From Bacteroidales bacterium (GTDB lineage Bacteria > Bacteroidota > Bacteroidia > Bacteroidales > UBA3824): a stretch of 64,000 bases of DNA. Below the pieces are notes generated by a model. It worked only from the letters and a program-made list of their open reading frames with translations. It had not been told where the DNA came from and did not search any database. A program made the translations under genes and the position numbers. Of this stretch, positions 1 through 64,000 are shown one piece after another (within the stretch, counting starts at the first letter, position 1; the number at the start of each line of letters is the position of its first letter). The stretch lies in assembly GCA_016286055.1 (NCBI GenBank), contig JAEERW010000014.1, forward strand, positions 1 through 64,000. The letters are read 5' to 3'.

Positions 1-839
1 TTGCCAAAAAGATGTTCAAACATTGAGCCTTCATTTTTTAATAGCAACGCACTTTCACTAAAACTTCCGTATTTAGCACCTTTTATTGTTATTTCTTTCA
101 TTACCAAAGTGTTGACAGTAATTGCAACAGGGAAATGTGCACGGGATTTTGCCACAAGCACCCCTCCTGGTTTTAAGGCACTGATACATGAATCAAGATC
201 TTCAGGAATAGTTTCTATCACAGAATCAAACATATCGGGAATCAAACCAGCGCGGTTTCTAATATGGCATACATTATTAAATTCCTTATAGTATAGTATT
301 TGACACATAAGCTCTGCAATACGATTGTCCCCATAAACACATATTTTGTCATTTTTACCAATAAAACCGATGGGTGCCAATGCGGCAGCGACGGGTTCAA
401 TGAATGCACCACGCTGATTTGCAATAGTTTTATCAAGCATCACCAATGCGGAGACTGGCGCGACAATGTATTCGGCAAATGCGCCGTCGCAGTCTTTCCC
501 GCACATAAAATCAAAACCAACGCCGAAAAGCATAGGATTTGCACTTACGACGTCTCCTTTCTGGAATCCGTTACAGCTATCGGCTTCACCATAAAACTTC
601 ACTACAAGTCCACAAAATTCGTGACCCAAGGTGACTCCATTCTTGCATTTGATACGGTGGTTGGCTATTGCAATATCTGTTCGGCAAATACCAGCATAAA
701 GGACTCGTATCAACGCATAATCACCTTCTTTTACATCAGGCACGGGGACTTGCTGCAAATGTACATCGCCATTCACAATTTTCAATGCCAACATTTTGTC
801 AGCAAATCTCAAATCGTATTGAATAATATTACTGTCCAT
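1..839 (-). CDS. Zinc-type (MDR) alcohol dehydrogenase, C-terminus cut by window edge
   Basis: Reading the minus strand from the ATG at 839 gives an uninterrupted frame of about 279 codons running off the left edge. It begins MDSNIIQYDLRFADKMLALK. The N-terminal GroES-like catalytic domain shows GICRTD, where the family usually has GICGTD, and the GHEFCG motif that supplies a zinc ligand and the catalytic glutamate in medium-chain dehydrogenases. A weakly conserved nucleotide-binding half follows. The family uses NAD(P)H to interconvert alcohols or polyols and carbonyls; the substrate cannot be read here. An internal ATG at residue 16 is an alternative start. It lies 64 bp downstream of the bcp-like gene on the same strand. 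Confidence 0.8.
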   Translation of the reverse strand, partial: MDSNIIQYDLRFADKMLALKIVNGDVHLQQVPVPDVKEGDYALIRVLYAGICRTDIAIANHRIKCKNGVTLGHEFCGLVVKFYGEADSCNGFQKGDVVSANPMLFGVGFDFMCGKDCDGAFAEYIVAPVSALVMLDKTIANQRGAFIEPVAAALAPIGFIGKNDKICVYGDNRIAELMCQILYYKEFNNVCHIRNRAGLIPDMFDSVIETIPEDLDSCISALKPGGVLVAKSRAHFPVAITVNTLVMKEITIKGAKYGSFSESALLLKNEGSMFEHLFG

Positions 840-903
840 TGCAATACAATCTTAAAAAACAAGACCCAAAAGTTGAATTAGCAAAATATCTGGAAATCAT
901 CTA

Positions 904-1356
904 TTATATCTCCTCCAACATCTGTCCCGGATTTTCTGCCGCCTTGACGTTGGAGAACGCCTTGACGATGATTCCGTTTTCGTCAATCAGGTATGTGGTG
1001 CGCACTACGCCGAAGGATTTTTTGCCGTAGAGGGTTTTCTCTTTCCAAACGTCGTATGCTTGGATCGCGGTCTTTTCGGTGTCGGCGAGGAGGGTGAACG
1101 CGAGTTTGAATTTCTCTTGGAATTTTTTGTGCGAGGCAACGCTGTCTTTGCTGATGCCGATGACTTCCGCGCCTTTTTCACGGAAATGCGGGAAAAGTTC
1201 CGAAAAAGCGCAAGCCTGTTTGGTGCAGCCCGAAGTGTTGTCCTTGGGATAAAAATAAAGCACAATCTTTTTGCCGCGAAACTCTTCGAGGCTGCGGATG
1301 TTGCCGTCTTGGTCGGGCAGCGAAAACGACGGCGCTGGGGTGTTGGGTTGAAGCAT
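904..1356 (-). CDS. bcp: Thioredoxin-dependent thiol peroxidase, Bcp/PrxQ family
   Basis: The 150-residue product has the usual length for this cytoplasmic peroxiredoxin, which reduces H2O2 and organic hydroperoxides with thioredoxin as donor. The active-site block PKDNTSGCTKQAC carries the peroxidatic Cys44 and a resolving Cys49 five residues later, the atypical 2-Cys arrangement of PrxQ. The usual proline before GC is a serine. It starts 7 bp after the stop of the DUF1016 gene upstream, so the two are probably co-transcribed. The gene looks more GC-rich than its neighbours, which may indicate different ancestry, although the family is ubiquitous. Confidence 0.93.
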   Translation of the reverse strand: MLQPNTPAPSFSLPDQDGNIRSLEEFRGKKIVLYFYPKDNTSGCTKQACAFSELFPHFREKGAEVIGISKDSVASHKKFQEKFKLAFTLLADTEKTAIQAYDVWKEKTLYGKKSFGVVRTTYLIDENGIIVKAFSNVKAAENPGQMLEEI

Positions 1357-1363
1357 AATGGTT

Positions 1364-2536
1364 TTATTTATCTGTATTGTTTAACAATTGTTTCAGTTGT
1401 TCGATGTCGGGGAGTGCTTTGCGGAGATTGTCGGGCAGGTCTTCCGATGTAGTGTATGTTGCCACGCCCATGGGCTTGTTGTAGTCTCTGATTACAAACT
1501 CCACATAATCCTTGTTGGCACTTTTGCAAAGGACAATGCCAATTGACGGATTTTCGTGAGGTTTCTTGATTTTGCTGTCGAGAATGCTCAGGTAGCCCAT
1601 CAGTTGTCCCAAATATGACGTTTTGAAGTCGCCGGTTTTCAATTCAATCACTACCAAACAGTTGAGTTCCCTATTGAAAAACAGCAAGTCGGGGAAATGT
1701 TCCACACCGTAAATTTCCAAGTGGTACTGATTGCCGATAAAAGCAAAATCGGTTCCAAAAGTCATAATAAACTCTTTGATATTCTGCACAATTTGCAGTT
1801 CTACAACACGCTCATCTACATCGATAGCGTCTCTTTCGCCAATCTGTTCCACATTGATGAAATTAAGGAGATATTCGTCCTTAAACATCATAACAGCCTT
1901 GCGTGCAAGAGAAGAATCGGAGATGGTCTTGGAGAAATTGTTGGGGATTTTATCTTGATTTTCAAATGCTTTGGAGGCGATTAATTGTTTTAGGCGGTCT
2001 CTTGACAGATTTTCTTGCATAGTCCGTCTTATATAATAATAACGCTGTTTTTTCTCCTTTGCCTTTTCTAAGATCACAAGATGATGCGAAAAAGGGACGT
2101 TAAAAAAACTATCAACGGGAAATTCATCTATGTTTGGAATAATCATAGAATGAGAAATATCTATTTGATTATTAGTGTTTTGTAATTCGACAACCGCAGT
2201 TGTCGAATTTGTATTCTGCAATTCGGCAACCGCAATTGCCGAATTGGCATCAAGCATTTGCCATTCTTCGTAGAACTTACGCATATTTTTTAGACTGTTC
2301 TCCGAAAAACCTCTCAGCCCCGGCAACTCCTTTTGAAGTTGGTCGCTAATAATTTTCAAAGCACCTGTACCCCAATTCTTCTTTCGGGTATTGAGCGAAA
2401 TGTATTTGCCAATGCCGAAATAAACAGCCAATTGGATGCGGTTAACGCCTTTGGCGGCCTCGTACTGACCTTGCAGAATGGCGGTTTTGATGGCTTCCAC
2501 CGCCGATGTGTATTTTGTGTTGAAATTATCTGCCAT
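1364..2536 (-). CDS. YhcG-like DUF1016 PD-(D/E)XK nuclease
   Basis: The open frame extends to 2593, but the ATG at 2536 (MADNFNTKYTSAV) is the natural family start and gives 390 aa. Residues about 1-110 form the DUF1016 N-terminal helical domain, with IGKYIS, WGTGALKIISDQL and GFSENSLKNMRKFYEEW. The C-terminal half is the predicted nuclease, with DLLFFNRELNCLVVIELKTG matching the D...ExK core. Between the domains is a duplicated stretch (AELQNTNSTTAVVELQNTN) encoded by two tandem palindromes at 2184-2245. The family is linked in the literature to DNA processing and restriction-like functions, but its biological role is not settled. It is followed by bcp after 7 bp. Confidence 0.88.
   Translation of the reverse strand: MADNFNTKYTSAVEAIKTAILQGQYEAAKGVNRIQLAVYFGIGKYISLNTRKKNWGTGALKIISDQLQKELPGLRGFSENSLKNMRKFYEEWQMLDANSAIAVAELQNTNSTTAVVELQNTNNQIDISHSMIIPNIDEFPVDSFFNVPFSHHLVILEKAKEKKQRYYYIRRTMQENLSRDRLKQLIASKAFENQDKIPNNFSKTISDSSLARKAVMMFKDEYLLNFINVEQIGERDAIDVDERVVELQIVQNIKEFIMTFGTDFAFIGNQYHLEIYGVEHFPDLLFFNRELNCLVVIELKTGDFKTSYLGQLMGYLSILDSKIKKPHENPSIGIVLCKSANKDYVEFVIRDYNKPMGVATYTTSEDLPDNLRKALPDIEQLKQLLNNTDK
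2184..2245. repeat. Two tandem palindromes inside the DUF1016 gene
   Basis: Palindrome 1 (2184-2209) has 11-bp perfect arms AATTCGACAAC/GTTGTCGAATT around CGCA. Palindrome 2 (2220-2245) has 10-bp perfect arms AATTCGGCAA/TTGCCGAATT around CCGCAA. They form a tandem repeat of about 36 bp that stays in frame and encodes the repeated VAELQNTN / VVELQNTN segment between the two protein domains. Confidence 0.85.
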
Positions 2537-2609
2537 AGTTTGCAATTCAATTTTGCACAAAGATACGAAAATAATTCCATATCTATGTAGCATTTTTACG
2601 AATACTTCC

Positions 2610-2675
2610 TCACCACATCCACCAAGCCATCAAAAACGCCGACATTATCAGCGCAGTGGTAATAATCTTTTTCAT
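2610..2675 (-). CDS. Possible 21-aa membrane micropeptide
   Basis: A short frame in the 2594-2757 gap reads MKKIITTALIMSAFLMAWWMW and stops. It has a positively charged start and one hydrophobic stretch ending in tryptophans, like a single-pass membrane micropeptide or a signal-peptide remnant. It lies between the aldo/keto reductase gene and the DUF1016 gene on the same strand. There is no recognised family and no strong ribosome binding site, so it may be chance. Confidence 0.25.
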   Translation of the reverse strand: MKKIITTALIMSAFLMAWWMW

Positions 2676-2757
2676 TGCTCTTTTATTTAATCTATTAATT
2701 TCGCCGCAAAAATTGATAACGATTAAAAATCTGAGCAATACCTATTTTGATGGATTT

Positions 2758-3669
2758 TTATTTCGACATAAATCTAAACATATCGGCTTTCATAATAGTT
2801 ATGCCGCATTTGTCGGCTGCGGTTTCAAGCGCAGTGATTTCTTTGGGCGTAAAACGTATTGACACGTTTTGTGTAAGTTGATCTATTTGATAAGGTTTGC
2901 GACATCCGCATAAAGGTACAATGCCCTTTGTAAGACAATATACCACAGCGGTTTGAGCCGTTGAGATGTTGTATTTTTTGCCTATAATATTCATTAATTC
3001 TATCAATGGCTTCAACTTTTTGGTACGCCTTCGGTACATTAAACCCATTACTCCGCTTGGAGTTTTTCCAGTGAGCGCACCTTCTTCTAATACCGCCCAT
3101 GCCCAAAACTGAACATTGTTTTGTTTACACCAATCCACAAGACCGTTTTTCTCCCATTCGCGTTCAATGAGGCTGTAATGATTTTGAACGCCAAAGAGCG
3201 GAATTTGCTCGCGGTCTAAAATTTTCTTTGCTTTTTGGGCCTCGTTGAGATTAAAATTTGAGATACCTATTGCGTGTATTTTGCCTTCGCGATAAAGGGT
3301 AATCATCTCTGCAAGGTTTTCTTCGATACACACCGGCAAGTGAAGCCAGTATATATCAACGTATTGACGATTAAAATCTTTCAAATCTTTTTCGAGCGAT
3401 TTTCGCACCTGTCCTTGCTTGTATTTTTTAGAAAAAGGGGTAAATTTCGCCGATATTTTCATTTCAGGCATTGCCAATTGCCCCATAATTTTTTGCGATT
3501 TGCCGAAACCATAATCTCGTGCGGTATCAAAAATTACAAATCCGTTTTTGATTGCAGATTCAGCCGTTTCTCTGATGGTTTCGATACTTACCGAACCACC
3601 GCGCAGAAGTTTTGCATATAATCTACCTCCCCACGAATTTGTGCCTATAATAATTGGTGTAGTGTTCAT
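2758..3669 (-). CDS. Aldo/keto reductase
   Basis: The frame opens at 3723, but the ATG at 3669 (MNTTPIIIGTNSWGGR) fits the family best and gives 303 aa. The AKR catalytic tetrad is visible: Asp and Tyr in DTARDYG, Lys in SAKFTPF and His in YWLHLP. Later segments IHAIGISNF and GVQNHYSLIEREWE match the TIM-barrel family pattern, and the C-terminal part (KGIVPLCGCRKPYQIDQ) matches the NADP-binding region. It should be a cytoplasmic NADPH-dependent carbonyl reductase; the substrate is unknown. It probably forms its own transcription unit. Confidence 0.9.
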   Translation of the reverse strand: MNTTPIIIGTNSWGGRLYAKLLRGGSVSIETIRETAESAIKNGFVIFDTARDYGFGKSQKIMGQLAMPEMKISAKFTPFSKKYKQGQVRKSLEKDLKDFNRQYVDIYWLHLPVCIEENLAEMITLYREGKIHAIGISNFNLNEAQKAKKILDREQIPLFGVQNHYSLIEREWEKNGLVDWCKQNNVQFWAWAVLEEGALTGKTPSGVMGLMYRRRTKKLKPLIELMNIIGKKYNISTAQTAVVYCLTKGIVPLCGCRKPYQIDQLTQNVSIRFTPKEITALETAADKCGITIMKADMFRFMSK

Positions 3670-3852
3670 CTTTAAAAATTTTGGCAACAAAATTAAGGGT
3701 ATTATTTTGCAATTGAGTTGCAATATAGGTAGTTATTTGTGGGGATTTTTCACGAATATTATTGAATTGATTTGTCAAAGTACCAATAATTAAGTATTAT
3801 TTATTTATAATTGTAATATTTTACACTGTAATAAAATAGGAGGATTAAATTC

Positions 3853-5268
3853 TTAACTTATTTCTGCAAATAAATCATCTGCTGTCAATTGGTTTGGAAC
3901 GTTGCCGCTGTATGAGTTTTGTTTGAGTCCGTATGTGGTTATCATTGTGATGTATAATGATTTTTTTGTGCCTGTTGAATTGCGAAACATTTCACGGCGT
4001 TGGCGAAGATATTCGTCGTATTTTTTGTCGATTTCGTATTCCGAAAGCGAAAATTTAATTTCGCAAAGGTTAATCACTTGGTCGCGGCGGTCGATGAGCA
4101 TATCTATCTGAAAATCTTTTGTTTTGTATGAATAAACATTGGATTCTACACCAAGGATGCCCAATTTTGCTTTAATCTGACGGATGTGATGAAAACATAC
4201 TTGTTCAAAGGCATAGCCCGACCAAGCACGTTTCGATGGTGAATCTTCCATATTGAACCAATGATTTTCGTCGTTGCCTGTATAGCCCGCCACATATCGA
4301 AGATAAAACAGTGAAAACAAGTCGCTGAGTTGATAAATTGTTTCCCGTTCTTTTTTGCCCAAACCGTTGTACGGACGTATAAACTCGCTGTCAACCAAAT
4401 CATTAAGAACAACAGATAGTTTGCCACCATCGGGAAGTTTGAGAGCGGTCTTGATTTCCAAACGTGTCATTCCAACGGCTTTTTGGGCAAGTAATTGTAC
4501 TATATTTTTGCTCATCGACGATTCGTTAAACAATGACGTGAACAAAAATTTGTATTCTGATTTTAATTTTGCATTTTTAGAAAAAAACAATCTATCGATG
4601 TTTTGGTTCAACGAAAATTCTTTTTCCAACATACTGAGATACAGTGGAATACCGCCCAAAATCATATACGTCTCCAAAATTTGGTATCGGTTAAACGGCA
4701 CATTTTGAAATTTTAGGAATTCTTCGGTTTCGGCAAGTGAAAACGGCGCCAAGTAAATGACATTTGTCATTCTGTTGTAAAGTCCGCCCTTGTTGCCAAA
4801 AATCTTGTCGCGCATCCACGTGGTAGCCGAGCCACAAACTATCATCATCAGGTTTGATTTTGTGGATGCATAGCCATTCCAAAAATACTCAAACGCCCTC
4901 AGAAATTCCGATTTTTGGGTGTCCATCCACGGCAGTTCGTCAAGGAAAATCAAAATTCGTTTTTTATCTATTATTGATTCGATGTACTCTTTGAGATTGC
5001 CAAAAGCATCAAACCAATTTCGAGGAATATTGATTTTGCTTCCCGTACATTTCATCAAGTTCTTGGTAAACTCTCTAAGTTGTTCGCTCTTAGTACCTTT
5101 GTATATGCCAGTAAAGAAAAAGTCGAATTGGTTGTTAAAAAACTCCTTCACCAAATATGTTTTGCCCACCCTGCGCCGTCCATAAACAGCCACAAACTCG
5201 TTTTTGCCCGAATTATATATTTGTTCGAGACGTTTTTTTTCCGAATATCTGCCGATAATTTTGTCCAT
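3853..5268 (-). CDS. P-loop ATPase with C-terminal DUF234 nuclease-like domain
   Basis: The 471-aa product starts MDKIIGRYSEKKRLEQIY. It has a Walker A YGRRRVGKT near residues 29-37 and a Walker B ILIFLDELPW near residues 105-114, typical of the archaeal-type ATPase family common in Bacteroidota. Winged-helix-like sequence (LSVVLNDLVDSEFIRPY) follows. The C-terminal DUF234 region includes FQIDMLIDRRDQVINLCEIK, which resembles a PD-(D/E)XK nuclease core. These proteins are often genomically solitary, as here, and have been suggested to act on DNA or as selfish elements, but no function is established. A tandem hairpin repeat lies just upstream. Confidence 0.88.
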   Translation of the reverse strand: MDKIIGRYSEKKRLEQIYNSGKNEFVAVYGRRRVGKTYLVKEFFNNQFDFFFTGIYKGTKSEQLREFTKNLMKCTGSKINIPRNWFDAFGNLKEYIESIIDKKRILIFLDELPWMDTQKSEFLRAFEYFWNGYASTKSNLMMIVCGSATTWMRDKIFGNKGGLYNRMTNVIYLAPFSLAETEEFLKFQNVPFNRYQILETYMILGGIPLYLSMLEKEFSLNQNIDRLFFSKNAKLKSEYKFLFTSLFNESSMSKNIVQLLAQKAVGMTRLEIKTALKLPDGGKLSVVLNDLVDSEFIRPYNGLGKKERETIYQLSDLFSLFYLRYVAGYTGNDENHWFNMEDSPSKRAWSGYAFEQVCFHHIRQIKAKLGILGVESNVYSYKTKDFQIDMLIDRRDQVINLCEIKFSLSEYEIDKKYDEYLRQRREMFRNSTGTKKSLYITMITTYGLKQNSYSGNVPNQLTADDLFAEIS

Positions 5269-5310
5269 AATGCGATAGTATTAGTTTGACACCGCAAATA
5301 TACAAAAAAA

Positions 5311-5416
5311 ATCCGATTCTCGTTCCTTAACTCAATTATTTTTGCCGTTAAGGAACAAAAATCGCGATTCTTGTTCCTTAACTCGTTTATTTGGGGACTT
5401 AGGGAACAATAATCCG
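5311..5416. repeat. Tandem pair of TTCCTTAACT hairpin repeats
   Basis: Two units of about 51 bp lie head to tail (about 5313-5363 and 5364-5416). Each begins CGATTCTYGTTCCTTAACTC and ends in an imperfect inverted copy (GTTAAGGAACAAAAATCG or CTTAGGGAACAATAATCCG), so each can fold as a hairpin. A third related hairpin lies at 14873-14917. The units fill the gap between the divergent ATPase and TIR genes. They may be a mobile-type interspersed repeat or RNA structure. Confidence 0.8.
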
Positions 5417-5514
5417 TCTTTTTTGGCTGAGCGGGAATGATTATTCTAACTTTTTTTAACTTTTGAGCATAGTGATTTAAGTAAAAAATATTTTTCTTTT
5501 TTAATTTTCTGTCG

Positions 5515-5522
5515 TATATTTG
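5515..5522 (+). promoter_or_regulatory. -7 element upstream of the TIR gene
   Basis: TATATTTG matches the Bacteroidota -7 consensus TAnnTTTG and lies 38 bp before the ATG at 5560. A T-rich TTTT sits 19 bp upstream in place of the -33 TTTG. Confidence 0.55.
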
Positions 5523-5559
5523 TAAACTCATTAATTTACGTACCAACACTCTAAACAAG

Positions 5560-6648
5560 ATGGCTAACAAGGGAAAAACGCCTATTAACGCAGGGAGACC
5601 TGTATATTTTTCGTATGCTCGCAACAACGATGCTAAGCCCGAATGGAAACATATATCTGATTGTGTGGATATTATAATTAAGAAATTTCAACAAGAGAAT
5701 ATCGAATACCGTCTCGATGTGAGAGATTTAATCACCGGCGACCGTATCTCGGGTTTTGAAAAAGAGATTGGGCATAAGAGCGAAACTGTGGTGATAGTAT
5801 TCTCCGACAGGTATTTCCGATCTATGCATTGTATGAATGAACTTATACAAATTCAAAAATCGCTCAAAACCAATCCAAACAAGCGTCTATTGCTTATAAA
5901 ATGCGGCGATTTCAACCTTGCCGATATGCATTACATTAGAGATCTCGAAAAATTTTGGACTGCCAAGAAAAACGAATACGATGAGATTAAGTTTCACCGT
6001 ATCAGAGAGTTTTCAAGCACCGAAAAGGCTGCGGAAGCAAGCGGATACTATCTCGACAAAATCCGCGAACTCTACTCGTTTTTTAGTGCTTACAACTATT
6101 TCGATGCATCCAAGGGTAATTGGGATAATTTTGTCAACGATTTAATAAAATATTATAATAACACCCCTAAGCCCGAAACCAAGTCTGCCAGGGTTGCCGA
6201 GGTGAAAAAAACAGTTGCTAAACCTAAAAAGAAATCTCGTGGTTGGCTTTGGATTGTTGCGGCATTGTTGTTGGTGTTTGTGTTTTTTGGGTATGGATAT
6301 TACCGAGCACATAGGTTTCCATTTACCATTACATCTTGCTCTGTAATAACGCAAGACGGAAAGGAGAACCTCAAAATAGAGTATTTTTCGCCGCAAACTC
6401 GTCCTTTTGAATTGTATATAAAAGTGTTTGACCCAAATGGAAATTTGATTATTTCAGCCGATTCGCCAGTGGGTTATTCCCTAAAAAAATATGTGGCTTT
6501 TGAACAGGGTTACGGCGAGGCTGCAATCGACGGAGTAGATAAAATTTTATCAGGAAAGAGTGCCGGTGATTATCGTTTTGAATTATATTTTCACGACCGT
6601 CAGATTGATTCTTATACTTTTCCACTTTCAGGCGCAATAGGGGAGTAG
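5560..6648 (+). CDS. Membrane-anchored TIR-domain protein
   Basis: The 362-aa protein opens with a TIR domain (about residues 14-165): VYFSYARNN is the first strand motif, VVIVFSDRYFRSMHCMNEL is the box carrying the conserved glutamate that is catalytic in TIR NADases, and LLLIKCGDF follows. A basic linker leads to one membrane segment (WLWIVAALLLVFVFFGYGYY, about 227-246), then a C-terminal domain of about 110 aa predicted outside the cytoplasm. That domain contains LYIKVFDPNGNLI, resembling the outer domains of the four proteins at 10484-14807. Bacterial TIR proteins often act in defence by degrading NAD or making signals; a membrane-tethered form with an outer domain suggests sensing. No adjacent partner gene is evident. 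It may instead be a regulatory protein without catalysis. Confidence 0.85.
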   Translation: MANKGKTPINAGRPVYFSYARNNDAKPEWKHISDCVDIIIKKFQQENIEYRLDVRDLITGDRISGFEKEIGHKSETVVIVFSDRYFRSMHCMNELIQIQKSLKTNPNKRLLLIKCGDFNLADMHYIRDLEKFWTAKKNEYDEIKFHRIREFSSTEKAAEASGYYLDKIRELYSFFSAYNYFDASKGNWDNFVNDLIKYYNNTPKPETKSARVAEVKKTVAKPKKKSRGWLWIVAALLLVFVFFGYGYYRAHRFPFTITSCSVITQDGKENLKIEYFSPQTRPFELYIKVFDPNGNLIISADSPVGYSLKKYVAFEQGYGEAAIDGVDKILSGKSAGDYRFELYFHDRQIDSYTFPLSGAIGE

Positions 6649-6713
6649 GCATACGTTTTTTACCTATTTGCTATTTTTTTCACATTAAAGTTTTAACAAA
6701 TGCAAAAAATATC

Positions 6714-6721
6714 TATCTTTG
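6714..6721 (+). promoter_or_regulatory. -7 element of asnS
   Basis: TATCTTTG matches TAnnTTTG, 33 bp before the asnS ATG. TTTT lies 19 bp upstream at 6691-6694 as a weak -33 element. Confidence 0.6.
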
Positions 6722-6753
6722 CCGCTTGAAACAATATTTTTAAGACACACAAA

Positions 6754-8148
6754 ATGGAAAGAACAAAAGTTATAGACCTTTTGAAACGCGAGGATTACGG
6801 CGCTCAGGTTAATGTAAAGGGTTGGGTGCGTACCCGCCGCGGCAGCAAAGCCGTTAACTTCGTAGCCCTCAACGATGGCTCAACCATCAAAAATGTGCAA
6901 ATTGTGGTTGACGTTGAAAAATTTGACGAAAACATTATCAAAGATATTACTACCGGCGCTTGTATCAATGTTATCGGTACTTTGGTAAAAAGCCAAGGTG
7001 CTGAGCAAAGCGTTGAAATTCAGGCAACTAATATTGAAATTTATGGTGTTGCCGGCAGCGATTACCCGTTGCAGAAAAAAGGACACTCGATGGAGTTTCT
7101 CCGCGAACACGCCAACATACGTATGCGCACCAACACTTTTGGAGCAGTTTTCCGCATCCGTCACAATATGGCAATGGCTATTCACACATATTTCCACGAG
7201 CACGGTTTCTTCTATTGGAACTCGCCGCTGATTACCGCAAGCGACTGCGAGGGTGCCGGTCAGATGTTTCAGGTTACAACGCTCGACCTCAAAAATCCTC
7301 CCAAAAATGAGGACGGCAGCATTGATTACTCGCAAGACTTCTTTGGCGCACAGACCTCGCTCACCGTTTCGGGACAGTTGGAAGGCGAACTTGCAGCCAC
7401 CGCTCTCGGAGCAATTTACACATTCGGACCCACTTTCCGCGCTGAAAACTCCAACACTCCACGCCACTTGGCTGAGTTTTGGATGATTGAACCCGAAATC
7501 GCTTTTATGGATCTCAACGGTTTGATGGATTTGGAGGAAGACTTTATTAAATATTGTGTTAAATGGGCTTTGGATCATTGTCAAGACGACCTTCAATTCC
7601 TCAACAATATGATTGATAAGGGTTTGATTGCCCGTCTCGAAGGCGTATTAAAAGAAGAGTTTGTTCGCCTGCCCTACACCGAAGGCATCAAGATTTTGGA
7701 AGAGGCCATCAAGAAAGGCAAAAAATTCGAGTTCCCCGTATCGTGGGGCTGCGACCTTGCTTCGGAACACGAACGTTACCTTGTGGAAGAGCATTTCAAA
7801 AAGCCGGTAATTATGATAGATTACCCCAAGGAAATCAAGTCGTTCTATATGAAAATCAACGATGACAACAAGACCGTTCAGGGTACCGACGTACTTTTCC
7901 CGTCAATCGGCGAAATTATCGGAGGTTCGGTTCGCGAGGCTGATTACAACACACTTGTAAACCGTATGAACGAACTCGGAATGAAACTCGACGGCTACGA
8001 GTGGTATCTTGAAACCCGCAAATTTGGATCCTGTCCTCACGCTGGCTTTGGTCTTGGCTTTGAGCGACTTATCCTCTTTGTAACGGGAATGCAGAACATC
8101 CGCGACGTGATTCCCTTCCCGAGAACACCGAAGAATGCGGCATTCTAA
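6754..8148 (+). CDS. asnS: Asparagine--tRNA ligase
   Basis: The 464-aa product charges tRNA-Asn with asparagine in the cytoplasm. The N-terminal OB-fold anticodon-binding domain ([18 protein letters not shown]) is followed by the class II catalytic core. Motif 2 is visible in [25 protein letters not shown] and motif 3 in [50 protein letters not shown] matches AsnRS rather than AspRS. Length is typical. A hairpin terminator follows at 8174-8201. Confidence 0.97.
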
Positions 8149-8173
8149 TCGAATATTTTTGATGTATAATATA

Positions 8174-8201
8174 AAGGGGCGCAGATTTGCACCCCTTTTT
8201 T
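8174..8201 (+). terminator. Rho-independent terminator after asnS
   Basis: GGGGCGC and GCACCCC pair (one mismatch) around AGATTT, followed by a run of six T. It also sits at the 3' end of the convergent AbiEii gene and could serve both. Confidence 0.8.
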
Positions 8202-9021
8202 ATTTAAATACAATCATATCTGCAAGTTGAAGAAAATAATCGTTAGACCAAATGTCGAGGGTAGAGCGGTCGAAGACAAATCCCTTAACATCTTGTTTTA
8301 CTAATTCAATTGATGCGGTAGAGAGTTTTTCTTTTAGTAATTTTATGAAAGTATCTTTGTCGATTGATTCACCGTCAAATTCGCGGATTCGCTCTTGTAA
8401 ATGATTAAAATCTAACGGAATACGATTTCGAATATACCACTCAAAATCGTACCAATCGCGACCTTTGATTCTGCGTTGCCATTTGCGGTAAACGAGGGCG
8501 TGCATTTTTCCGGCGTAAAGTGCGGGCAACGAAAAGCAACGGGTCATAAACGAAAATGGTTTCATCAAGAGTTTTTGTTCGGTATCGAATGCCAATGGAG
8601 GATTTGTGTCAAGTTCAATTTTAATTTTAACTAATTTCTTAGTATTGAATTTGATATCGTACACTTCGGTGCCTTCTTTTAAAAAAGCCGATTCTACGCG
8701 ACCGAATATTTTTTTATCCTTTTTTGTGATTTCAACATCGTGACCTGCTGCGTGAAATTCTCTTACCAAGTCGTCGAAATAGTCTTCAAGATGAATGTCG
8801 TTGCGTTTTTCAATGAGTGAAAAATCCATATCTTCCGAAAATCTCGGCAAGTTGTGAAATATTCTTAAACAAGTGCCGCCGTAAAATGCCGCGTGTTTGA
8901 AAAATCCACCTCGGCTAAGACCTGCAAGTGCTATTCTCTGCATTACTTCTTGCACAGCGTTTGGCGTTGCTGTACCTTGATTATCAGAATATTCTGCTAA
9001 CATTTCTTCGAAAACACTCAT
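8200..9021 (-). CDS. AbiEii-type nucleotidyltransferase toxin
   Basis: This 273-aa protein is the toxin of a type IV AbiE-like system. The nucleotidyltransferase core GGTCLRIFHNLPRFSEDMDF (residues about 48-67) holds the paired acidic residues, and KGRDWYDFEWY in the second half matches the conserved basic/acidic motif of AbiEii proteins. AbiE toxins inhibit growth by modifying RNA, with tRNA 3'-end modification shown for related MenT toxins, and they can abort phage infection. The ATG overlaps the stop of the upstream antitoxin gene by 4 bp, indicating translational coupling. Confidence 0.92.
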   Translation of the reverse strand: MSVFEEMLAEYSDNQGTATPNAVQEVMQRIALAGLSRGGFFKHAAFYGGTCLRIFHNLPRFSEDMDFSLIEKRNDIHLEDYFDDLVREFHAAGHDVEITKKDKKIFGRVESAFLKEGTEVYDIKFNTKKLVKIKIELDTNPPLAFDTEQKLLMKPFSFMTRCFSLPALYAGKMHALVYRKWQRRIKGRDWYDFEWYIRNRIPLDFNHLQERIREFDGESIDKDTFIKLLKEKLSTASIELVKQDVKGFVFDRSTLDIWSNDYFLQLADMIVFK

Positions 9022-9647
9022 CGCTTGATTATTTTTAAAAGGTTATTAAAAATATTTTGTTTGATGCCATTGGCGGCGCATTGTTCTATAATGTGGCAAT
9101 TAAAATCGGGAAGCACATCGATATCGAATCGCATATCCTCTTCTAAATAACGGTAAAGTCCCGAAGTAGAATTTGACGGAACGTACGAATCATATATTAT
9201 TGTATCACATAATGCCTTTTCGGGTGTGGCTATTTGACTGCATACATCGTTTTCTTCAATGAGTTTAATGCCAATAGGATAATAATCTTTGTTAACTTGG
9301 TGATAATCAAAATTTCCCAACTTGTTTTCAAACGTTCTGGAACGCTTGGTAGTGATGGAAGTTACTGTAAAAACCTGTTCAGGAATAAGGCCATACCATC
9401 TTAACGCCCATTGCAACGATACATACGATGGACCATATATATGATTGGCACACAGACATATATCTATATCTCTACCCGATACTTCTTTGTTTACCACATA
9501 GAGACCACGTTTGAGACGGATTATTTGTCCGTCCTTTTCCAACGCTCTAACTTTTTCATCCGTTGCTGATAAATTATTATAGCACGATTGAATAATGTCA
9601 GATGTTACAGGCACGTTTCTGAATATGGTAAGCGGGTTTTTCTTCAT
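9018..9647 (-). CDS. AbiEi-type antitoxin and transcriptional autorepressor
   Basis: The 209-aa product begins with a winged-helix region (residues about 25-55: KVRALEKDGQIIRLKRGLYVV) typical of AbiEi. This is followed by the antitoxin domain, with YGPSYVSLQWALRWYGLIPE, VFTVTSITTKRSR and ATPEKALCDTIIYD. AbiEi proteins neutralise AbiEii without stable complex formation and repress their own operon by binding inverted repeats. A 13-bp-arm inverted repeat lies 21-63 bp upstream of this start and is a good operator candidate. Translationally coupled to the toxin (4-bp overlap). Confidence 0.92.
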   Translation of the reverse strand: MKKNPLTIFRNVPVTSDIIQSCYNNLSATDEKVRALEKDGQIIRLKRGLYVVNKEVSGRDIDICLCANHIYGPSYVSLQWALRWYGLIPEQVFTVTSITTKRSRTFENKLGNFDYHQVNKDYYPIGIKLIEENDVCSQIATPEKALCDTIIYDSYVPSNSTSGLYRYLEEDMRFDIDVLPDFNCHIIEQCAANGIKQNIFNNLLKIIKR

Positions 9648-9667
9648 AGCGCCACAAAGTTTATAAA

Positions 9668-9710
9668 TTTTGCACAGAAATCCAAAAAATTCTTGGTTTT
9701 CTGTGCAAAA
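9668..9710. promoter_or_regulatory. Inverted repeat, probable AbiEi operator
   Basis: Perfect 13-bp arms TTTTGCACAGAAA (9668-9680) and TTTCTGTGCAAAA (9698-9710) flank a 17-bp spacer that is itself partly palindromic (CCAA...TTGG). On the minus strand the upstream arm overlaps a TATTTTTG -7-like element, so a bound repressor would block abiE transcription. Assignment as operator is inference from AbiEi autoregulation. Confidence 0.65.
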
Positions 9711-9728
9711 ATAGTAATTTTTTTAACG

Positions 9729-9753
9729 GATAATAACCAAAAAGGTTATTATC
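9729..9753. repeat. Perfect inverted repeat between the GNAT and abiE genes
   Basis: GATAATAACC and GGTTATTATC flank AAAAA. It lies 15 bp beyond the GNAT stop codon and about 80 bp upstream of abiEi. There is no T-run on the minus strand, so it is a poor terminator. It could be a second regulator site. Confidence 0.6.
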
Positions 9754-9767
9754 TATCAAAATTTTTG

Positions 9768-10301
9768 CTATTTTTTCGGCACATACACCATTCCGGTGCA
9801 GAGGCAGTTGAAGCGTTTGGTGCGTTGGAGGATGTCGAAATTGGCGCAGGTTTCGCAGCCTTTCCAAAATTCCTCGTCGGTGGTGAGTTCCGAAAATGTT
9901 ACGGGTTCGTAGCCAAGGGCGGTGTTGATGCGCATTACGGCGAGACTTGTGGTGAGTCCGAATATCTTGGCATTGGGATACTTGTCGCGCGAAAGGTTGA
10001 AACATTCGCGTTTGATGGCGGTGGCTAGACCTTTGCCTCGGAATTTTGGGTTTACAATTAATCCCGAATGAGATATAAAAGTATCGTTTTGCCATGTGGC
10101 AATGTAACAAAATCCTGCGATTTCGTTGCCGGCAAGAGCTATAACAGCCTTTCCTTCGGAGATTTTTTCGCGGATGTATTCGGGTGTGCGGTGTGCAAGA
10201 CCTGAGTTTTTTGATTTAGCCGCCTCGTCGATAAGTTGCGATATTGCCTCGGCATATTTGAGGTCGTCGTTTGTGGCGCGGATGATGGTTATTTCTGACA
10301 T
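9768..10301 (-). CDS. GNAT-family N-acetyltransferase with cysteine-rich tail
   Basis: The frame opens at 10364, but MSEITIIRATNDDL at 10301 looks like a typical GNAT start and gives 177 aa. The acetyl-CoA loop is visible as VNPKFRGKGLATAIKRE, followed by IFGLTTSLAVMRINTALGYEP, the usual final strand-helix of the fold. The C-terminus has four cysteines in CETCANFD...NCLCTGMVYVP, which could bind metal. The substrate is unknown. A TAACTTTG -7-like element lies at 10431-10438 on the minus strand, 130 bp upstream, so the longer start cannot be excluded. Confidence 0.8.
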   Translation of the reverse strand: MSEITIIRATNDDLKYAEAISQLIDEAAKSKNSGLAHRTPEYIREKISEGKAVIALAGNEIAGFCYIATWQNDTFISHSGLIVNPKFRGKGLATAIKRECFNLSRDKYPNAKIFGLTTSLAVMRINTALGYEPVTFSELTTDEEFWKGCETCANFDILQRTKRFNCLCTGMVYVPKK

Positions 10302-10483
10302 GATGATTGTTTGTGTTTTATCTATTATTCTTGTTCTTGGTATATAATGTTCGGCTTTCGCCAAGTTGTATTTCGTCGTAAAGGGTCATGGGTGATTCTT
10401 TTATCGCCTTAATTGTTAATGTTTACTGGGCAAAGTTAGGGAAAATAATAATACTATGGAGATAATTTGTAGAAAATGTATGA

Positions 10484-11380
10484 TTATTCTATTTGTTCAA
10501 TTGTATAAAAAATGCTGTCTTGATGGGTTTGAAGATAGGTGAGGAGTTTGTAGACTGGTTTGTAATATATCTTTTTATCATAATAAGCATGATTAATGAT
10601 GGCAGCTTCGGGTTGACTATTTGCTGGCCAATTGACATCGGGAAATTCCATTACAGGGTTGCCGTTTTGGTCGGTGATGGTTAAGCGTAGGTTTTCAGGG
10701 TAACGTTTTGTGGTTTTGAAGTTAGCTGTTACATTGTTTTTTTGATCCAGAGACAATAATAATTCTATTGGATTTGCATTGTCGTTTAGGCATTTGATGG
10801 TGATAAATGTGGTTTTGTTGTCGATGGGAAAATTACGTTCAAGATATGCAATCGGATTTTGGTCATCTCTGAAATTCAAAAAAAAATACAATGCGTTACC
10901 CACTATAATTGTTGTGGCAATTATTATAAGTGTCTGTTTAAATTTGTAGGCTTGGGATTTAATTTTTGATTTTTTTTCGCATACTTTTTTAAAAGTTTCG
11001 TCAAACTGTTTCAAATAGTTTTTTATGTCGGGATATTGTTCATATTCAATCAGTTGCTGTCTGATATTCTGAATTGTTGGCAGATATTGTTCCTCTTTTG
11101 ATTTTTCACGGTTTTTAATTAAACTAATTGTAGTCTTTACGATTGTTATCAAAGCGCAAAGTACAAAAGTATCCAAAAAAATATCTCCGCTATTATCAGT
11201 TAGATATATTATGTATGGTATTATGTTGATAACTACGAATAGCAATAAAATCATCCAAATCATTCTATGATTGTTATAGATTATCTGGTTGAAACTGATG
11301 GGATAGTCGTTTCTGTATTGAATTAGATTGGATTCTAATTCCGACATTTGATTGTAACAATTTGTTTTTGTATTTTCCAT
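10484..11380 (-). CDS. Membrane protein of duplicated cluster, long form
   Basis: This 298-aa protein has no family name I recognise. It has a short cytoplasmic N-terminus (NLIQYRNDYPISFNQII), two membrane segments (about 43-60 and 70-88), a charged cytoplasmic helical region with YEQYPDIKNYLKQFDE, a third membrane segment (LIIIATTIIVGNALYFFL, about 149-166) and an outer domain of about 130 aa with LRLTITDQNGNPVM. The first 170 residues are homologous to the 178-aa protein at 12836-13372, which lacks the outer domain. It starts 5 bp after the zinc-ribbon gene 11386-12768, so the two are an operon. Confidence 0.75.
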   Translation of the reverse strand: MENTKTNCYNQMSELESNLIQYRNDYPISFNQIIYNNHRMIWMILLLFVVINIIPYIIYLTDNSGDIFLDTFVLCALITIVKTTISLIKNREKSKEEQYLPTIQNIRQQLIEYEQYPDIKNYLKQFDETFKKVCEKKSKIKSQAYKFKQTLIIIATTIIVGNALYFFLNFRDDQNPIAYLERNFPIDNKTTFITIKCLNDNANPIELLLSLDQKNNVTANFKTTKRYPENLRLTITDQNGNPVMEFPDVNWPANSQPEAAIINHAYYDKKIYYKPVYKLLTYLQTHQDSIFYTIEQIE

Positions 11381-11385
11381 ATTTT

Positions 11386-12768
11386 TCAGTTTGGAGAATA
11401 TAGACGGTAAGACTTTGCATTATTCACAATATATTTGATATCTTGCATGTTATATTCCATAAAAATATTAAAGTCTAAGTAAAAATATCGTTCGCCGTTA
11501 GATGATATAGATAACTTTTTTTCGTTGTGGAAAGCATAATCGTATTCGCTTATTTCCCAATCGTCGCGGATTCCTAATGTTTGTATTTCTTGTCCATTAT
11601 CATCCAATAAAACCATTTTTAAATCCTTAAGCATATATTTGTTTTCGGGCGAAGTTAAAATCATTTTTACTTTGTTAACTCTGATGGTAATACTTCTTTT
11701 ATAGTATGACCGGCAAAATGTCAATACCGCATTATTTGGTGTGGTATAACCATAAAGATGATTGTCGGTGGTATCGCTGCGTAGTGTTATCTTTGTGTCT
11801 AACAATGCTTCCGGCATATATCTGTCTTTGCCAATTAACGCTGCTATGCCTAAAACAATTGCTGTTATAATGGTTAGCACGACTGCCAATCGTGTGCATA
11901 AATGTCTTCTTCGTTTTGAACGTTCGGCCTTAAAATGTTGAATTTCTGTTTGATACTCTTGCAATAGCTTTATTGCTTCGGAATTATTGCCATATAGTAT
12001 GGTTGTTTGTCGCATAAACAATTCATAATTGGCGAGAGCTGTTGACAAGTTTTTAACGTCTTTTACAACTTGTGAATTAGATTCAGTATACATCTTGATA
12101 GGAACCTGTACTAATATTAAAGAGAATATTAAAACTAAGATAAATATTGGAGTATAATCCCATTGGGCAAGAATCCAAAACAGCCAGAAAACCAGCAACG
12201 CAAGCAAGCTTATCGGGGATAAAAAATCCAATAGCACTTGTGAAAATTTCAGTTTAGGTTGATTTTTTAAATTAGAGATGCTATTGTTGATATTTTCAAT
12301 TAAGTTTTTGATATTAAGTTCATTGTCGCGTTGTTCGTGGAATACGTGTCCGCAGTTGGAGCAGATATGGCTTATGAGCGGTAATGGTGCGCCACAGTCG
12401 GGACAGGTTTTGATTTCGGTACGCTCTCTACTTGTTTTGAGATTTTCGGCGCGGATAATGTCGGCTTCATCTCCCGAAATATCAATGCGTTTGAAATCTC
12501 CGTCGTGTTCCAATGTTACACCGCAAAACATACACTTGTCGCTGATGAGCGGTATCTGTGCACCGCAGTGAGGACAACTTCGCAGTTCTTCTTTGGTGAA
12601 GGATTGCAGACGTTTATGCAGGGCGTCGTCGAGGTATTGGTTTATTTCAGTTTCGGAAACGCCTTCTTTTATCGCGGCATCCACAATGGTCTTCCGCTCG
12701 GTGTAGGTTAGAATCCTATCGCTGAGGGCAAGTTTGGTGAGGTTTACTATTTTTTGCGGAATGGACAT
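11386..12768 (-). CDS. Double zinc-ribbon membrane protein, copy 2
   Basis: The 460-aa protein starts with a helical domain of about 50 aa (SDRILTYTERKTIVDAAIKE) that resembles the N-terminus of the kinase at 22374-24410. Two zinc ribbons follow: C65/C68/C79/C82 and C122/C125/C136/C139. Then come two membrane segments (about 185-225), a cytoplasmic helical region (NSEAIKLLQEYQTEIQ), a third membrane segment (LAVVLTIITAIVLGIAALIG) and an outer domain with LKMVLLDDNGQEI. All eight cysteines are at the same positions as in its paralogue at 13398-14807. Function unknown; the layout suggests a cytoplasmic zinc-bound module connected to an outer sensor. It has its own -7 element at 12786. Confidence 0.78.
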   Translation of the reverse strand: MSIPQKIVNLTKLALSDRILTYTERKTIVDAAIKEGVSETEINQYLDDALHKRLQSFTKEELRSCPHCGAQIPLISDKCMFCGVTLEHDGDFKRIDISGDEADIIRAENLKTSRERTEIKTCPDCGAPLPLISHICSNCGHVFHEQRDNELNIKNLIENINNSISNLKNQPKLKFSQVLLDFLSPISLLALLVFWLFWILAQWDYTPIFILVLIFSLILVQVPIKMYTESNSQVVKDVKNLSTALANYELFMRQTTILYGNNSEAIKLLQEYQTEIQHFKAERSKRRRHLCTRLAVVLTIITAIVLGIAALIGKDRYMPEALLDTKITLRSDTTDNHLYGYTTPNNAVLTFCRSYYKRSITIRVNKVKMILTSPENKYMLKDLKMVLLDDNGQEIQTLGIRDDWEISEYDYAFHNEKKLSISSNGERYFYLDFNIFMEYNMQDIKYIVNNAKSYRLYSPN

Positions 12769-12785
12769 GGGTGTAGTTTATTGGG

Positions 12786-12814
12786 CAAAGATAGAGAAAA
12801 ATAAAAAAATGCAA
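12786..12814 (-). promoter_or_regulatory. Promoter of second zinc-ribbon operon
   Basis: Minus-strand TATCTTTG (12786-12793) with TTG 18 bp upstream (12812-12814), about 18 bp before the ATG at 12768. Confidence 0.6.
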
Positions 12815-12835
12815 TCTATATAGTTCTTAAAAAAA

Positions 12836-13372
12836 TTATATTGTATGAAATTTAACTAACAAATATATTACTACGAAAAGTACCACAAATGTATAAAAAC
12901 CTATGACAATGAGTTTGAAGCGTTTGCGAAGTTGTTGTTTGTATTCTGTGGTGGATTTTATTTGTTTTTCATATCGGGCAAGGTATTTTTTAACATCTGG
13001 ATAATCTGAGTAATTTGCAAGGAGAGCTTTTGTATTGTTGATCATTTTTAGAACATCCCTTTTTTCTTTTTTGGGTTTCCTTGTTATCTTTTTATATGCC
13101 TCTATAAGATTATCCATAATTGAGAGTGGTACTATATATAAAGCTATAAATCCAAAAATAAATCCAAAAATAATAATATAATAAAATTCATTTTTAGAAG
13201 AATAATTTGTAATAGATAAAACCAAACAAATTGCTAAGGTAATACATGCTACAATATGCAAGTTTTTAATTACCATGGAGCCGAAATTAACAGGATATGT
13301 TAGTTTATACTCTCTTAAAAGGTCTTCTAAGGTGTTGATTGTTTGAAGAAAAAAAGTTTTGTTTTGATTCAT
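12836..13372 (-). CDS. Membrane protein of duplicated cluster, short form
   Basis: The 178-aa protein has two membrane segments (about 37-55 and 63-84), a basic cytoplasmic stretch (KKITRKPKKEKRDVLK), a helical part with YSDYPDVKKYLARYEKQ and a third membrane segment near the end (VIGFYTFVVLFVVIYLLV). It aligns along its full length with the first 170 residues of the protein at 10484-11380 but ends after the third membrane segment, so the outer domain is absent. It follows the first zinc-ribbon gene by 25 bp. Function unknown. Confidence 0.72.
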   Translation of the reverse strand: MNQNKTFFLQTINTLEDLLREYKLTYPVNFGSMVIKNLHIVACITLAICLVLSITNYSSKNEFYYIIIFGFIFGFIALYIVPLSIMDNLIEAYKKITRKPKKEKRDVLKMINNTKALLANYSDYPDVKKYLARYEKQIKSTTEYKQQLRKRFKLIVIGFYTFVVLFVVIYLLVKFHTI

Positions 13373-13397
13373 AGTTGAGTGTGGTTATAAGATTATT

Positions 13398-14807
13398 TTA
13401 TGGTTCTGTATTAATTGAGAAGTAGCATACTTTTTCTACATTCTGTTTTAGTTCGTCTAAGTTATATGGCTTAGTTTCGATAGAAAACTTGGTTTCTAAA
13501 CATCCATTATGAGCACTAAGCCAGTCGAAGAATTCACGTTCGTCGTACATGTCGTGTATAGATAGACGAGGTAGATTTTCTCCGCATATATTAAATGCAC
13601 TGTCGTAGAGTATTAAATGAATATTTTCCATATTATCCCATACCCTTTCACCTGTAGATTCAAGTTCAATGTTTGAAATATTTAAGCCGTAAGATATAGT
13701 TGAGTCTCTATTAGTAATCGCATCAATCGTCAGTATTGCATCGTTTTTAATGCTGAAATATTTGGTGCATATACTGTCGACAGGCATTTCAGGATTTGGT
13801 TTGATGTTTTTAATATATATAATTTTTACAACTTCCTTGAAAATTACATCATTTTTATGAGATTTTGTTAGATTCTTAAACGGATGCAGTGGAACAATAA
13901 TAGCAATTAAAAATATAAGTGCAATACTAATAGTGTATTTGATAGCAAATTTTCTGTTGCGTTTGTCTCTTTGTTCCTTGTGAATATCTATTAGTTTAGC
14001 ATATTCACTCAAAAGTGTTTTTGCCTCTTGGTTGCTACCGTAGAGGGTTTCAATTTGACGTATATACATCTCCATGCTAAAAATGGCATTGAAATATTGT
14101 ATATCTATCTGATTTTTAGATAAAGTGTCAAAGTTTTCTTTAGTTTGAACATATTCAATTAGAAAAGCTGGTCCAGCCGATACTAAAAGCCCTCCTATAA
14201 TTATTATAAACCCAGGCCAAATACAATACAATATGGCCATTCCTAAACACACATATATTATTCGTAACATAATTACTTGTCCATATGTGTTTTTAGGGCA
14301 ATTTGATATTTCTTTGATACTTTGTTTGATGTTATTTATAAGATTACGGATATTGAGTTCAGAATCGGTTTGTTCGTGGAGCACGTGTCCACAGTTTGTG
14401 CAAATGTTGCTGATGAGTGGATATGGTGCACCGCAGTCGGGACAAGTTTTGATATTTTGTTTTTCTTGTTTTGTTCGAAGGTTTTCTCTACGGATAATGT
14501 CGGCTTCGTATCCGGTAATATCTAATTTGCTTATGCCTGTTGGTTTTTCCAAATTGTTTCCGCAAAACAGACATGTTTCCGATACCAATGGAATTTGTGC
14601 ACCGCAAAACGGACAACTTTTGAGTTCTTCTTTGGTGTAGGATTGTAGACGTTGGTGAAGGGCGTTGTCGAGATATAAGTTTATTTCCTTTTCTGAAACG
14701 CCTTCTTTGATGGCAGCGTCAACAATGGTTCGCCGCTCGGTGTAGGTAAGAATTCTATCACTGAGTGCAAGTTTGGTGAGGTCTGATATTTTTTGAGGTA
14801 TAGGCAT
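13398..14807 (-). CDS. Double zinc-ribbon membrane protein, copy 1
   Basis: The frame opens at 14837, but the promoter overlaps that extension and the paralogue aligns from MPIPQKISDL at 14807, giving 469 aa. The N-terminal helical domain (SDRILTYTERRTIVDAAIKE) is followed by two zinc ribbons, C65/C68/C79/C82 and C122/C125/C136/C139. A membrane hairpin (about 180-225), a cytoplasmic helical part (GSNQEAKTLLSEYAKLIDIH), a third membrane segment (IALIFLIAIIVPL) and an outer domain of about 145 aa follow. The N-terminal 140 residues are nearly identical to copy 2; the outer domains are strongly diverged. Function unknown. Confidence 0.78.
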   Translation of the reverse strand: MPIPQKISDLTKLALSDRILTYTERRTIVDAAIKEGVSEKEINLYLDNALHQRLQSYTKEELKSCPFCGAQIPLVSETCLFCGNNLEKPTGISKLDITGYEADIIRRENLRTKQEKQNIKTCPDCGAPYPLISNICTNCGHVLHEQTDSELNIRNLINNIKQSIKEISNCPKNTYGQVIMLRIIYVCLGMAILYCIWPGFIIIIGGLLVSAGPAFLIEYVQTKENFDTLSKNQIDIQYFNAIFSMEMYIRQIETLYGSNQEAKTLLSEYAKLIDIHKEQRDKRNRKFAIKYTISIALIFLIAIIVPLHPFKNLTKSHKNDVIFKEVVKIIYIKNIKPNPEMPVDSICTKYFSIKNDAILTIDAITNRDSTISYGLNISNIELESTGERVWDNMENIHLILYDSAFNICGENLPRLSIHDMYDEREFFDWLSAHNGCLETKFSIETKPYNLDELKQNVEKVCYFSINTEP

Positions 14808-14826
14808 AGGGTATATTATTGTTTGG

Positions 14827-14857
14827 CAAATATACACTTAATTTTTCTAATAATCAA
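14827..14857 (-). promoter_or_regulatory. Promoter of first zinc-ribbon operon
   Basis: Minus-strand TATATTTG (14827-14834) with TTG 20 bp upstream (14855-14857). It places the transcription start near the 14807 ATG and rules out the longer reading frame. Confidence 0.65.
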
Positions 14858-14872
14858 TACTTGATAAAAAAA

Positions 14873-14917
14873 AACTTCGTCCTTAACTATGTTTTTTTAC
14901 CACTTAGGGACGAAGTT
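14873..14917. repeat. Third copy of the CCTTAACT hairpin repeat
   Basis: AACTTCGTCCTTAA (14873-14886) pairs with TTAGGGACGAAGTT (14904-14917), 13 of 14 positions. The core CCTTAACT...ACTTAGGG matches the tandem pair at 5311-5416. It lies between the first zinc-ribbon promoter and the tRNA-Leu terminator. Confidence 0.75.
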
Positions 14918-14930
14918 CTTTGATTTATGA

Positions 14931-14965
14931 CAAACAAAAAAGGCAGAACTTTTAATTCTGCCTTT
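14931..14965 (-). terminator. Terminator after tRNA-Leu
   Basis: On the minus strand AAAGGCAGAA and TTCTGCCTTT form a 10-bp stem with a 7-nt loop, followed by a T-rich tail. It begins 3 nt after the tRNA. Confidence 0.85.
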
Positions 14966-14967
14966 CG

Positions 14968-15053
14968 TGCCCGAAACAAGAGTTGAACTTGCACCCCATA
15001 TTACTGGGACATGCCCCTCAAACATGCGCGTCTACCAATTCCGCCATCCGGGC
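14968..15053 (-). tRNA. tRNA-Leu(GAG)
   Basis: An 86-nt class II tRNA read on the minus strand. The acceptor GCCCGGA pairs with TTTCGGGC's last seven bases (one G-T pair), the anticodon loop TTGAGGG gives GAG, there is a long variable arm (TCCCAGTAATATGGG), and the T arm is GCAAG-TTCAACT-CTTGT. CCA is not encoded. Confidence 0.95.
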
Positions 15054-15074
15054 TTGTCTTTGTTTTTGACGATG

Positions 15075-15105
15075 CAAAGGTAGAGCGTTTTTTTTATTCT
15101 CCAAA
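15075..15105 (-). promoter_or_regulatory. tRNA-Leu promoter
   Basis: Minus-strand TTTG (15102-15105), exactly 19 bp, then TACCTTTG (15075-15082): a full Bacteroidota housekeeping promoter 21 bp upstream of the tRNA. Confidence 0.85.
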
Positions 15106-15168
15106 ACTTTTGTGAAGTTTTTTTGTGTTTTTTGTCACTTTTTTTTGAAGATGTTGCTAATGTACTTA

Positions 15169-16584
15169 TTATTTGATGTATTTGAACTCGATACGTCGGT
15201 TTATTTTGCGGTTATCTTCCGAAGTGTTGGGTACAAGGGGTTCAAGATATGCCTTCGATTGTGTAACAATGCGGTCGGCGCTGATGCCCCGTTCCATGAG
15301 CTGCTGCTTTGCAAATCCTGCACGGCGGAGAGCAACCTTGTAGTTGGCTTCGTAAGAACCGATGTCGCAGGTATGACCTACGATCATAATTTTTTTCTCG
15401 GGATTTTCTTTCATGTCTTCGGCTATCTGGTTGAGATAGTTCTGATAGCGTGTGTTGAGAATGGCGGTGGAGTCGTTGAAGGCAAACTGCATGTTGAAAC
15501 CGTTGAGCGAGAGTTCTTTCTTAACGTCGATAACAACTACTTGGGTGTCGGCGGGTTGAGTTTCTATATCGGCCACAAACGGTTCTGGTTCGGGCTCTAT
15601 TATTTGCAGTTCTGAATCGTCTACGTTGGCAATGAGTGCGGCATCGGGTATTGTGATGATTTCGATGTGGATGGGTTTTTCGGTGGGTTTCTTCTTGTGC
15701 TCAAAAATATTGCCGATATTGTATGCCACACCTACCATTACACCGGCAGATATTGTGTGCATTTTGTCGACAGTGGATGATGAGCAAACACCGTTGTAGG
15801 TGGGATTATGATATGCGTCGGCGCTCATGCAGTCGGGATTGTAAATGTATGAATTTTGTGCTTTTGCCACAGAATTAACGCCGTAGGCAAAATAAAAACC
15901 TGCCGTTGCGCTCCATTCTTTTGTGAGGCAGTACGCACCACCCACTTGTAAATATGGTGATATTGATGGTTTTAGTTCAAAATAACCGTTGAAATCTTGC
16001 GCAGTGTATTCGTGGTGTTGGGGCATTCCTTTAAGTTCGAGTTTGTATTCGGGATAGTAGCCTCGTGTTTCCAAATAGCCCGATTTGGTTTTGTAGTTGC
16101 CCGACAATGCAAATGACACCACTACGCCAACGCCGCCGGTAACTTTAAATTTTTTGCCTATTTCGTGCTGGTAGTATCCGCCCACGGGAATTCCCAAGGA
16201 GAAAATATTCTGACTCTCTTTCAAGTCGTTGAAATATGTGCGGTGAGTGTAAGTTTTTGATTCTTCGTCGATAGCGTTTTCGATAGATTCTATACCGTTG
16301 AGTTTGGCTGATGTGTTGATATAATTGAGCATTATTCCTGCCGATGCACCAAAATTGTCGGTGAAGAAGTGTGTGAGTCCACCAGTGAACATTCCACCCA
16401 ATCCTATGCCTTTGTTTCCGAACGAACCGAGGTCGTAGCAGAGGTTGTGCATTCCTCCTCCGAGCGAGGCGTAAATATAAGTGGTGGGTTCGCAGATGTT
16501 GTCGGGTTTAGCCTTCTTCTTAGTCTGCGCTTGCAACATTGTGGCTCCAAATGCCATTATTATTATGAGAATTATATTTTTCAT
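15169..16584 (-). CDS. OmpA-family outer membrane protein
   Basis: The 471-aa protein has a cleavable signal peptide (MKNIILIIIMAFGATMLQAQ). An outer-membrane beta-barrel-like region with alternating aromatic strands (ASLGGGMHNLCYDLG, ITGGV-type segments) spans about residues 30-290. The C-terminal OmpA-like peptidoglycan-binding domain (about 365-470) shows IMIVGHTCDIGSYEANYKVALRRA and ISADRIVTQSKA with NRKINRRIEFKYI at the end. It should link the outer membrane to the cell wall. It is the last gene of a four-gene minus-strand operon and follows the T9SS-type gene by 14 bp. Confidence 0.9.
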   Translation of the reverse strand: MKNIILIIIMAFGATMLQAQTKKKAKPDNICEPTTYIYASLGGGMHNLCYDLGSFGNKGIGLGGMFTGGLTHFFTDNFGASAGIMLNYINTSAKLNGIESIENAIDEESKTYTHRTYFNDLKESQNIFSLGIPVGGYYQHEIGKKFKVTGGVGVVVSFALSGNYKTKSGYLETRGYYPEYKLELKGMPQHHEYTAQDFNGYFELKPSISPYLQVGGAYCLTKEWSATAGFYFAYGVNSVAKAQNSYIYNPDCMSADAYHNPTYNGVCSSSTVDKMHTISAGVMVGVAYNIGNIFEHKKKPTEKPIHIEIITIPDAALIANVDDSELQIIEPEPEPFVADIETQPADTQVVVIDVKKELSLNGFNMQFAFNDSTAILNTRYQNYLNQIAEDMKENPEKKIMIVGHTCDIGSYEANYKVALRRAGFAKQQLMERGISADRIVTQSKAYLEPLVPNTSEDNRKINRRIEFKYIK

Positions 16585-16598
16585 TGTAAATCAGATTA

Positions 16599-19214
16599 TT
16601 AGTCGTTAACTATTAGTTTGAATGATATTCGCTGCTGATTGTAAATTATTGAAACGGTGTAGTTTCCTTTGGGAAGTACTATTGAGAACTCTTCCGCGAG
16701 GTTGCTGCGTTGCAATACTTTGTTGCCCAGCGAGTTGAATACATACATATTTGCGGCGTTGATGTCGGATTCAGTAAAGTTTATCAACCTTATATTAATA
16801 GGTTGCGATGCTTTGGCGGGATTGGGATATATTTCTGCTTTTTTAGCGAGCGACTTGGTGGTGGACACATTTACATTGTTGAGTTGCACCCCGCAGACTT
16901 TGAACATTTTGCCGTCGGTAGTTTTCAAATCGGCGTTGTAATATCCGTTGATTCCGTTCTTGTCGTTGTAGAACTGCATTGTTTCACCGTCGAGTTTCTT
17001 ACCATCTTTGTACCATTGATATTCAACAAATTTGCCTTCTGCATTGTCGATAAACACCACATCGGTAAACATAGTTTTGATATATGACTTTGGATAGTTG
17101 ATGGTGATTTCAAATTTGTATTTTTCACTTACGGTGCCCAATGGATCGGACAATGTGATTTCAGCTTTATAATTGCCTGCGCCAGCATTACTTGGTATTT
17201 GAATTGTGAATGATTTCTCCTCTGCGGATTCTGTTGTTAAAGTATTGATATCCAAATCAACAAAACCGTTTTGCTTGGCATCGTTATCAAATGTGATATG
17301 CGCTGATTGAGGCACTCCGTTGGTTATTTTTAAAATGACTTTTGCTTCGTCGCCTTGACAATAATTTGATTTAGATTCGGATATTTTTGCAATTTCAATT
17401 TTGCCGGGACTTATTACTCCGTCGTTGTATACGATATTGTCAGGAGCAATGTATTTATTTGTAAGGTCGCCGGAGAGAACAAACGAAACGGTGATTTTTT
17501 TGCCAGAACCCACATCAGGTGAGTCGAAAACCTGCGTTTGCGACGAAATTTCCACATCGTCGGATGCAAGTTTGTTAGTGAGTTCGCAATTGTTGCCAAT
17601 GATGGTAACAGTATTGGTGCCGTCGTATACTTTGTTGTGAAGTATCTGAGGTTCCGAAACTTTTAGTTTTAGCTTGTTTACATTAACATTCCACTCACAT
17701 TCAGCCACTTGGTTTTCATATTGGTACATTATTGCCTTCACAGTGTAAGTGCCGGCTGTGAGCATTTTGTTTGTAACATCTTCGCTACCAATAAAATATT
17801 TTGAAGTTTCGTATATGTTTCGCTGATTTTTAATTTTTAGGTCTTCACCTAACTGTGATTGAGTATAGGTAAGTTGATATACTTCTTTGGAATCAGGTGT
17901 TGCATTGATTTCCATCTCATAATCAGTGATTTCGCCATATTCCATTTCGCTTGTTTCCTTAAGGTCGTATCTAAACGCATCTTCACCGCCAAGTTTGTAG
18001 TATATTCTCACAAGGTGTTTTCCTACTGTTGATTCGGGATATTTTGTTTTATCATAATCAACCACAATTTTCACGTCGTCGTTGTTGCTTATGTTGCTGA
18101 TAGCCGGAGGAATTATTTGACCGTAGTAAATTTTGTCGGTATTGTCGAAATATTTTGGTTCAATAGTGAAATCTCCTCCGAGTTGTGCCACAATTTTGCC
18201 CTCCGAAGTGATTTTAGCTGTGGTTTGTTCCACAGTTTTTGCAAGAGTGTAATTTCCTGCTTGTTTTCCTGTGAGTTTCAGATATACGTCGATATTGTAT
18301 TCCCCAGGATCTGCCTTTGGATATTTTGTTTTATCAAAATCTACTGTTAACTTCACATCGTCTTCTCCAACTATTCCTTGCAATGTTGGTAGTGTTTTTA
18401 TTTGTTGCGAAATCAGGTTTGTGTTTCCGTCGTTTGGTTTTGCTTTAATTACTATTTTACCTTGATAATCAATTACTTTTGGTTCAACGGTAATAGTTGT
18501 TTCAACGGGATCTGCCTTGTAATGGGTGTTTTCAACAAACCTATAATATATTGCAAGCAAGTTTTCACCAGCGCCAAGCATTTCACCAATAAGTATTCTG
18601 ATGGGGTCAGCAGTTGACTTGATCAAGAAATCAAAAGTGCCTGGTTGATCATTATCTAATGTAGGTTTGATGTCTTTGCCCATTTCTGAATTACCGTAGG
18701 TGTATGTGCCTGTGGGAGGAGTGATTGTCACCTCTATTTTGTATATTTCAGCAGTTTCTGCTTCCATAAATCTTAATCCATCGGTAAATGTATCATCATG
18801 TATATACGGTCTAAATGTGTCATCGCGTGTATTCATAAATGATTGACTTACATCAAGTTTGTATTTATGTGCATCTTCTCCTTCTAATGTTACATAGCAC
18901 CATATAGAGTAAACGCTTCCTGGTTCGGAGCTAGGTATCCAATTGTTGTTTTCATCTTTATATTCATACTTCATAACAATCTTTAATGAAACATCATCAT
19001 TTCCAACCTCGTTCTTGTTTTCGATGATGAAATAATTATCTTCGAAAGAAGCATATTCGTTTCCATCCCATTCTTTTGAGGAATTGGGGTTTTCTACTGT
19101 GAATCCACCCATAACAGCTCCGTATTTTATTCTCAGAGTTATAGGATCTTGTGCTTTTGCCATACTGCAGCATAGCAGAAGTATTATCACACTTAGTATA
19201 GATTTGTTATTCAT
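16599..19214 (-). CDS. Secreted multidomain protein with type A T9SS sorting domain
   Basis: The 871-aa protein begins with a signal peptide (MNNKSILSVIILLLCCSMAKAQ). The body is a series of beta-sandwich repeats of the MBG/YDG type: KVYDGTNTVTI is the YDG signature, and DDVKLTVDFDKTKYP and DDVKIVVDYDKTKYP show two internal repeats. The last 80 residues (IYPNPAKASQPINIRL...GNYTVSIIYNQQRISFKLIV) match the type IX secretion type A sorting domain, so it is probably exported across the outer membrane and anchored or released. It may act as an adhesin or surface structure. It is in an operon between the GSCFA gene and the OmpA gene. Confidence 0.85.
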   Translation of the reverse strand: MNNKSILSVIILLLCCSMAKAQDPITLRIKYGAVMGGFTVENPNSSKEWDGNEYASFEDNYFIIENKNEVGNDDVSLKIVMKYEYKDENNNWIPSSEPGSVYSIWCYVTLEGEDAHKYKLDVSQSFMNTRDDTFRPYIHDDTFTDGLRFMEAETAEIYKIEVTITPPTGTYTYGNSEMGKDIKPTLDNDQPGTFDFLIKSTADPIRILIGEMLGAGENLLAIYYRFVENTHYKADPVETTITVEPKVIDYQGKIVIKAKPNDGNTNLISQQIKTLPTLQGIVGEDDVKLTVDFDKTKYPKADPGEYNIDVYLKLTGKQAGNYTLAKTVEQTTAKITSEGKIVAQLGGDFTIEPKYFDNTDKIYYGQIIPPAISNISNNDDVKIVVDYDKTKYPESTVGKHLVRIYYKLGGEDAFRYDLKETSEMEYGEITDYEMEINATPDSKEVYQLTYTQSQLGEDLKIKNQRNIYETSKYFIGSEDVTNKMLTAGTYTVKAIMYQYENQVAECEWNVNVNKLKLKVSEPQILHNKVYDGTNTVTIIGNNCELTNKLASDDVEISSQTQVFDSPDVGSGKKITVSFVLSGDLTNKYIAPDNIVYNDGVISPGKIEIAKISESKSNYCQGDEAKVILKITNGVPQSAHITFDNDAKQNGFVDLDINTLTTESAEEKSFTIQIPSNAGAGNYKAEITLSDPLGTVSEKYKFEITINYPKSYIKTMFTDVVFIDNAEGKFVEYQWYKDGKKLDGETMQFYNDKNGINGYYNADLKTTDGKMFKVCGVQLNNVNVSTTKSLAKKAEIYPNPAKASQPINIRLINFTESDINAANMYVFNSLGNKVLQRSNLAEEFSIVLPKGNYTVSIIYNQQRISFKLIVND

Positions 19215-19226
19215 AATTATAATGCT

Positions 19227-20216
19227 TTATTTGTTAATTATCTCAGTGAAATATTTTTTTTCCTTACTTAAATCAAGACCAAAATTTTGCGCCTCAAGTT
19301 GCATGGCTTTTTGTAATTGGCATTGTGCAAATTTTATGGTGTCGGTCGAATCGGGAGATGTTATTTTGTGATTTACACTTTTCATAAAGTTTGCCACATT
19401 TGATATCTGATTAATGGTGTCTTTTGAGCAAAATGAAGTTATCAGTTTGTTGAAAATAATCTCACGTGCCATTGCTGAGGGGTGTGTGAGGTTTGATTCA
19501 TAAAAACGGTAGTCGCGGAGTTCGTCGATCATTATCTCGAACGCTGGAAAATACTCAACGTTTTCGAGCTTTTTTACAGTGTCGGCAACGCTTAAAAGCA
19601 AAGTACTTTTGCTCAGAGTGTTATCTGTGGCTCCGTCGGCTATATGGCGTATTGGGCTTACTGTCAACACAATTTTGGCATCATGATTATAGTGGGTAAT
19701 GGTTTGGCAGATATTTTTGATAGCCTCCGACGACTCCTCAACGCTCAACATTCGGCGTGTAAACAAATTGGGGTTTTGTTTGTGACAGTTTGCTACCGGC
19801 ATATTGTTTTGGTTGAGATAATAAACAAAGGCGGTGCCGAAGGTAATGAACACTATGTCGCTGTTTTTAAGAAAATTGCGTGCCGTGCTGATTGATTTGT
19901 TGGCATTAGTTACAGCACAAGAAAGATCTTCGTTGGAATAATCACCATGCATCAGATACGAACTATATTGATTTCCGTTTTTGAAAAAATCGTCATCGGT
20001 TATCTTTTTGTCGGATGTAAGAATATCAAATAATATATTGATAGATAATGGATTATAAAGAGTGCCGAGAGGATTTGCCAAGCATCGGAATTTCATATTG
20101 AAAAACATTTCGCCAATGTTGTTGGCAAAGCATGACCCCACAAACATTAGATTGCTATTGTAGTTGACAACAGTCTGCGTTTTGGGAATTTTAACTTCGG
20201 TGTAAAGATTTACCAT
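19227..20216 (-). CDS. GSCFA-domain protein
   Basis: The 329-aa product carries the signature of its family near residue 27 (LMFVGSCFANNIGEMF). Further family motifs are FLKNSDIVFITFGTAFVYY, KIVLTVSPIRHI and SNLTHPSAMAREIIF. The fold is related to SGNH/GDSL hydrolases: the Ser of GSCFA and the His of the late LTHPS motif are candidate catalytic residues. No signal peptide is evident, so it is probably cytoplasmic. It starts 2 bp after the lipoprotein gene stop. The substrate is unknown. Confidence 0.9.
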   Translation of the reverse strand: MVNLYTEVKIPKTQTVVNYNSNLMFVGSCFANNIGEMFFNMKFRCLANPLGTLYNPLSINILFDILTSDKKITDDDFFKNGNQYSSYLMHGDYSNEDLSCAVTNANKSISTARNFLKNSDIVFITFGTAFVYYLNQNNMPVANCHKQNPNLFTRRMLSVEESSEAIKNICQTITHYNHDAKIVLTVSPIRHIADGATDNTLSKSTLLLSVADTVKKLENVEYFPAFEIMIDELRDYRFYESNLTHPSAMAREIIFNKLITSFCSKDTINQISNVANFMKSVNHKITSPDSTDTIKFAQCQLQKAMQLEAQNFGLDLSKEKKYFTEIINK

Positions 20217-20218
20217 AT

Positions 20219-20647
20219 CTATTTGTTTATTCCAAAAATATCGTCGAATGCTTTTTCGAGGTCGTGATACGAAAGCACAGCACCCGAAACAGTTTGAATA
20301 TTAGGGTTTAAGGGGACGAACACAAACGCAGGCAGTTTTTTTATTTTGAATGCTTCGGCAATTTTGATGTTCTCCTCGTAGTTTACGCAGTAAAAATTTA
20401 TAGCATTGGAATACAGTCCTGTGATTTGTTCCAATTCTGGGGTTTGTTTTTCGCAGTTTTTTACTCGCGGAGAATAAAAATATATCACTGCTGGTACATC
20501 TTTCTTGTATTCAAACACGGTGTCGGTATCAAACACATATTCCTTGAAATTTAGTGTGTCGAGCGGTGTCATGTTGATGGGGCTGTTGATGCTGCCGCAA
20601 CCCAAAAACATGGTTATCACAAATGCTAAAGTCAGTAATCGTTTCAT
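20219..20647 (-). CDS. Thioredoxin-like lipoprotein lacking a CXXC site
   Basis: The 142-aa protein has a lipobox FLGC with lipidated Cys17. A thioredoxin-like fold follows: VPAVIYFYSPRVKNCEKQTPELEQI corresponds to the active-site helix, and IKKLPAFVFVPLNP has the cis-proline region. The CXXC motif is replaced by SPRVKNC, leaving only one cysteine at the site, so disulfide oxidoreductase activity is doubtful; it may be a binding or thiol-monitoring protein. It is the first gene of the four-gene operon through OmpA. Confidence 0.78.
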   Translation of the reverse strand: MKRLLTLAFVITMFLGCGSINSPINMTPLDTLNFKEYVFDTDTVFEYKKDVPAVIYFYSPRVKNCEKQTPELEQITGLYSNAINFYCVNYEENIKIAEAFKIKKLPAFVFVPLNPNIQTVSGAVLSYHDLEKAFDDIFGINK

Positions 20648-20667
20648 GGTTGTAAGTTTATGGCTAC

Positions 20668-20675
20668 AAAATTAA
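20668..20675 (-). promoter_or_regulatory. -7 element of the lipoprotein/GSCFA/OmpA operon
   Basis: Minus-strand TAATTTTG matches TAnnTTTG, 21 bp before the ATG at 20647. No clear -33 element. Confidence 0.5.
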
Positions 20676-20747
20676 TCAATGTATGTAAAAAAAGGGAAAA
20701 ATCGTGCCGTTTTTTTTGTCGCATACCCAAAAGTGAATTTTTTTATT

Positions 20748-20755
20748 TATCTTTG
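20748..20755 (+). promoter_or_regulatory. -7 element of the radical SAM operon
   Basis: TATCTTTG matches TAnnTTTG, 31 bp before the ATG at 20786. No good -33 at the usual distance. Confidence 0.5.
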
Positions 20756-20785
20756 TGAACGGAAAATTTAATCAAACTATATTCT

Positions 20786-21874
20786 ATGTCTATTTCAAAT
20801 TCTCTTAAACATCTGGTTTTTAGGCGTTACCGTGATAATGAAATAAAGCGGCATACGCTAAACTATTTGTTTTGGGAGTGTACGCTTAAGTGCAACCTTT
20901 CATGTTTGCACTGTGGAAGCGACTGCCTTAAAAAGTCGGAACAGGAAGATATGCCTGTGGCAGATTTCGTCAAGGTATTGGATGATATAAAATCATCAGG
21001 CACAGCCGATAAGCTTACAATTTGTATCACTGGTGGCGAACCTCTTCTGCGCAACGACTTGGAGAATGCGGGCATAGAGATTATTCAGCATGGGTTTAAT
21101 TGGGGTATTGTTACTAATGGTATGTTGCTCACCGAAAGTAGATTTCGTTCGCTTATAAATGCTGGAATGGGCAGCATGAGTTTTAGTCTCGACGGTTTTG
21201 AACCTGAACACAACCGTTTGCGTCAGAATCCATTAGGCTTTGAACGTGTGATGTCGGCTATTAACCTAGCTACTGAATATTCAAAACATCATAGCTTTAT
21301 GTTTGACGTTATCACATGTGTAAACTCATTCAATTACAATAGTTTGAGAGATTTTCGACAGTTTCTGATCAACAATGGCATCAGGCATTGGAGGATTTTT
21401 TCAATTTTTCCAGAAGGAAGAGCGAGTGATAATTTCAATCAATTATCTATAAGCCGTTTGCAATATAGAGGTTTGATGGACTTTATTGCTGAAACACGTA
21501 AAGATTTTGGCGACAAGATTCACCTCAACTATTCGTGCGAAGGCTGGCTTGGTGATTATGAGTTAAAGGTGAGAGACTTTTTCTTTTTTTGTCGTGCTGG
21601 TGTTAACATAGCCTCAGTAATGTGCGACGGCAATGTTACAGGCTGTTTGAGTGTCCGCGCCAAAGATTTTATACAGGGTAATGTATATGAACGAAGTTTT
21701 TCGGATATTTGGAACAACGGTTACGCCGTTATGCGCAATAGAGCTTGGGCAAAACAAGGCAAATGTGCCAAGTGTAAGCAATGGAACAAGTGTCTTGGCA
21801 ACGGTATGCACTTGCATCCAGGACTTTCCGAAGGCGTGGCAAGGTGCAATTATTCAGAATTATACAACAATTAA
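20786..21874 (+). CDS. Radical SAM/SPASM enzyme of the lipoprotein-associated type
   Basis: The 362-aa protein has the radical SAM motif CNLSCLHC (C36, C40, C43) preceded by an extra C32, then TGGEPLLRNDL, VTNGMLL and FSLDGFEPEHNRLRQ. The C-terminal SPASM region has cysteines in FFFCRAGVNIASVMCDGNVTGC and GKCAKCKQWNKCLGN and should bind one or two auxiliary Fe-S clusters. It resembles the Bacteroidota family described as 'rSAM with lipoprotein' (TIGR04133-like by recollection). The next gene, 31 bp downstream, is the matching small lipoprotein. The expected reaction is a peptide modification of the lipoprotein, but neither product nor biology is established. Confidence 0.87.
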   Translation: MSISNSLKHLVFRRYRDNEIKRHTLNYLFWECTLKCNLSCLHCGSDCLKKSEQEDMPVADFVKVLDDIKSSGTADKLTICITGGEPLLRNDLENAGIEIIQHGFNWGIVTNGMLLTESRFRSLINAGMGSMSFSLDGFEPEHNRLRQNPLGFERVMSAINLATEYSKHHSFMFDVITCVNSFNYNSLRDFRQFLINNGIRHWRIFSIFPEGRASDNFNQLSISRLQYRGLMDFIAETRKDFGDKIHLNYSCEGWLGDYELKVRDFFFFCRAGVNIASVMCDGNVTGCLSVRAKDFIQGNVYERSFSDIWNNGYAVMRNRAWAKQGKCAKCKQWNKCLGNGMHLHPGLSEGVARCNYSELYNN

Positions 21875-21905
21875 TACAATTATAAACAATTAAATTTTAC
21901 ACATT

Positions 21906-22295
21906 ATGAAAATTACATGGAAAAAGGTGACTGCGGCAGTTGTTGCGTTTTTTGGCATCGGTGCACTCACAGCCTGCTATGGAATGCCTCCGCATGAAGA
22001 CGCAGAAAATCCATACTTGGTTTACGGCAAAGTAAAAACAACGAACCAAAATGGTGAAACTCAATCGGTTGAAAAAGTGAATGTATCAGTACAACTTGGT
22101 ACTGTAAAATATTCAGCCGTTACTAATGCTGATGGTTTCTACGAAATTCATCTTCCAGAATCGTGTACACAAGGTAGCGGTTTTTATGTTATTTTTGAAG
22201 ATAGCACCGGTGTTCTCAAAAAGGACTCTTCGCAAGTGTTTATCACTCCCGGCACCAAGGGAGAATTGTTAGATATGATTTTGAAATCTGAATAG
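21906..22295 (+). CDS. Radical SAM-associated putative lipoprotein
   Basis: The 129-aa product has a lipoprotein signal ending LTACYGMPP, with lipidated Cys24 followed by the YGMPP motif typical of this partner family (TIGR04134-like by recollection). The mature part is one small beta-sandwich of the carboxypeptidase-regulatory type: VYGKVKTTNQNGETQSVEKV, VTNADGFYEIHLP and GSGFYVIFEDS. It is the likely substrate or partner of the upstream radical SAM enzyme. The CYGMPP segment right after the lipid anchor is the most unusual part and a candidate modification site. A strong terminator follows. Confidence 0.85.
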   Translation: MKITWKKVTAAVVAFFGIGALTACYGMPPHEDAENPYLVYGKVKTTNQNGETQSVEKVNVSVQLGTVKYSAVTNADGFYEIHLPESCTQGSGFYVIFEDSTGVLKKDSSQVFITPGTKGELLDMILKSE

Positions 22296-22318
22296 ACACA
22301 TTAATTTATTAAACAAAG

Positions 22319-22350
22319 AAGCGCCGATTGAAGTATTTCAATCGGCGCTT
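22319..22350. terminator. Bidirectional terminator
   Basis: Perfect 14-bp stem AAGCGCCGATTGAA/TTCAATCGGCGCTT with loop GTAT, between the convergent lipoprotein and kinase genes. Confidence 0.9.
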
Positions 22351-22373
22351 GTTATAAATTAATCAACAATATG

Positions 22374-24410
22374 TTACATAGGTTGGACGGATGTTTCGCC
22401 TTTTAAAATTATTTTCCAACGCTTTCCGCTGTTGTCTTTGCACGAAAATCCGTAAGAAGGCTGTGCGTAAACGCTGTTGTAGATAAATTCGCTGCACGGA
22501 AGTTTGGTTTTATTGTCTATGAATCCGTACTTGCCGTTTTTATCTTTTTGCAGACAAATACCGTAGTCGGTTTGGAAACCATTTGGACAAGCAGCATATA
22601 GATAATCTATTAAAACATAACCATTTGCATCTACAAATCCAAGTTTGTCGCCAGCACCATCGGGACTTGTGCCTCGCTGTTGCGACAGATTTTTGGTGCT
22701 TGTAGCGTTTAGTATTTCGGTGCACTTTGCTGCTTTATCCTTTGCAGGCGCATAGTCGGGTTTAATTTTCAGCGCCTTGTTATAATAGATGAGAGCACGT
22801 GCCACATTTTTCTCGTCGAAACAAGCGTTACCCTGTTTTGTAAGGGCAGATAGTTCGGCATCCTCCTCATTTTGCTGACTATTGTCGGGAGCAGGAGTAG
22901 GAGTGGGCTGCGGCTGAGGTTCAGGAGTTTGCTGTTGGTTGTTGTTGCCTTGGTTATTGTCCTGATTGTTGGAGCCCTGATTATTGTTGGTAGGATTCTC
23001 GATTGGTGGATTGTTGTTGCCAGCTTCATCGTCATCAATAAATAGGAATAATGCTCCCACACCTAATAACATCAGCAACAAAAGCAATATTATTATTAAA
23101 GGTGCTTTTGATTTTTTCTTCTCCTCCACAATTCCAGACTTTGGCTGAGCTGTTGGTTGCGGAGCGGGTTTTGGAATATCAACCTTGGGCGGAGTAGGTG
23201 GAGCAGGTGGAGGTGCTACTTGAGTTACAGGTGGAGGGGTAACGGTAGCGGGTGGTATAGGACGGTTTAACACCTCCATAATCTCTTGGCAGTCGTAAAA
23301 TCTGTCCTCGCGGTTAGGCTTTGTAGACTTGCGGATTATCTCTTGGAAATTAGGATTTTTAACTGTATCGGCATTTTTGTCGTTGAGATTGCCGGTTGTC
23401 ATTTCCAAAAGTATCAGTCCAAGAGCATAAATGTCGGCACGTTGGTCTACCTCATTGCCTTTGGTCATCTGTTCGGGAGCAGCGTATTTAGGTGTTCCCA
23501 CTTTTACGAGGTCGTCGTCGAAATAATCGGCACTTGCAAGTCCGAAATCCAATATTTTTACATTGTCGCCGCGATAAGTAACAATCATATTTTCGGGTTT
23601 GAGGTCGCGGTGAATAATCTGTTTTTTGTGAACGTACGAAAGCGCATCGAGCATCTGCGAAAACAATTTTTTTGTAAGACGCTCGTCTTTGACAGTGCGA
23701 CCAGTTTTTATTAAATCGGTAAGAGTTTGACCGTCAACGTATTCCATTGTGTAGAAAGCGCCTTCTTCGTCCTCGCCTTTGTCTAATATGCGCACGATAT
23801 TTGGGTGGTCGAGATGGTAAGCATTTTCAAACTCCTTGAAAAACAGATTTTTGTAATCCTCATTATCTTTAAACTGAGGTTTAATACGCTTGATAATAAT
23901 CCATTTGCCGTATTGTTTGCCCTGATAAACAGTGCTCATAGCACCTTGTGTAGACATTGGCTTTATATCGGTAAAACGCGACGATACTGCCATGCTCTGA
24001 CCAAATGCAGCCTGAGAAACCCCTGCCGACGAAGATGACGATTTAGGCGGAGTCTGCAATGTAGTTGCCCCTGATTGAGAAGCCTCTGTTATGAAACCCG
24101 AACCTTCAGACTCTGTATTTTGCACGGGTGCAGGCTCTGGCATAGGAGCGGGAGCAGGTTTGGGCTGAGGCTGTGGCTGTGGTGGGGGAGGAGGAGCAAC
24201 AGTGGATGCTTCTGTAACAAATCCTGAGCCCTCTAATTCTGATGTATCAGCTGATGCTCCGTTGAGTTCGGCATCAATCATTTTATTTAATTCGTCTTGG
24301 CTGATACCAAAGTCGGAAGCTTTTTTTTCCAACAGTTTACGGTCAACATCGCTCAGAGTGCCATCTCCGCATGCCGACTGTATCAGCATTTTCATTCTTT
24401 CTATCGACAT
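22374..24410 (-). CDS. Membrane Ser/Thr protein kinase with TPR and WG repeats
   Basis: The 678-aa protein has a helical N-terminal domain (residues 1-50; DGTLSDVDRKLLEKKASDFG) similar to that of the zinc-ribbon proteins at 11386-14807. A Pro-rich linker follows with a duplicated EGSGF(V/I)TEAS motif (60-69 and 102-111). The Hanks-type kinase domain has Lys174, HRDLKPEN with Asp269, DFG with Asp288 and APE at 311-313. Then come a second Pro-rich linker, one membrane segment (APLIIILLLLLMLLGVGALF), an Asn/Gln-rich linker, a TPR (ACFDEKNVARALIYYNKALK) and two WG-type repeats (KLGFVDANGYV, KYGFIDNKTK). It should sense outside the cytoplasm and phosphorylate inside. Confidence 0.9.
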   Translation of the reverse strand: MSIERMKMLIQSACGDGTLSDVDRKLLEKKASDFGISQDELNKMIDAELNGASADTSELEGSGFVTEASTVAPPPPPQPQPQPKPAPAPMPEPAPVQNTESEGSGFITEASQSGATTLQTPPKSSSSSAGVSQAAFGQSMAVSSRFTDIKPMSTQGAMSTVYQGKQYGKWIIIKRIKPQFKDNEDYKNLFFKEFENAYHLDHPNIVRILDKGEDEEGAFYTMEYVDGQTLTDLIKTGRTVKDERLTKKLFSQMLDALSYVHKKQIIHRDLKPENMIVTYRGDNVKILDFGLASADYFDDDLVKVGTPKYAAPEQMTKGNEVDQRADIYALGLILLEMTTGNLNDKNADTVKNPNFQEIIRKSTKPNREDRFYDCQEIMEVLNRPIPPATVTPPPVTQVAPPPAPPTPPKVDIPKPAPQPTAQPKSGIVEEKKKSKAPLIIILLLLLMLLGVGALFLFIDDDEAGNNNPPIENPTNNNQGSNNQDNNQGNNNQQQTPEPQPQPTPTPAPDNSQQNEEDAELSALTKQGNACFDEKNVARALIYYNKALKIKPDYAPAKDKAAKCTEILNATSTKNLSQQRGTSPDGAGDKLGFVDANGYVLIDYLYAACPNGFQTDYGICLQKDKNGKYGFIDNKTKLPCSEFIYNSVYAQPSYGFSCKDNSGKRWKIILKGETSVQPM

Positions 24411-24436
24411 AAGTTTCTTTTTTTAAATTCAAAGTT

Positions 24437-24444
24437 CAAATTTA
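24437..24444 (-). promoter_or_regulatory. -7 element of the kinase gene
   Basis: Minus-strand TAAATTTG matches TAnnTTTG, 27 bp before the ATG at 24410. Confidence 0.45.
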
Positions 24445-24521
24445 CACTTTTTTATTATAACAGCAAAAAAAAATTGCAATTTTATTTTTTAGATTATTAT
24501 TTTTTTTCGGGAATATTTGTT

Positions 24522-24529
24522 TACATTTG
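24522..24529 (+). promoter_or_regulatory. -7 element of the pseudouridine synthase gene
   Basis: TACATTTG matches TAnnTTTG, 34 bp before the ATG at 24563; this makes the earlier TTG at 24527 unlikely as a start. Confidence 0.55.
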
Positions 24530-24562
24530 CAAAAATTTTCAAACACGATTATAGCAACTACA

Positions 24563-25948
24563 ATGGACGAAAATTACAACCGCGGCAACTCCTATTCGGA
24601 CAACAATTCCCGCGAAAACTACAGCGAAGGCGGCAGACCACGCCGCAAAAGAATATTTGTAAAAAAAGATAACGACAGTTTCAACAACGATCGCAGCTTT
24701 AGTCGCGACAACGATGGAAACGGCTATCAAAAACGCAATTACAACCGTGATGGTCAATATTCGCGTCCTCACAAATCCTACGGCAACGACCGTGGCTATC
24801 AGGGCGACAGAAACGGTGGCCGTCAAGGATACCGCAGCAACGACAACAACGGTGGCAACTACGGTGGTGCCAACGGCTATCATAAACGAAGTTTTAACCG
24901 CGATGGAGGAAACTATCAGGGTGGCTATGGACAAAATCGCCGTTTCAACAATGATCGTTACAAAAACAACGACCGCTACAACAATGATAATTGGAACAAC
25001 AACGGCGAAGGTTACGGAAACCGTTATAATTCATACGGTAACGACAACAACAACTATCGCCGCCGCAACAGCAACTATACCGTTGACGAAAAAGGATACC
25101 ACCACAAAAAATATTGGGATCATAGCGATAGGCGTCAAAAAGCCATTGAGAACGATGCCCAAAGCGAAGACGATGTAATGCTTCACGATGGCAAAATTCG
25201 TCTCAATAAGTTCTTGTCAAATAGCGGATTGTGCTCTCGTCGCGAGGCCGACAAGATGATTAAGCAGGGTCTTGTTTCCGTTAATGGCGAAGTAATTACT
25301 GAGATGGGCGTTAAAGTAAACCTTACCGACGAGGTAATGTTTGGCGGACACATTGTGAAACCCGAACGCAAACGCTACATCATTCTCAACAAACCAAAGG
25401 ATTATATAACCACTCTCCGCGATCCTCACGCACGTAACACTGTTATGGAATTGATTGAGGGTGCTTGCAAAGAGCGTGTTTATCCCGTTGGTCGTCTTGA
25501 CCGCAACACCACTGGCGTATTGCTCTTTACCAACGATGGCGACTTGGCTAAGAAACTTACTCACCCCAGCAACGAGATTCAGAAAGTATATCACGTTTTG
25601 CTCGACAAGAGTGTTTCTCGTGCAGATATGGACCGTATTGCAGAAGGTTTCGACCTTGAAGACGGTTTTATACAAGCTGATGAAATACTCTATCCTAATG
25701 CCGATTCAAAATCAGAAGTGGAAATCAGGATTCATTCTGGTCGCAACCGTATTGTACGTCGTATTTTTGAGGCTCTCGGCTACGAAGTTAAGAAACTCGA
25801 CCGCATAATGTTTGCAGGATTGAGCAAAAAAGGCATTCCCCGTGGTCAGTGGAGATTCCTCAACGACAACGAAATTGGATTTTTGAACATGATTACAAAC
25901 AATGCCGGTGATGATGAAAATCACACCGACGACGATTCCGAAGACTGA
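24563..25948 (+). CDS. RsuA/RluB-family pseudouridine synthase with long disordered N-terminus
   Basis: The ATG at 24563 (MDENYNRGNSYSD) gives 461 aa; the reading frame opens at a TTG inside the -7 element. Residues 1-210 are low complexity, rich in Asn, Gly, Arg and Tyr (GYGQNRRFNNDRYKNNDRYN), resembling RGG/RG-rich RNA-binding arms. An S4 RNA-binding domain follows (IRLNKFLSNSGLCSRREADK), then the catalytic domain with VGRLDRNTTGVLLFTNDGDL; its catalytic aspartate is about residue 313. The family isomerises a uridine in 23S or 16S rRNA; the exact site (RluB-like U2605 or another) cannot be read. The core is about 250 aa, so nearly half the protein is the extra arm. Confidence 0.9.
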   Translation: MDENYNRGNSYSDNNSRENYSEGGRPRRKRIFVKKDNDSFNNDRSFSRDNDGNGYQKRNYNRDGQYSRPHKSYGNDRGYQGDRNGGRQGYRSNDNNGGNYGGANGYHKRSFNRDGGNYQGGYGQNRRFNNDRYKNNDRYNNDNWNNNGEGYGNRYNSYGNDNNNYRRRNSNYTVDEKGYHHKKYWDHSDRRQKAIENDAQSEDDVMLHDGKIRLNKFLSNSGLCSRREADKMIKQGLVSVNGEVITEMGVKVNLTDEVMFGGHIVKPERKRYIILNKPKDYITTLRDPHARNTVMELIEGACKERVYPVGRLDRNTTGVLLFTNDGDLAKKLTHPSNEIQKVYHVLLDKSVSRADMDRIAEGFDLEDGFIQADEILYPNADSKSEVEIRIHSGRNRIVRRIFEALGYEVKKLDRIMFAGLSKKGIPRGQWRFLNDNEIGFLNMITNNAGDDENHTDDDSED

Positions 25949-25965
25949 TTTTTATCTAAACAAAG

Positions 25966-26823
25966 ATGTTTGATAAAATAAAACAATATTTTTCATTAGT
26001 CCGGTTTGCGCACACGGTATTTTGCATGCCGTTTGCGTTGGCCGGTTTTTTTTGGGCAATTAAAACTTGCGGTGGGTTTTCATGGATACTGCTTTTGCAA
26101 GTGGTTGGCTGTATGGTTTTTGCACGCAATGCAGCTATGGGGTTCAACCGCTATTTAGATCGCGATGTTGACGCACAGAATCCTCGCACCCAAAACCGAG
26201 AGATACCAGCTGGCAAAATTTCGCCAAAGAATGCACTTATATTTGTAATAGTAAATGCGCTGCTTTTTGTTGCTGTAACGTTTACAATCAACAGGTTAGT
26301 TTTTTTTCTATCGCCAGTGGCAATATTTGTGGTATTGTTTTATAGCTACACAAAACGTTTTACATCGCTGTGCCACTTTGTGTTAGGTTGCGGAATGGCA
26401 CTTGCGCCTTTGGGAGCTTATTTGGCAGTGTGCGGCGAGTTTTCGCTGGTGGCTATTTTATATTTTGTGCTTGTGCTGAGTTGGGGCGGAGGTTTCGATA
26501 TCATCTACTCTCTGCAAGATGCACGGTTCGACACCGAACAAAACCTTCATTCTGTACCGCAAAGATTTGGTATTAAAAAATCTCTGACTCTGAGTATCTT
26601 AGCTCATATTGTAACAGCAATTTCGGTTTTGGCTCTCGGTTATTTTCAAAATGGCGGAGTGTTTTTTGCAATTGGTGCCAGCATATTTTTGTTGTTGCTT
26701 GTACGTCAGCACACAATTGTAAAGCCCGATGATTTGTCGAAAGTGAACATAGCATTTGGAACTTTCAATGGTATTGCCAGTATTATATTCGCTATTTTCA
26801 ATATCTTAGACATCATGCTGTAA
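25966..26823 (+). CDS. UbiA-family prenyltransferase (MqnP/UbiA-like)
   Basis: The 285-aa integral membrane protein carries the first aspartate motif N61-R-Y-L-D65-R-D-V-D69 and a second, DARFDTEQN, which bind the Mg-prenyl diphosphate. Hydrophobic segments cover the rest, with about eight to nine membrane spans. It prenylates an aromatic acid during quinone synthesis. In Bacteroidota without ubiquinone this sub-family is usually placed in menaquinone synthesis by the futalosine route (MqnP) or as a generic 4-hydroxybenzoate-type enzyme; this assignment is inferred. It starts 17 bp after the pseudouridine synthase gene. Confidence 0.88.
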   Translation: MFDKIKQYFSLVRFAHTVFCMPFALAGFFWAIKTCGGFSWILLLQVVGCMVFARNAAMGFNRYLDRDVDAQNPRTQNREIPAGKISPKNALIFVIVNALLFVAVTFTINRLVFFLSPVAIFVVLFYSYTKRFTSLCHFVLGCGMALAPLGAYLAVCGEFSLVAILYFVLVLSWGGGFDIIYSLQDARFDTEQNLHSVPQRFGIKKSLTLSILAHIVTAISVLALGYFQNGGVFFAIGASIFLLLLVRQHTIVKPDDLSKVNIAFGTFNGIASIIFAIFNILDIML

Positions 26824-26842
26824 AAAACAATAAAAAAAGAGT

Positions 26843-26863
26843 TATTTGTTTTGCAAACAAATA
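26843..26863. repeat. 9-bp inverted repeat overlapping the tRNA-Thr -33 element
   Basis: TATTTGTTT and AAACAAATA flank TGC. It overlaps the -33 TTTG of the tRNA-Thr promoter. It has no downstream T-run, so it is not a strong terminator for ubiA. Confidence 0.5.
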
Positions 26864-26880
26864 TTAAATAGTTAATTTTG
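26850..26880 (+). promoter_or_regulatory. tRNA-Thr promoter
   Basis: TTTG (26850-26853), 19 bp, TAATTTTG (26873-26880), 10 bp before the tRNA. Confidence 0.85.
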
Positions 26881-26890
26881 CAGCGTAAAC

Positions 26891-26964
26891 GCCACCGTAG
26901 CTCAGTTGGTTAGAGCGGTTGTTTCGTAAACAACAGGTCGCGAGTTCAACTCTCGCCAGTGGCT
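26891..26964 (+). tRNA. tRNA-Thr(CGT)
   Basis: A 74-nt cloverleaf with anticodon loop TTCGTAA (anticodon CGT), D arm GCTC-AGTTGGTTA-GAGC and T arm GCGAG-TTCAACT-CTCGC. Acceptor GCCACCG/CAGTGGC has a C-A mismatch at position 6-67. Discriminator T; CCA not encoded. Confidence 0.93.
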
Positions 26965-26971
26965 CAAATCA

Positions 26972-28069
26972 TTATAGTTTTATTTTCTTTATCTCTTCTT
27001 CGATACGGATTCCAGTATATTCTGATGCATATTTGAATCCGGGATATTCGTTGAATAGGGCTATGATGCTGCAATTGGGCGGGAGAGGGGTCTTGTCGTA
27101 TACTCCGCTTATTATCAATGTTGGCTTGTTGAGTTTTTGGCAACGGTTTATGATATTGCCTGTTATTTTGCCCATTATCGACTGACGGTCGAACGACCCT
27201 TCGCTGGTAACCACCAAGTCTGATTCGGATATTTTTTTATCGATATCTACTGCATTGAGCACATAATCGGCACCAGAAATGATTTTTGCGTTAAGCAGAG
27301 CCGCCATTCCTCCGCCTATTCCTCCTCCTGCACCCGCACCTTCTATTTGTGAAATGTCGGTGCCGATGTCTTCCTTAATCACTTCGGCTATATGTGCCAT
27401 CGCCTCTTCGAGGTAATCAATCTCTTGCGGTGTGGCTCCTTTTTGTTCAGCGTATACTTTGGTGGCTCCAAAGTTGCCGAGCAGTGGATTTTTCACATCC
27501 ACAGCAGCATTGAACTCAATACCAGAGTATATGTTGGTTGGTATTATATGTTTGATATTCATATAATTGCGAGGTATTGGCTCAACATCTTTGCCATCAT
27601 TGTTTACAAATTTGAAACCCAACGCCAAAGCGGCACCCAAAAAGAGGTCGTTGGTGGATGTTCCGCCTATGCCTACGATTATTTTTTGAGGATGACGCAC
27701 ATCCACCACTCGTTTAATGTCGTGGCCGAGGCCGTATGAATTGTTTTGGAGTATGTATTGTTCGCTAAGAGCCAATTTGTTGCCGCCCAATGTCAACGAC
27801 GATTCTAAAATTGCCGTATGGTTATAAATGCTGTACAGATATTTGCTTTGAATTGTTCGTCGTGCGGCGTTGTAACTTAGAAATTCCCATCTCGAAAAAT
27901 TATTTCGCCAACGCAGCGATTCCAAAAAACCATCACCGCCATCCGACACTTGTAATATTTCGGTTTCAACACCAGGATGTACAGAATTGAAAGAGTTTTC
28001 AATCATTTTGCCTAACAGTTTCGACGAAAATGTTCCCTTCATCTTGTCACACGCTATCAAAATCTTCAT
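26972..28069 (-). CDS. Glycerate kinase (GlxK type)
   Basis: The 365-aa product begins MKILIACDKMKGTFSS, the variant of the DSFKGSLSS start of bacterial type I glycerate kinases. Further family blocks are VSDGGDGFLESL, IIVGIGGTSTNDLFLGAALALGF, GAGAGGGIGGGMAALLNA and VVTSEGSFDRQSIMGKITG. It phosphorylates D-glycerate, to 2- or 3-phosphoglycerate depending on the member, in the cytoplasm. It is convergent with tRNA-Thr, separated by 7 bp, and stands alone. Confidence 0.93.
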   Translation of the reverse strand: MKILIACDKMKGTFSSKLLGKMIENSFNSVHPGVETEILQVSDGGDGFLESLRWRNNFSRWEFLSYNAARRTIQSKYLYSIYNHTAILESSLTLGGNKLALSEQYILQNNSYGLGHDIKRVVDVRHPQKIIVGIGGTSTNDLFLGAALALGFKFVNNDGKDVEPIPRNYMNIKHIIPTNIYSGIEFNAAVDVKNPLLGNFGATKVYAEQKGATPQEIDYLEEAMAHIAEVIKEDIGTDISQIEGAGAGGGIGGGMAALLNAKIISGADYVLNAVDIDKKISESDLVVTSEGSFDRQSIMGKITGNIINRCQKLNKPTLIISGVYDKTPLPPNCSIIALFNEYPGFKYASEYTGIRIEEEIKKIKL

Positions 28070-28157
28070 TGTGGTAATTATTTGGTAATTATAAATCGTT
28101 TTAATCTAACAGATTATGTATTTTTTGGATTAAATCATAAAAAAAACATCAAAATTA

Positions 28158-28188
28158 TTTGTAGGTAATAAAATAGTTAGTACTTTTG
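28158..28188 (+). promoter_or_regulatory. tRNA-Lys promoter
   Basis: TTTG (28158-28161), 19 bp, TACTTTTG (28181-28188), 16 bp before the tRNA. Confidence 0.85.
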
Positions 28189-28204
28189 CGGTGTCAAAAA
28201 TAGA

Positions 28205-28280
28205 CGGTCTCTAGCTCAGTTGGTAGAGCAACTGACTCTTAATCAGTGGGTCCAGGGTTCGACTCCCTGGAGACCGACCA
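28205..28280 (+). tRNA. tRNA-Lys(CTT)
   Basis: Acceptor CGGTCTC pairs perfectly with GAGACCG, T8 and A9 follow, anticodon loop CTCTTAA gives CTT, and the T arm is CAGGG-TTCGACT-CCCTG. The CCA end is encoded (28278-28280), unlike the other three tRNAs here. Confidence 0.95.
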
Positions 28281-28316
28281 AACCCGGAAAATGAACTTCA
28301 TTTTTCGGGTTTTCTT
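28281..28316 (+). terminator. Terminator after tRNA-Lys
   Basis: AACCCGGAAAATG pairs with CATTTTTCGGGTT (12 of 13 Watson-Crick) followed by TTCTTTT. It also faces the end of the convergent CotH gene. Confidence 0.85.
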
Positions 28317-28319
28317 TTA

Positions 28320-31300
28320 TTATAGCTTTAATAATTTGTGAGTTTCTGTGGTGTTGCCGTTGCATATTTTGATTAGATAATATCCTGATGTTAAATCATT
28401 TACATCTACTTCTAAACCTTCACCAGATTTTATCATTAAACCTCCGATTGAGAAAATCGTCCATGTGGGATTGTCGGTTGTCCCTTTTATAATGAGGCTG
28501 TTTTTAGTAGGATTGGGATAAATTGATATGGAGAATATCTTATCCTCCATTTGATTATCTATTGGTGTAGCGATGTTGGATTGTGGCACCGTATAGAGCT
28601 TAGGATCCTCAACTAATGCTCCTACGTTTTCGCCATAAGGCGAGGCTGTGGCGAACACAGCAAGTTTATTTTTATCTGGTACAAGTCCGAAACTTTCATT
28701 TTTACCCAATTTTGGATATGTTATTTCATCAATTTTTTCAGAAACACCTTTAACCACTTGTAATAATTGAATCTTTCCACCTTTGTTGCTCAGCTTGAAG
28801 TTGGTATGAAACAAACCTTTGTCGCTTTCGCCGTCGGCAAAGAATACTACACTTACTCCAGTATTTAGTTTAGTTAGCGATGGTTGGTTGTAAGGAATTG
28901 TATAATAGTTGTTTTCATAACCGATATATAATCCTGCTATGTCGATTTGTTTGTCAGATAGGTTTCTGATTTCGATATATGCAGGGTACTGATTGTATTC
29001 ATCGGCGAGAATACCAGCGTTTTTGGTGCATACTTCGTTGATTACTAACCCTTTTGCCGATTCTAAGCGGGTCTGCTGTCCAGGTGTTGCCACTTGCGAC
29101 GCTATCCAGTTTTCTCCTACGTAATTGTCGGTGCCATAGGATTTTAGATATATAGAACCATTCTGAGGCATTGCTGGCCAATTGTAGCTGCCAAACGAAT
29201 ATTTTACCGAATCAGTTTTTATGCCTTTGGTGTTAATAAGTTCAAGTTTGCCTTCGTTGCCTATTTTTCCCTCTGTAAACGTTTGGTTGATAGAAGCTTG
29301 TACTCCTTTGTTGGATACTACCACGTATCCGTTGCCCGGAATCACTGTTCCTTCTGCAAACTCGAAAGTTATGTTGCCTTGAATCTTGTAACCGCTTATA
29401 TCGCAGTTGATTTCCGAATTGTTGTAAAGTTCCACAAATTCCAATTCGTTAGAAACTTTGATTTCGCAAATCTCCATTGGTTCGGCGTTTTTGGTAAGCA
29501 ATGTGATTTCGGTTTCGTTCATGGGTGTGATTTCAAGAATATCAGTGTTGTATTCCTTAGTGTTTTCTCCCTCTTTTACAATCCATTTGTCGATAATTGT
29601 ACCTTTGGGGAGCAATGCGCTAAGTTTCAGAGGAATACCTTTGAAATACGAGCATGATATGTCCTCTTTGTTCTCGTATCCGTCAAAAACTATCTTGGCA
29701 TTTGGGTTGTCGGCAGTAGCTTTTACATTTACTTTGCCTTCAAGTCCAAAAACATCTATAATATGATTCCAAATTGCTATTCCCCTTCTTTCGTTCCAAT
29801 ATTTCAACTGATTAACCGATTTATCAAAGCTGCTTTGGTTGTTGTCTGGATAGTATTTCGCTGAATGATACTTCCATTCGTTGTAAACTATGTCGTGTAT
29901 GCTGTCGGTAATACGGTTGAAATTCTTTTCGGAGAAAGTTTTTTGGATATGGTAGGCGAAACGTTGCAAAAACATATTTTTATAGTTTTCGTTTTTGACC
30001 AGTCCCCTCATAAGTACTGTGCTCCAATATGAATTTCCGAGTGCGTTGTCGCTGTCAACAAACACGCGCTTGATTGCATTGTCGTTTGGACCTTTGTCGT
30101 ATAGTCCCAATGAATATTCAGTTCCGAAGAGAATCCATCTCCATTTGCTGTTTTGTCCGTGGGTGCGCCAGTATTTGATATTGTTGTTTGGCCAATCCTC
30201 GTTGTCGATATATAGCTGTGCGATGATATAATCGGTATAGTTGTTTATGTCCATCCGGCTTGCTATGTTGTCGAATTCTTTTTGGTTTTGGAGAGACTTG
30301 TTTTTTATATCATAGATCAAATTTTCGTATGCGGCGTTGTTCCCTTCGATAATTTCAGAGTTGTTTTCCAGAAGGTCGATATCCTCGTCTTTCAGTCCGT
30401 AGTTTTCTTCGATGTAATGCTCGGAGATTTTTTCGCGTATGTTGTGCATTCCGAGATATTGTCCGTTGAGATATACCGCAGCTGGTTGGAACTCTTGGAT
30501 ATCCACGTCCATGTATTTTGAACATAGCTGCGTGATAATACCATCGCGAATCATGATGTAGGCAAAATCGTTGCCGCCGTTGCGTAGCACTATGGATTTA
30601 AACTGGTCGATATCTTTGTTGGCAAAGAACTTATAATCAATTCTTTTTTCTCCATAATTATCTTTACGTGCAATTATACGCAGAGATTTCATAGCGTTAG
30701 TGCGACTACATGAACCGAATATCTTAACTCCTGCATCCAAAGAAACTACCTGTTTGCGGTCTTTGTCGAAATACTCAAAATGGATAGGTCGTTCCCAGTC
30801 TTGGTTCCAGTTGGCGGGATAATCCATACAGTTGCCAGTTTTTCCTGCTGTGCCTTGTACATAAATGCCTCTAGTATCGTTGAAAAAGTTGTTAGGGTCT
30901 GTTGAGAGTGAAACAATAGGCAAGTCGCAGGGACGATTTTTAATAAAATATGTGTTGGTAACTGCATCGCTAAGCTTGAGATCTGGATTGGATGCCGACA
31001 CACGCAGTACCGTAGTTTTGCTAACTCTGAAAGTAAATGGATTGGAACTAGGGTGGCTAGCAGGATAGGAACCATCGGTAGAGTATCTTATGTCGGCATT
31101 TGGATCGTCGCAAGATATTGTTACATCGATGCTTGAATTAAAAAAACCGCCTTGAATATCTACTTTCGGCATCATAGTACGGGCTTCTGAATTAGTGTTT
31201 TTGTCGTAGGGTGTAGGTGTTGCGAATACTCCCCAAGTGCCTTGTCCGTCTTGAACTCGTCCGAAAGACTGGTCGGGGAGTAAGGGCGGCACTTTAATCT

Positions 31301-31676
31301 GATCCACTATGTTGCCCGTTCCGTCGCTGAGGATTATCGTTTCGCCCTCCGCAGATAGTTTGAAATTGGTGTTTACACCAGATGCTTCGCCGTTGCACAT
31401 AATCATCAGAAAACCGTATGGCTCTAATTTGTATGAATCTGGGAATTGCCATTTTTGTGGTTTTTCTGGATCGTCGGAAATGGAAAAGCCGTGCATATAT
31501 GCGTATCCCGGGGTGGGATTGTATATTTCTATCCAGTCGCATTTATGACCGAAAACCTCAATGTCGTCGCTGTTGGTGCAAACCTCATTGATAACTACCT
31601 GTGCAACTGTATTTTGCGCTGCAAAAAACAATCCTGCACACAACGCAGTTTTACTCAATATATTGATATACTTCAT
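28320..31676 (-). CDS. Large secreted CotH/lamin-tail protein with T9SS sorting domain
   Basis: The ATG at 31676 (MKYINILSKTALCAGLFF...) starts a signal peptide and gives 1118 aa. Domains in order: a lamin-tail domain (VVINEVCTNSDDIEVFG), a chitobiase-C-like domain (DPNADIRYSTDGSYPASHP), a CotH kinase-like domain (SLRIIARKDNYGEKRIDYKF, YLGMHNIREKISEHYIEENYG), two more lamin-tail domains (MEICEIKVSNELEFVELYNN; VINEVCTKNAGILADE) and a type A T9SS sorting domain (SIYPNPTKNSLIIKG). Where CotH proteins usually read WI.FDxD, this one has WILFGTEYSLG, so kinase activity is doubtful. It is probably a cell-surface protein. Confidence 0.85.
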   Translation of the reverse strand: MKYINILSKTALCAGLFFAAQNTVAQVVINEVCTNSDDIEVFGHKCDWIEIYNPTPGYAYMHGFSISDDPEKPQKWQFPDSYKLEPYGFLMIMCNGEASGVNTNFKLSAEGETIILSDGTGNIVDQIKVPPLLPDQSFGRVQDGQGTWGVFATPTPYDKNTNSEARTMMPKVDIQGGFFNSSIDVTISCDDPNADIRYSTDGSYPASHPSSNPFTFRVSKTTVLRVSASNPDLKLSDAVTNTYFIKNRPCDLPIVSLSTDPNNFFNDTRGIYVQGTAGKTGNCMDYPANWNQDWERPIHFEYFDKDRKQVVSLDAGVKIFGSCSRTNAMKSLRIIARKDNYGEKRIDYKFFANKDIDQFKSIVLRNGGNDFAYIMIRDGIITQLCSKYMDVDIQEFQPAAVYLNGQYLGMHNIREKISEHYIEENYGLKDEDIDLLENNSEIIEGNNAAYENLIYDIKNKSLQNQKEFDNIASRMDINNYTDYIIAQLYIDNEDWPNNNIKYWRTHGQNSKWRWILFGTEYSLGLYDKGPNDNAIKRVFVDSDNALGNSYWSTVLMRGLVKNENYKNMFLQRFAYHIQKTFSEKNFNRITDSIHDIVYNEWKYHSAKYYPDNNQSSFDKSVNQLKYWNERRGIAIWNHIIDVFGLEGKVNVKATADNPNAKIVFDGYENKEDISCSYFKGIPLKLSALLPKGTIIDKWIVKEGENTKEYNTDILEITPMNETEITLLTKNAEPMEICEIKVSNELEFVELYNNSEINCDISGYKIQGNITFEFAEGTVIPGNGYVVVSNKGVQASINQTFTEGKIGNEGKLELINTKGIKTDSVKYSFGSYNWPAMPQNGSIYLKSYGTDNYVGENWIASQVATPGQQTRLESAKGLVINEVCTKNAGILADEYNQYPAYIEIRNLSDKQIDIAGLYIGYENNYYTIPYNQPSLTKLNTGVSVVFFADGESDKGLFHTNFKLSNKGGKIQLLQVVKGVSEKIDEITYPKLGKNESFGLVPDKNKLAVFATASPYGENVGALVEDPKLYTVPQSNIATPIDNQMEDKIFSISIYPNPTKNSLIIKGTTDNPTWTIFSIGGLMIKSGEGLEVDVNDLTSGYYLIKICNGNTTETHKLLKL

Positions 31677-31815
31677 AATTAATATCGTTTTAAAACTCAA
31701 AATATTCTTGGATTTTTCAGATAAAATCACTTAAAACACGCTACAAATGTAGCATATTTTTAATAAATAAAAAAACTGATTATTAATTCGGCAAGGATTT
31801 GCCATTGGAAAAAAG

Positions 31816-31907
<92 letters not shown>

Positions 31908-31944
31908 GGGGTTAAAACTGAATTTGCTTTTTTCGATTGCGGTG

Positions 31945-31975
31945 CAAAGGTAGGTATTTTTTTCTTCTTTGCAAA
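31945..31975 (-). promoter_or_regulatory. tRNA-Ser promoter
   Basis: Minus-strand TTTG (31972-31975), 19 bp, TACCTTTG (31945-31952). The remaining 31976-32130 is AT-rich with no other gene seen. Confidence 0.85.
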
Positions 31976-32101
31976 CTTTATTAATCAAAAAAACATATTT
32001 TTTACACTTTTTTTTTAATGCTTTTGTTATTTGTTTGGTTTTCAAATTTTTAAAACTTATACAATATATACGTTTTTTTTTATCATTATAAAAAAAATGT
32101 T

Positions 32102-32109
32102 TACTTTCG
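32102..32109 (+). promoter_or_regulatory. Probable -7 element, TACTTTCG variant
   Basis: TACTTTCG differs from TAnnTTTG at one position and lies 21 bp before the ATG at 32131. The upstream sequence AAAAAAATGTTTA is shared with the 36352 element. Confidence 0.4.
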
Positions 32110-32130
32110 TTTCGGAAAATACTAACTATT

Positions 32131-34761
32131 ATGGCAAAAAAATATTTTGTAATATTCTTATTATCAATAATCTGTAATATCTGTTATGCGCAGTTGGAAA
32201 CCTCTGTCTGGTATTTTGGCCGCAACTGCGGATTGGATTTCAAGTCGCAAAATCCTACAATTCTTACCGATGGTGCACTCGACAACTGGGAGGGAGTGGC
32301 TTGTTTTAGCGATAGTCTTGGACACCTTTTATTTTATACCGACGGTCAAACAATCTGGAACCGTGAACACAATGTAATGGAAAATGGCGACGGCCTTATT
32401 GGAAGTCACGGTAGCACCGAAAGCGCCATCATAGTGCCATGGCCTAAAAGCAACGGCAAGTATTATGTGTTTGTGGTAGATGAAAACGGATTGGGTCCGT
32501 TGAGTTATTCTGTTGTGGATATGAGTTTAGACGAAGGACGGGGTGCTGTAACAGCTGATAAAAATGTTATCCTTGAAGACCTTGTCGTAGAGAAAGTTAC
32601 AGCAATACGACATTCCAACCAACAGAATTTTTGGGTACTCACTCGCGTTACAGGTCACGACAACGACGAATTTCAAACACAAAACACATCAGGAACCGAT
32701 GTAGTGGAATATCTCATCGACGAAAACGGATTGAACCTCTCTTCGCGTCAAGTATATCCCGTTGGTTCTGTGGATTATGCGATAGCAAATTTTCATAATG
32801 TTTCCTCCCAACCTTTTGCTGTGGGTTATATGAGAGTGTCGCCCAAAGGTAATTATATTGCTTGCGCCACGTCTATTAATCTTACCTTTCCTGATGGTAT
32901 TTATAGTGTAATAGACTTATATAAATTCGATCCTTCTACGGGTATTGTAAGTCCCTATGCTGTAATTCGAGACGACGAAGGACAGCTTTATGGAGTTGAG
33001 TTTTCAAATGATGAGTCAAAATTATACTATTCATCGGAACGTACCATATTTCAGATAGATTTGTCGCTGAGCTCTGTTGCCGAGATAGAACAATCGGCTA
33101 TAAAGATAGGAACATTTGATTACGAAAGTTTTGGCATTCCGCTGTTTCCTCCCGACTTGTATCGAGAAGATTTTGCAACCGACGAGGAATATAAATTAGC
33201 CATTGAACAACAAACTCCCTTTGCAGGTGCATTGCAACTTGCTATCAACGGCAAAATCTACATTTCGCAAAACAACTGTGAATATCTTGGTGTTATAGAA
33301 AACCCACGAGAAAGGGGAGCAGCGTGCGGTTTCAATACCCGGGGGCAGTATCTTGGCGGCAAAATTGGTCAAATGGGCCTCCCAAACTTTATTCCTACAT
33401 ATTTTCTCCCTCCAAATTTCACAATATCAGACAATTGTGTCAACAAAAATGTTCATTTTGAATGTAATGATGAGAGGGCGATTGATTATTATGAATGGGT
33501 TTTGGCAGATTCTCTCGGCACCACCATTGCTACTGGCAACAATCGTGAATTTGATTATTTATTGTCCAAAAGCGGCACCTATAGAATTACCCTCACCATA
33601 CGTATAGGAGCAAACGAATCGTCAGAATACCGTTTCTTCAAAGTGTACAACCCTCCAACGATTTCTTTGCCAGAAGACCAGACTATCTGTAGAGGTGATG
33701 TATACACAATTGTGCCTGACATTCCCGAAAATTGCGATTATGTATGGAGCAACGGCTGTACTGGAATAACCAATCCAATTAGCGAATCTACGATTGTTTC
33801 TATCGGGATCACTAACCAATTTACAGGTTGTTATACCATCGACGACATACAGATTTCTGTAGTTGACCCAACGGAGTTTTCTTTTGGTAGCCCTCGTGAA
33901 TTTTGCGAAGGTGACAGTGTGGAAGTGAAATGCCCTTTGAGTTTCGCCTACAACGAGTTTATCTATCTCGACAACTCATCATCAGCGCTTGCACGTTATT
34001 TTAATAAGGCAGGCGAATACACTGCCCAACTTACCGACATTAATGGATGCAAATTCACCAACACTATTCAGATTACCGCCACGCCGCTTCCTGTCATAGA
34101 TTTTAAAACTGACCAAGTGCTGTGCCGCGATTCGTTTAAGATTATCGACTGCAACGTTAAAAACGCTACATATAAATGGTCTACGGGCGAAACCACGCAA
34201 TCGGTCCAAGTGAGCGAAATTGGCAATTACTCAGTATTGGTAACCGATGCAAAAGGTTGTGTTTCAAAAGATTCAATTGAACTCAAAGAGTTTACCAAAC
34301 CAGAGATTTCGCTTATTGCCGACACAACCATCTGCGACGACACTGAATTTTATCTTACATCCGAATGGCCTGATGCCACAGATTATATTTGGCAAAATGG
34401 TCAGCCCGGTAAAGAAATTCTTGTGGAATCATCTGGCATTTATAAACTTAGCATCATCAATATGTGCGGAGTAGCCACCGATTCTGTGGATATAACGGTT
34501 CGTTATTGTGGCGAATTTGTTTTCCCTAATATCATTACACCAAACGGTGACGGCATCAACGACTATTTCAAAATCAAAGGGTTAGAGTGGAGTAGCGGTT
34601 GGGAGATGTCGATATTTAATCGTGAAGGAAAGATGGTTTTCCATTCTTCTGATTATAAAAACAATTGGAACGCCCCCGATTTATCCGATGGTGTGTATTT
34701 CTATATCATGGAAAAGCAAGGCAACCGTTATAAGGGAAACATCAGCGTATTTCATAAATAG
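32131..34761 (+). CDS. Secreted protein with gliding-motility-type (type B) T9SS domain
   Basis: The 876-aa product has a signal peptide (MAKKYFVIFLLSIICNICYAQ). The first 430 residues look like a beta-propeller of the family starting WYFGRNCGLDF, with GLLFYTDGQTIWNREH-like and PWPKSNGKYYVFVVDENG segments. Several PKD/Ig-like domains follow (ITLTIRIGANESSEYRF, YKWSTGETTQSVQVSEIGNY). The end, FPNIITPNGDGINDYFKIKG...GVYFYIMEKQGNRYKGNISVFHK, is the C-terminal sorting domain called gliding-motility-associated or type B. The cargo is exported by the type IX system; actual gliding cannot be inferred. Confidence 0.9.
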   Translation: MAKKYFVIFLLSIICNICYAQLETSVWYFGRNCGLDFKSQNPTILTDGALDNWEGVACFSDSLGHLLFYTDGQTIWNREHNVMENGDGLIGSHGSTESAIIVPWPKSNGKYYVFVVDENGLGPLSYSVVDMSLDEGRGAVTADKNVILEDLVVEKVTAIRHSNQQNFWVLTRVTGHDNDEFQTQNTSGTDVVEYLIDENGLNLSSRQVYPVGSVDYAIANFHNVSSQPFAVGYMRVSPKGNYIACATSINLTFPDGIYSVIDLYKFDPSTGIVSPYAVIRDDEGQLYGVEFSNDESKLYYSSERTIFQIDLSLSSVAEIEQSAIKIGTFDYESFGIPLFPPDLYREDFATDEEYKLAIEQQTPFAGALQLAINGKIYISQNNCEYLGVIENPRERGAACGFNTRGQYLGGKIGQMGLPNFIPTYFLPPNFTISDNCVNKNVHFECNDERAIDYYEWVLADSLGTTIATGNNREFDYLLSKSGTYRITLTIRIGANESSEYRFFKVYNPPTISLPEDQTICRGDVYTIVPDIPENCDYVWSNGCTGITNPISESTIVSIGITNQFTGCYTIDDIQISVVDPTEFSFGSPREFCEGDSVEVKCPLSFAYNEFIYLDNSSSALARYFNKAGEYTAQLTDINGCKFTNTIQITATPLPVIDFKTDQVLCRDSFKIIDCNVKNATYKWSTGETTQSVQVSEIGNYSVLVTDAKGCVSKDSIELKEFTKPEISLIADTTICDDTEFYLTSEWPDATDYIWQNGQPGKEILVESSGIYKLSIINMCGVATDSVDITVRYCGEFVFPNIITPNGDGINDYFKIKGLEWSSGWEMSIFNREGKMVFHSSDYKNNWNAPDLSDGVYFYIMEKQGNRYKGNISVFHK

Positions 34762-34765
34762 CCAA

Positions 34766-35056
34766 TTATTTCACCACCAACTGTTTTACAATTTGTTCAC
34801 AAGCAGCTTCGTTAATCTTACGGATTATTTCGCTGCGCCGCGACATTATTTCGTTGCGTATTAGAGGTGATTTAAATTTCACCGTAAGCACTCCCTGACG
34901 TAAATCAATGTCCATGGTATCGCGCGAAATTACGCGACCAACCACTTCGTCCCATTTTTGGAGAGCACGTATCTCTCTTATTCGCACATCGGCGCCAATA
35001 GCGTGTAGGTATTGTCTTAGCACATTCGACAACGGTTCTGCATCCTTTCTGTCCAT
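34766..35056 (-). CDS. DUF721 (DciA-like) protein
   Basis: The 96-aa protein starts MDRKDAEPLSNVLRQYL and carries WDEVVGRVISRDTMDIDLRQGVLTV, LRQ-type and SPLIRNEIMSRRSEIIRKIN, the DUF721 pattern. In other phyla this domain is DciA, the loader of the replicative helicase; in Bacteroidota it is smaller and its role is inferred only. It starts 12 bp after the degenerate PP2C gene stop, so they are co-transcribed, and it is convergent with the preceding T9SS gene. Confidence 0.85.
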   Translation of the reverse strand: MDRKDAEPLSNVLRQYLHAIGADVRIREIRALQKWDEVVGRVISRDTMDIDLRQGVLTVKFKSPLIRNEIMSRRSEIIRKINEAACEQIVKQLVVK

Positions 35057-35068
35057 ACTGTATAGTTT

Positions 35069-36154
35069 TTATTCGTCAATTTCGGGATCTAAATCCGTGG
35101 GTTCTGCCGGTATGGGTTTCATAACAGCTTTTACCTTTAAGGCTAGACCTATAATAAGTATGTCGTTTGCGCGAGTGTCGTTGCCTCGCCATTTGTCAAA
35201 CTCGTTTTTAAAACTTTGCATTTGTTCCGACATGCTCTCCGATGAGTGTTTCATCAGCATCTGACGGAAATAAATATCGCCGAATCTGTTTCCCGAACTA
35301 CCTCCACGCTGATTGACAAAACCATCGGTTTTGATATAAAGTTTGTCGTCTTTTTCAAGCTCTATGGTTTCAGATGTGTAATTTTTCCTACGCCCAAAAG
35401 ATACGGCAAAGTTCATGCGGTCGCCTCGGAATTCGTGTACATCCACCTCGCGACGGTTGGTACCAGGATAGGATTTTCTAAGTAGACACATACTGCCGTA
35501 AGCACCTGCGTACGACAATGTATGCTCTTTTTGATTGATTATACATACCGTAAAGTTAACTGGAAAATCATCTTCGTGACGGTAAGAATTGTTGCTTTCT
35601 GCCAGATGTGCGTACTTGCCGCGGAGCATATCCAGAATCCGTCCAGCTGGAATTGTTGACAAATCCACCCGTTCTATAATCTCCGAAAGAAATACAACAT
35701 TTAAAATGCCCATAATCAAGCCGTTGACACCCGACACTCCGCTATTACCACAAGCTGCCAGCACATAGTCGCCTTTGGAAGCAAACTTGTAAAAATCGCC
35801 GCCAGCATTTTCAAAAGGAACATCCAGCACAAAATAATCAGGAAACAGCGATTTGATATATCCCCGTCCCGAAAATACGGTTTTTTGAACCACTGTCAAG
35901 TTTTTAACCATCTCAATCATACGGAATTTCTGACTGTCAACAATGCCTTTAAGTTCAGAAACTCTGCGCTCCGATTTAGAAATCTGGCTCTTGCAATTTT
36001 CAACACTCGAACTGAGAACTTTGATATCGTTCTCAGCCTCGTCTAATTTTTTTTGCCACTCGCTTTTAATCTTGGTACTTTTTTGTCGCTCCTTAATCAA
36101 CAAAAACACCGACACAGCGAGTAATACAGAAAGAATAATTATAATATATATCAT
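35069..36154 (-). CDS. SpoIIE/PP2C-type protein with degenerate metal site
   Basis: The 361-aa product has one N-terminal membrane segment (IYIIIILSVLLAVSVFLLI), a coiled coil (about 22-75) and a SpoIIE-like phosphatase domain (about 85-340). GGDFY keeps the first aspartate (D120) and KTDGFVNQ keeps another. The central box that reads DCTGHGVPG in its neighbours is ACGNSGVSG here, with A134 for the metal-binding Asp and S138 for His. The last box reads NDILIIG instead of DDISVIG. It may therefore be a pseudophosphatase or binding regulator of the Sia-like switch nearby. Confidence 0.82.
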   Translation of the reverse strand: MIYIIIILSVLLAVSVFLLIKERQKSTKIKSEWQKKLDEAENDIKVLSSSVENCKSQISKSERRVSELKGIVDSQKFRMIEMVKNLTVVQKTVFSGRGYIKSLFPDYFVLDVPFENAGGDFYKFASKGDYVLAACGNSGVSGVNGLIMGILNVVFLSEIIERVDLSTIPAGRILDMLRGKYAHLAESNNSYRHEDDFPVNFTVCIINQKEHTLSYAGAYGSMCLLRKSYPGTNRREVDVHEFRGDRMNFAVSFGRRKNYTSETIELEKDDKLYIKTDGFVNQRGGSSGNRFGDIYFRQMLMKHSSESMSEQMQSFKNEFDKWRGNDTRANDILIIGLALKVKAVMKPIPAEPTDLDPEIDE

Positions 36155-36351
36155 TAAATCAATAAGTTAAAATCTATTTTGTAATATTTGCTGCTATTAA
36201 TTTCAAGCGCAAAAGTAACAAAAAAAATCCATTCTCGTATAAAAAAATATTATTGCTTGATTATCAGGTACAAAGGATTTAATAATGCATAAAAAATGTA
36301 TTTTTTGTAAAAAAAAAAGATATATCATTATGTTATTTCCAAAAAAATGTT

Positions 36352-36359
36352 TAACTTTC
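36352..36359 (+). promoter_or_regulatory. Probable -7 element, TAACTTTC variant
   Basis: TAACTTTC(G) differs from TAnnTTTG at one position. AAAAAAATGTTTA precedes it, as at 32102. The 36155-36458 gap is otherwise very AT-rich with no other gene seen. Confidence 0.4.
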
Positions 36360-36458
36360 GGCACAATTTATCTAACCAAAAATAACTGTTAGGTATTGTT
36401 TTTTGGTATGGATATTGTTTTTTTTGAAAAAGAATATCACAATAGAATATTGATAGAG

Positions 36459-38843
36459 ATGACTGGCAACAAAAAAATAGATAATATATATAAGGTGTTA
36501 TTGAGGAGCACTGTATTGCTTATAGCATTACTGCTCTCGAAGCCAAGTATATGCCAGAACAACAATAACGCAACCATGAATGCACAAGTAGTAATGCTTT
36601 GTGCCAAACATATTCAATGGAAAAATTACAAACGTCCCAAAGAATTATCAATCACTGTAATAGGTAAAGTTTCTGACGAGTTCAACGCTCTTTCTTCAAA
36701 TGCAGAGGGCAAGTCGTTGAATGGTGTTCCAATTAGAGTTTACCGCAAAAACTTCAACGAACTTGTGCCTACCGATATCATCTTTGTGGGCAAATCCAAC
36801 TACGACGAATTGGAAGCTGTGAGCACATTTGCCAAAGAAAATAAATGCCTTGTGTTCGCAGGGCAAGCACCTAACACAAAATTTGCAGCTATCAATATCC
36901 GGCTTGAATCTGGAAGCGGCGGTAGCACATACGATATTAATACCGCCAACTTCAACGATGACGCTTCCCCAACCGATTCTCTTTGGATTTTCAGCGGTAG
37001 CAAGGAAGACCTTAAACAGCGTTTTAAAGTCAACTACGACGAACTTCAAGCACGTGAGAAACGTTTGCAAGACCTTGAAAAGAGCCTTAACGACCAGCAA
37101 GAACAATTGTTGGCTCAGAAAAACAAAAACCAACTTGTAAAACAGCAGAACTTGCGAATTGAGGCTCAGCTTAAAGAAAACTTAGAGGAGATTGAAGTTC
37201 AAAAACGCAAAGCATCTGCCCTTATGGCCGATGTACGTCAAAAAGAGCGTCAAATTATCCTTACTGCAACCGAAATCGAAAACTCAATGCGCGAAATTGA
37301 AATCAAGCAGCGAGAAATTGATTCCTCTAACTTGAAACTTAAAGAAATGGACCTTGACCTTCAGCAAAAAGAGAAAGATATCAAGGATCAGATCGACAGA
37401 ATTAAGGTTGAGGACACTAACATTGCCACACAGGAGCGCAACAGAACATATCTGATTATATTCATCATCGTTGTTGTGATACTTTTGGTAATTATTATCA
37501 AGAGCCTTATTAATAGCAAACGAACCAACGCGGCGCTGAATGTAAAGAACACCGAGCTTAAAAAGCAGAAAAAAGAGATCGACCAGCAAGCGCACCAGCT
37601 TGAAAGCGTCAACAAAGAGTTGGAAAAACTTTCAATTGTGGCTGGCAAAACCCAGAACGCTATCATCATTATGGATAGAAACGGTTATTTCGAATGGGTA
37701 AACGCTGGATTTACACGTATTTATGGATATACATTGCAGCTTTTGCGCAACGAACGCGACGAAAATATCGTGAATGTGTCGGCAAACAAGAGCATACGCA
37801 ACATCCTCTTTAAATGTGTAAGCAACAAGCAGACAATTATTTTCGAATCCGACAGCGTTACCCGTAGCGGAAATGTTATCAGCAGCCAAACCACACTTAC
37901 ACCTATTCTCAATGAAGACAAGGAGGTAAGCAAGTTGGTGGCTATTTATTCAGATATTAGCAAACTTAAAGAGCAGGAGGCCGCTATCCGTAGTCAAAAC
38001 GAGGAGCTTCTCCAACAGAAAAACACCCTTGAGGAGCAGAAAAACCAAATTGAAGAGCAGAATAGGCACATTAAGTCAAGTATCAACTATGCTCAAACTA
38101 TCCAGAACACAATTCTGCCCGAAAAAAATCAAATCGACCAATATTTCGACAACTTTATACTATTCAGTCCCAAAGACATAGTTTCGGGCGACTTCTATTG
38201 GTTTGCCGATGTTGACGACCAAGGACACAAATATCAATTTATAGGTGATTTCGACTGTACAGGTCACGGTGTGCCGGGCGCATTTATGAGCCTTATCGGC
38301 AACCGACTGCTCAACGAAATTGTTAACGTGAAGAAACTCTACTCACCACGTGATATAATGGATAACCTAAACCTCGGAGTAATTAAAGCCTTGAAACAAG
38401 AGCAGAGTCTCAACAACGATGGTATGGACACTTGCCTCTGCCGCGTTGAGAAACTTTCCGAAGGTAAATATTCCGTAGTATTCTGCGGTGCAAAACGTCC
38501 TCTTTATTACCTCACCACTTCCGATGTGGAAATCCAACAACTCAAAGGCGACCGTAAATCTATTGGTGGTGTGCGATCCAAACGCAACACCGCTGAGTTT
38601 ACCGATCAGGAACTTATCCTCAAAAGTGGCGATATGATTTATCTTACAAGCGACGGTATTATCGACCAAAACGACAGCGAGCGTCACAGATTCGGCACTG
38701 AAAAATTCTTAGCGCTGCTGTACTCAATCAAAGACAAACCGATGGATTCTCAGGGAGGTCTTATCCGCCAGAGCCTCGACGATTATAAGAAAGACGAAGA
38801 ACAACGTGATGATATTTCTGTTATTGGAATAAAATTTAAATAG
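36459..38843 (+). CDS. YfiR-PAS-SpoIIE phosphatase (SiaA-like), copy 1
   Basis: The reading frame opens at 36396, but the ATG at 36459 (MTGNKKIDNIYKVLLR) precedes the hydrophobic signal and gives 794 aa. The outer part is a YfiR-like domain (NAQVVMLCAKHIQWKNYKRP, DIIFVGKSNYDELE). A long coiled coil, a membrane segment (YLIIFIIVVVILLVIIIKSL), a PAS domain (AIIIMDRNGYFEWVNAGFTR), a second coiled coil and an intact SpoIIE/PP2C domain follow: SGDFYW, DCTGHGVPGAFMS, TSDGIID and RDDISVIGIK. It should dephosphorylate a Ser/Thr on a SiaC-like or STAS-like protein in response to periplasmic and cytoplasmic signals. The paralogue follows after 3 bp. Confidence 0.9.
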   Translation: MTGNKKIDNIYKVLLRSTVLLIALLLSKPSICQNNNNATMNAQVVMLCAKHIQWKNYKRPKELSITVIGKVSDEFNALSSNAEGKSLNGVPIRVYRKNFNELVPTDIIFVGKSNYDELEAVSTFAKENKCLVFAGQAPNTKFAAINIRLESGSGGSTYDINTANFNDDASPTDSLWIFSGSKEDLKQRFKVNYDELQAREKRLQDLEKSLNDQQEQLLAQKNKNQLVKQQNLRIEAQLKENLEEIEVQKRKASALMADVRQKERQIILTATEIENSMREIEIKQREIDSSNLKLKEMDLDLQQKEKDIKDQIDRIKVEDTNIATQERNRTYLIIFIIVVVILLVIIIKSLINSKRTNAALNVKNTELKKQKKEIDQQAHQLESVNKELEKLSIVAGKTQNAIIIMDRNGYFEWVNAGFTRIYGYTLQLLRNERDENIVNVSANKSIRNILFKCVSNKQTIIFESDSVTRSGNVISSQTTLTPILNEDKEVSKLVAIYSDISKLKEQEAAIRSQNEELLQQKNTLEEQKNQIEEQNRHIKSSINYAQTIQNTILPEKNQIDQYFDNFILFSPKDIVSGDFYWFADVDDQGHKYQFIGDFDCTGHGVPGAFMSLIGNRLLNEIVNVKKLYSPRDIMDNLNLGVIKALKQEQSLNNDGMDTCLCRVEKLSEGKYSVVFCGAKRPLYYLTTSDVEIQQLKGDRKSIGGVRSKRNTAEFTDQELILKSGDMIYLTSDGIIDQNDSERHRFGTEKFLALLYSIKDKPMDSQGGLIRQSLDDYKKDEEQRDDISVIGIKFK

Positions 38844-38846
38844 AGA

Positions 38847-41261
38847 ATGCAATCAAAGACAAACATATTAACCCTTGGCATTGCCCGCTGGATATTGATT
38901 GCGGTGGTTGTGTTGTTGTGCGCCAGTACCGTGTCGGCACAGCGAGGCACTAACTTGTCGCGTGAGCAGGTTAATGTTTTTTGGCTAATGAACTTTGCTA
39001 AATATGTTGAGTGGCCCAACGATACCGCAACAGAATATATTGTGGGTATGTTTGGAAACTCTTCTATTGAGTATCATCGCCTTAAATCGATGCAAACATC
39101 TGGAGCCACTATCAATGGCAAAAAATTTAAGACCGTTAAATTTTCCAGTGTTTCCAAAATTGGATATTCTCACATACTGTATGTAAACAGGCACGATTTG
39201 CAGTATCTTCGTGAAATCAACGACAAAATTGCTGGTCAACCCACACTGCTTGTTACCGACAGTTGCTCGTCGGAAAATTCCGAACTCTTTATGGTTAATC
39301 TTGTGCTTCAAAGCCGTAATAACCAGTTTCAAGTAAACCTCAACAAGGCCAACGAGGTTAATTTGAAAATTAATCAACGTGCAGTTGTGGAAGGTGGCAC
39401 CCGTGTTGATGTGGAAAAAATCAACCAAGAGATGGAAGATCAGCTCATTAAAAAAGAAAAAGAGCTTCAAGACAAAGAGTGGGAACTTGATCAAAAGAAA
39501 GAGGAAATTTATCAGATGTCGATGAGCAACGACTTTCAAGAAGAAGAGAACTCTCGAAAACAGCAGCAAAACGATGAAGTAAAACGTGAAATTGAAAAGC
39601 AGTCGCACAAGGCCGACAGCTTGATGAATGCAGCACAAAGGCTACAGTCGAAACTTGTACGCGACAAAGCTGCTCTTGAAGAGCAGTTAGCCGAAAAAGC
39701 CCAAAAAGAGGAACTACATTCTCAGTCGCTCCGCGAACTCAACGATGTGAAAGACAAAGTGCGCCAGCGTGAGAATAGTATTGAGGACCAAAAGAAAATA
39801 CTTGAAAAGAAGCAAGAAAAATCTAAGCAGAATCAAAAACAGCTGAACCTTATAACTATGGGTATAGCCATTTTCTTGATTCTCTGTATTGTAGCTTTTA
39901 TCAACAACTCAATCAACAAAAAACGCAATCGTGAGCTCATTGCAGTTAACGACCGTATCGACTCTCAGAAAGAACATATCCGTTCACAGAGCGAGCAGTT
40001 GAAACTTATCAACAAGGAGCTTGAAAAACTTTCGATTGTAGCAAGCCAAACCGATAACGGTGTGGTTATTATGGATAATTTAGGCAATGTAGAATGGGTT
40101 AATCACGGTTTTGAGCAATTAACCAAGATGAATATCAACGACTTGCGCAAAAACAAAACCACCACATTCACATCGCTTTACAGTTCAAACTCTAATATCA
40201 ACGATATCAAAGAAAAATGTATCAATAATTGTGAACCGGTTATCTTTGAATGTCCTTTCCATACAGCCGAAGGCAAAGATATATGGATTCAGAGCACTCT
40301 TACACCGATTCTCAACGAAAGCAACCAGATTACACGTCTTGTAACAATCGATACCGACATCTCAAAAATCAAAGAGCAGGAACAATCGATTATTGCGCAA
40401 GGAAAAACATTATCGTTGCAGCGCGACGAGCTTGCCCAACAGAAGGAGTACATTTCTATGCAGCTCGAAAACATCAACACCAGTATCAAATACGCTAAAA
40501 CAATTCAGGATACTGTTATGCCTTTGGATGTGAACCTTTCAAAGTATTTCAAGTATTTTGGTATATTTATTCCTTTGCAGACTATTAGTGGCGATTTCTA
40601 CTGGTTTACTCGCGTACCCGACAACGACCAACTTACATTCACAGCAGCCGTTGACTGCACAGGACACGGTGTTCCTGGTGCGTTTATGAGTGTGATCGGT
40701 GCGCGTCTGCTTTCTGAAATTATTGTTGAACATCATATTTACGACCCCAAAGATATTCTCACTCAGTTGAATATTAATCTTGTAAAGGCTCTGAAACAAG
40801 ATGTTGGCGACGAAACTGCCGAAATCAACAACGACAGCATGGAAATTTGCCTCTGCTGTTTCAACCGTACTTCTGAAAAAGATTACGAGTTAACTTTCTC
40901 AGGTGCCCGTCGTCCGTTGTATATTTACCGTGCCGACACACAAGAATTTATTACTCTTAAAGGTGATTTAAAAACTATCGGCGGCATGAAGTCGAAACGC
41001 AACGTAGGTACTGATTTCACCGACCAGACACTTCTGCTGCACACCGACGACATCGTTTATCATACAACCGACGGTTTTGTAGACCAATACGATGCCGATA
41101 TGAAAAAATACGGTAGCGAACGATTTATAGAACTTTTGAAAACACATGCTCATAGAGATTTAGCTATACAAAAAGAACTGATACTCAGCGAATTTGAACG
41201 ACAAATCCAAAATTCATCGCAAACCGACGACGTTACGGTATTTGCAGTAAAATTGATTTAA
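38847..41261 (+). CDS. YfiR-PAS-SpoIIE phosphatase (SiaA-like), copy 2
   Basis: The 804-aa paralogue has the same layout: signal/anchor (WILIAVVVLLCASTVSAQ), YfiR-like domain (VFWLMNFAKYVEWPND, YSHILYVNRHDLQYL, QFQVNLNKANEVNLKIN), coiled coil, membrane segment (LITMGIAIFLILCIVAFI), PAS (GVVIMDNLGNVEWVNHGF) and PP2C domain. All metal motifs are present: SGDFYW, DCTGHGVPGAFMS, TTDGFVDQ and TDDVTVFAVK. Here FAKYVEWP is closer to the canonical YfiR start than in copy 1. It is followed by the SiaB-like gene after 26 bp, so the three are probably one operon. Confidence 0.92.
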   Translation: MQSKTNILTLGIARWILIAVVVLLCASTVSAQRGTNLSREQVNVFWLMNFAKYVEWPNDTATEYIVGMFGNSSIEYHRLKSMQTSGATINGKKFKTVKFSSVSKIGYSHILYVNRHDLQYLREINDKIAGQPTLLVTDSCSSENSELFMVNLVLQSRNNQFQVNLNKANEVNLKINQRAVVEGGTRVDVEKINQEMEDQLIKKEKELQDKEWELDQKKEEIYQMSMSNDFQEEENSRKQQQNDEVKREIEKQSHKADSLMNAAQRLQSKLVRDKAALEEQLAEKAQKEELHSQSLRELNDVKDKVRQRENSIEDQKKILEKKQEKSKQNQKQLNLITMGIAIFLILCIVAFINNSINKKRNRELIAVNDRIDSQKEHIRSQSEQLKLINKELEKLSIVASQTDNGVVIMDNLGNVEWVNHGFEQLTKMNINDLRKNKTTTFTSLYSSNSNINDIKEKCINNCEPVIFECPFHTAEGKDIWIQSTLTPILNESNQITRLVTIDTDISKIKEQEQSIIAQGKTLSLQRDELAQQKEYISMQLENINTSIKYAKTIQDTVMPLDVNLSKYFKYFGIFIPLQTISGDFYWFTRVPDNDQLTFTAAVDCTGHGVPGAFMSVIGARLLSEIIVEHHIYDPKDILTQLNINLVKALKQDVGDETAEINNDSMEICLCCFNRTSEKDYELTFSGARRPLYIYRADTQEFITLKGDLKTIGGMKSKRNVGTDFTDQTLLLHTDDIVYHTTDGFVDQYDADMKKYGSERFIELLKTHAHRDLAIQKELILSEFERQIQNSSQTDDVTVFAVKLI

Positions 41262-41287
41262 ATTATTTAGAATACAAATTAAACATC

Positions 41288-41821
41288 ATGGCAATTAACA
41301 GTAGGGAAATATTCAACACAATGCTCGATAATGACATAGTCATTTCGTATATCGGTCCGTTCGACGGACAGATACTGTCGCTTCTGGCATCAAATATTGA
41401 AGATTCCCTTTGGGACGACCAACACAGAGGCAAGACTTTTTTCAAGATTTTTATTGAATTGAGCCAGAATATTTATCTATACTCTAAAGAGAAGGGCAAC
41501 GGCATTGATAAATCCGCTGGTGTGGGCCTTATGCTTATCAAAGAATACGCAGATCATTTTTCTTTTATTACCGGCAACTTGGTTGGTAAAAAAGAATACG
41601 ACCTTCTTTCTGATAAGTGCAGCAAAATTTGTCAGAAAAACAAAGACGAACTTCGTGAGTTTAAACGCTATATGCGTGGTCAGCCCCGTACCGAATTTGG
41701 CGGAGGTAATATAGGTTTGATACAAGTGTCAATATTGAGTGGTTATCCTCTTGATTATAAATTTATTAAGGTAGACGACGACAACTATTTTTACATACTT
41801 TGCGTTAGGATTGACAAATAG
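41288..41821 (+). CDS. SiaB-like kinase, first copy
   Basis: The 177-aa protein belongs to the SiaB/DUF6272 type, with a GHKL-like fold. FKIFIELSQNIYLYSKE carries the conserved Glu and Asn of the ATP-binding helix, and FGGGNIGLIQVS is the glycine-rich loop. In Pseudomonas aeruginosa SiaB phosphorylates SiaC on a threonine, opposing the PP2C phosphatase SiaA. Its place directly after the two PP2C genes supports the same pairing. Its 3' end overlaps the convergent uup-like gene by 17 bp. Kinase activity is inferred from the family. Confidence 0.83.
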   Translation: MAINSREIFNTMLDNDIVISYIGPFDGQILSLLASNIEDSLWDDQHRGKTFFKIFIELSQNIYLYSKEKGNGIDKSAGVGLMLIKEYADHFSFITGNLVGKKEYDLLSDKCSKICQKNKDELREFKRYMRGQPRTEFGGGNIGLIQVSILSGYPLDYKFIKVDDDNYFYILCVRIDK

Positions 41822-43691
41822 CATCGCTCGACTTTATCTCTTCCAATTCTAGCCAGCGTGTCTCTTTCTCATCCAATAGTGCGGTAACGGTTTCCATTCG
41901 CAACGATAGTTTGTTTATTTCTTCTATATCGGTAGTTTCTCCTGATAGTAAACGCTCTATTTCTTGTTTTTCAGCATTGAGTTTGTCGATTTCCGCACTT
42001 ACGGTTTCATATTCTTGTGCAAGTTTGAATGTAAAGTTCTTTTTACGTCTTTCGCGTTGAAATGTATGTTCTTTGGGTTCCGGCTCATCATTTTGTTTCT
42101 CCTTCTCTTCGTCCTCTTTTTGGGTGATATATACTGTGTAGTTGCCCGGAAAGTTCCTTATTTTGCCATTACCTTCAAAAACAAACATAGTATCAGCCAC
42201 TTTGTCTAAAAAATACCTATCGTGCGACACCACCAACAAGCAGCCTGCAAAGCACGACAAATAGTCTTCCAATACATTGAGTGTGATTATGTCGAGGTCG
42301 TTGGTAGGTTCGTCGAGTATTAAGAAATTTGGATTTTTGATAAGTACAGTCATCAGGTAAAGACGACGTTTTTCGCCACCACTGAGTTTTTCAACAAGGG
42401 TGTAGTGCATTTTGGGTGGAAATAGAAAATATTCGAGAAACTGTGATGCTGAAAGTTTTCTGCCGTCTCCAAGAACTACCACCTCTGCAATGTCTTTAAT
42501 GATATCAATAACTCGTTGATCTTTTTTGTATTCTATGCCCCGCTGACGATAATATCCCGCTACAACTGTTTCTCCAAACTCTGCTGTGCCTGAATCAGGT
42601 GTTGTGCTGCCTATGATAATATCCAACAAGGTAGATTTGCCGCAGCCGTTGTGTCCGCAAATACCGATTTTGTCGTTACGCTTAAAAGAGTAAGTAAAAT
42701 TATCAATCAGCACTTTGTCGCCGTATCTCTTGCAGAGATTCTTTATTTCTAATATCTTGTTGCCGAGACGGTTGGCTGTGCCTACAGAGAAGTCGATTTT
42801 TTTTGTTTCTATCTTTTGAGATGCCACCTCTTTAAGCTTGTAGAAACTGTCAATACGGTATTTTGCCTTTCCTCCACGAGCCTTGGGCATACGTGAAATC
42901 CATTCCGACTCTTTGCGGAGCAGATTTGCAGCCTTGTCGATATTGGCAGCGAGGTTTGCCATGCGCTCCTCACGTTTTGATAGGTAATAACTGTAATTAC
43001 CTGAATATGTATAAATTTTGTTATTATCAATCTCTATGATATTATCGCACACATTGTCTAAGAAATATCGGTCGTGGGTAACCATCAGAAGAGTTGTGCG
43101 GGATGTTTTGAGATAGTTTTCGAGCCATTCGGTCATATCTGTGTCCAAATGGTTTGTGGGTTCGTCGAGGATAAGGAAGTCGGGCTGTTCTATAAGCGTT
43201 TCGGCGAGAGCAATACGTTTTTTTTGTCCGCCAGAGAGCTTACCTATATGAATATCTAACTCATTGATTCTCAACTTGCCAAGAATCTGTTTCATATCAG
43301 ATTCGTATTTCCAAGCACCAGCTGCATCCATTTCAGCCTGAGCCTTTTCTATTATATTGTGGTCGCCATTAGCAAGTGCCGCTTCGTATTGTTGCAACAC
43401 TTTTGACAATTTGTTTTCTGATGAAAAAATATGCTGTCGAACAGTAAGGTTGTTGTCAAGCACAGGATCTTGGCGTAAGTATCCTATTTTTAGATCGTTT
43501 TTAAAAACTACGCTACCGCTGTCGGCGCTCTGATTGCGTGCAATTATGTCGAGCATAGTGCTTTTGCCGGCGCCGTTTTTTGCTATAATAGCTGTCTTTT
43601 GGTCTTTTCCAACCGAAAAAGTTATTGATTCGAACAACACGATGTCGCCGAATGATTTTGTGAGGTTCTCAACTTGTAAATATGTAATCAT
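41805..43691 (-). CDS. uup: ABC-F ATPase, Uup type
   Basis: The reading frame opens at 44105, but the real start is the ATG at 43691 (MITYLQVENLTKSFGD), supported by a -7 element just upstream, giving 628 aa. Two ABC domains: Walker A GKNGAGKST-type (KNGAGKSTMLDI) and GHNGCGKSTLLDI; signatures LSGGQKKR and LSGGEKRR; Walker B LILDEPTNHLDTD and LILDEPTNDLDI. There is no membrane domain. A charged linker and the C-terminal coiled coil (ETVSAEIDKLNAEKQ) identify Uup rather than EttA. The family acts on ribosomes and in DNA stability. Its last 17 bp overlap the SiaB-like gene. Confidence 0.92.
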   Translation of the reverse strand: MITYLQVENLTKSFGDIVLFESITFSVGKDQKTAIIAKNGAGKSTMLDIIARNQSADSGSVVFKNDLKIGYLRQDPVLDNNLTVRQHIFSSENKLSKVLQQYEAALANGDHNIIEKAQAEMDAAGAWKYESDMKQILGKLRINELDIHIGKLSGGQKKRIALAETLIEQPDFLILDEPTNHLDTDMTEWLENYLKTSRTTLLMVTHDRYFLDNVCDNIIEIDNNKIYTYSGNYSYYLSKREERMANLAANIDKAANLLRKESEWISRMPKARGGKAKYRIDSFYKLKEVASQKIETKKIDFSVGTANRLGNKILEIKNLCKRYGDKVLIDNFTYSFKRNDKIGICGHNGCGKSTLLDIIIGSTTPDSGTAEFGETVVAGYYRQRGIEYKKDQRVIDIIKDIAEVVVLGDGRKLSASQFLEYFLFPPKMHYTLVEKLSGGEKRRLYLMTVLIKNPNFLILDEPTNDLDIITLNVLEDYLSCFAGCLLVVSHDRYFLDKVADTMFVFEGNGKIRNFPGNYTVYITQKEDEEKEKQNDEPEPKEHTFQRERRKKNFTFKLAQEYETVSAEIDKLNAEKQEIERLLSGETTDIEEINKLSLRMETVTALLDEKETRWLELEEIKSSDAICQS

Positions 43692-43709
43692 CTCTATATA
43701 TTTCTCAGG

Positions 43710-43739
43710 CAAAGATATATTGAAAAAATGAACTTCCAA
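43710..43739 (-). promoter_or_regulatory. Promoter of the uup-like gene
   Basis: Minus-strand TATCTTTG (43710-43717) with TTG 19 bp upstream (43737-43739). It decides the 43691 start. Confidence 0.7.
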
Positions 43740-43761
43740 CAAAAAAATTAGCATAAAAAAC

Positions 43762-43791
43762 TTGAGCAATAACGAAAAAGTTGTAATTTTG
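43762..43791 (+). promoter_or_regulatory. Promoter of the DUF368 gene
   Basis: TTG (43762-43764), 19 bp, TAATTTTG (43784-43791), 57 bp before the ATG. Confidence 0.7.
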
Positions 43792-43848
43792 TGCCTATAA
43801 TTTTGACGAAAAGCCTCTGATTTTGGTATCGTCGGAAATGTTATATGT

Positions 43849-44799
43849 ATGATTAAAAACGTTTTACTGTTTTTTAAAGGCTTTGCAATGGGGCTGGCAA
43901 ATGTAATACCGGGCGTTTCTGGTGGTACAATTGCTTTGCTTACAGGCATTTTTGAAAGATTTATAAATGCTCTTAAATCGTTTGATTTGGAAGCGTTGAA
44001 ACTTTTATCCAAATTTAAATTTAAAGAATTTGCACAACATACTGATTTATTGTTTCTTATAATATTATTCCTCGGCGAGGGCATTAGTATTCTCACTGGT
44101 GCCAAATTGCTCGAATGGCTCTTTAAAAACTACGAAGTGCATGTTTGGGCGTTTTTCTTTGGCTTGATACTCGCCTCGGTATATTACGTTGGACGCATGG
44201 TAAATAAGATTAACTTATGGAAGGTGCTTCTTGCCATTGTAGGCGCAGCCGTTGCGTTCGGTTTTTCGATAATCAGTCCAGCCACCGAAAACGACAATAT
44301 TTTTTACCTTGTACTTTGCGGTGCAATAGCCATTTGCGATATGCTTTTGCCAGGCATTTCGGGTTCATTCACACTTATATTATTAGGTAACTACAAATTG
44401 ATAGTGATTGATTCTATTTCGCATTTCAATTTGGCTGTGCTCATACCGGTTGCAATTGGAGCAGTGATAGGATTTCTAGCGTTTTCGCGTTTCTTGTCAT
44501 GGCTTATGAAAACCTATGCCGACCAGACATTGTCGGTACTCACAGGTTTTATTTTCGGATCACTTGTATTTATCTGGCCTTGGAAAAAACCAATCTACCT
44601 TATGCAAAACGGTCACGAGGTGTTCAATTCGCACGGTGATGTTATTATACAAGGATACGACAAATTCATCCCCGAATTTAATCAACAAACATTTGTTGCT
44701 ATAGCTTTTATAATTGCGGGAATGGCTTTGGTCTGCGTTATCGAAGAAATATCTTCACGCAAAGCAAAAACTGCTGAAGTTGAATTAAAAAAAGAATAA
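43849..44799 (+). CDS. DUF368 membrane protein (PopT-like undecaprenyl-phosphate translocase)
   Basis: The 316-aa protein has about eight to ten membrane segments and the DUF368 signature near the start: GFAMGLANVIPGVSGGTIALLTG. A second, similar half-motif is DMLLPGISGSFTLILLGNY. DUF368 proteins were recently shown in other bacteria (PopT) to return undecaprenyl phosphate across the membrane for cell-wall and polymer synthesis; this is assumed by family. The next gene begins 35 bp later and may be in the same transcript. Confidence 0.9.
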   Translation: MIKNVLLFFKGFAMGLANVIPGVSGGTIALLTGIFERFINALKSFDLEALKLLSKFKFKEFAQHTDLLFLIILFLGEGISILTGAKLLEWLFKNYEVHVWAFFFGLILASVYYVGRMVNKINLWKVLLAIVGAAVAFGFSIISPATENDNIFYLVLCGAIAICDMLLPGISGSFTLILLGNYKLIVIDSISHFNLAVLIPVAIGAVIGFLAFSRFLSWLMKTYADQTLSVLTGFIFGSLVFIWPWKKPIYLMQNGHEVFNSHGDVIIQGYDKFIPEFNQQTFVAIAFIIAGMALVCVIEEISSRKAKTAEVELKKE

Positions 44800-44834
44800 A
44801 TAACAGAATATAAACAATTTATAATATCTACAAA

Positions 44835-45959
44835 GTGGAAGTTGAAACTTTTAAAATGACAGCAACGACCTATGAAGGTCTGGAAGATGTGTTAGGACGC
44901 GAACTTATGCGTATGGGCGCTGATGAAGTTAACACAGAGCCGTGTTCAGTAACTTTTACTGGCGACAAGTACCTGCTTTATGAAGCCAACTACGAGTTGC
45001 GTACTGCGTTGAAAATTTATAAAGAGATTCTTAACTTTGCATTTGAAAGCAAAGAAGAATTTTTCGAAAATATCAAATCATACCGTTGGAGCAAAATTCT
45101 TAACATCTACAAGAGTTTCAACCTTAGCATTTCGTCAACAAACGAAACGATTGACGCCGGGTGCGCACAGCAGGTAAAAACCATTATTTGTGACTATTTC
45201 AATATGAAATCTCACAAAACACCCCCTCACGATGTGCAAAATCCTTCTGTTATGATTGACATTTTGGTTGATGGCAAAAACTGCTCTGTACGCCTCGACA
45301 GCACTGGTGACCCTCTCTCAAAACGTGGTTACAGAATTGCAGCTGGCATTGATCCGTTAGACGAGGTTTATGCCGCAGGTCTTGTGCAATTGGCTGGCTG
45401 GAAAGCTAACACCAATTTTATCGATCCTATGTGTGGCACTGGTACTCTCTTGATTGAAGCTGCCATGTTTGCTTACAATATTCCCGCTCAGGTTTGCCGC
45501 GAAAATTTCGGTTTCTTCACTTGGCGTGATTTCGACGCCGAAATGTGGAAAGATATTAAGAACGATGCTAAAATTAGAATCAAGCACAACGGTGAGTTTG
45601 CTAATAAAATTATCGGATACGATATAGCCGAGGCCGCTACCAAAGCAGCTGCACAAAACATCAAAAAGGCTATTCTCGACAAATATATCACCATCTACAC
45701 TTCTTCACTCAAGGATATCCAACTTCCCGACGGTAACAATACTGTTATTCTTGATCCTCCCGTGGTAGATTTGTACAAAAAAGAAGAGACCAAAAATCTT
45801 TTTGCAAATATTTCACAATTTTTGAAGCATAATATCAAAAACTCCAAAATGTGGTTACATTCTGATTATAAAGAATTTAGCAAAGCTGTTGGGCTTAATC
45901 CCCAAAAAGAACATACCATTATCCGCAACGGAAAGGAATACATTTTGCAGTTATATTAA
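44835..45959 (+). CDS. THUMP-domain class I RNA methyltransferase (RlmL N-terminal type)
   Basis: The GTG at 44835 gives MEVETFKMTATTYEGLEDVL, which matches the usual ME.FEM.A.T start of Bacteroidota homologues better than the ATG at 44856. The THUMP domain covers about residues 45-160 (DILVDGKNCSVRLDSTGDPLSKRGYR). The Rossmann methyltransferase follows, with NFIDPMCGTGTLLIEAAMFA as motif I and VILDPPVVD as motif IV (DPP in place of NPP). It should modify a guanine in 23S rRNA, like RlmL at m2G2445; the site is inferred. 374 aa is normal for the stand-alone form. Confidence 0.92.
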   Translation: MEVETFKMTATTYEGLEDVLGRELMRMGADEVNTEPCSVTFTGDKYLLYEANYELRTALKIYKEILNFAFESKEEFFENIKSYRWSKILNIYKSFNLSISSTNETIDAGCAQQVKTIICDYFNMKSHKTPPHDVQNPSVMIDILVDGKNCSVRLDSTGDPLSKRGYRIAAGIDPLDEVYAAGLVQLAGWKANTNFIDPMCGTGTLLIEAAMFAYNIPAQVCRENFGFFTWRDFDAEMWKDIKNDAKIRIKHNGEFANKIIGYDIAEAATKAAAQNIKKAILDKYITIYTSSLKDIQLPDGNNTVILDPPVVDLYKKEETKNLFANISQFLKHNIKNSKMWLHSDYKEFSKAVGLNPQKEHTIIRNGKEYILQLY

Positions 45960-46001
45960 AAAAAAATGTAAAAAAATTATCTATGTATAATAGAAATTGC
46001 T

Positions 46002-46009
46002 TATATTTG
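46002..46009 (+). promoter_or_regulatory. -7 element of the SiaB/SiaC pair
   Basis: TATATTTG matches TAnnTTTG, 39 bp before the ATG at 46048. No clear -33. Confidence 0.5.
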
Positions 46010-46047
46010 TAACATAAAACAAATAGAGTAATCTTAAAGACAGCCTA

Positions 46048-46611
46048 ATGAGAGAAGCGATACATAGCCTATTTGAAAAAGCAGTGAAAGGCAACGTTGT
46101 GTTGTCGTTCGAGGGTGTTATTACATCCCAACTGTTAGACGATGTATTCGCTACAATCGAAGACAAGCTCAAAGCCGACAACGAACAGCCCCGGGTTATC
46201 AAAAAGGTGTACAACATTTTGGTAGAGGCTCTACAAAATTTGTTTCACCATCTCGAACCTCCTCCTGACGAATTCTTCAAAGATTCTGACATGAAGAAAG
46301 GAAGTCATTACGCATTTTTCTGTATGACAAAAGAGAATCCCGGAGTTTACCGTATTACCACGGGCAATTTCGTGAAAAATCTTACCGGTTATTTTCTCCG
46401 CGACCGTATTGAGCAACTTAACTATCTTTCACAAGATGAGTTGAAAGATTTGTACAAAATAGTGCTCAACAACGACGAATTTTCGGCCAAAGGTGGCGGA
46501 GGGCTTGGTTTTATCGAAATGGCTAGAAAATCTGGCAACAAATTTGGATTTGAATTGTTGAGGCAAAACAAAGATTATTCGTTTTTTGTTTTTGAAGTAT
46601 TAATTTCATAA
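46048..46611 (+). CDS. SiaB-like kinase, second copy
   Basis: The 187-aa product is a second SiaB family protein: VLSFEGVITSQLLDDVF, YNILVEALQNLFHHLE (Glu and Asn of the ATP-binding helix) and SAKGGGGLGFIEMARKSG (glycine-rich loop). It shares layout but little identity with the copy at 41288. It is followed by the SiaC-like gene after 28 bp, the classical siaB-siaC order, so this copy is the more likely dedicated SiaC kinase. Confidence 0.87.
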   Translation: MREAIHSLFEKAVKGNVVLSFEGVITSQLLDDVFATIEDKLKADNEQPRVIKKVYNILVEALQNLFHHLEPPPDEFFKDSDMKKGSHYAFFCMTKENPGVYRITTGNFVKNLTGYFLRDRIEQLNYLSQDELKDLYKIVLNNDEFSAKGGGGLGFIEMARKSGNKFGFELLRQNKDYSFFVFEVLIS

Positions 46612-46639
46612 GTAAACAAAACTAAAATTAATTTATAAC

Positions 46640-47029
46640 ATGGATTCAATAGAAATAGAGGGAACACCAAAAACGCCGTCGGTATCTTTTGAGGCCGAAA
46701 CTGGCAAATTAGTAATCAAGGGAAGATCTATTCCCGAAAACTCGATTGAGTTTTATAAGCCACTTGTAGACTGGATTGACAAGTATGCATCAGAGGCTAA
46801 GGGCACTGTGGAAGTTAATATGCAACTTGAGTATTTCAACACAAGTTCTTCTAAATGCATATTAGACGTTTTCAAGAAATTGGAAAACCTCCACAATAAG
46901 AGTGTAGCCGAAGTTGTAATCAATTGGTACTACGAAGAAGATGACGAAGATATGTTAGAGGCTGGCGAAGACTACCAGTCGATTCTCAAACTGCCTTTCA
47001 AGATGGTGGAAATCAGTTCTCCTGCATAA
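46640..47029 (+). CDS. SiaC-like phosphoprotein (DUF1987)
   Basis: The 129-aa protein has the DUF1987/SiaC pattern: TPSVSFEAETGKLVIKGRSIPENSIEFYKPL, then LEYFNTSSSKCILDVFKKLE and VINWYYEEDDEDMLEAGEDY. The NTSSSK segment holds Thr68, the same number as the threonine phosphorylated in P. aeruginosa SiaC. In that system unphosphorylated SiaC binds and activates a diguanylate cyclase; no such cyclase is encoded in this window. A strong hairpin follows. Confidence 0.9.
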   Translation: MDSIEIEGTPKTPSVSFEAETGKLVIKGRSIPENSIEFYKPLVDWIDKYASEAKGTVEVNMQLEYFNTSSSKCILDVFKKLENLHNKSVAEVVINWYYEEDDEDMLEAGEDYQSILKLPFKMVEISSPA

Positions 47030-47072
47030 CTTTTTGCTTGATTGAATTCATCTATCTATTGATTCCAAACAC

Positions 47073-47130
47073 AAAATGCTTGCAAGCAAGGTTTATTGTT
47101 AGTAAAACAATCCTTGGTCGCAAGCATTTT
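47073..47130. terminator. Bidirectional terminator
   Basis: AAAATGCTTGC and GCAAGCATTTT form the base of a long hairpin that continues with AGCAAGG/CCTTGGT and ATTGTT/AACAAT; a T-rich tail follows. It separates siaC from the convergent gene. Confidence 0.8.
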
Positions 47131-47148
47131 CTTTTTAATTATACAGTA

Positions 47149-48228
47149 TCAATCCTTACACAAAAACATTACCACAGGTAGATGGTCGCTGTATCCGTTG
47201 AGCCATTCGCCTCCTGCCGAAGTACGTTTTGGCGTACCTTTGTATCTTCCCTGCTGGTTTATTAGATAATCAAACCTAACTATTTGACTTCCACAGTATG
47301 TCAACTGCTTTTTGTCGTGCTCCACAGTTTTAGTAACCGATTTTTTCTTGTTTTTTTGGATAACTTCTGTGTGAGGTTTGTCTAAAAGGTTTTCTGAAAT
47401 AATAATCTGGTCAAAAAGATTCCATGCCCCACGATAATGCAGCGTGCCTTTTCCCGAAAACAATATGTCCCACCACGGATTGTAAAGACCCATTGCCTCC
47501 ACGTCTTCAATTTTTCGCCTGCCGCCAAGCACCTCGCTCATACTTTTGTCGTGCGGGTCGTCGTTCATATCGCCCATGATAAATATCTTTAATCCTGCAT
47601 TGATTTGCAGTAGCGAATCTTTTATCACTCTTATCTGTTTTGCACCAAGTTCTCGGTAGTAACTTGTACTATAGCGGCTGGGCAAATGGCAAACAATCAC
47701 TGCGGCATCTTCTCCGTAGAGTTCTCCTCTTACAGTTAAAAATCCACGTGTAGCTTTATTTTTGTCGGAATCGTTTTCGTAAACATAAGGAATTAATTTG
47801 TAATCAATTGGCTTAAACATCGAAGGATTGTAAAGCAGAGCGCAATCGATACCGCGCTTATCGAGCCCTTCTTCGTGAATAAATTGAATTCCTCTATCTT
47901 TTAGCGGTTTTTGTTCTATAAGGTTGTTCAATACGTTCCTGTTTTCTATCTCACTAAGACCTATAAACGCGCATCCATCAGGTACTTGGTCGGTTCCCAT
48001 ATCTGCAAGTGCTTGCGACATATTGTGCAATTTTCCAAAATACTTTTCACTGTTCCACTTGTAAGTGCCGTCTGGCAGAAACTGGTTATCATTTTTACCT
48101 ACGTCGTGGATCGTGTCAAAAAAATTCTCTTGGTTGTAGAAACCAATAGCTATCTTTGAAGATTGTTGTGCCATGCAGGTGGCACATATAAGTACAATAC
48201 ACGCTGAGAGAAATACAATTTTATTCAT
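47149..48228 (-). CDS. Secreted endonuclease/exonuclease/phosphatase-family protein
   Basis: The 359-aa product has a signal peptide (MNKIVFLSACIVLICATCMAQ). The EEP fold is clear: FYNQENFFDT at the first strand, FIGLSEIENRNV with the metal-binding Glu, RGIDCALLYN, VCHLPSRYS, KIFIMGDMNDDP and GYSDHLPVVMF with the catalytic Asp-His. It is probably a periplasmic or surface nuclease or phosphodiesterase; the substrate is not evident. It starts 13 bp after the plug-only gene, so they are an operon. Confidence 0.9.
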   Translation of the reverse strand: MNKIVFLSACIVLICATCMAQQSSKIAIGFYNQENFFDTIHDVGKNDNQFLPDGTYKWNSEKYFGKLHNMSQALADMGTDQVPDGCAFIGLSEIENRNVLNNLIEQKPLKDRGIQFIHEEGLDKRGIDCALLYNPSMFKPIDYKLIPYVYENDSDKNKATRGFLTVRGELYGEDAAVIVCHLPSRYSTSYYRELGAKQIRVIKDSLLQINAGLKIFIMGDMNDDPHDKSMSEVLGGRRKIEDVEAMGLYNPWWDILFSGKGTLHYRGAWNLFDQIIISENLLDKPHTEVIQKNKKKSVTKTVEHDKKQLTYCGSQIVRFDYLINQQGRYKGTPKRTSAGGEWLNGYSDHLPVVMFLCKD

Positions 48229-48241
48229 ATATTCTTTTGTT

Positions 48242-48928
48242 TTATTCTTTTCCGTCTTTTAAGTTGATGAAGAATACACCGTTTGAACTTTGACTTCCAT
48301 AAATGGCCGCGGTACCATCTTTCAAAAGCGAAATCTCTTTAACATCGCATGTAGAAATATAGTCAATATTATCAACTTTGTTACCATCAACCACGTAAAT
48401 TGCACAGTTTGAGCCATTTATAGTGTTTAAACCGCGAACTATAATACAACCATCCGGCATAATATTTACACCCGTAAACTTAGCTTTAATCAAATCGAAA
48501 ACATCTATGTAGTTGCAATAATTATTGCCACGCTCTATATATTCAATAGCTTGTGTTCGTTGATCCGACGAAATGTAACCGTATCCTATTGCCATATCAA
48601 CGTTTTTGGTCGTGGGTATAAAATTGAGTTTAACATTGATAGGGTTAGATGTTGATTTGTTAATGCGTCGTTGGATGTTACTAAATACTTGTGACTTAAA
48701 CATAAGTCGATCTTTGGGCTTACATGCTATAACAAACCCGCCAAGCGAATCTGTTATGGTAGCGGCAAGAGATTTTTTGGCAGTTACTTTTATGCCAGAT
48801 ACTGGTAAATCATTAAGTGTCGTTACTGTGCCTGAGATAATTCTTATTTCTTGTGAACTTGCAGGCAACCAATAATTTATAAGAAATAAAATTATTAATG
48901 TTTTGATTGATTTCATTTTTTTACTCAA
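48242..48928 (-). CDS. Plug-only SusC/TonB-receptor-like mini-protein, copy 1
   Basis: The 228-aa protein has a signal peptide (SIKTLIILFLINYWLPASSQ), a carboxypeptidase-regulatory-like domain (SGTVTTLNDLPVSGIKVTAK) and a TonB plug-like domain ending CAIYVVDGNKVDNIDYIS and VKEISLLKDGTAAIYGSQSS, as at the start of SusC-type transporters. It stops before any beta-barrel. Its close paralogue at 55692-56354 lies on the other side of the trp operon. It may occupy another barrel, bind a TonB partner or be a degenerate receptor. Function unknown. Confidence 0.82.
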   Translation of the reverse strand: MSKKMKSIKTLIILFLINYWLPASSQEIRIISGTVTTLNDLPVSGIKVTAKKSLAATITDSLGGFVIACKPKDRLMFKSQVFSNIQRRINKSTSNPINVKLNFIPTTKNVDMAIGYGYISSDQRTQAIEYIERGNNYCNYIDVFDLIKAKFTGVNIMPDGCIIVRGLNTINGSNCAIYVVDGNKVDNIDYISTCDVKEISLLKDGTAAIYGSQSSNGVFFINLKDGKE

Positions 48929-49060
48929 TTTAGTTATTCGATATTGTTTTAATTATTTAATCATTTGACTTAAAAATGCACTTTTGGTTTAATTTTTTTC
49001 TAAAAAAATTTTTTTTTCTCATTTTTTATTTTTTAATTTGCCGCATAAAACAAAGCAAAA

Positions 49061-49114
49061 ATGAATTTATTTAATATGACATACGGTAATTGGTGGTGGC
49101 GCTTACGAATCTAA
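49061..49114 (+). CDS. trpL: trp leader peptide with three consecutive Trp codons
   Basis: The short frame ATG 49061 to TAA 49114 reads MNLFNMTYGNWWWRLRI (an internal ATG at 49076 is in frame). Three TGG codons at 49091-49099 are followed 61 bp later by a strong terminator in front of trpB. Ribosome stalling at these codons when tryptophan is scarce would uncover the switching segment at 49116-49125. This is the architecture of a ribosome-mediated trp attenuator. Confidence 0.9.
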   Translation: MNLFNMTYGNWWWRLRI

Positions 49115-49196
49115 AATTCGTGAGTGGTACACCTTAATATATATATTAAAGATATTAAAAAAGGCTTGTCGAAGACTCACGACAAGCCTTTTTTTT
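49102..49196 (+). promoter_or_regulatory. trp operon attenuator
   Basis: Pairing 1:2 is CTTACGAAT (49102-49110) with ATTCGTGAG (49116-49124), overlapping the leader stop codon. Antiterminator pairing is TCGTGAGT (49118-49125) with ACTCACGA (49175-49182), which covers the terminator loop and the top of its 3' arm. The terminator is AAGGCTTGTCG/CGACAAGCCTT (49161-49190) plus a T-run. 1:2 and the antiterminator exclude each other. Confidence 0.85.
49161..49196 (+). terminator. Attenuator terminator upstream of trpB
   Basis: An 11-bp perfect stem, an 8-nt loop AAGACTCA and eight consecutive T at the end (two of them in the stem). It ends 31 nt before the trpB ATG. Confidence 0.93.
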
Positions 49197-49227
49197 GTGA
49201 GTAACGAAAATAATAAAACTAAATACA

Positions 49228-50421
49228 ATGAGTAAATATCAAATTGATCAAAACGGTTATTACGGCGAGTTCGGCGGAGCGTATATTCCTGAAATACTCA
49301 GGAAAAACGTTGTGGAACTCAAAGAAAACTATCTGCAAATTATTGAAAACGAGCAGTTTAAAAAAGACTTTCAGAAACTATTGAAAGATTATGTAGGTCG
49401 CCCCACGCCGCTCTATTTCGCCAAACGCCTAAGCGAGAAATACGGTACCAACATCTTTCTCAAACGCGAAGACCTCTGCCATACGGGTGCGCACAAGTTG
49501 AACAACGCTCTCGGTCAGATTCTCCTCGCACGCAAACTCGGCAAAACCCGCATTGTGGCAGAAACAGGAGCAGGTCAGCATGGTGTTGCCACTGCCACAG
49601 TTTGCGCTCTTATGAATATGGAGTGCGTGGTGTATATGGGTGAAACGGATGTTAAGCGTCAGTTTCTCAACGTACAGCGTATGAGGATGTTGGGCGCTAA
49701 GGTTGTTCCCGTAATGTCGGGCAACAGAACCCTCAAAGACGGCACCAATGAGGCTATCCGCGACTGGTGCTGCAATCCTAAAAACACACATTATATTATA
49801 GGTTCGGTTGTTGGACCCGACCCGTATCCCGATATGGTTGCACGTTTCCAATCTGTTATTAGTGAGGAGATTAAATATCAGTTGCAGGAGCAGACTGGTC
49901 GCAACTATCCTGACAAACTGCTGGCTTGCATAGGCGGCGGCAGCAATGCGGCAGGAACTTTTTACCATTATATCGACGATGAGCGCGTTAAGTTTTTCGC
50001 AGCAGAGGCAGCGGGACTTGGTCTCGACGACCCTGAAAAATCGGCAGCCACTATCCATCTCGGCAAAAAGGGCGTTTTGCACGGAAGTCTCTCGCTCGTG
50101 ATGATGACCAACGACGGTCAGATTGTAGAGCCGTACTCAATTTCTGCTGGTCTCGATTATCCTGGTGTGGGTCCTATGCACGCATTCTTTGCTAAATGCG
50201 GACGCACCAAGGTGCTTGCCGTTACCGATGCCGAGGCTATGCAGGCAGCGATGGAACTCACTAAGTTAGAAGGTATTATCCCCGCCATTGAGAGCGCACA
50301 CGCATTGGCTATGCTCCCGAAAATCAATTTCGTAAAGGATGAGAACGTAGTAATCACTGTCTCAGGCCGTGGCGATAAGGATATGAACACATATGTTAAA
50401 TATTTTAATATGGAGGAATAA
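49228..50421 (+). CDS. trpB: Tryptophan synthase beta chain
   Basis: The 397-aa product is the PLP enzyme joining indole and serine. [13 protein letters not shown] carries the PLP lysine, [17 protein letters not shown] follows, and [13 protein letters not shown] is the phosphate-binding loop. EYGGAYIPE-type [12 protein letters not shown] at the N-terminus marks TrpB1. It is the first structural gene of trpBEGDCFA, controlled by the leader upstream. Confidence 0.98.
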
Positions 50422-50424
50422 GAA

Positions 50425-51816
50425 ATGTTCAGTTACAAAACAAATTCAAAAACAATTCTGAGCGACATCTATACGCCCGTGAGCGCATATCTTCGTCTCA
50501 GAGATTCGGGAGTGCAAAGCGCACTTATGGAGTCAAACGACTATCATTCAAAAGAAAATTCACGCTCATTTATAGGCATTTATCCCTTGGCAAGCGTGGC
50601 TATCAATCACGGAAAGGCTATCTTTAAATATCCCGACGAAAGCGTTGTTACTAAGGAGATTACAAAAAATTATAGAGTAGAGCACGCCTTGAAAGAGTTT
50701 TTGAGCAACTTCAAGGTTGAGGGCGAAAACTCAAATTATTGTGGTCTTTATGGATATACGGCTTTTAATGCTGTAAGATATTTTGAAAATATCCCCGTGG
50801 AGGATACCACAATGAAAGAAAACGATGCTCCCGATATGCTCTATGTGCTGTTTCGCACTGTGTTGGTTTTCAATCATTATCAATCGGAACTCACCATTGT
50901 GGATATGTCAGAAGATGGCGAAAACAAGGTGCACGAGGTTGAAAAACTTCTTTCGAAGGCAGGTGTGCGCAACGACGGTTTTAATGCTACTGGCGAAACC
51001 ACATCGCCCATTACCGACGAACAGCACAAAGACAATATCCGCAAGGGTATCGCACACTGCAAACGTGGCGATGTGTTTCAAATTGTTATATCGCGCAGAT
51101 TTATACAGCATTACACCGGCGACGACTTTAAACTCTATCGCGCTTTACGTTCGATTAATCCTTCGCCTTATCTTTTTTACTTTGATTTTGGTGGATTTAG
51201 AATTTTTGGTTCGTCGCCCGAAACTCACTGTCGCATTGAAAACGGAAAGGCTTACATCGACCCCATTGCCGGAACTACCAAACGCACTGGCAATCAGGAA
51301 GAAGACCTCAAAAATGCAGAGTATCTCCGTCGCGACCCAAAAGAAAATGCAGAGCACGTAATGCTTGTAGACCTTGCCCGCAACGACCTCAACCGCAACT
51401 GCGATAATGTGAAGGTTGATTTTTACAAGGATATGCAATTTTATTCGCACGTAATCCACTTGGTGAGCCGTGTAAGCGGAGACTTGCGTCCTAATGCCGA
51501 CACTATCAAAACCTTTATCGACACATTCCCCGCCGGAACTCTCAGCGGTGCGCCCAAGGTTCGCGCTATGCAGTTAATTTCTGAAATTGAGCCTCATAGC
51601 CGTGGTATTTACGGTGGTTGCATCGGATTCCTCGGTCTAAATGGTGAATTGAATCAGGCTATTACAATTCGCACTTTTGTGGCTCGAAACAACGAACTTT
51701 GGTTTCAGGCAGGCGGCGGAATCGTTGCCAAATCCGACCCTGAATACGAACTTCAAGAGGTTAACAACAAACTCGGTGCATTACGCAAGGCAGTAGTATC
51801 TGCTCAAAACATTTAA
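50425..51816 (+). CDS. trpE: Anthranilate synthase component I
   Basis: The 463-aa protein makes anthranilate from chorismate with ammonia from TrpG. The chorismate-binding domain shows FQIVISRRF, PSPYLFYFDFGGFRIFGSSPE, PIAGTTKRTGN, DLARNDLNRNC, PAGTLSGAPKVRAMQLI and GIYGGCIGFLG. The N-terminal ALMESND corresponds to the LLES tryptophan-binding motif, so feedback inhibition is likely. It starts 3 bp after trpB. Confidence 0.97.
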   Translation: MFSYKTNSKTILSDIYTPVSAYLRLRDSGVQSALMESNDYHSKENSRSFIGIYPLASVAINHGKAIFKYPDESVVTKEITKNYRVEHALKEFLSNFKVEGENSNYCGLYGYTAFNAVRYFENIPVEDTTMKENDAPDMLYVLFRTVLVFNHYQSELTIVDMSEDGENKVHEVEKLLSKAGVRNDGFNATGETTSPITDEQHKDNIRKGIAHCKRGDVFQIVISRRFIQHYTGDDFKLYRALRSINPSPYLFYFDFGGFRIFGSSPETHCRIENGKAYIDPIAGTTKRTGNQEEDLKNAEYLRRDPKENAEHVMLVDLARNDLNRNCDNVKVDFYKDMQFYSHVIHLVSRVSGDLRPNADTIKTFIDTFPAGTLSGAPKVRAMQLISEIEPHSRGIYGGCIGFLGLNGELNQAITIRTFVARNNELWFQAGGGIVAKSDPEYELQEVNNKLGALRKAVVSAQNI

Positions 51817-51826
51817 TTATTTGAAA

Positions 51827-52390
51827 ATGAAAACGATAATAATAGACAACTACGATTCTTTTACTTACAATCTTTACGGATATGTTACAAAACTCGGATT
51901 TAATTGCGAGGTAGTGCGTAACGACCAATTCAAAATCGAAGATATTGCTGATTTTGACAAGATTATTCTTTCGCCAGGTCCGGGAATACCCTCAGAATCA
52001 GGACTTTTGATGGATGTTATCAGACATTATGCCGAATCAAAACCAATTCTTGGAGTATGCCTTGGACATCAGGCAATAGGAGAGGTGTTTGGCGCTAACC
52101 TTCTAAATCTCAACGAGGTATATCACGGTGTGGCTACCAACTGCAAAATCATCGGCGACGACTATATTTTCAAAGGTCTCAATAGCGAAATTGAGGTTGG
52201 ACGCTACCACTCGTGGATTGTGGAACGCAAAAATCTTCCCGAAGATCTTGAAATAACTGCTATTAGCAACGAAGGTTCTATTATGGCTTTGAAACACAGA
52301 AAGTTGGATGTTCACGGTATTCAGTTTCATCCCGAAAGCGTGCTTACTCCAAACGGCGAAATTATTATCAGAAACTTTTTAATCAACTAA
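51827..52390 (+). CDS. trpG: Anthranilate synthase component II (glutamine amidotransferase)
   Basis: The ATG at 51827 (MKTIIIDNYDSFTYN) is preferred over the in-frame TTG at 51821 and gives 187 aa. Class I amidotransferase motifs: SPGPGIPSESG, GVCLGHQAIGE with the nucleophile cysteine, and HGIQFHPESV with the catalytic His-Glu pair. It delivers ammonia to TrpE. There is no fused phosphoribosyltransferase. Confidence 0.97.
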   Translation: MKTIIIDNYDSFTYNLYGYVTKLGFNCEVVRNDQFKIEDIADFDKIILSPGPGIPSESGLLMDVIRHYAESKPILGVCLGHQAIGEVFGANLLNLNEVYHGVATNCKIIGDDYIFKGLNSEIEVGRYHSWIVERKNLPEDLEITAISNEGSIMALKHRKLDVHGIQFHPESVLTPNGEIIIRNFLIN

Positions 52391-52392
52391 AA

Positions 52393-53388
52393 ATGAAAGA
52401 GATATTAGAAAAATTGATTTCGGGCGAAACATTTACCCGCGCCCAAATGAAAGATATATTGATTGCTATCACAGAGCAAAAATTTTCTAACGAGCAGATT
52501 GCCGGACTCTTAACAGGCATTCAGATGCGCTCTATTACCACCGACGAACTTCTTGGTCTTCGCGACGGCATATTGGCTACCGGCAAACCTGTGGATTTAT
52601 CGCCCTACAAGGTTGTTGACATTGTGGGAACAGGCGGCGACGGCAAAAATACTTTCAACATTTCTACTTGCTCGTGTTTTGTGGTTGCAGGTGCTGGCTA
52701 CAAGGTGGCAAAACACGGAAACTACTCTGCCACATCAGTTTCGGGTGCAGGCAATGTTTTGGAAGAACACGGTGTAAAATTTACCGCCGACAACGACAAA
52801 CTTAAAGAAAACATTGAAAAATGTAACTTTACCTATATGCACGCACCGCTGTTTGCATACGCTATGAAATTTGTGGCTCCGGTTCGCAAGGCTCTGCAAG
52901 TGCCCACCTGCTTTAATCTTTTGGGGCCCATCGTTAATCCCTGCCGTCCGCAGTATCAGGTGCTTGGAACTGCAACGTTAGACCAAATGCGCCTTTATCA
53001 CAGTGTGTTGCAGCAAATTAGCGAGGGATACTCGATTGTAACTTCGCTTGATGTTTACGACGAGATTTCTCTTACCAAAGATTTCAAAGTGATTTCGTCG
53101 AGTATGGAGCAGGTTTTCAGTTGTTCCGACATTGGTTTTGAGCGAATCAATCCCACCGAAATTTATGGCGGCAGCACCAAGCAAGAGGCTAAAAAGATTT
53201 TCGACGATGTTTTGAGCAACACTTCTACTGCGGCTCAGAAAAATGTGGTGCTTGCAAACTCCGCATTTTCAATCAATTGCATCTGTCCAGAGAAAAACAT
53301 CCGCGAATGTTTTTTGGAGGCGAAAGAATCGCTCGAAAGCGGCAAGGCTAAGGAAGTGCTTAATAAATATGTAGAAATGAACTCATAA
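52393..53388 (+). CDS. trpD: Anthranilate phosphoribosyltransferase
   Basis: The 331-aa enzyme attaches phosphoribose to anthranilate. The signature VDIVGTGGDGKNTFNIST binds PRPP; KHGNYSATSVSGAGNVLEEHG and MHAPLFAYAMKFVAPVRKAL (substrate site) follow, then FNLLGPIVNP. It starts 2 bp after trpG, indicating tight coupling. Confidence 0.97.
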   Translation: MKEILEKLISGETFTRAQMKDILIAITEQKFSNEQIAGLLTGIQMRSITTDELLGLRDGILATGKPVDLSPYKVVDIVGTGGDGKNTFNISTCSCFVVAGAGYKVAKHGNYSATSVSGAGNVLEEHGVKFTADNDKLKENIEKCNFTYMHAPLFAYAMKFVAPVRKALQVPTCFNLLGPIVNPCRPQYQVLGTATLDQMRLYHSVLQQISEGYSIVTSLDVYDEISLTKDFKVISSSMEQVFSCSDIGFERINPTEIYGGSTKQEAKKIFDDVLSNTSTAAQKNVVLANSAFSINCICPEKNIRECFLEAKESLESGKAKEVLNKYVEMNS

Positions 53389-53396
53389 TCAGCATT

Positions 53397-54194
53397 ATGT
53401 CAACAATTTTAGACGAAATAGTAGCCAACAAGCAAATCGAAACAGCGGAACTCAAAAAAAGTCTGCCATTGTCGGTGCTGAAAGATAAACCGCTGTTTTT
53501 GAGGAATACTTTCTCGCTTAAAGATGCTTTGAAAAATAGTTCCACTGGTATAATTTCCGAGTTTAAGCGCAAATCACCATCCAAGGGCGACATACATCAA
53601 GGTATTGAGCCAAAGGATGTTGTGCCTCTTTACGAAAAATATGGCTGCACAGGTGTTTCGTGTCTTGCCGACAATAAATATTTTGGCGGCAGTTACCAAG
53701 ATGTGATTCAGGCTCGTGCCAATTTGGAGCATACTCCGCTGCTTTTCAAAGAGTTTCTTACCGATCCTTACCAACTCTATTTGGCAAAATCGTCGGGTGC
53801 GGATGTGATATTGTTGATTGCGGCTTGTCTGCAACCGTCACAATGTCAGGAACTTGCGCTCGAAGCCAAGGAACTCGGTCTGCAAACGCTTTTGGAGATT
53901 CATTCCGAAGACGAACTATCGCATTACAACGATAGTTATATCGATATTTTGGGTGTCAACAACCGCAACTTGAAGATTTTTAAAACCGACATTGAGATTT
54001 CAAAATCAATAGTTAAGAATCTTCCCCAAGACGCGGTAAAAATCTCTGAATCAGGTATTTCAAAACCCGAAACAGTAGCCTCACTCAAAAAACTTGGTTT
54101 CAATGGCTTTCTTATGGGCGAGAACTTTATGAAGGAGCAGAATCCGGGAATTGCGCTTAAATCATTTATCGACAACGTTTTAACACTTATTTGA
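53397..54194 (+). CDS. trpC: Indole-3-glycerol phosphate synthase
   Basis: The 265-aa TIM-barrel enzyme closes the indole ring. Family motifs are ISEFKRKSPSKGDI with the catalytic lysine, GVSCLADNKYFGGSYQ, LLFKEFLTDPYQLY, LGVNNRNLKIFKTDI and ISESGISKPETVASL. It is a separate gene, not fused to trpF. Confidence 0.97.
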   Translation: MSTILDEIVANKQIETAELKKSLPLSVLKDKPLFLRNTFSLKDALKNSSTGIISEFKRKSPSKGDIHQGIEPKDVVPLYEKYGCTGVSCLADNKYFGGSYQDVIQARANLEHTPLLFKEFLTDPYQLYLAKSSGADVILLIAACLQPSQCQELALEAKELGLQTLLEIHSEDELSHYNDSYIDILGVNNRNLKIFKTDIEISKSIVKNLPQDAVKISESGISKPETVASLKKLGFNGFLMGENFMKEQNPGIALKSFIDNVLTLI

Positions 54195-54195
54195 T

Positions 54196-54807
54196 ATGTT
54201 GATTAAAATATGCGGTTTGCGCGACAATTATGCCGATGTGGTGGCTCTGAAACCCGATTTTGCAGGACTGATTTTTTATCAAAAATCTCCCCGGTTTGTG
54301 GAATTGAGCCAAGAGCCTGTGCTGAAACAGAAACTCACCGATGTTAAGAAGGTGGGTGTATTTGTCAACGCCGACAAGGATTATATTTTAGACAAAGTGT
54401 CGGAGTATAATCTTGATTTAGTGCAACTTCACGGCAACGAATCACCCGAATTATGCGCCGAGATACGCAAGAGTCTGCTCGTGATAAAAGCCTTCGGCAT
54501 TTCGTCGGAATCTGATTTACAATCGGCAGAAAAATATGCGCAATATGTTGACTATCTGCTTTTTGACACCAAAACCAAAGGTTACGGCGGTTCGGGTGTA
54601 AAATTCGACTGGCATATGTTGCAGAATGTTAACATTTCGCAGAAGTTTTTGCTCAGCGGCGGCATTTCTTTAGACGATTTAGAATATATTAAAGCATTAA
54701 AAATCAATAATTTAGTAGGTGTAGATTTAAACAGCTGTTTTGAAGATACACCCGGACTTAAAAACATCGAAAAGTTAAAACAAGCATTAAATATTTTAAG
54801 AAAATGA
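54196..54807 (+). CDS. trpF: Phosphoribosylanthranilate isomerase
   Basis: The 203-aa TIM barrel begins MLIKICGLRDNYADVV, with the catalytic cysteine in KICG. VGVFVNADKDYI, LVQLHGNESPELC, LLFDTKTKGYGGSGVKFDW and LSGGISLDDLEYI (phosphate site) follow. It starts 1 bp after trpC; its stop overlaps the trpA ATG by 4 bp. Confidence 0.96.
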   Translation: MLIKICGLRDNYADVVALKPDFAGLIFYQKSPRFVELSQEPVLKQKLTDVKKVGVFVNADKDYILDKVSEYNLDLVQLHGNESPELCAEIRKSLLVIKAFGISSESDLQSAEKYAQYVDYLLFDTKTKGYGGSGVKFDWHMLQNVNISQKFLLSGGISLDDLEYIKALKINNLVGVDLNSCFEDTPGLKNIEKLKQALNILRK

Positions 54808-55577
54808 ACAGAATAGACAGACTTTTCCAATCTGGAAAAAAAGACATATTATCAGTTTATTTTACAGCAGGTTATCCAAATTTAGACGACACTGTAAAAA
54901 TCATCAAATCACTCTCAGACCACGGTGTAGATATGATTGAAATAGGTGTTCCATTTTCCGACCCAATGGCTGACGGTCCTGTGATTCAGTCAAGCGGGCA
55001 AAAGGCATTGAGCAACGGCATGACTCAAAAAATCCTTTTTCGACAGTTAGCAGATATTCGCAAAGTAACTGATATTCCGCTGATTATGATGAGTTACATT
55101 AATACCGCTATGCAGTTTGGTTTTGAGGATTATTGCAAACAATGTGCTAATTGCGGTATTGATGGTTTAATTATCCCCGACCTTCCGTCAGAGATTTATC
55201 TATCTCAATACAAACAGTTTGTAGATGCCAACGGTTTGAATTACATTCAGTTAATCACTCCTGAGACCACTGATGAACGCATCCGCGCCATCGACGATAT
55301 GAGCAAGGGTTTTATCTATATGGTTTCGTCGGCTTCCACCACAGGAGCACAGCAGTCGTTTAACGAAGCCAAACAGCAGTATTTCAGCCATATAGAGAGT
55401 ATGAAACTCAAAAATCCTACACTCGTAGGCTTTGGCGTATCCAATAAAGAGACCTTCCGTGCCGCTGCCGACCATTCGCGTGGATGCATTATCGGTAGCG
55501 CATTTATCAAACTGTTAGGTAGTTGCAAATCTATCGACGAGGCCGTTGAGACATTGATTAAGAACATTAGCGAATAG
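54804..55577 (+). CDS. trpA: Tryptophan synthase alpha chain
   Basis: The 257-aa enzyme cleaves indole-glycerol phosphate for TrpB. MIEIGVPFSDPMADGPVIQ contains both catalytic acids, IIPDLPSEIYLSQY and LVGFGVSNKETFRAAADHSRG complete the pattern. It is the last gene of the operon, coupled to trpF, and is followed by a terminator. Confidence 0.97.
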   Translation: MNRIDRLFQSGKKDILSVYFTAGYPNLDDTVKIIKSLSDHGVDMIEIGVPFSDPMADGPVIQSSGQKALSNGMTQKILFRQLADIRKVTDIPLIMMSYINTAMQFGFEDYCKQCANCGIDGLIIPDLPSEIYLSQYKQFVDANGLNYIQLITPETTDERIRAIDDMSKGFIYMVSSASTTGAQQSFNEAKQQYFSHIESMKLKNPTLVGFGVSNKETFRAAADHSRGCIIGSAFIKLLGSCKSIDEAVETLIKNISE

Positions 55578-55584
55578 GATAGAG

Positions 55585-55617
55585 GAGGTTGCCTTTTAAG
55601 GTAACCTCTCTTTTAAG
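55585..55617 (+). terminator. Terminator of the trp operon
   Basis: GAGGTTGCC pairs with GGTAACCTC around TTTTAA, followed by TCTTTT. It begins 7 nt after the trpA stop. Confidence 0.8.
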
Positions 55618-55660
55618 TATTTTTAACAAACTTACATCGATTTAAGCCATTGAAAATATG

Positions 55661-55668
55661 TAATTTTG
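55661..55668 (+). promoter_or_regulatory. -7 element of the second plug-only gene
   Basis: TAATTTTG matches TAnnTTTG, 23 bp before the ATG at 55692; it makes the upstream TTG at 55650 unlikely as a start. Confidence 0.55.
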
Positions 55669-55691
55669 TACAGTATAAATTTCAAATATTA

Positions 55692-56354
55692 ATGAATATG
55701 AAAAAGATATTTTCAGTTTTAATGATGCTTATATGGCTAGTGCCATCATACGCTCAACAGACCCGTTTAATCAATGGTAAAGTTCGTGCTTTTAATGATT
55801 TACCAGTTTCTGGCATTAAAGTAACTGCCCAACAGGCCAAATCTGCGGTAAATACAGATTCTCTTGGTAATTTTTCAATTGTTTGTTTAACAACAGATTG
55901 TATTTCAATTAGGTCGGATTGTTTCAAAAAAGTTAATATCAAAATTAATCAAAAAACAGCTGATACATTGAACATCAAACTAACTACCAAACCCACCGAA
56001 AAATCAGTAGAAATGGCTATTGGATACGGCTATTTAAAGGAAGAAGACCGTACCGCAGCTGTTGAAAGTCTCAAACGAGGTCCAGATTATAGCACATATT
56101 CAAGCGTTTACGATATTATAAAAAGTAATTTTACGGGAGTCGATGTTCGTCCTGATGGTTGCGTCATTACTCGTAGCACTGCCACAGTTTATGGAGACCC
56201 TTGCGCAACTTTTGTGGTCAATGGTTCGGTAGTTGACTCAATTGACTATCTCTCACCAAGTGACATAAAGGAAATTTCCCTTATAAAAGACGGAACTGCT
56301 GCAATTTATGGAGCACGTAGCGGCAACGGTGTGTTTATTATCAACACCCACTAA
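55692..56354 (+). CDS. Plug-only SusC/TonB-receptor-like mini-protein, copy 2
   Basis: The start is the ATG at 55692 or 55698 (MNMKKIFSVLMMLIWLVPSYAQ), giving about 220 aa. After the signal peptide come the carboxypeptidase-regulatory-like domain (INGKVRAFNDLPVSGIKVTA) and the plug-like end (CATFVVNGSVVDSIDYLSP; IKEISLIKDGTAAIYGARSG), with no barrel. It is clearly paralogous to 48242-48928. Both keep the VEMAIGYGY / VDMAIGYGY segment where SusC proteins have VVVGYG. Function unknown. Confidence 0.82.
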   Translation: MNMKKIFSVLMMLIWLVPSYAQQTRLINGKVRAFNDLPVSGIKVTAQQAKSAVNTDSLGNFSIVCLTTDCISIRSDCFKKVNIKINQKTADTLNIKLTTKPTEKSVEMAIGYGYLKEEDRTAAVESLKRGPDYSTYSSVYDIIKSNFTGVDVRPDGCVITRSTATVYGDPCATFVVNGSVVDSIDYLSPSDIKEISLIKDGTAAIYGARSGNGVFIINTH

Positions 56355-56435
56355 CATAAAACGCTTTTAAGTATTAATTTCTTTTAAAAAAAGTTAATTA
56401 ATGATGTACTGTGTACGTTTTTAAGATTTGATTTA

Positions 56436-56443
56436 TACATTTG
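56436..56443 (+). promoter_or_regulatory. -7 element of the moxR/bat operon
   Basis: TACATTTG matches TAnnTTTG, 25 bp before the moxR ATG at 56469. No clear -33. Confidence 0.5.
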
Positions 56444-56468
56444 CAATTGAGTTTTAATTAACAATGTT

Positions 56469-57467
56469 ATGAATCAAACAGCAGAAAATATCAAAGAATT
56501 AAACGAAAGAATCAATCGCGAAAGCGCGTTTATCGACTTGGTTAACAACGAGATGAGCAAGGTGATTGTTGGTCAGAAACAACTTACCGAGGGTCTTCTC
56601 ATAGGATTGCTTAGCAACGGACACGTTCTATTAGAGGGCGTTCCAGGTTTGGCTAAGACTTTGGCAATCAAAACTTTGTCGCAAATTATTAAATCTAAGT
56701 TCAACCGTATACAGTTTACGCCCGACCTTCTGCCTGCCGACTTGCTCGGTACTATGATTTACTCGCAAAAAAGCGAGGAGTTTGTGGTGAAGAAAGGTCC
56801 TGTGTTTGCTAACTTTATCCTTGCCGACGAGATCAACCGTAGCCCCGCAAAGGTTCAGTCAGCACTTTTGGAGGCTATGCAGGAGCATCAGGTGACAATT
56901 GGAGAGGAGACCTACAAGTTAGATGATCCCTTCCTCGTACTTGCAACACAAAACCCTATCGAACAAGAAGGAACATATCCGCTTCCCGAGGCGCAGGTAG
57001 ACCGTTTTATGCTAAAAATCATAGTTAACTATCCTAAGAAAGACGAAGAGAAACTCATTATCCGTCAGAATATTACGGGCGAGTTTCCCAAGCCTGACCA
57101 AATACTCACATCTGAGGACATCATCAAGGCTCGTGAGTTGGTAAAGGAGGTTTACATCGACGAACGCATTGAAAACTACATAGTTGACATTGTTTCTGCC
57201 ACTCGCAACCCCGAACTGTACGGCTTGGCTAAGTTTAAAGAGTTGATAAGTTACGGTGGTTCGCCCCGTGCAGGCATAAGTCTTGCCAAGGCTACCAAGG
57301 CTTACGCATTTATCAAACGCCGTGGCTATGCTTTCCCCGAAGATGTGAAATCTATTTGCCACGCAGTTCTTCGTCACCGTATAGGTCTTACATATGAGGC
57401 TGAGGCTCAGAATATTACAACAGAAGAAATTATTTCTGAAATCCTCAACACCATCCCCGTTCCGTAG
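56469..57467 (+). CDS. moxR: MoxR-family AAA ATPase
   Basis: The 332-aa chaperone-like ATPase has Walker A GVPGLAKT (residues 57-64), FILADEINRSPAKVQSALLEAMQEHQVT as Walker B and sensor region, and LATQNPIEQEGTYPLPEAQVDRF. MoxR proteins work with the VWA proteins encoded next to them, maturing or remodelling partners. It is the first gene of the Bat operon. Confidence 0.95.
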   Translation: MNQTAENIKELNERINRESAFIDLVNNEMSKVIVGQKQLTEGLLIGLLSNGHVLLEGVPGLAKTLAIKTLSQIIKSKFNRIQFTPDLLPADLLGTMIYSQKSEEFVVKKGPVFANFILADEINRSPAKVQSALLEAMQEHQVTIGEETYKLDDPFLVLATQNPIEQEGTYPLPEAQVDRFMLKIIVNYPKKDEEKLIIRQNITGEFPKPDQILTSEDIIKARELVKEVYIDERIENYIVDIVSATRNPELYGLAKFKELISYGGSPRAGISLAKATKAYAFIKRRGYAFPEDVKSICHAVLRHRIGLTYEAEAQNITTEEIISEILNTIPVP

Positions 57468-57491
57468 TAGATTTTAATTACATTTATTGTA

Positions 57492-57513
57492 GAGACGATG
57501 ATTTCATCGTCTC
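57492..57513. repeat. Near-perfect palindrome between moxR and the DUF58 gene
   Basis: GAGACGATGA and TCATCGTCTC flank TT. It is inside the operon, without a T-run. It may be an RNA processing or stability hairpin, or a small interspersed palindrome. Confidence 0.6.
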
Positions 57514-57538
57514 ACTTAAAATTTCACATCGAAACAAA

Positions 57539-58405
57539 ATGGAAACCTCAGATATATTACAGAAAGTCAGGAAGATAGAAATAAAAACCAAGGGACTGTC
57601 AAACCACCTTTTTGCAGGCGAGTACCACAGTGCGTTCAAGGGTCGTGGTATGGCGTTTAGCGAGGTGCGCGAGTACCAATATGGCGACGACATCCGCAAC
57701 ATCGATTGGAACGTAACGGCTCGTTTTGATAGGCCCTACGTAAAGGTATTTGAAGAGGAACGCGAACTTACTGTGGTGATTCTTGCCGACGTGAGCGGAA
57801 GTACTGATTTTGGTTCTCAAACCGCTTCTAAGCGTGACATTATCACAGAAATTGCTGCGTGTTTGTCGTTTTCAGCCATTTCAAATAACGATAAAATTGG
57901 TGTTATCCTCTTTTCCGACCGTATCGAAAAGTTCATTCCTCCGAAAAAGGGTCGTCAGCATATCTTGCGCATTATCAGAGAGTTGCTAACATTCAAACCC
58001 GAAGGCAAGGGAACCGATGCTGCCGGTGCGTTACGCTATCTTACAAGTGCTATCAAAAAACGCACTACCGCATTCATTATCAGCGACTTTATTTGTCCCG
58101 ACTTTTCGGATGCGTTGCGCATAGCCCGTCACAAGCACGACCTTCTTGCTCTTGATATTTTCGACGTTAGGGAACAGGAGATTCCAAATGTGGGACTTGT
58201 TACCATAAAAGACGCCGAAACTGGTAAGGTTCAGATAGTTGACACATCGTCGCGTACGGTTAGGGAAACTTTCCGCCGCAATGCCGAACAACGTCGGATG
58301 CGAAACGAGGAAATTTTCCGTCACGCTGGCGTAGATTGCGCGTTTATCGCCGACAACGACGATTATGTAAAACCGCTTATAAAACTTTTTAAATCGAGGT
58401 TGTAA
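57539..58405 (+). CDS. DUF58 domain protein
   Basis: The 288-aa protein has the DUF58 core EYQYGDDIRNIDWNVTARF and KVFEEERELTVVILADVSGS, with an embedded VWA-like MIDAS (DVSGS). LFSDRIEKFIPPKKGRQHILRIIREL follows. No membrane segment is seen. It regularly pairs with MoxR and is expected to be a cytoplasmic partner of the Bat complex. Confidence 0.93.
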   Translation: METSDILQKVRKIEIKTKGLSNHLFAGEYHSAFKGRGMAFSEVREYQYGDDIRNIDWNVTARFDRPYVKVFEEERELTVVILADVSGSTDFGSQTASKRDIITEIAACLSFSAISNNDKIGVILFSDRIEKFIPPKKGRQHILRIIRELLTFKPEGKGTDAAGALRYLTSAIKKRTTAFIISDFICPDFSDALRIARHKHDLLALDIFDVREQEIPNVGLVTIKDAETGKVQIVDTSSRTVRETFRRNAEQRRMRNEEIFRHAGVDCAFIADNDDYVKPLIKLFKSRL

Positions 58406-58432
58406 CTAATTAATACTTAATTATTTAAAACA

Positions 58433-59596
58433 ATGTCGCATTATAAGGCAAAGGGAATTTCAATAATAACGGCTCTACTGTTGACAGTGGTAATAACCAA
58501 CTGTGTATCAGCGCAAAATCCCGTTGCAAAAGCCTACACCGACTCTAATTTTGTGGAGTTCGGCTCTCCCGCTAAATATTCGATAGCGGTTAAGGTTAAG
58601 GGTGCTCAAAAGGTAGAATTTCCTGTTTTTCACAAGGAGATAGTTCCCGAACTCGAAGTTTTGCGCGGTCCTGAATTGGATACAGTTTATAATACTGATT
58701 TAACTGTCAGCATTATAAATAGTTACTATATTACTTCGTTTAAAGATTCTTCTTTTACCATTCCGCAAATGCCGGTTTTGGTAAACGGCGAAATGTTGCG
58801 TACCGATTCGGTGAATATCACTTTTACACTCTTGCAGAATATCGACAGCACTTTCTACGCTGCCATCGACACTACTAAGGCTCTAAAAATTTTCGATATA
58901 GTTGAAGTGAAGAACACTCCGTTCACCTTTGAGGAGTTTTGGCACAGGTTTGGACGCCTTATTATTATAATACTTATTGCGATGCTTGTGGCTGCGGCTA
59001 TCACCTATTTCATTATCCGCAAACTCAAAAACAAGCCTATTATCCCTATCGCCAAACCCAAAGAGCCTGCGCATATCACCGCTTACCGCTTGTTAGACAA
59101 GTTGAAAGGCTCAAAACTTTGGCAGCAAGGACGTGTAAAGGATTTTTATTCTATTCTTACCGAAATATTAAAGAATTATATCACAGACCGTTACAATTGT
59201 TCTGTAATAGAAAATACATCAGAGGAGACACTCGACGAACTTAAACAGTTCCTCTCTTCAAAGGACGAGAACTATAAAAACTTCAAGACTTTGCTCGATA
59301 CGGCCGACTTTGTTAAGTTTGCCAAGTTTGAGCCCCGTCCCGATGAGAACGATTTCGCCCTTTCGGTTGCATATCAGTTTGTTGACAGCACCAAGTTGAT
59401 TCCTGAAATCACAACTCAGCCACCGTCAACCCGTCCTATGGTTCCTCCTCCGTTTGAGAGTAATGATACGATTATAAACAACAATATTGATTCTACACAA
59501 ATAGATTCTACGGTTGATATTAGTAATCAATCAGTTATAAATAATGATACATCATTTGATGCTGGAATATCAATAAATAATAACACCGACAATTAA
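58433..59596 (+). CDS. Bat-operon membrane protein of unknown function
   Basis: The 387-aa protein has a signal peptide (ISIITALLLTVVITNCVSAQ), an outer beta-sandwich (NFVEFGSPAKYSIAVKVKGAQKVEF), a central membrane segment (LIIIILIAMLVAAAITYFII, about 178-197), a helical cytoplasmic domain (FYSILTEILKNYITDRYNC) and an Asn/Ser/Thr-rich tail. It matches the unnamed gene usually found between DUF58 and batA in Bacteroidota. Probably a structural partner of the complex. Confidence 0.83.
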   Translation: MSHYKAKGISIITALLLTVVITNCVSAQNPVAKAYTDSNFVEFGSPAKYSIAVKVKGAQKVEFPVFHKEIVPELEVLRGPELDTVYNTDLTVSIINSYYITSFKDSSFTIPQMPVLVNGEMLRTDSVNITFTLLQNIDSTFYAAIDTTKALKIFDIVEVKNTPFTFEEFWHRFGRLIIIILIAMLVAAAITYFIIRKLKNKPIIPIAKPKEPAHITAYRLLDKLKGSKLWQQGRVKDFYSILTEILKNYITDRYNCSVIENTSEETLDELKQFLSSKDENYKNFKTLLDTADFVKFAKFEPRPDENDFALSVAYQFVDSTKLIPEITTQPPSTRPMVPPPFESNDTIINNNIDSTQIDSTVDISNQSVINNDTSFDAGISINNNTDN

Positions 59597-59607
59597 AATT
59601 GACAAAA

Positions 59608-60606
59608 ATGTTTGAGTTTACACAATTTGCATATCCTAAGGTCTTGTGGCTCTTGCTGTTGCTGGTGCCGTTGGCGGTGTGGTATTTTTTTAAACTGAAA
59701 AATTCGCATCCGGCGCTGACATTTAGCAATACGGGCGACTTTGGCAACAACTCCCTGTCGGTAAAAAAGATAGCGGCTTTTGCACCTTATGTTTTCAATT
59801 TTATAATAATCGCCCTTCTGATTGTTGCCTTGGCTCGTCCTCAGAGCACTTCGAGCAACGAAACCGTAACAAAAGAGGGTATCGACATAGTTATGGCAAT
59901 GGACGTTTCGGGTTCTATGCTTGCCCGCGACTTTAAGCCAAACCGTTTGGAGGCTGCCAAAAATGTAGCCGCTGACTTTATTCAGGGGCGCGAAAACGAC
60001 CGTATCGGTCTTGTGCTGTTTTCAGGCGAAAGTTTTACACAATGTCCCCTCACCGCCGACAAGGCAACGCTCGTTAACCTGATGTCAGTTATCCGCGAAG
60101 GAATGATTGAGGACGGTACTGCTATCGGTCTCGGACTTGCCAACGCTGTTGCACGTCTTAAAAATTCCGACGCAAAAAGCAAAATCGTAATTCTCCTTAC
60201 CGACGGCGTTAACAATATGGGCGAAATCGACCCCGTATTTGCCGCTGAAATAGCAGCACGCTATGGCATAAGGGTTTACACTATTGGCGTGGGCAAAAAC
60301 GGACTTGCTCCGTTTCCCGTTCAAGATCCGTTTGGTCGTGTTTATTACGAAAATATGGAGGTTCGTATCGACGAACCTACACTTAAAAAAATATCATCTC
60401 TTACAGATGGTCAATATTTCCGTGCCACCGACAATTTCTCGCTCAAAGAAATTTACGGCGAAATCGATAAACTTGAAAAAACTAAAATGCAGACCCTTAC
60501 AATGAACAAAACCCACGACAGATTTATGCCGTGGTTGTTGGCTGCTGCGGTTTTGATTGTAGTTAATATGTTAATAAAAATGACTTTGGGAAGATTTCTT
60601 CCATAA
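59608..60606 (+). CDS. batA: BatA, VWA-domain membrane protein
   Basis: The ATG at 59608 (MFEFTQFAYPKVLWLLLLLV) is preferred over the in-frame TTG at 59599; 332 aa. Two N-terminal membrane segments and one at the C-terminus flank a VWA domain with a complete MIDAS start DVSGS (D99), then IGLVLFSGESFTQCPLT and ILLTDGVNNMGEID. The name follows the Bacteroides aerotolerance operon, in which bat genes affected oxygen tolerance; the biochemistry is not defined. Confidence 0.93.
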   Translation: MFEFTQFAYPKVLWLLLLLVPLAVWYFFKLKNSHPALTFSNTGDFGNNSLSVKKIAAFAPYVFNFIIIALLIVALARPQSTSSNETVTKEGIDIVMAMDVSGSMLARDFKPNRLEAAKNVAADFIQGRENDRIGLVLFSGESFTQCPLTADKATLVNLMSVIREGMIEDGTAIGLGLANAVARLKNSDAKSKIVILLTDGVNNMGEIDPVFAAEIAARYGIRVYTIGVGKNGLAPFPVQDPFGRVYYENMEVRIDEPTLKKISSLTDGQYFRATDNFSLKEIYGEIDKLEKTKMQTLTMNKTHDRFMPWLLAAAVLIVVNMLIKMTLGRFLP

Positions 60607-60618
60607 TAAAATTTTATT

Positions 60619-61647
60619 ATGTTTGATATACAATTTGCAAACAAAGAATATCTCTACGGACTGATTGCAGTGCCTGTTTTAGCAGCGTTGTTTTTGCTCT
60701 ATCTTGCTAAGCGTAAGCGCGATATGCAGAAGATTGGCAACAGCGCGGTACTTCGTCCGTTGATGCCAGAATATTCAAAGGCGCGTCCTATTATTAGGTT
60801 TGCGTTTTTGACCGTTGCCCTTGCGTTTGTGATTATCGCCGCCGCTCGTCCACGTATGGGCAGCAAACTTTCGGAGGTAAAGACGCAAGGTTCTGAAATT
60901 ATGATACTTTTAGACATCAGCAACTCTATGCGTGCCACCGATATGTATCCCAACCGTTTGGAAAACACCAAGAATGCAATTTCAAACCTTGTAAAAAAAC
61001 TGTCGGGCGATAAAATCGGACTTGTGATTTTTGCAGGCTCGGCGTTTGTTCAAGTTCCTCTCACGAGCGACATTCAAGCCACCGACATTTTTGTGCAGTC
61101 GGTGTCGTGCGATATGATTTCCGAACAAGGTACGGCTCTCGGCGAGGCAATCAACCTTGGTGCAAGGTCGTTTTCTACCGAGTCGGAAACCTCTAAGGCA
61201 ATGATACTTATCACCGATGGCGAAAACCACGAGGCTAATCCTGACCCTGTTGCCGCCGCCAAAAATGCGTTAGACAAAGGTATAGTAACCTTTACAATCG
61301 GTATGGGAAGTCCACGAGGCACCACAATTCCCAAATCGGAGGGCAGCAGCGAGATGATTCGCGACAAGGACGGCAACATTGTGGTATCAAAACTCGACGA
61401 ACAGTCGCTGATACAGATTGCTCAGGCTGGCGGAGGTTCTTACGCCAAGGCTACCAACGGCGACTCTGGTCTCAAAGCCATTTATGAAGAAATTGGAAAA
61501 ATGAAGAAAGGCGAAATTGTTTCATACTCAGAATATGACGAAAAATACGCAGTGCCCACAGTTTTGGCGCTCGTTTTCTTCATTGCCGCTTGCTTTACTT
61601 TGCAGCGCAAAAACCGTTGGATCAATAAATTAGGCATATTCGACTAA
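60619..61647 (+). CDS. batB: BatB, VWA-domain membrane protein
   Basis: The 342-aa paralogue of BatA has N-terminal membrane segments ([33 protein letters not shown]), a VWA domain with MIDAS DISNS (D99), [19 protein letters not shown] and [15 protein letters not shown], and a C-terminal membrane segment ([17 protein letters not shown]). It starts 12 bp after batA. Confidence 0.93.
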
Positions 61648-61666
61648 CATTTTAATTGAACAGAAA

Positions 61667-62614
61667 GTGAAAAGGACATTATTCTTAATATTGATGATAA
61701 CAGCCTTAACGGCAAATAGTTACGCCCAAGATGAGCGCAAGTTTGTTCGCGAGGGCAACGATTATTACTACGAACAGAAATACGACAAGGCTGAGGAACT
61801 CTATCAAAAGGCGGCTAACGAAAATTCTTCGTCGTATGAGGCTGCGTTTAACGTGGGCAATGCACGTTACCGTCAGGAAAAATATGGCGATGCGGCTTCG
61901 GCTTACAAAAGTTTGATAAAGAGTCAAACCGACCCTAAGAAACTCGCCGAATGTTACTATAATCTTGGTAACTCGCAGTTAGGCAGTTGTATGCAGATGG
62001 TAGAGCAACAAAAGTTAGACGGTGCTATCGCAATGGCTGATTCGGCTTTGGTTTCGTACAAAAATTCCATCATCAACGATCCACGTAACCAGCAGACCAA
62101 GTATAACTACTTATATACCAAAAAGTTAATCGAGGCTCTAAAACAGCAGCAGCAACAACAACAACAACAAAATCAAGATCAAAATCAGAACCAAGACCAA
62201 AACCAAGATCAAAATCAAGACAAGGATAATCAGAATAAAGAGCCCGATGCCGATGGTGACGGTATTCCTGACCGTGTGGAGCAGGGCGACAACCCATCGC
62301 AACCTCGCGACACCGATGGCGACGGCACTCCCGACTATAAGGACAACGACTCTGACAACGACGGCATTCCCGACTCAAAAGAGGCTGGCGACGACCCGAA
62401 GAATCCCAAGGATACCGACGGCGACGGAATGCCAGACTACCGCGACACCGACAGCAACAACAACGGAATTCCCGACAGCGAGGAGGCTCGCGCTATTTCG
62501 CAAGAAGACGCTGAGCGTATTCTCGAAGCCATCAACAAGGCGGACGCCGAAACTCAGAAAAAGGTGAAGGAGGAGGATTCTAAATCAAAAGTTAAACACG
62601 ACAAACAATGGTAA
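61667..62614 (+). CDS. batC: BatC, TPR protein with poly-Gln and thrombospondin type 3 repeats
   Basis: The GTG at 61667 begins a signal peptide ([21 protein letters not shown]) and gives 315 aa. TPRs cover about residues 25-150 ([30 protein letters not shown]). A run of Gln and Gln/Asn/Asp repeats follows (about 160-190), then thrombospondin type 3-like calcium-binding repeats ([53 protein letters not shown]). The repeats are not a usual part of BatC and are the odd feature here. It should be in the periplasm. Confidence 0.9.
62137..62230 (+). repeat. CAG/CAA-rich microsatellite in batC
   Basis: CAG and CAA triplets followed by CAAGAT/CAAAAT-type hexamers encode Gln then Gln-Asp/Gln-Asn repeats. 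Such a tract could vary in length by slippage without changing frame. Confidence 0.75.
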
Positions 62615-62631
62615 CCTTTAATTCTATACCT

Positions 62632-64000
62632 ATGAACAGACTGATTATAGCAATCACATTACTAACAGGCATAATATCAACCGCTTACGGACAAGATGTG
62701 GCAGTTACAGCCAATGCGCCCTCAACGGTTAAATCGGGTCAGCCGTTCCGCATCGAGTATACTGTGAATGCTCAGGGTGCACAGTTGGGTCAACCCGACC
62801 TTACGGGACTCAACTATTACGGTGCATCTACAAGTCAGAGCGTTAGTATTGTAAACGGCTATATGACAGTGAAATACTCGGTTTACTACACGGTTTCTGC
62901 GCCCAAAGCAGGCACTTATAAAATTCCACCTGTAACTGCCGAATACAACGGCAAAACCTACAAATCAAAGGAACTTGTGATTACGGCTCAGGACAATCCG
63001 CAACAAAACCAAGCACAAAATCAAGGTGGATCGCAAAATCAGCAGCAATCACAAGCCGAAGAACAAGTTAGCGGCAGCGGAAATCTCTTTATCGATGTAA
63101 ATGTCAATAAAAAAGAGGTTTACGTTGGGCAGCACATTGTTCTCTCCGCTGGTTTTTATTCGCGATACAACATTCAAGAGATAGCCGACACCAAATTGCC
63201 TTCTTATAATGGCTTTTGGGTCAAGGAGATATCCACTTCGTCGCGCATCACATTGCAACAGAAACTAATCAACGGCGTGCCTTATTCGTATGGACTTTTG
63301 CACAAAAAAGTGCTGATTCCGCAGCGAGCAGGCGACCTTGTGATTGAGCCTTACTCAATCGACTTTATTACCCGCGAAGGTTTTTGGGATAGTTACAAAC
63401 GCACTGGCAAAAGTACGACTAAAACAATCAAGGTTAAGCAGTTACCTTCGCCCAAACCTGATAATTTCGGAGGTGCGGTTGGTTCGTTTAATATTTCGAT
63501 GACCGCCGACAAAGAGGAGGTAAAACTCGACGACCCGCTCACAATTAAGGTAACACTCACCGGTAACGGCAACATCCAGTTGTGCGAGGCTCCCAAAGTA
63601 GATATTCCATCGGCATTTGAGGCATTTCCGCCTAAAAGCACCGAAAATATCAAAACCGACGACAATGGAATGTCGGGCACACGCACTTTCAACTATGTGG
63701 CAATTGCCCGTCAACCTGGTGAGATAACAATTCCGGCTGTGAAATTCTCGTATTTCGACCTTGCTACTAAGAGTTACAAAACAGTATCAACCAACGAGTT
63801 GACTATCAAAATCACAGGTGAGAGAGATTCCACTGCCACGGGATTTACTGGCGGTGTAATTAAATCTGACGTTGAAAACCTCGGTAGTGATATCCGTTTT
63901 ATCAAGCAGGGTTTTGAGTTGAAATCTAAGAAGTTTGGATTTTTTAATTCGTTTGAATTTTGGATGATTATTTTGGTTCTTGCACTTGCCTTTACCGCCG
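62632..64000 (+). CDS. batD: BatD, C-terminus cut by window edge
   Basis: An uninterrupted frame starts at ATG 62632 (MNRLIIAITLLTGIISTAYG, a good signal peptide) and runs off the right edge after 456 codons; an upstream in-frame ATG at 62608 overlaps the batC stop. The body is two or more beta-sandwiches (FRIEYTVNAQGAQLGQPDL; FNISMTADKEEVKLDDPLTI) with a Gln/Asn-rich linker between them, and a membrane segment (WMIILVLALAFTA) begins at the edge. It matches BatD of aerotolerance operons; it should be anchored with a large periplasmic part. Confidence 0.9.
   Translation, partial: MNRLIIAITLLTGIISTAYGQDVAVTANAPSTVKSGQPFRIEYTVNAQGAQLGQPDLTGLNYYGASTSQSVSIVNGYMTVKYSVYYTVSAPKAGTYKIPPVTAEYNGKTYKSKELVITAQDNPQQNQAQNQGGSQNQQQSQAEEQVSGSGNLFIDVNVNKKEVYVGQHIVLSAGFYSRYNIQEIADTKLPSYNGFWVKEISTSSRITLQQKLINGVPYSYGLLHKKVLIPQRAGDLVIEPYSIDFITREGFWDSYKRTGKSTTKTIKVKQLPSPKPDNFGGAVGSFNISMTADKEEVKLDDPLTIKVTLTGNGNIQLCEAPKVDIPSAFEAFPPKSTENIKTDDNGMSGTRTFNYVAIARQPGEITIPAVKFSYFDLATKSYKTVSTNELTIKITGERDSTATGFTGGVIKSDVENLGSDIRFIKQGFELKSKKFGFFNSFEFWMIILVLALAFTA

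Follow-up and report, generated by a model that had tools for sequence, protein, structure and literature searches.

Attenuation of the trp operon is best known from Escherichia coli trpL, in which a leader peptide with Trp codons is followed by a 1:2 hairpin and a terminator with a U-tract. Outside the proteobacteria, the relevant passages of Seliverstov et al. (2005; PMC1262725) predict trp attenuators in Corynebacterium and Streptomyces and describe them as classical. Similarly, passages on the ilvBNC operon of C. glutamicum (PMC11857589) describe an antiterminator that shares the first arm of the terminator. For Flavobacterium psychrophilum, passages of a further study (PMC9723704) mention "strong clues" for attenuation by leader peptides ahead of operons for amino-acid biosynthesis. 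In addition, Table 1 of Weinberg et al. (2010; PMC2864571) enters Bacteroid-trp as RNA "y" and cis-regulatory "y", in Bacteroidetes.

A leader at positions 49061-49196 was analyzed in a stretch of 64,000 nucleotides from a Bacteroidales bacterium (positions 1 to 64,000 of contig JAEERW010000014.1, assembly GCA_016286055.1), hereafter the window. It precedes a trp operon with the gene order trpB-E-G-D-C-F-A, and it is very probably a ribosome-mediated Trp attenuator whose antiterminator acts by loop capture. The leader matches Rfam family RF01692 (Bacteroid-trp) at 49041-49170 on the forward strand, with a score of 58.9 bits (cut-off 49) along the entire model (1-131). In keeping with the context of this family, it lies upstream of trp genes in Bacteroidota, and it is the only RF01692 match in its own genome. 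The leader family is already known, and the window holds the same element, yet the Rfam model ends inside the 5' arm of the terminator. Its structure contains neither the terminator nor the loop-capturing antiterminator, so the antiterminator on the loop and 3' arm is missing from it. No description of a loop-and-3'-arm antiterminator was found in the passages of open-licence literature that were searched, and its novelty in print is tentative.

Leader anatomy and the trp operon

The first gene of the operon, trpB, occupies 49228-50421 on the forward strand and matches TIGR00263 with 570.8 bits (cut-off 392.45). The genes trpE, trpG, trpD, trpC, trpF, and trpA follow at 50425-55577 on the same strand, as assigned with NCBIfam. 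At least one curated NCBIfam cut-off was passed by trpB, trpG, trpD, and trpA, while trpE, trpC, and trpF were assigned from NCBIfam best matches with scores under their own cut-offs. The TrpB of the window is 98% identical to a TrpB from a Bacteroidales MAG. The operon is flanked by two ORFs that point outward, at 48242-48928 on the reverse strand and 55650-56354 on the forward strand, and these are similar by eye (VTAKKSLAATITDSLGGF and VTAQQAKSAVNTDSLGNF).

Upstream of the leader, a possible -7 element (TTAATTTG, 49035-49042, forward strand) matches seven of the eight positions of TAnnTTTG, which we take to be the Bacteroidota -7 consensus. Among the 68 aligned leaders, 38 carry the exact motif no more than 45 nt ahead of the leader start, and none carries it in an equally long interval further up. 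A simple promoter and terminator scan by consensus returned two terminator-like matches, both on the reverse strand and one of them the leader's own inverted repeat; the leader terminator was absent from its forward-strand list.

The elements named in the original prediction were recovered, in some cases with longer stems. The 17-codon leader peptide with three consecutive Trp codons was read directly from the forward strand: the ORF (MNLFNMTYGNWWWRLRI) spans 49061-49114 with its stop codon at 49112-49114, and the TGG codons that would serve as the sensor lie at 49091-49099. A 9-bp hairpin proposed at the stop codon (49102-49110 with 49116-49124) is present within a larger predicted stem of 11 bp (49100-49110 with 49116-49126). 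This structure, referred to as hairpin 1 or the anti-antiterminator (49100-49126), carries the stop codon in its loop, and its assignment was based on the predicted fold, the counts of its core pairs over 68 leaders, and the own-versus-swapped test described below. The proposed 8-bp alternative pairing is likewise present as a perfect helix between 49118-49125 and 49175-49182, and none of 200 dinucleotide shuffles of the linker matched the loop and 3' arm as well. The former segment is the antiterminator strand (segment 2), assigned from pairing and own-versus-swapped tests, and the latter is its target, composed of five loop nucleotides and the first three nucleotides of the terminator 3' arm.

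The terminator, first described as 11 bp, lengthens to 15 bp in the predicted fold, with the 5' arm at 49157-49171, an 8-nt loop at 49172-49179, and the 3' arm at 49180-49194; both arms are also backed by pair counts. The T-run that forms the U-tract occupies 49189-49196, and its first six residues are predicted to pair with A in the stem. Direct reading confirmed that it ends 31 nt before the trpB ATG at 49228. The region 49099-49200 had a folding energy of -34.8 kcal/mol (z -7.5), which none of 200 shuffles reached. Hence, an intrinsic terminator ahead of the first structural gene and a short leader ORF containing consecutive Trp codons were found, as expected of ribosome-mediated attenuation, together with a hairpin that, judging from structure and conservation, withholds the antiterminator strand when undisturbed.

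Conservation and partner choice of the antiterminator strand

A comparison with relatives had been proposed beforehand as a check, and the Trp-Trp leader and its pairings proved to be conserved. From a TrpB search, 80 named loci were kept out of 244 relatives, identified by title as Bacteroidales or other Bacteroidota. A short ORF with Trp-Trp was found at most 320 nt upstream of trpB at 72 of these 80 loci. At six of the other eight (L017, L019, L020, L021, L023, and L025), trpB apparently lies behind the end of trpD, as judged by eye, and is thus not the first gene in its unit. The set used further consisted of 71 leaders, including that of the window, with Trp codons and a detected terminator. 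Nine rows were dropped for lacking a detected terminator, among them L066 and L089, whose leaders are visible although the terminator detector missed both, and L081 was dropped as it has no Trp-Trp codons. An alignment (A1) of 68 leaders was built without the use of structure, omitting the near-identical L018, L042, and L054.

Pair counts in this alignment support the terminator and hairpin 1, and with them the proposal of a Trp attenuator. Terminator pairs were kept in 99.1% of cells, and 10 of 11 pairs changed on both sides (5.9 in shuffles). The pairs of hairpin 1 were kept in 80.6% of cells, and six of 10 changed on both sides (5.0 in shuffles, with 118 of 500 as high); its changed cells numbered 48 against 21.7 in shuffles, a count that none of 500 reached. 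Control by TrpR, TRAP, or a T-box in place of the leader ribosome is scarcely credible given the conserved run of Trp codons; the TrpR and TRAP families had no match in the window's own genome, and no Rfam match to a T-box was found in the window.

The antiterminator helix (49118-49124 with 49176-49182) forms in 94.5% of cells over the 68 leaders, and in 17-79% when the partner is slid by one to three columns. Column shuffles already averaged 90.4%, since the columns vary little, and none of 500 reached 94.5%. Changed cells numbered 28 against 13.8, and both this count and the covariation score exceeded all 500 shuffles. No excess was observed in the pairs that change on both sides (two of seven, with 479 of 500 shuffles as high) or in the further pair types (eight, with 483 of 500 as high). 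A change from G-C to A-U, the main one, joins the middle base of the stop codon to a loop base and would require just two to three changes on the TrpB tree, where independent counts gave one to two independent pairs and no significance. Covariation of the antiterminator within this alignment is thin. When leaders were tested singly, the helix failed to exceed the 5% level of shuffles in 23 of 71.

Because there was little independent covariation on the TrpB tree, an own-versus-swapped test was applied to a widened set of leaders. A covariance model (R1) with its structure limited to hairpin 1 and the terminator was run against 395 genomes from the phylum and 393 from the order; 59 and 144 of them, respectively, had a match at E 0.001, with the window's own genome included in both counts. 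Leaders were fetched from part of these matches, and the fetched set leans to the consensus sequence that the model carries. No leader was obtained at 21 of 88 loci (67 left) or at five of 60 loci in a second batch, in which three of 58 leaders were duplicates and 55 were kept. The final set comprised 178 distinct Trp leaders, and the downstream gene was identified for a minority of the unnamed ones. Nine downstream stretches were tested, where five (L193-L197) begin a trp gene, and those of L157, L205, L230, and L248 (about 120-240 nt each) gave no match to the Trp proteins of the window. At L195, L196, and L197, which come from three further genomes of the order, two Trp attenuators stand in tandem ahead of trpE, and each has its own Trp leader and terminator. 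In L205 (genome G031), with about 240 nt downstream, a short ORF has alternating Trp codons (WRWRW) and a 9-bp match to the loop (ATGTTGTAA).

Within the window's own genome, R1 gave 11 matches up to E 5, and below E 0.05 the trpB leader alone. The ten weaker matches (E 0.05-3.2) were not accepted as leaders; seven were inspected, one of which is the same locus on the other strand.

The test compared the duplex energy of a fixed stretch past the last Trp codon with its own, or with another leader's, loop and six 3'-arm bases. Over 178 leaders, own partners were better by a mean of 2.55 kcal/mol, and no permutation out of 2000 did as well. The 55 leaders without the consensus CGTRA also favored their own partners, by 1.8 kcal/mol (0 of 2000). 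When the same comparison was made with the 5' arm, no preference was observed among the 178 leaders (861 of 2000) or those without CGTRA (346 of 2000). The original claim that the antiterminator targets the loop and the top of the 3' arm rather than the 5' arm was thus upheld. As the test ignores the tree, the controls with the 5' arm and linker, along with thinning of the set, stand in for it. Own partners remained better among 103, 45, and 19 thinned representatives (0 of 5000 each; z -12.7, -8.6, and -5.3), while the 5'-arm control gave 1568, 217, and 145 of 5000, respectively. One control with the downstream linker was low as well at 19 representatives (31 of 5000), so that the smallest set is not clean.

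Across the leaders, independent solutions to the same pairing are plain to see. For example, GTTGCCGCT matches AGCGGCGAC in L230, TTTACCGTGA with TCACGGTAAG in L245, GTGAGC with GCTCAC in L241, and TCGCTGTGA with the loop and arm TCACAGCGG in L152, where the partner was identified by eye. A congener (G016) has its trp genes, identified by 63-89% identity to the proteins of the window, split among three units (trpB, trpC-F-A, and trpE-G-D). A separate copy of the leader begins each unit, with helices of 8, 6, and 6 bp, respectively. These units correspond to L212 and L213 and lie on contig C19 at 139.8k, 145.9k, and 171.7k. Two of the copies differ, by eye, at a single pair in a compensating manner (GTGAGT with ACTCAC, and GTGAGA with TCTCAC).

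Another antiterminator of the E. coli type, on the 5' arm and with the loop match incidental, is improbable for this locus. Better pairing with the 5' arm was observed in six of 67 leaders in one batch and 13 of 55 in the other (with four of 55 tied), such as L109 (GTGAACAGC) and L110 (GGCAACCT), and the most diverged sets of 45 and 19 representatives carry a weak 5'-arm signal as well. In the window, however, the best 5'-arm helix is 4 bp, none of the 71 trpB leaders had a 5'-arm helix at p<=0.05 of shuffles, and own 5' arms were not preferred over the whole set; the classical 5'-arm antiterminator was rejected for the window on these grounds. The same procedure applied to E. coli K-12 trpL as a positive control returned the classical 5'-arm helix. 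The sample of leaders as a whole seems to hold both wirings, with single weak cases uncertain. The E. coli arrangement, with the strand past the Trp codons paired to the 5' arm of the terminator, is seen in L107, L109, L110, L112, and L150. L157 (genome G378) has a Phe- and Tyr-rich leader peptide (MKTLFAAYFYFFYFIEKVR) ahead of a terminator whose 5' arm is paired in the classical manner (GTGAACCG).

A proposed switch and its timing

Under the preferred reading, the attenuator would respond to tryptophan through the position of the leader ribosome. When charged tRNA-Trp is ample, the ribosome would reach the stop codon and hide 49118-49125, and when the leader is untranslated, hairpin 1 would lock the same strand. 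With the strand hidden or locked, the terminator would fold and transcription would end before trpB. Under a shortage of Trp-tRNA, the ribosome would wait at the three Trp codons, prevent hairpin 1, and free 49118-49125. The freed strand could then capture 49175-49182 on its exit from RNA polymerase, ahead of the remaining 3' arm, and this loop capture would block nucleation of the hairpin until the polymerase has passed the U-tract, allowing the trp genes to be transcribed.

The spacing of the leader is compatible with these positions. With an assumed footprint of about 15-16 nt beyond the first base of the P site, a ribosome at the Trp codons would reach 49103-49110, breaking hairpin 1 and sparing 49118-49125, while one at the stop codon would reach 49124-49125 and cover the antiterminator strand. 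Of the 112 leaders with a helix, 81 have the stop codon inside the antiterminator strand, where that of the window lies just upstream of the strand, and 74 end in TCG-TGA or TCG-TAA as the last codon and stop. With the same assumed footprint, at least 4 nt of the strand would be hidden by a ribosome at the stop codon in 108 of the 112 leaders, and the strand would be clear in all 112 if the last Trp codon occupied the ribosomal A site.

The order of stabilities was calculated by folding the RNA as it emerges, using equilibrium folding without pseudoknots and not measured rates. With no ribosome, hairpin 1 was calculated to hold at 0.999 and the terminator to form. With a ribosome at the stop codon (strand masked), the top of the terminator wins from 49183. 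With a ribosome at the Trp codons, the antiterminator is retained between 49179 (0.51) and 49187 (0.86) and yields to the terminator only at 49188. About 14 nt of RNA are hidden inside the polymerase, so at this point the polymerase would already be past the U-tract. The calculation was extended to 140 of the 178 leaders, chosen for a loop-side helix score of at least 13 that also beat the 5' side. In these, the terminator wins at a median of 9 exposed nucleotides of the 3' arm, instead of 4. It never wins in five of the 140, and among the 135 readable leaders the delay is at least 2 nt in 126 and under 2 nt in nine. The calculated stability of the finished terminator (-20.3 kcal/mol) far exceeds that of the antiterminator (-9.3 kcal/mol), so the switch would have to be kinetic. 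We infer that the antiterminator need only delay the terminator and not outweigh it.

The terminator base is spared by the antiterminator, so the lower stem could conceivably remain intact within a pseudoknot. In this arrangement, the strand would join 49175-49182 on top of a retained helix between 49163-49168 and 49183-49188, and the resulting shape would let the polymerase pass. The two helices occupy separate nucleotides and would stack, the bridge between them is 4-7 nt in 89 of the 112 leaders, and the lower stem by itself reaches -11.9 kcal/mol. However, the bridge length is set by the size of the loop and is thus not independent evidence, and an intact base stem beside the U-tract would be expected to terminate transcription. 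We consider the pseudoknot unlikely, if clearly less so than an antiterminator on the 5' arm. An action in trans, where the loops of released leader RNAs meet segment 2 of other transcripts, or where the pairing aids pausing or termination, appears highly improbable. While the predicted finished leader RNA leaves its loop single-stranded and complementary to segment 2, both hairpin 1 and the position of the stop codon would hide segment 2 when Trp is ample, which fits an ON signal in cis.

Comparison with known attenuators

The family membership in Rfam, the stop codon within the antiterminator strand, and the leaders that prefer the 5' arm were absent from the original prediction. For RF01692, whose model has no terminator or antiterminator, the result provides a functional model. 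It is evenly balanced, in our view, whether the trp leaders of Bacteroidota represent a second architecture of attenuation, in which a grab of the loop and 3' arm blocks nucleation, possibly as a pseudoknot, and lineages have moved between the wirings. A wiring to the loop and second arm would leave few nucleotides of transcription for the decision. The leader family offers a sharp test of whether capture of the terminator loop suffices against termination, and also a test of the coupling of transcription and translation in bacteria that initiate without Shine-Dalgarno sequences.

Among the described systems, F. psychrophilum belongs to the same phylum as the window; the passages of that study (PMC9723704) contain no trp mechanism, and the word "tryptophan" is absent from its main text. 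The predicted trp attenuators of Corynebacterium and Streptomyces and the ilvBNC leader of C. glutamicum resemble the window, in the passages describing them, in combining regulatory codons in a leader peptide with alternative hairpins, again outside the proteobacteria. E. coli trpL shares with the window the Trp-codon leader, a 1:2 hairpin over the region of the stop codon, and a terminator with a U-tract. In contrast, the antiterminator of trpL pairs with the 5' arm of the terminator, while that of the window pairs with the loop and the top of the 3' arm. Textbook attenuation is taught with a single wiring, in which the antiterminator is formed on the first arm of the terminator, and the leader family described here is wired to the loop and the second arm.
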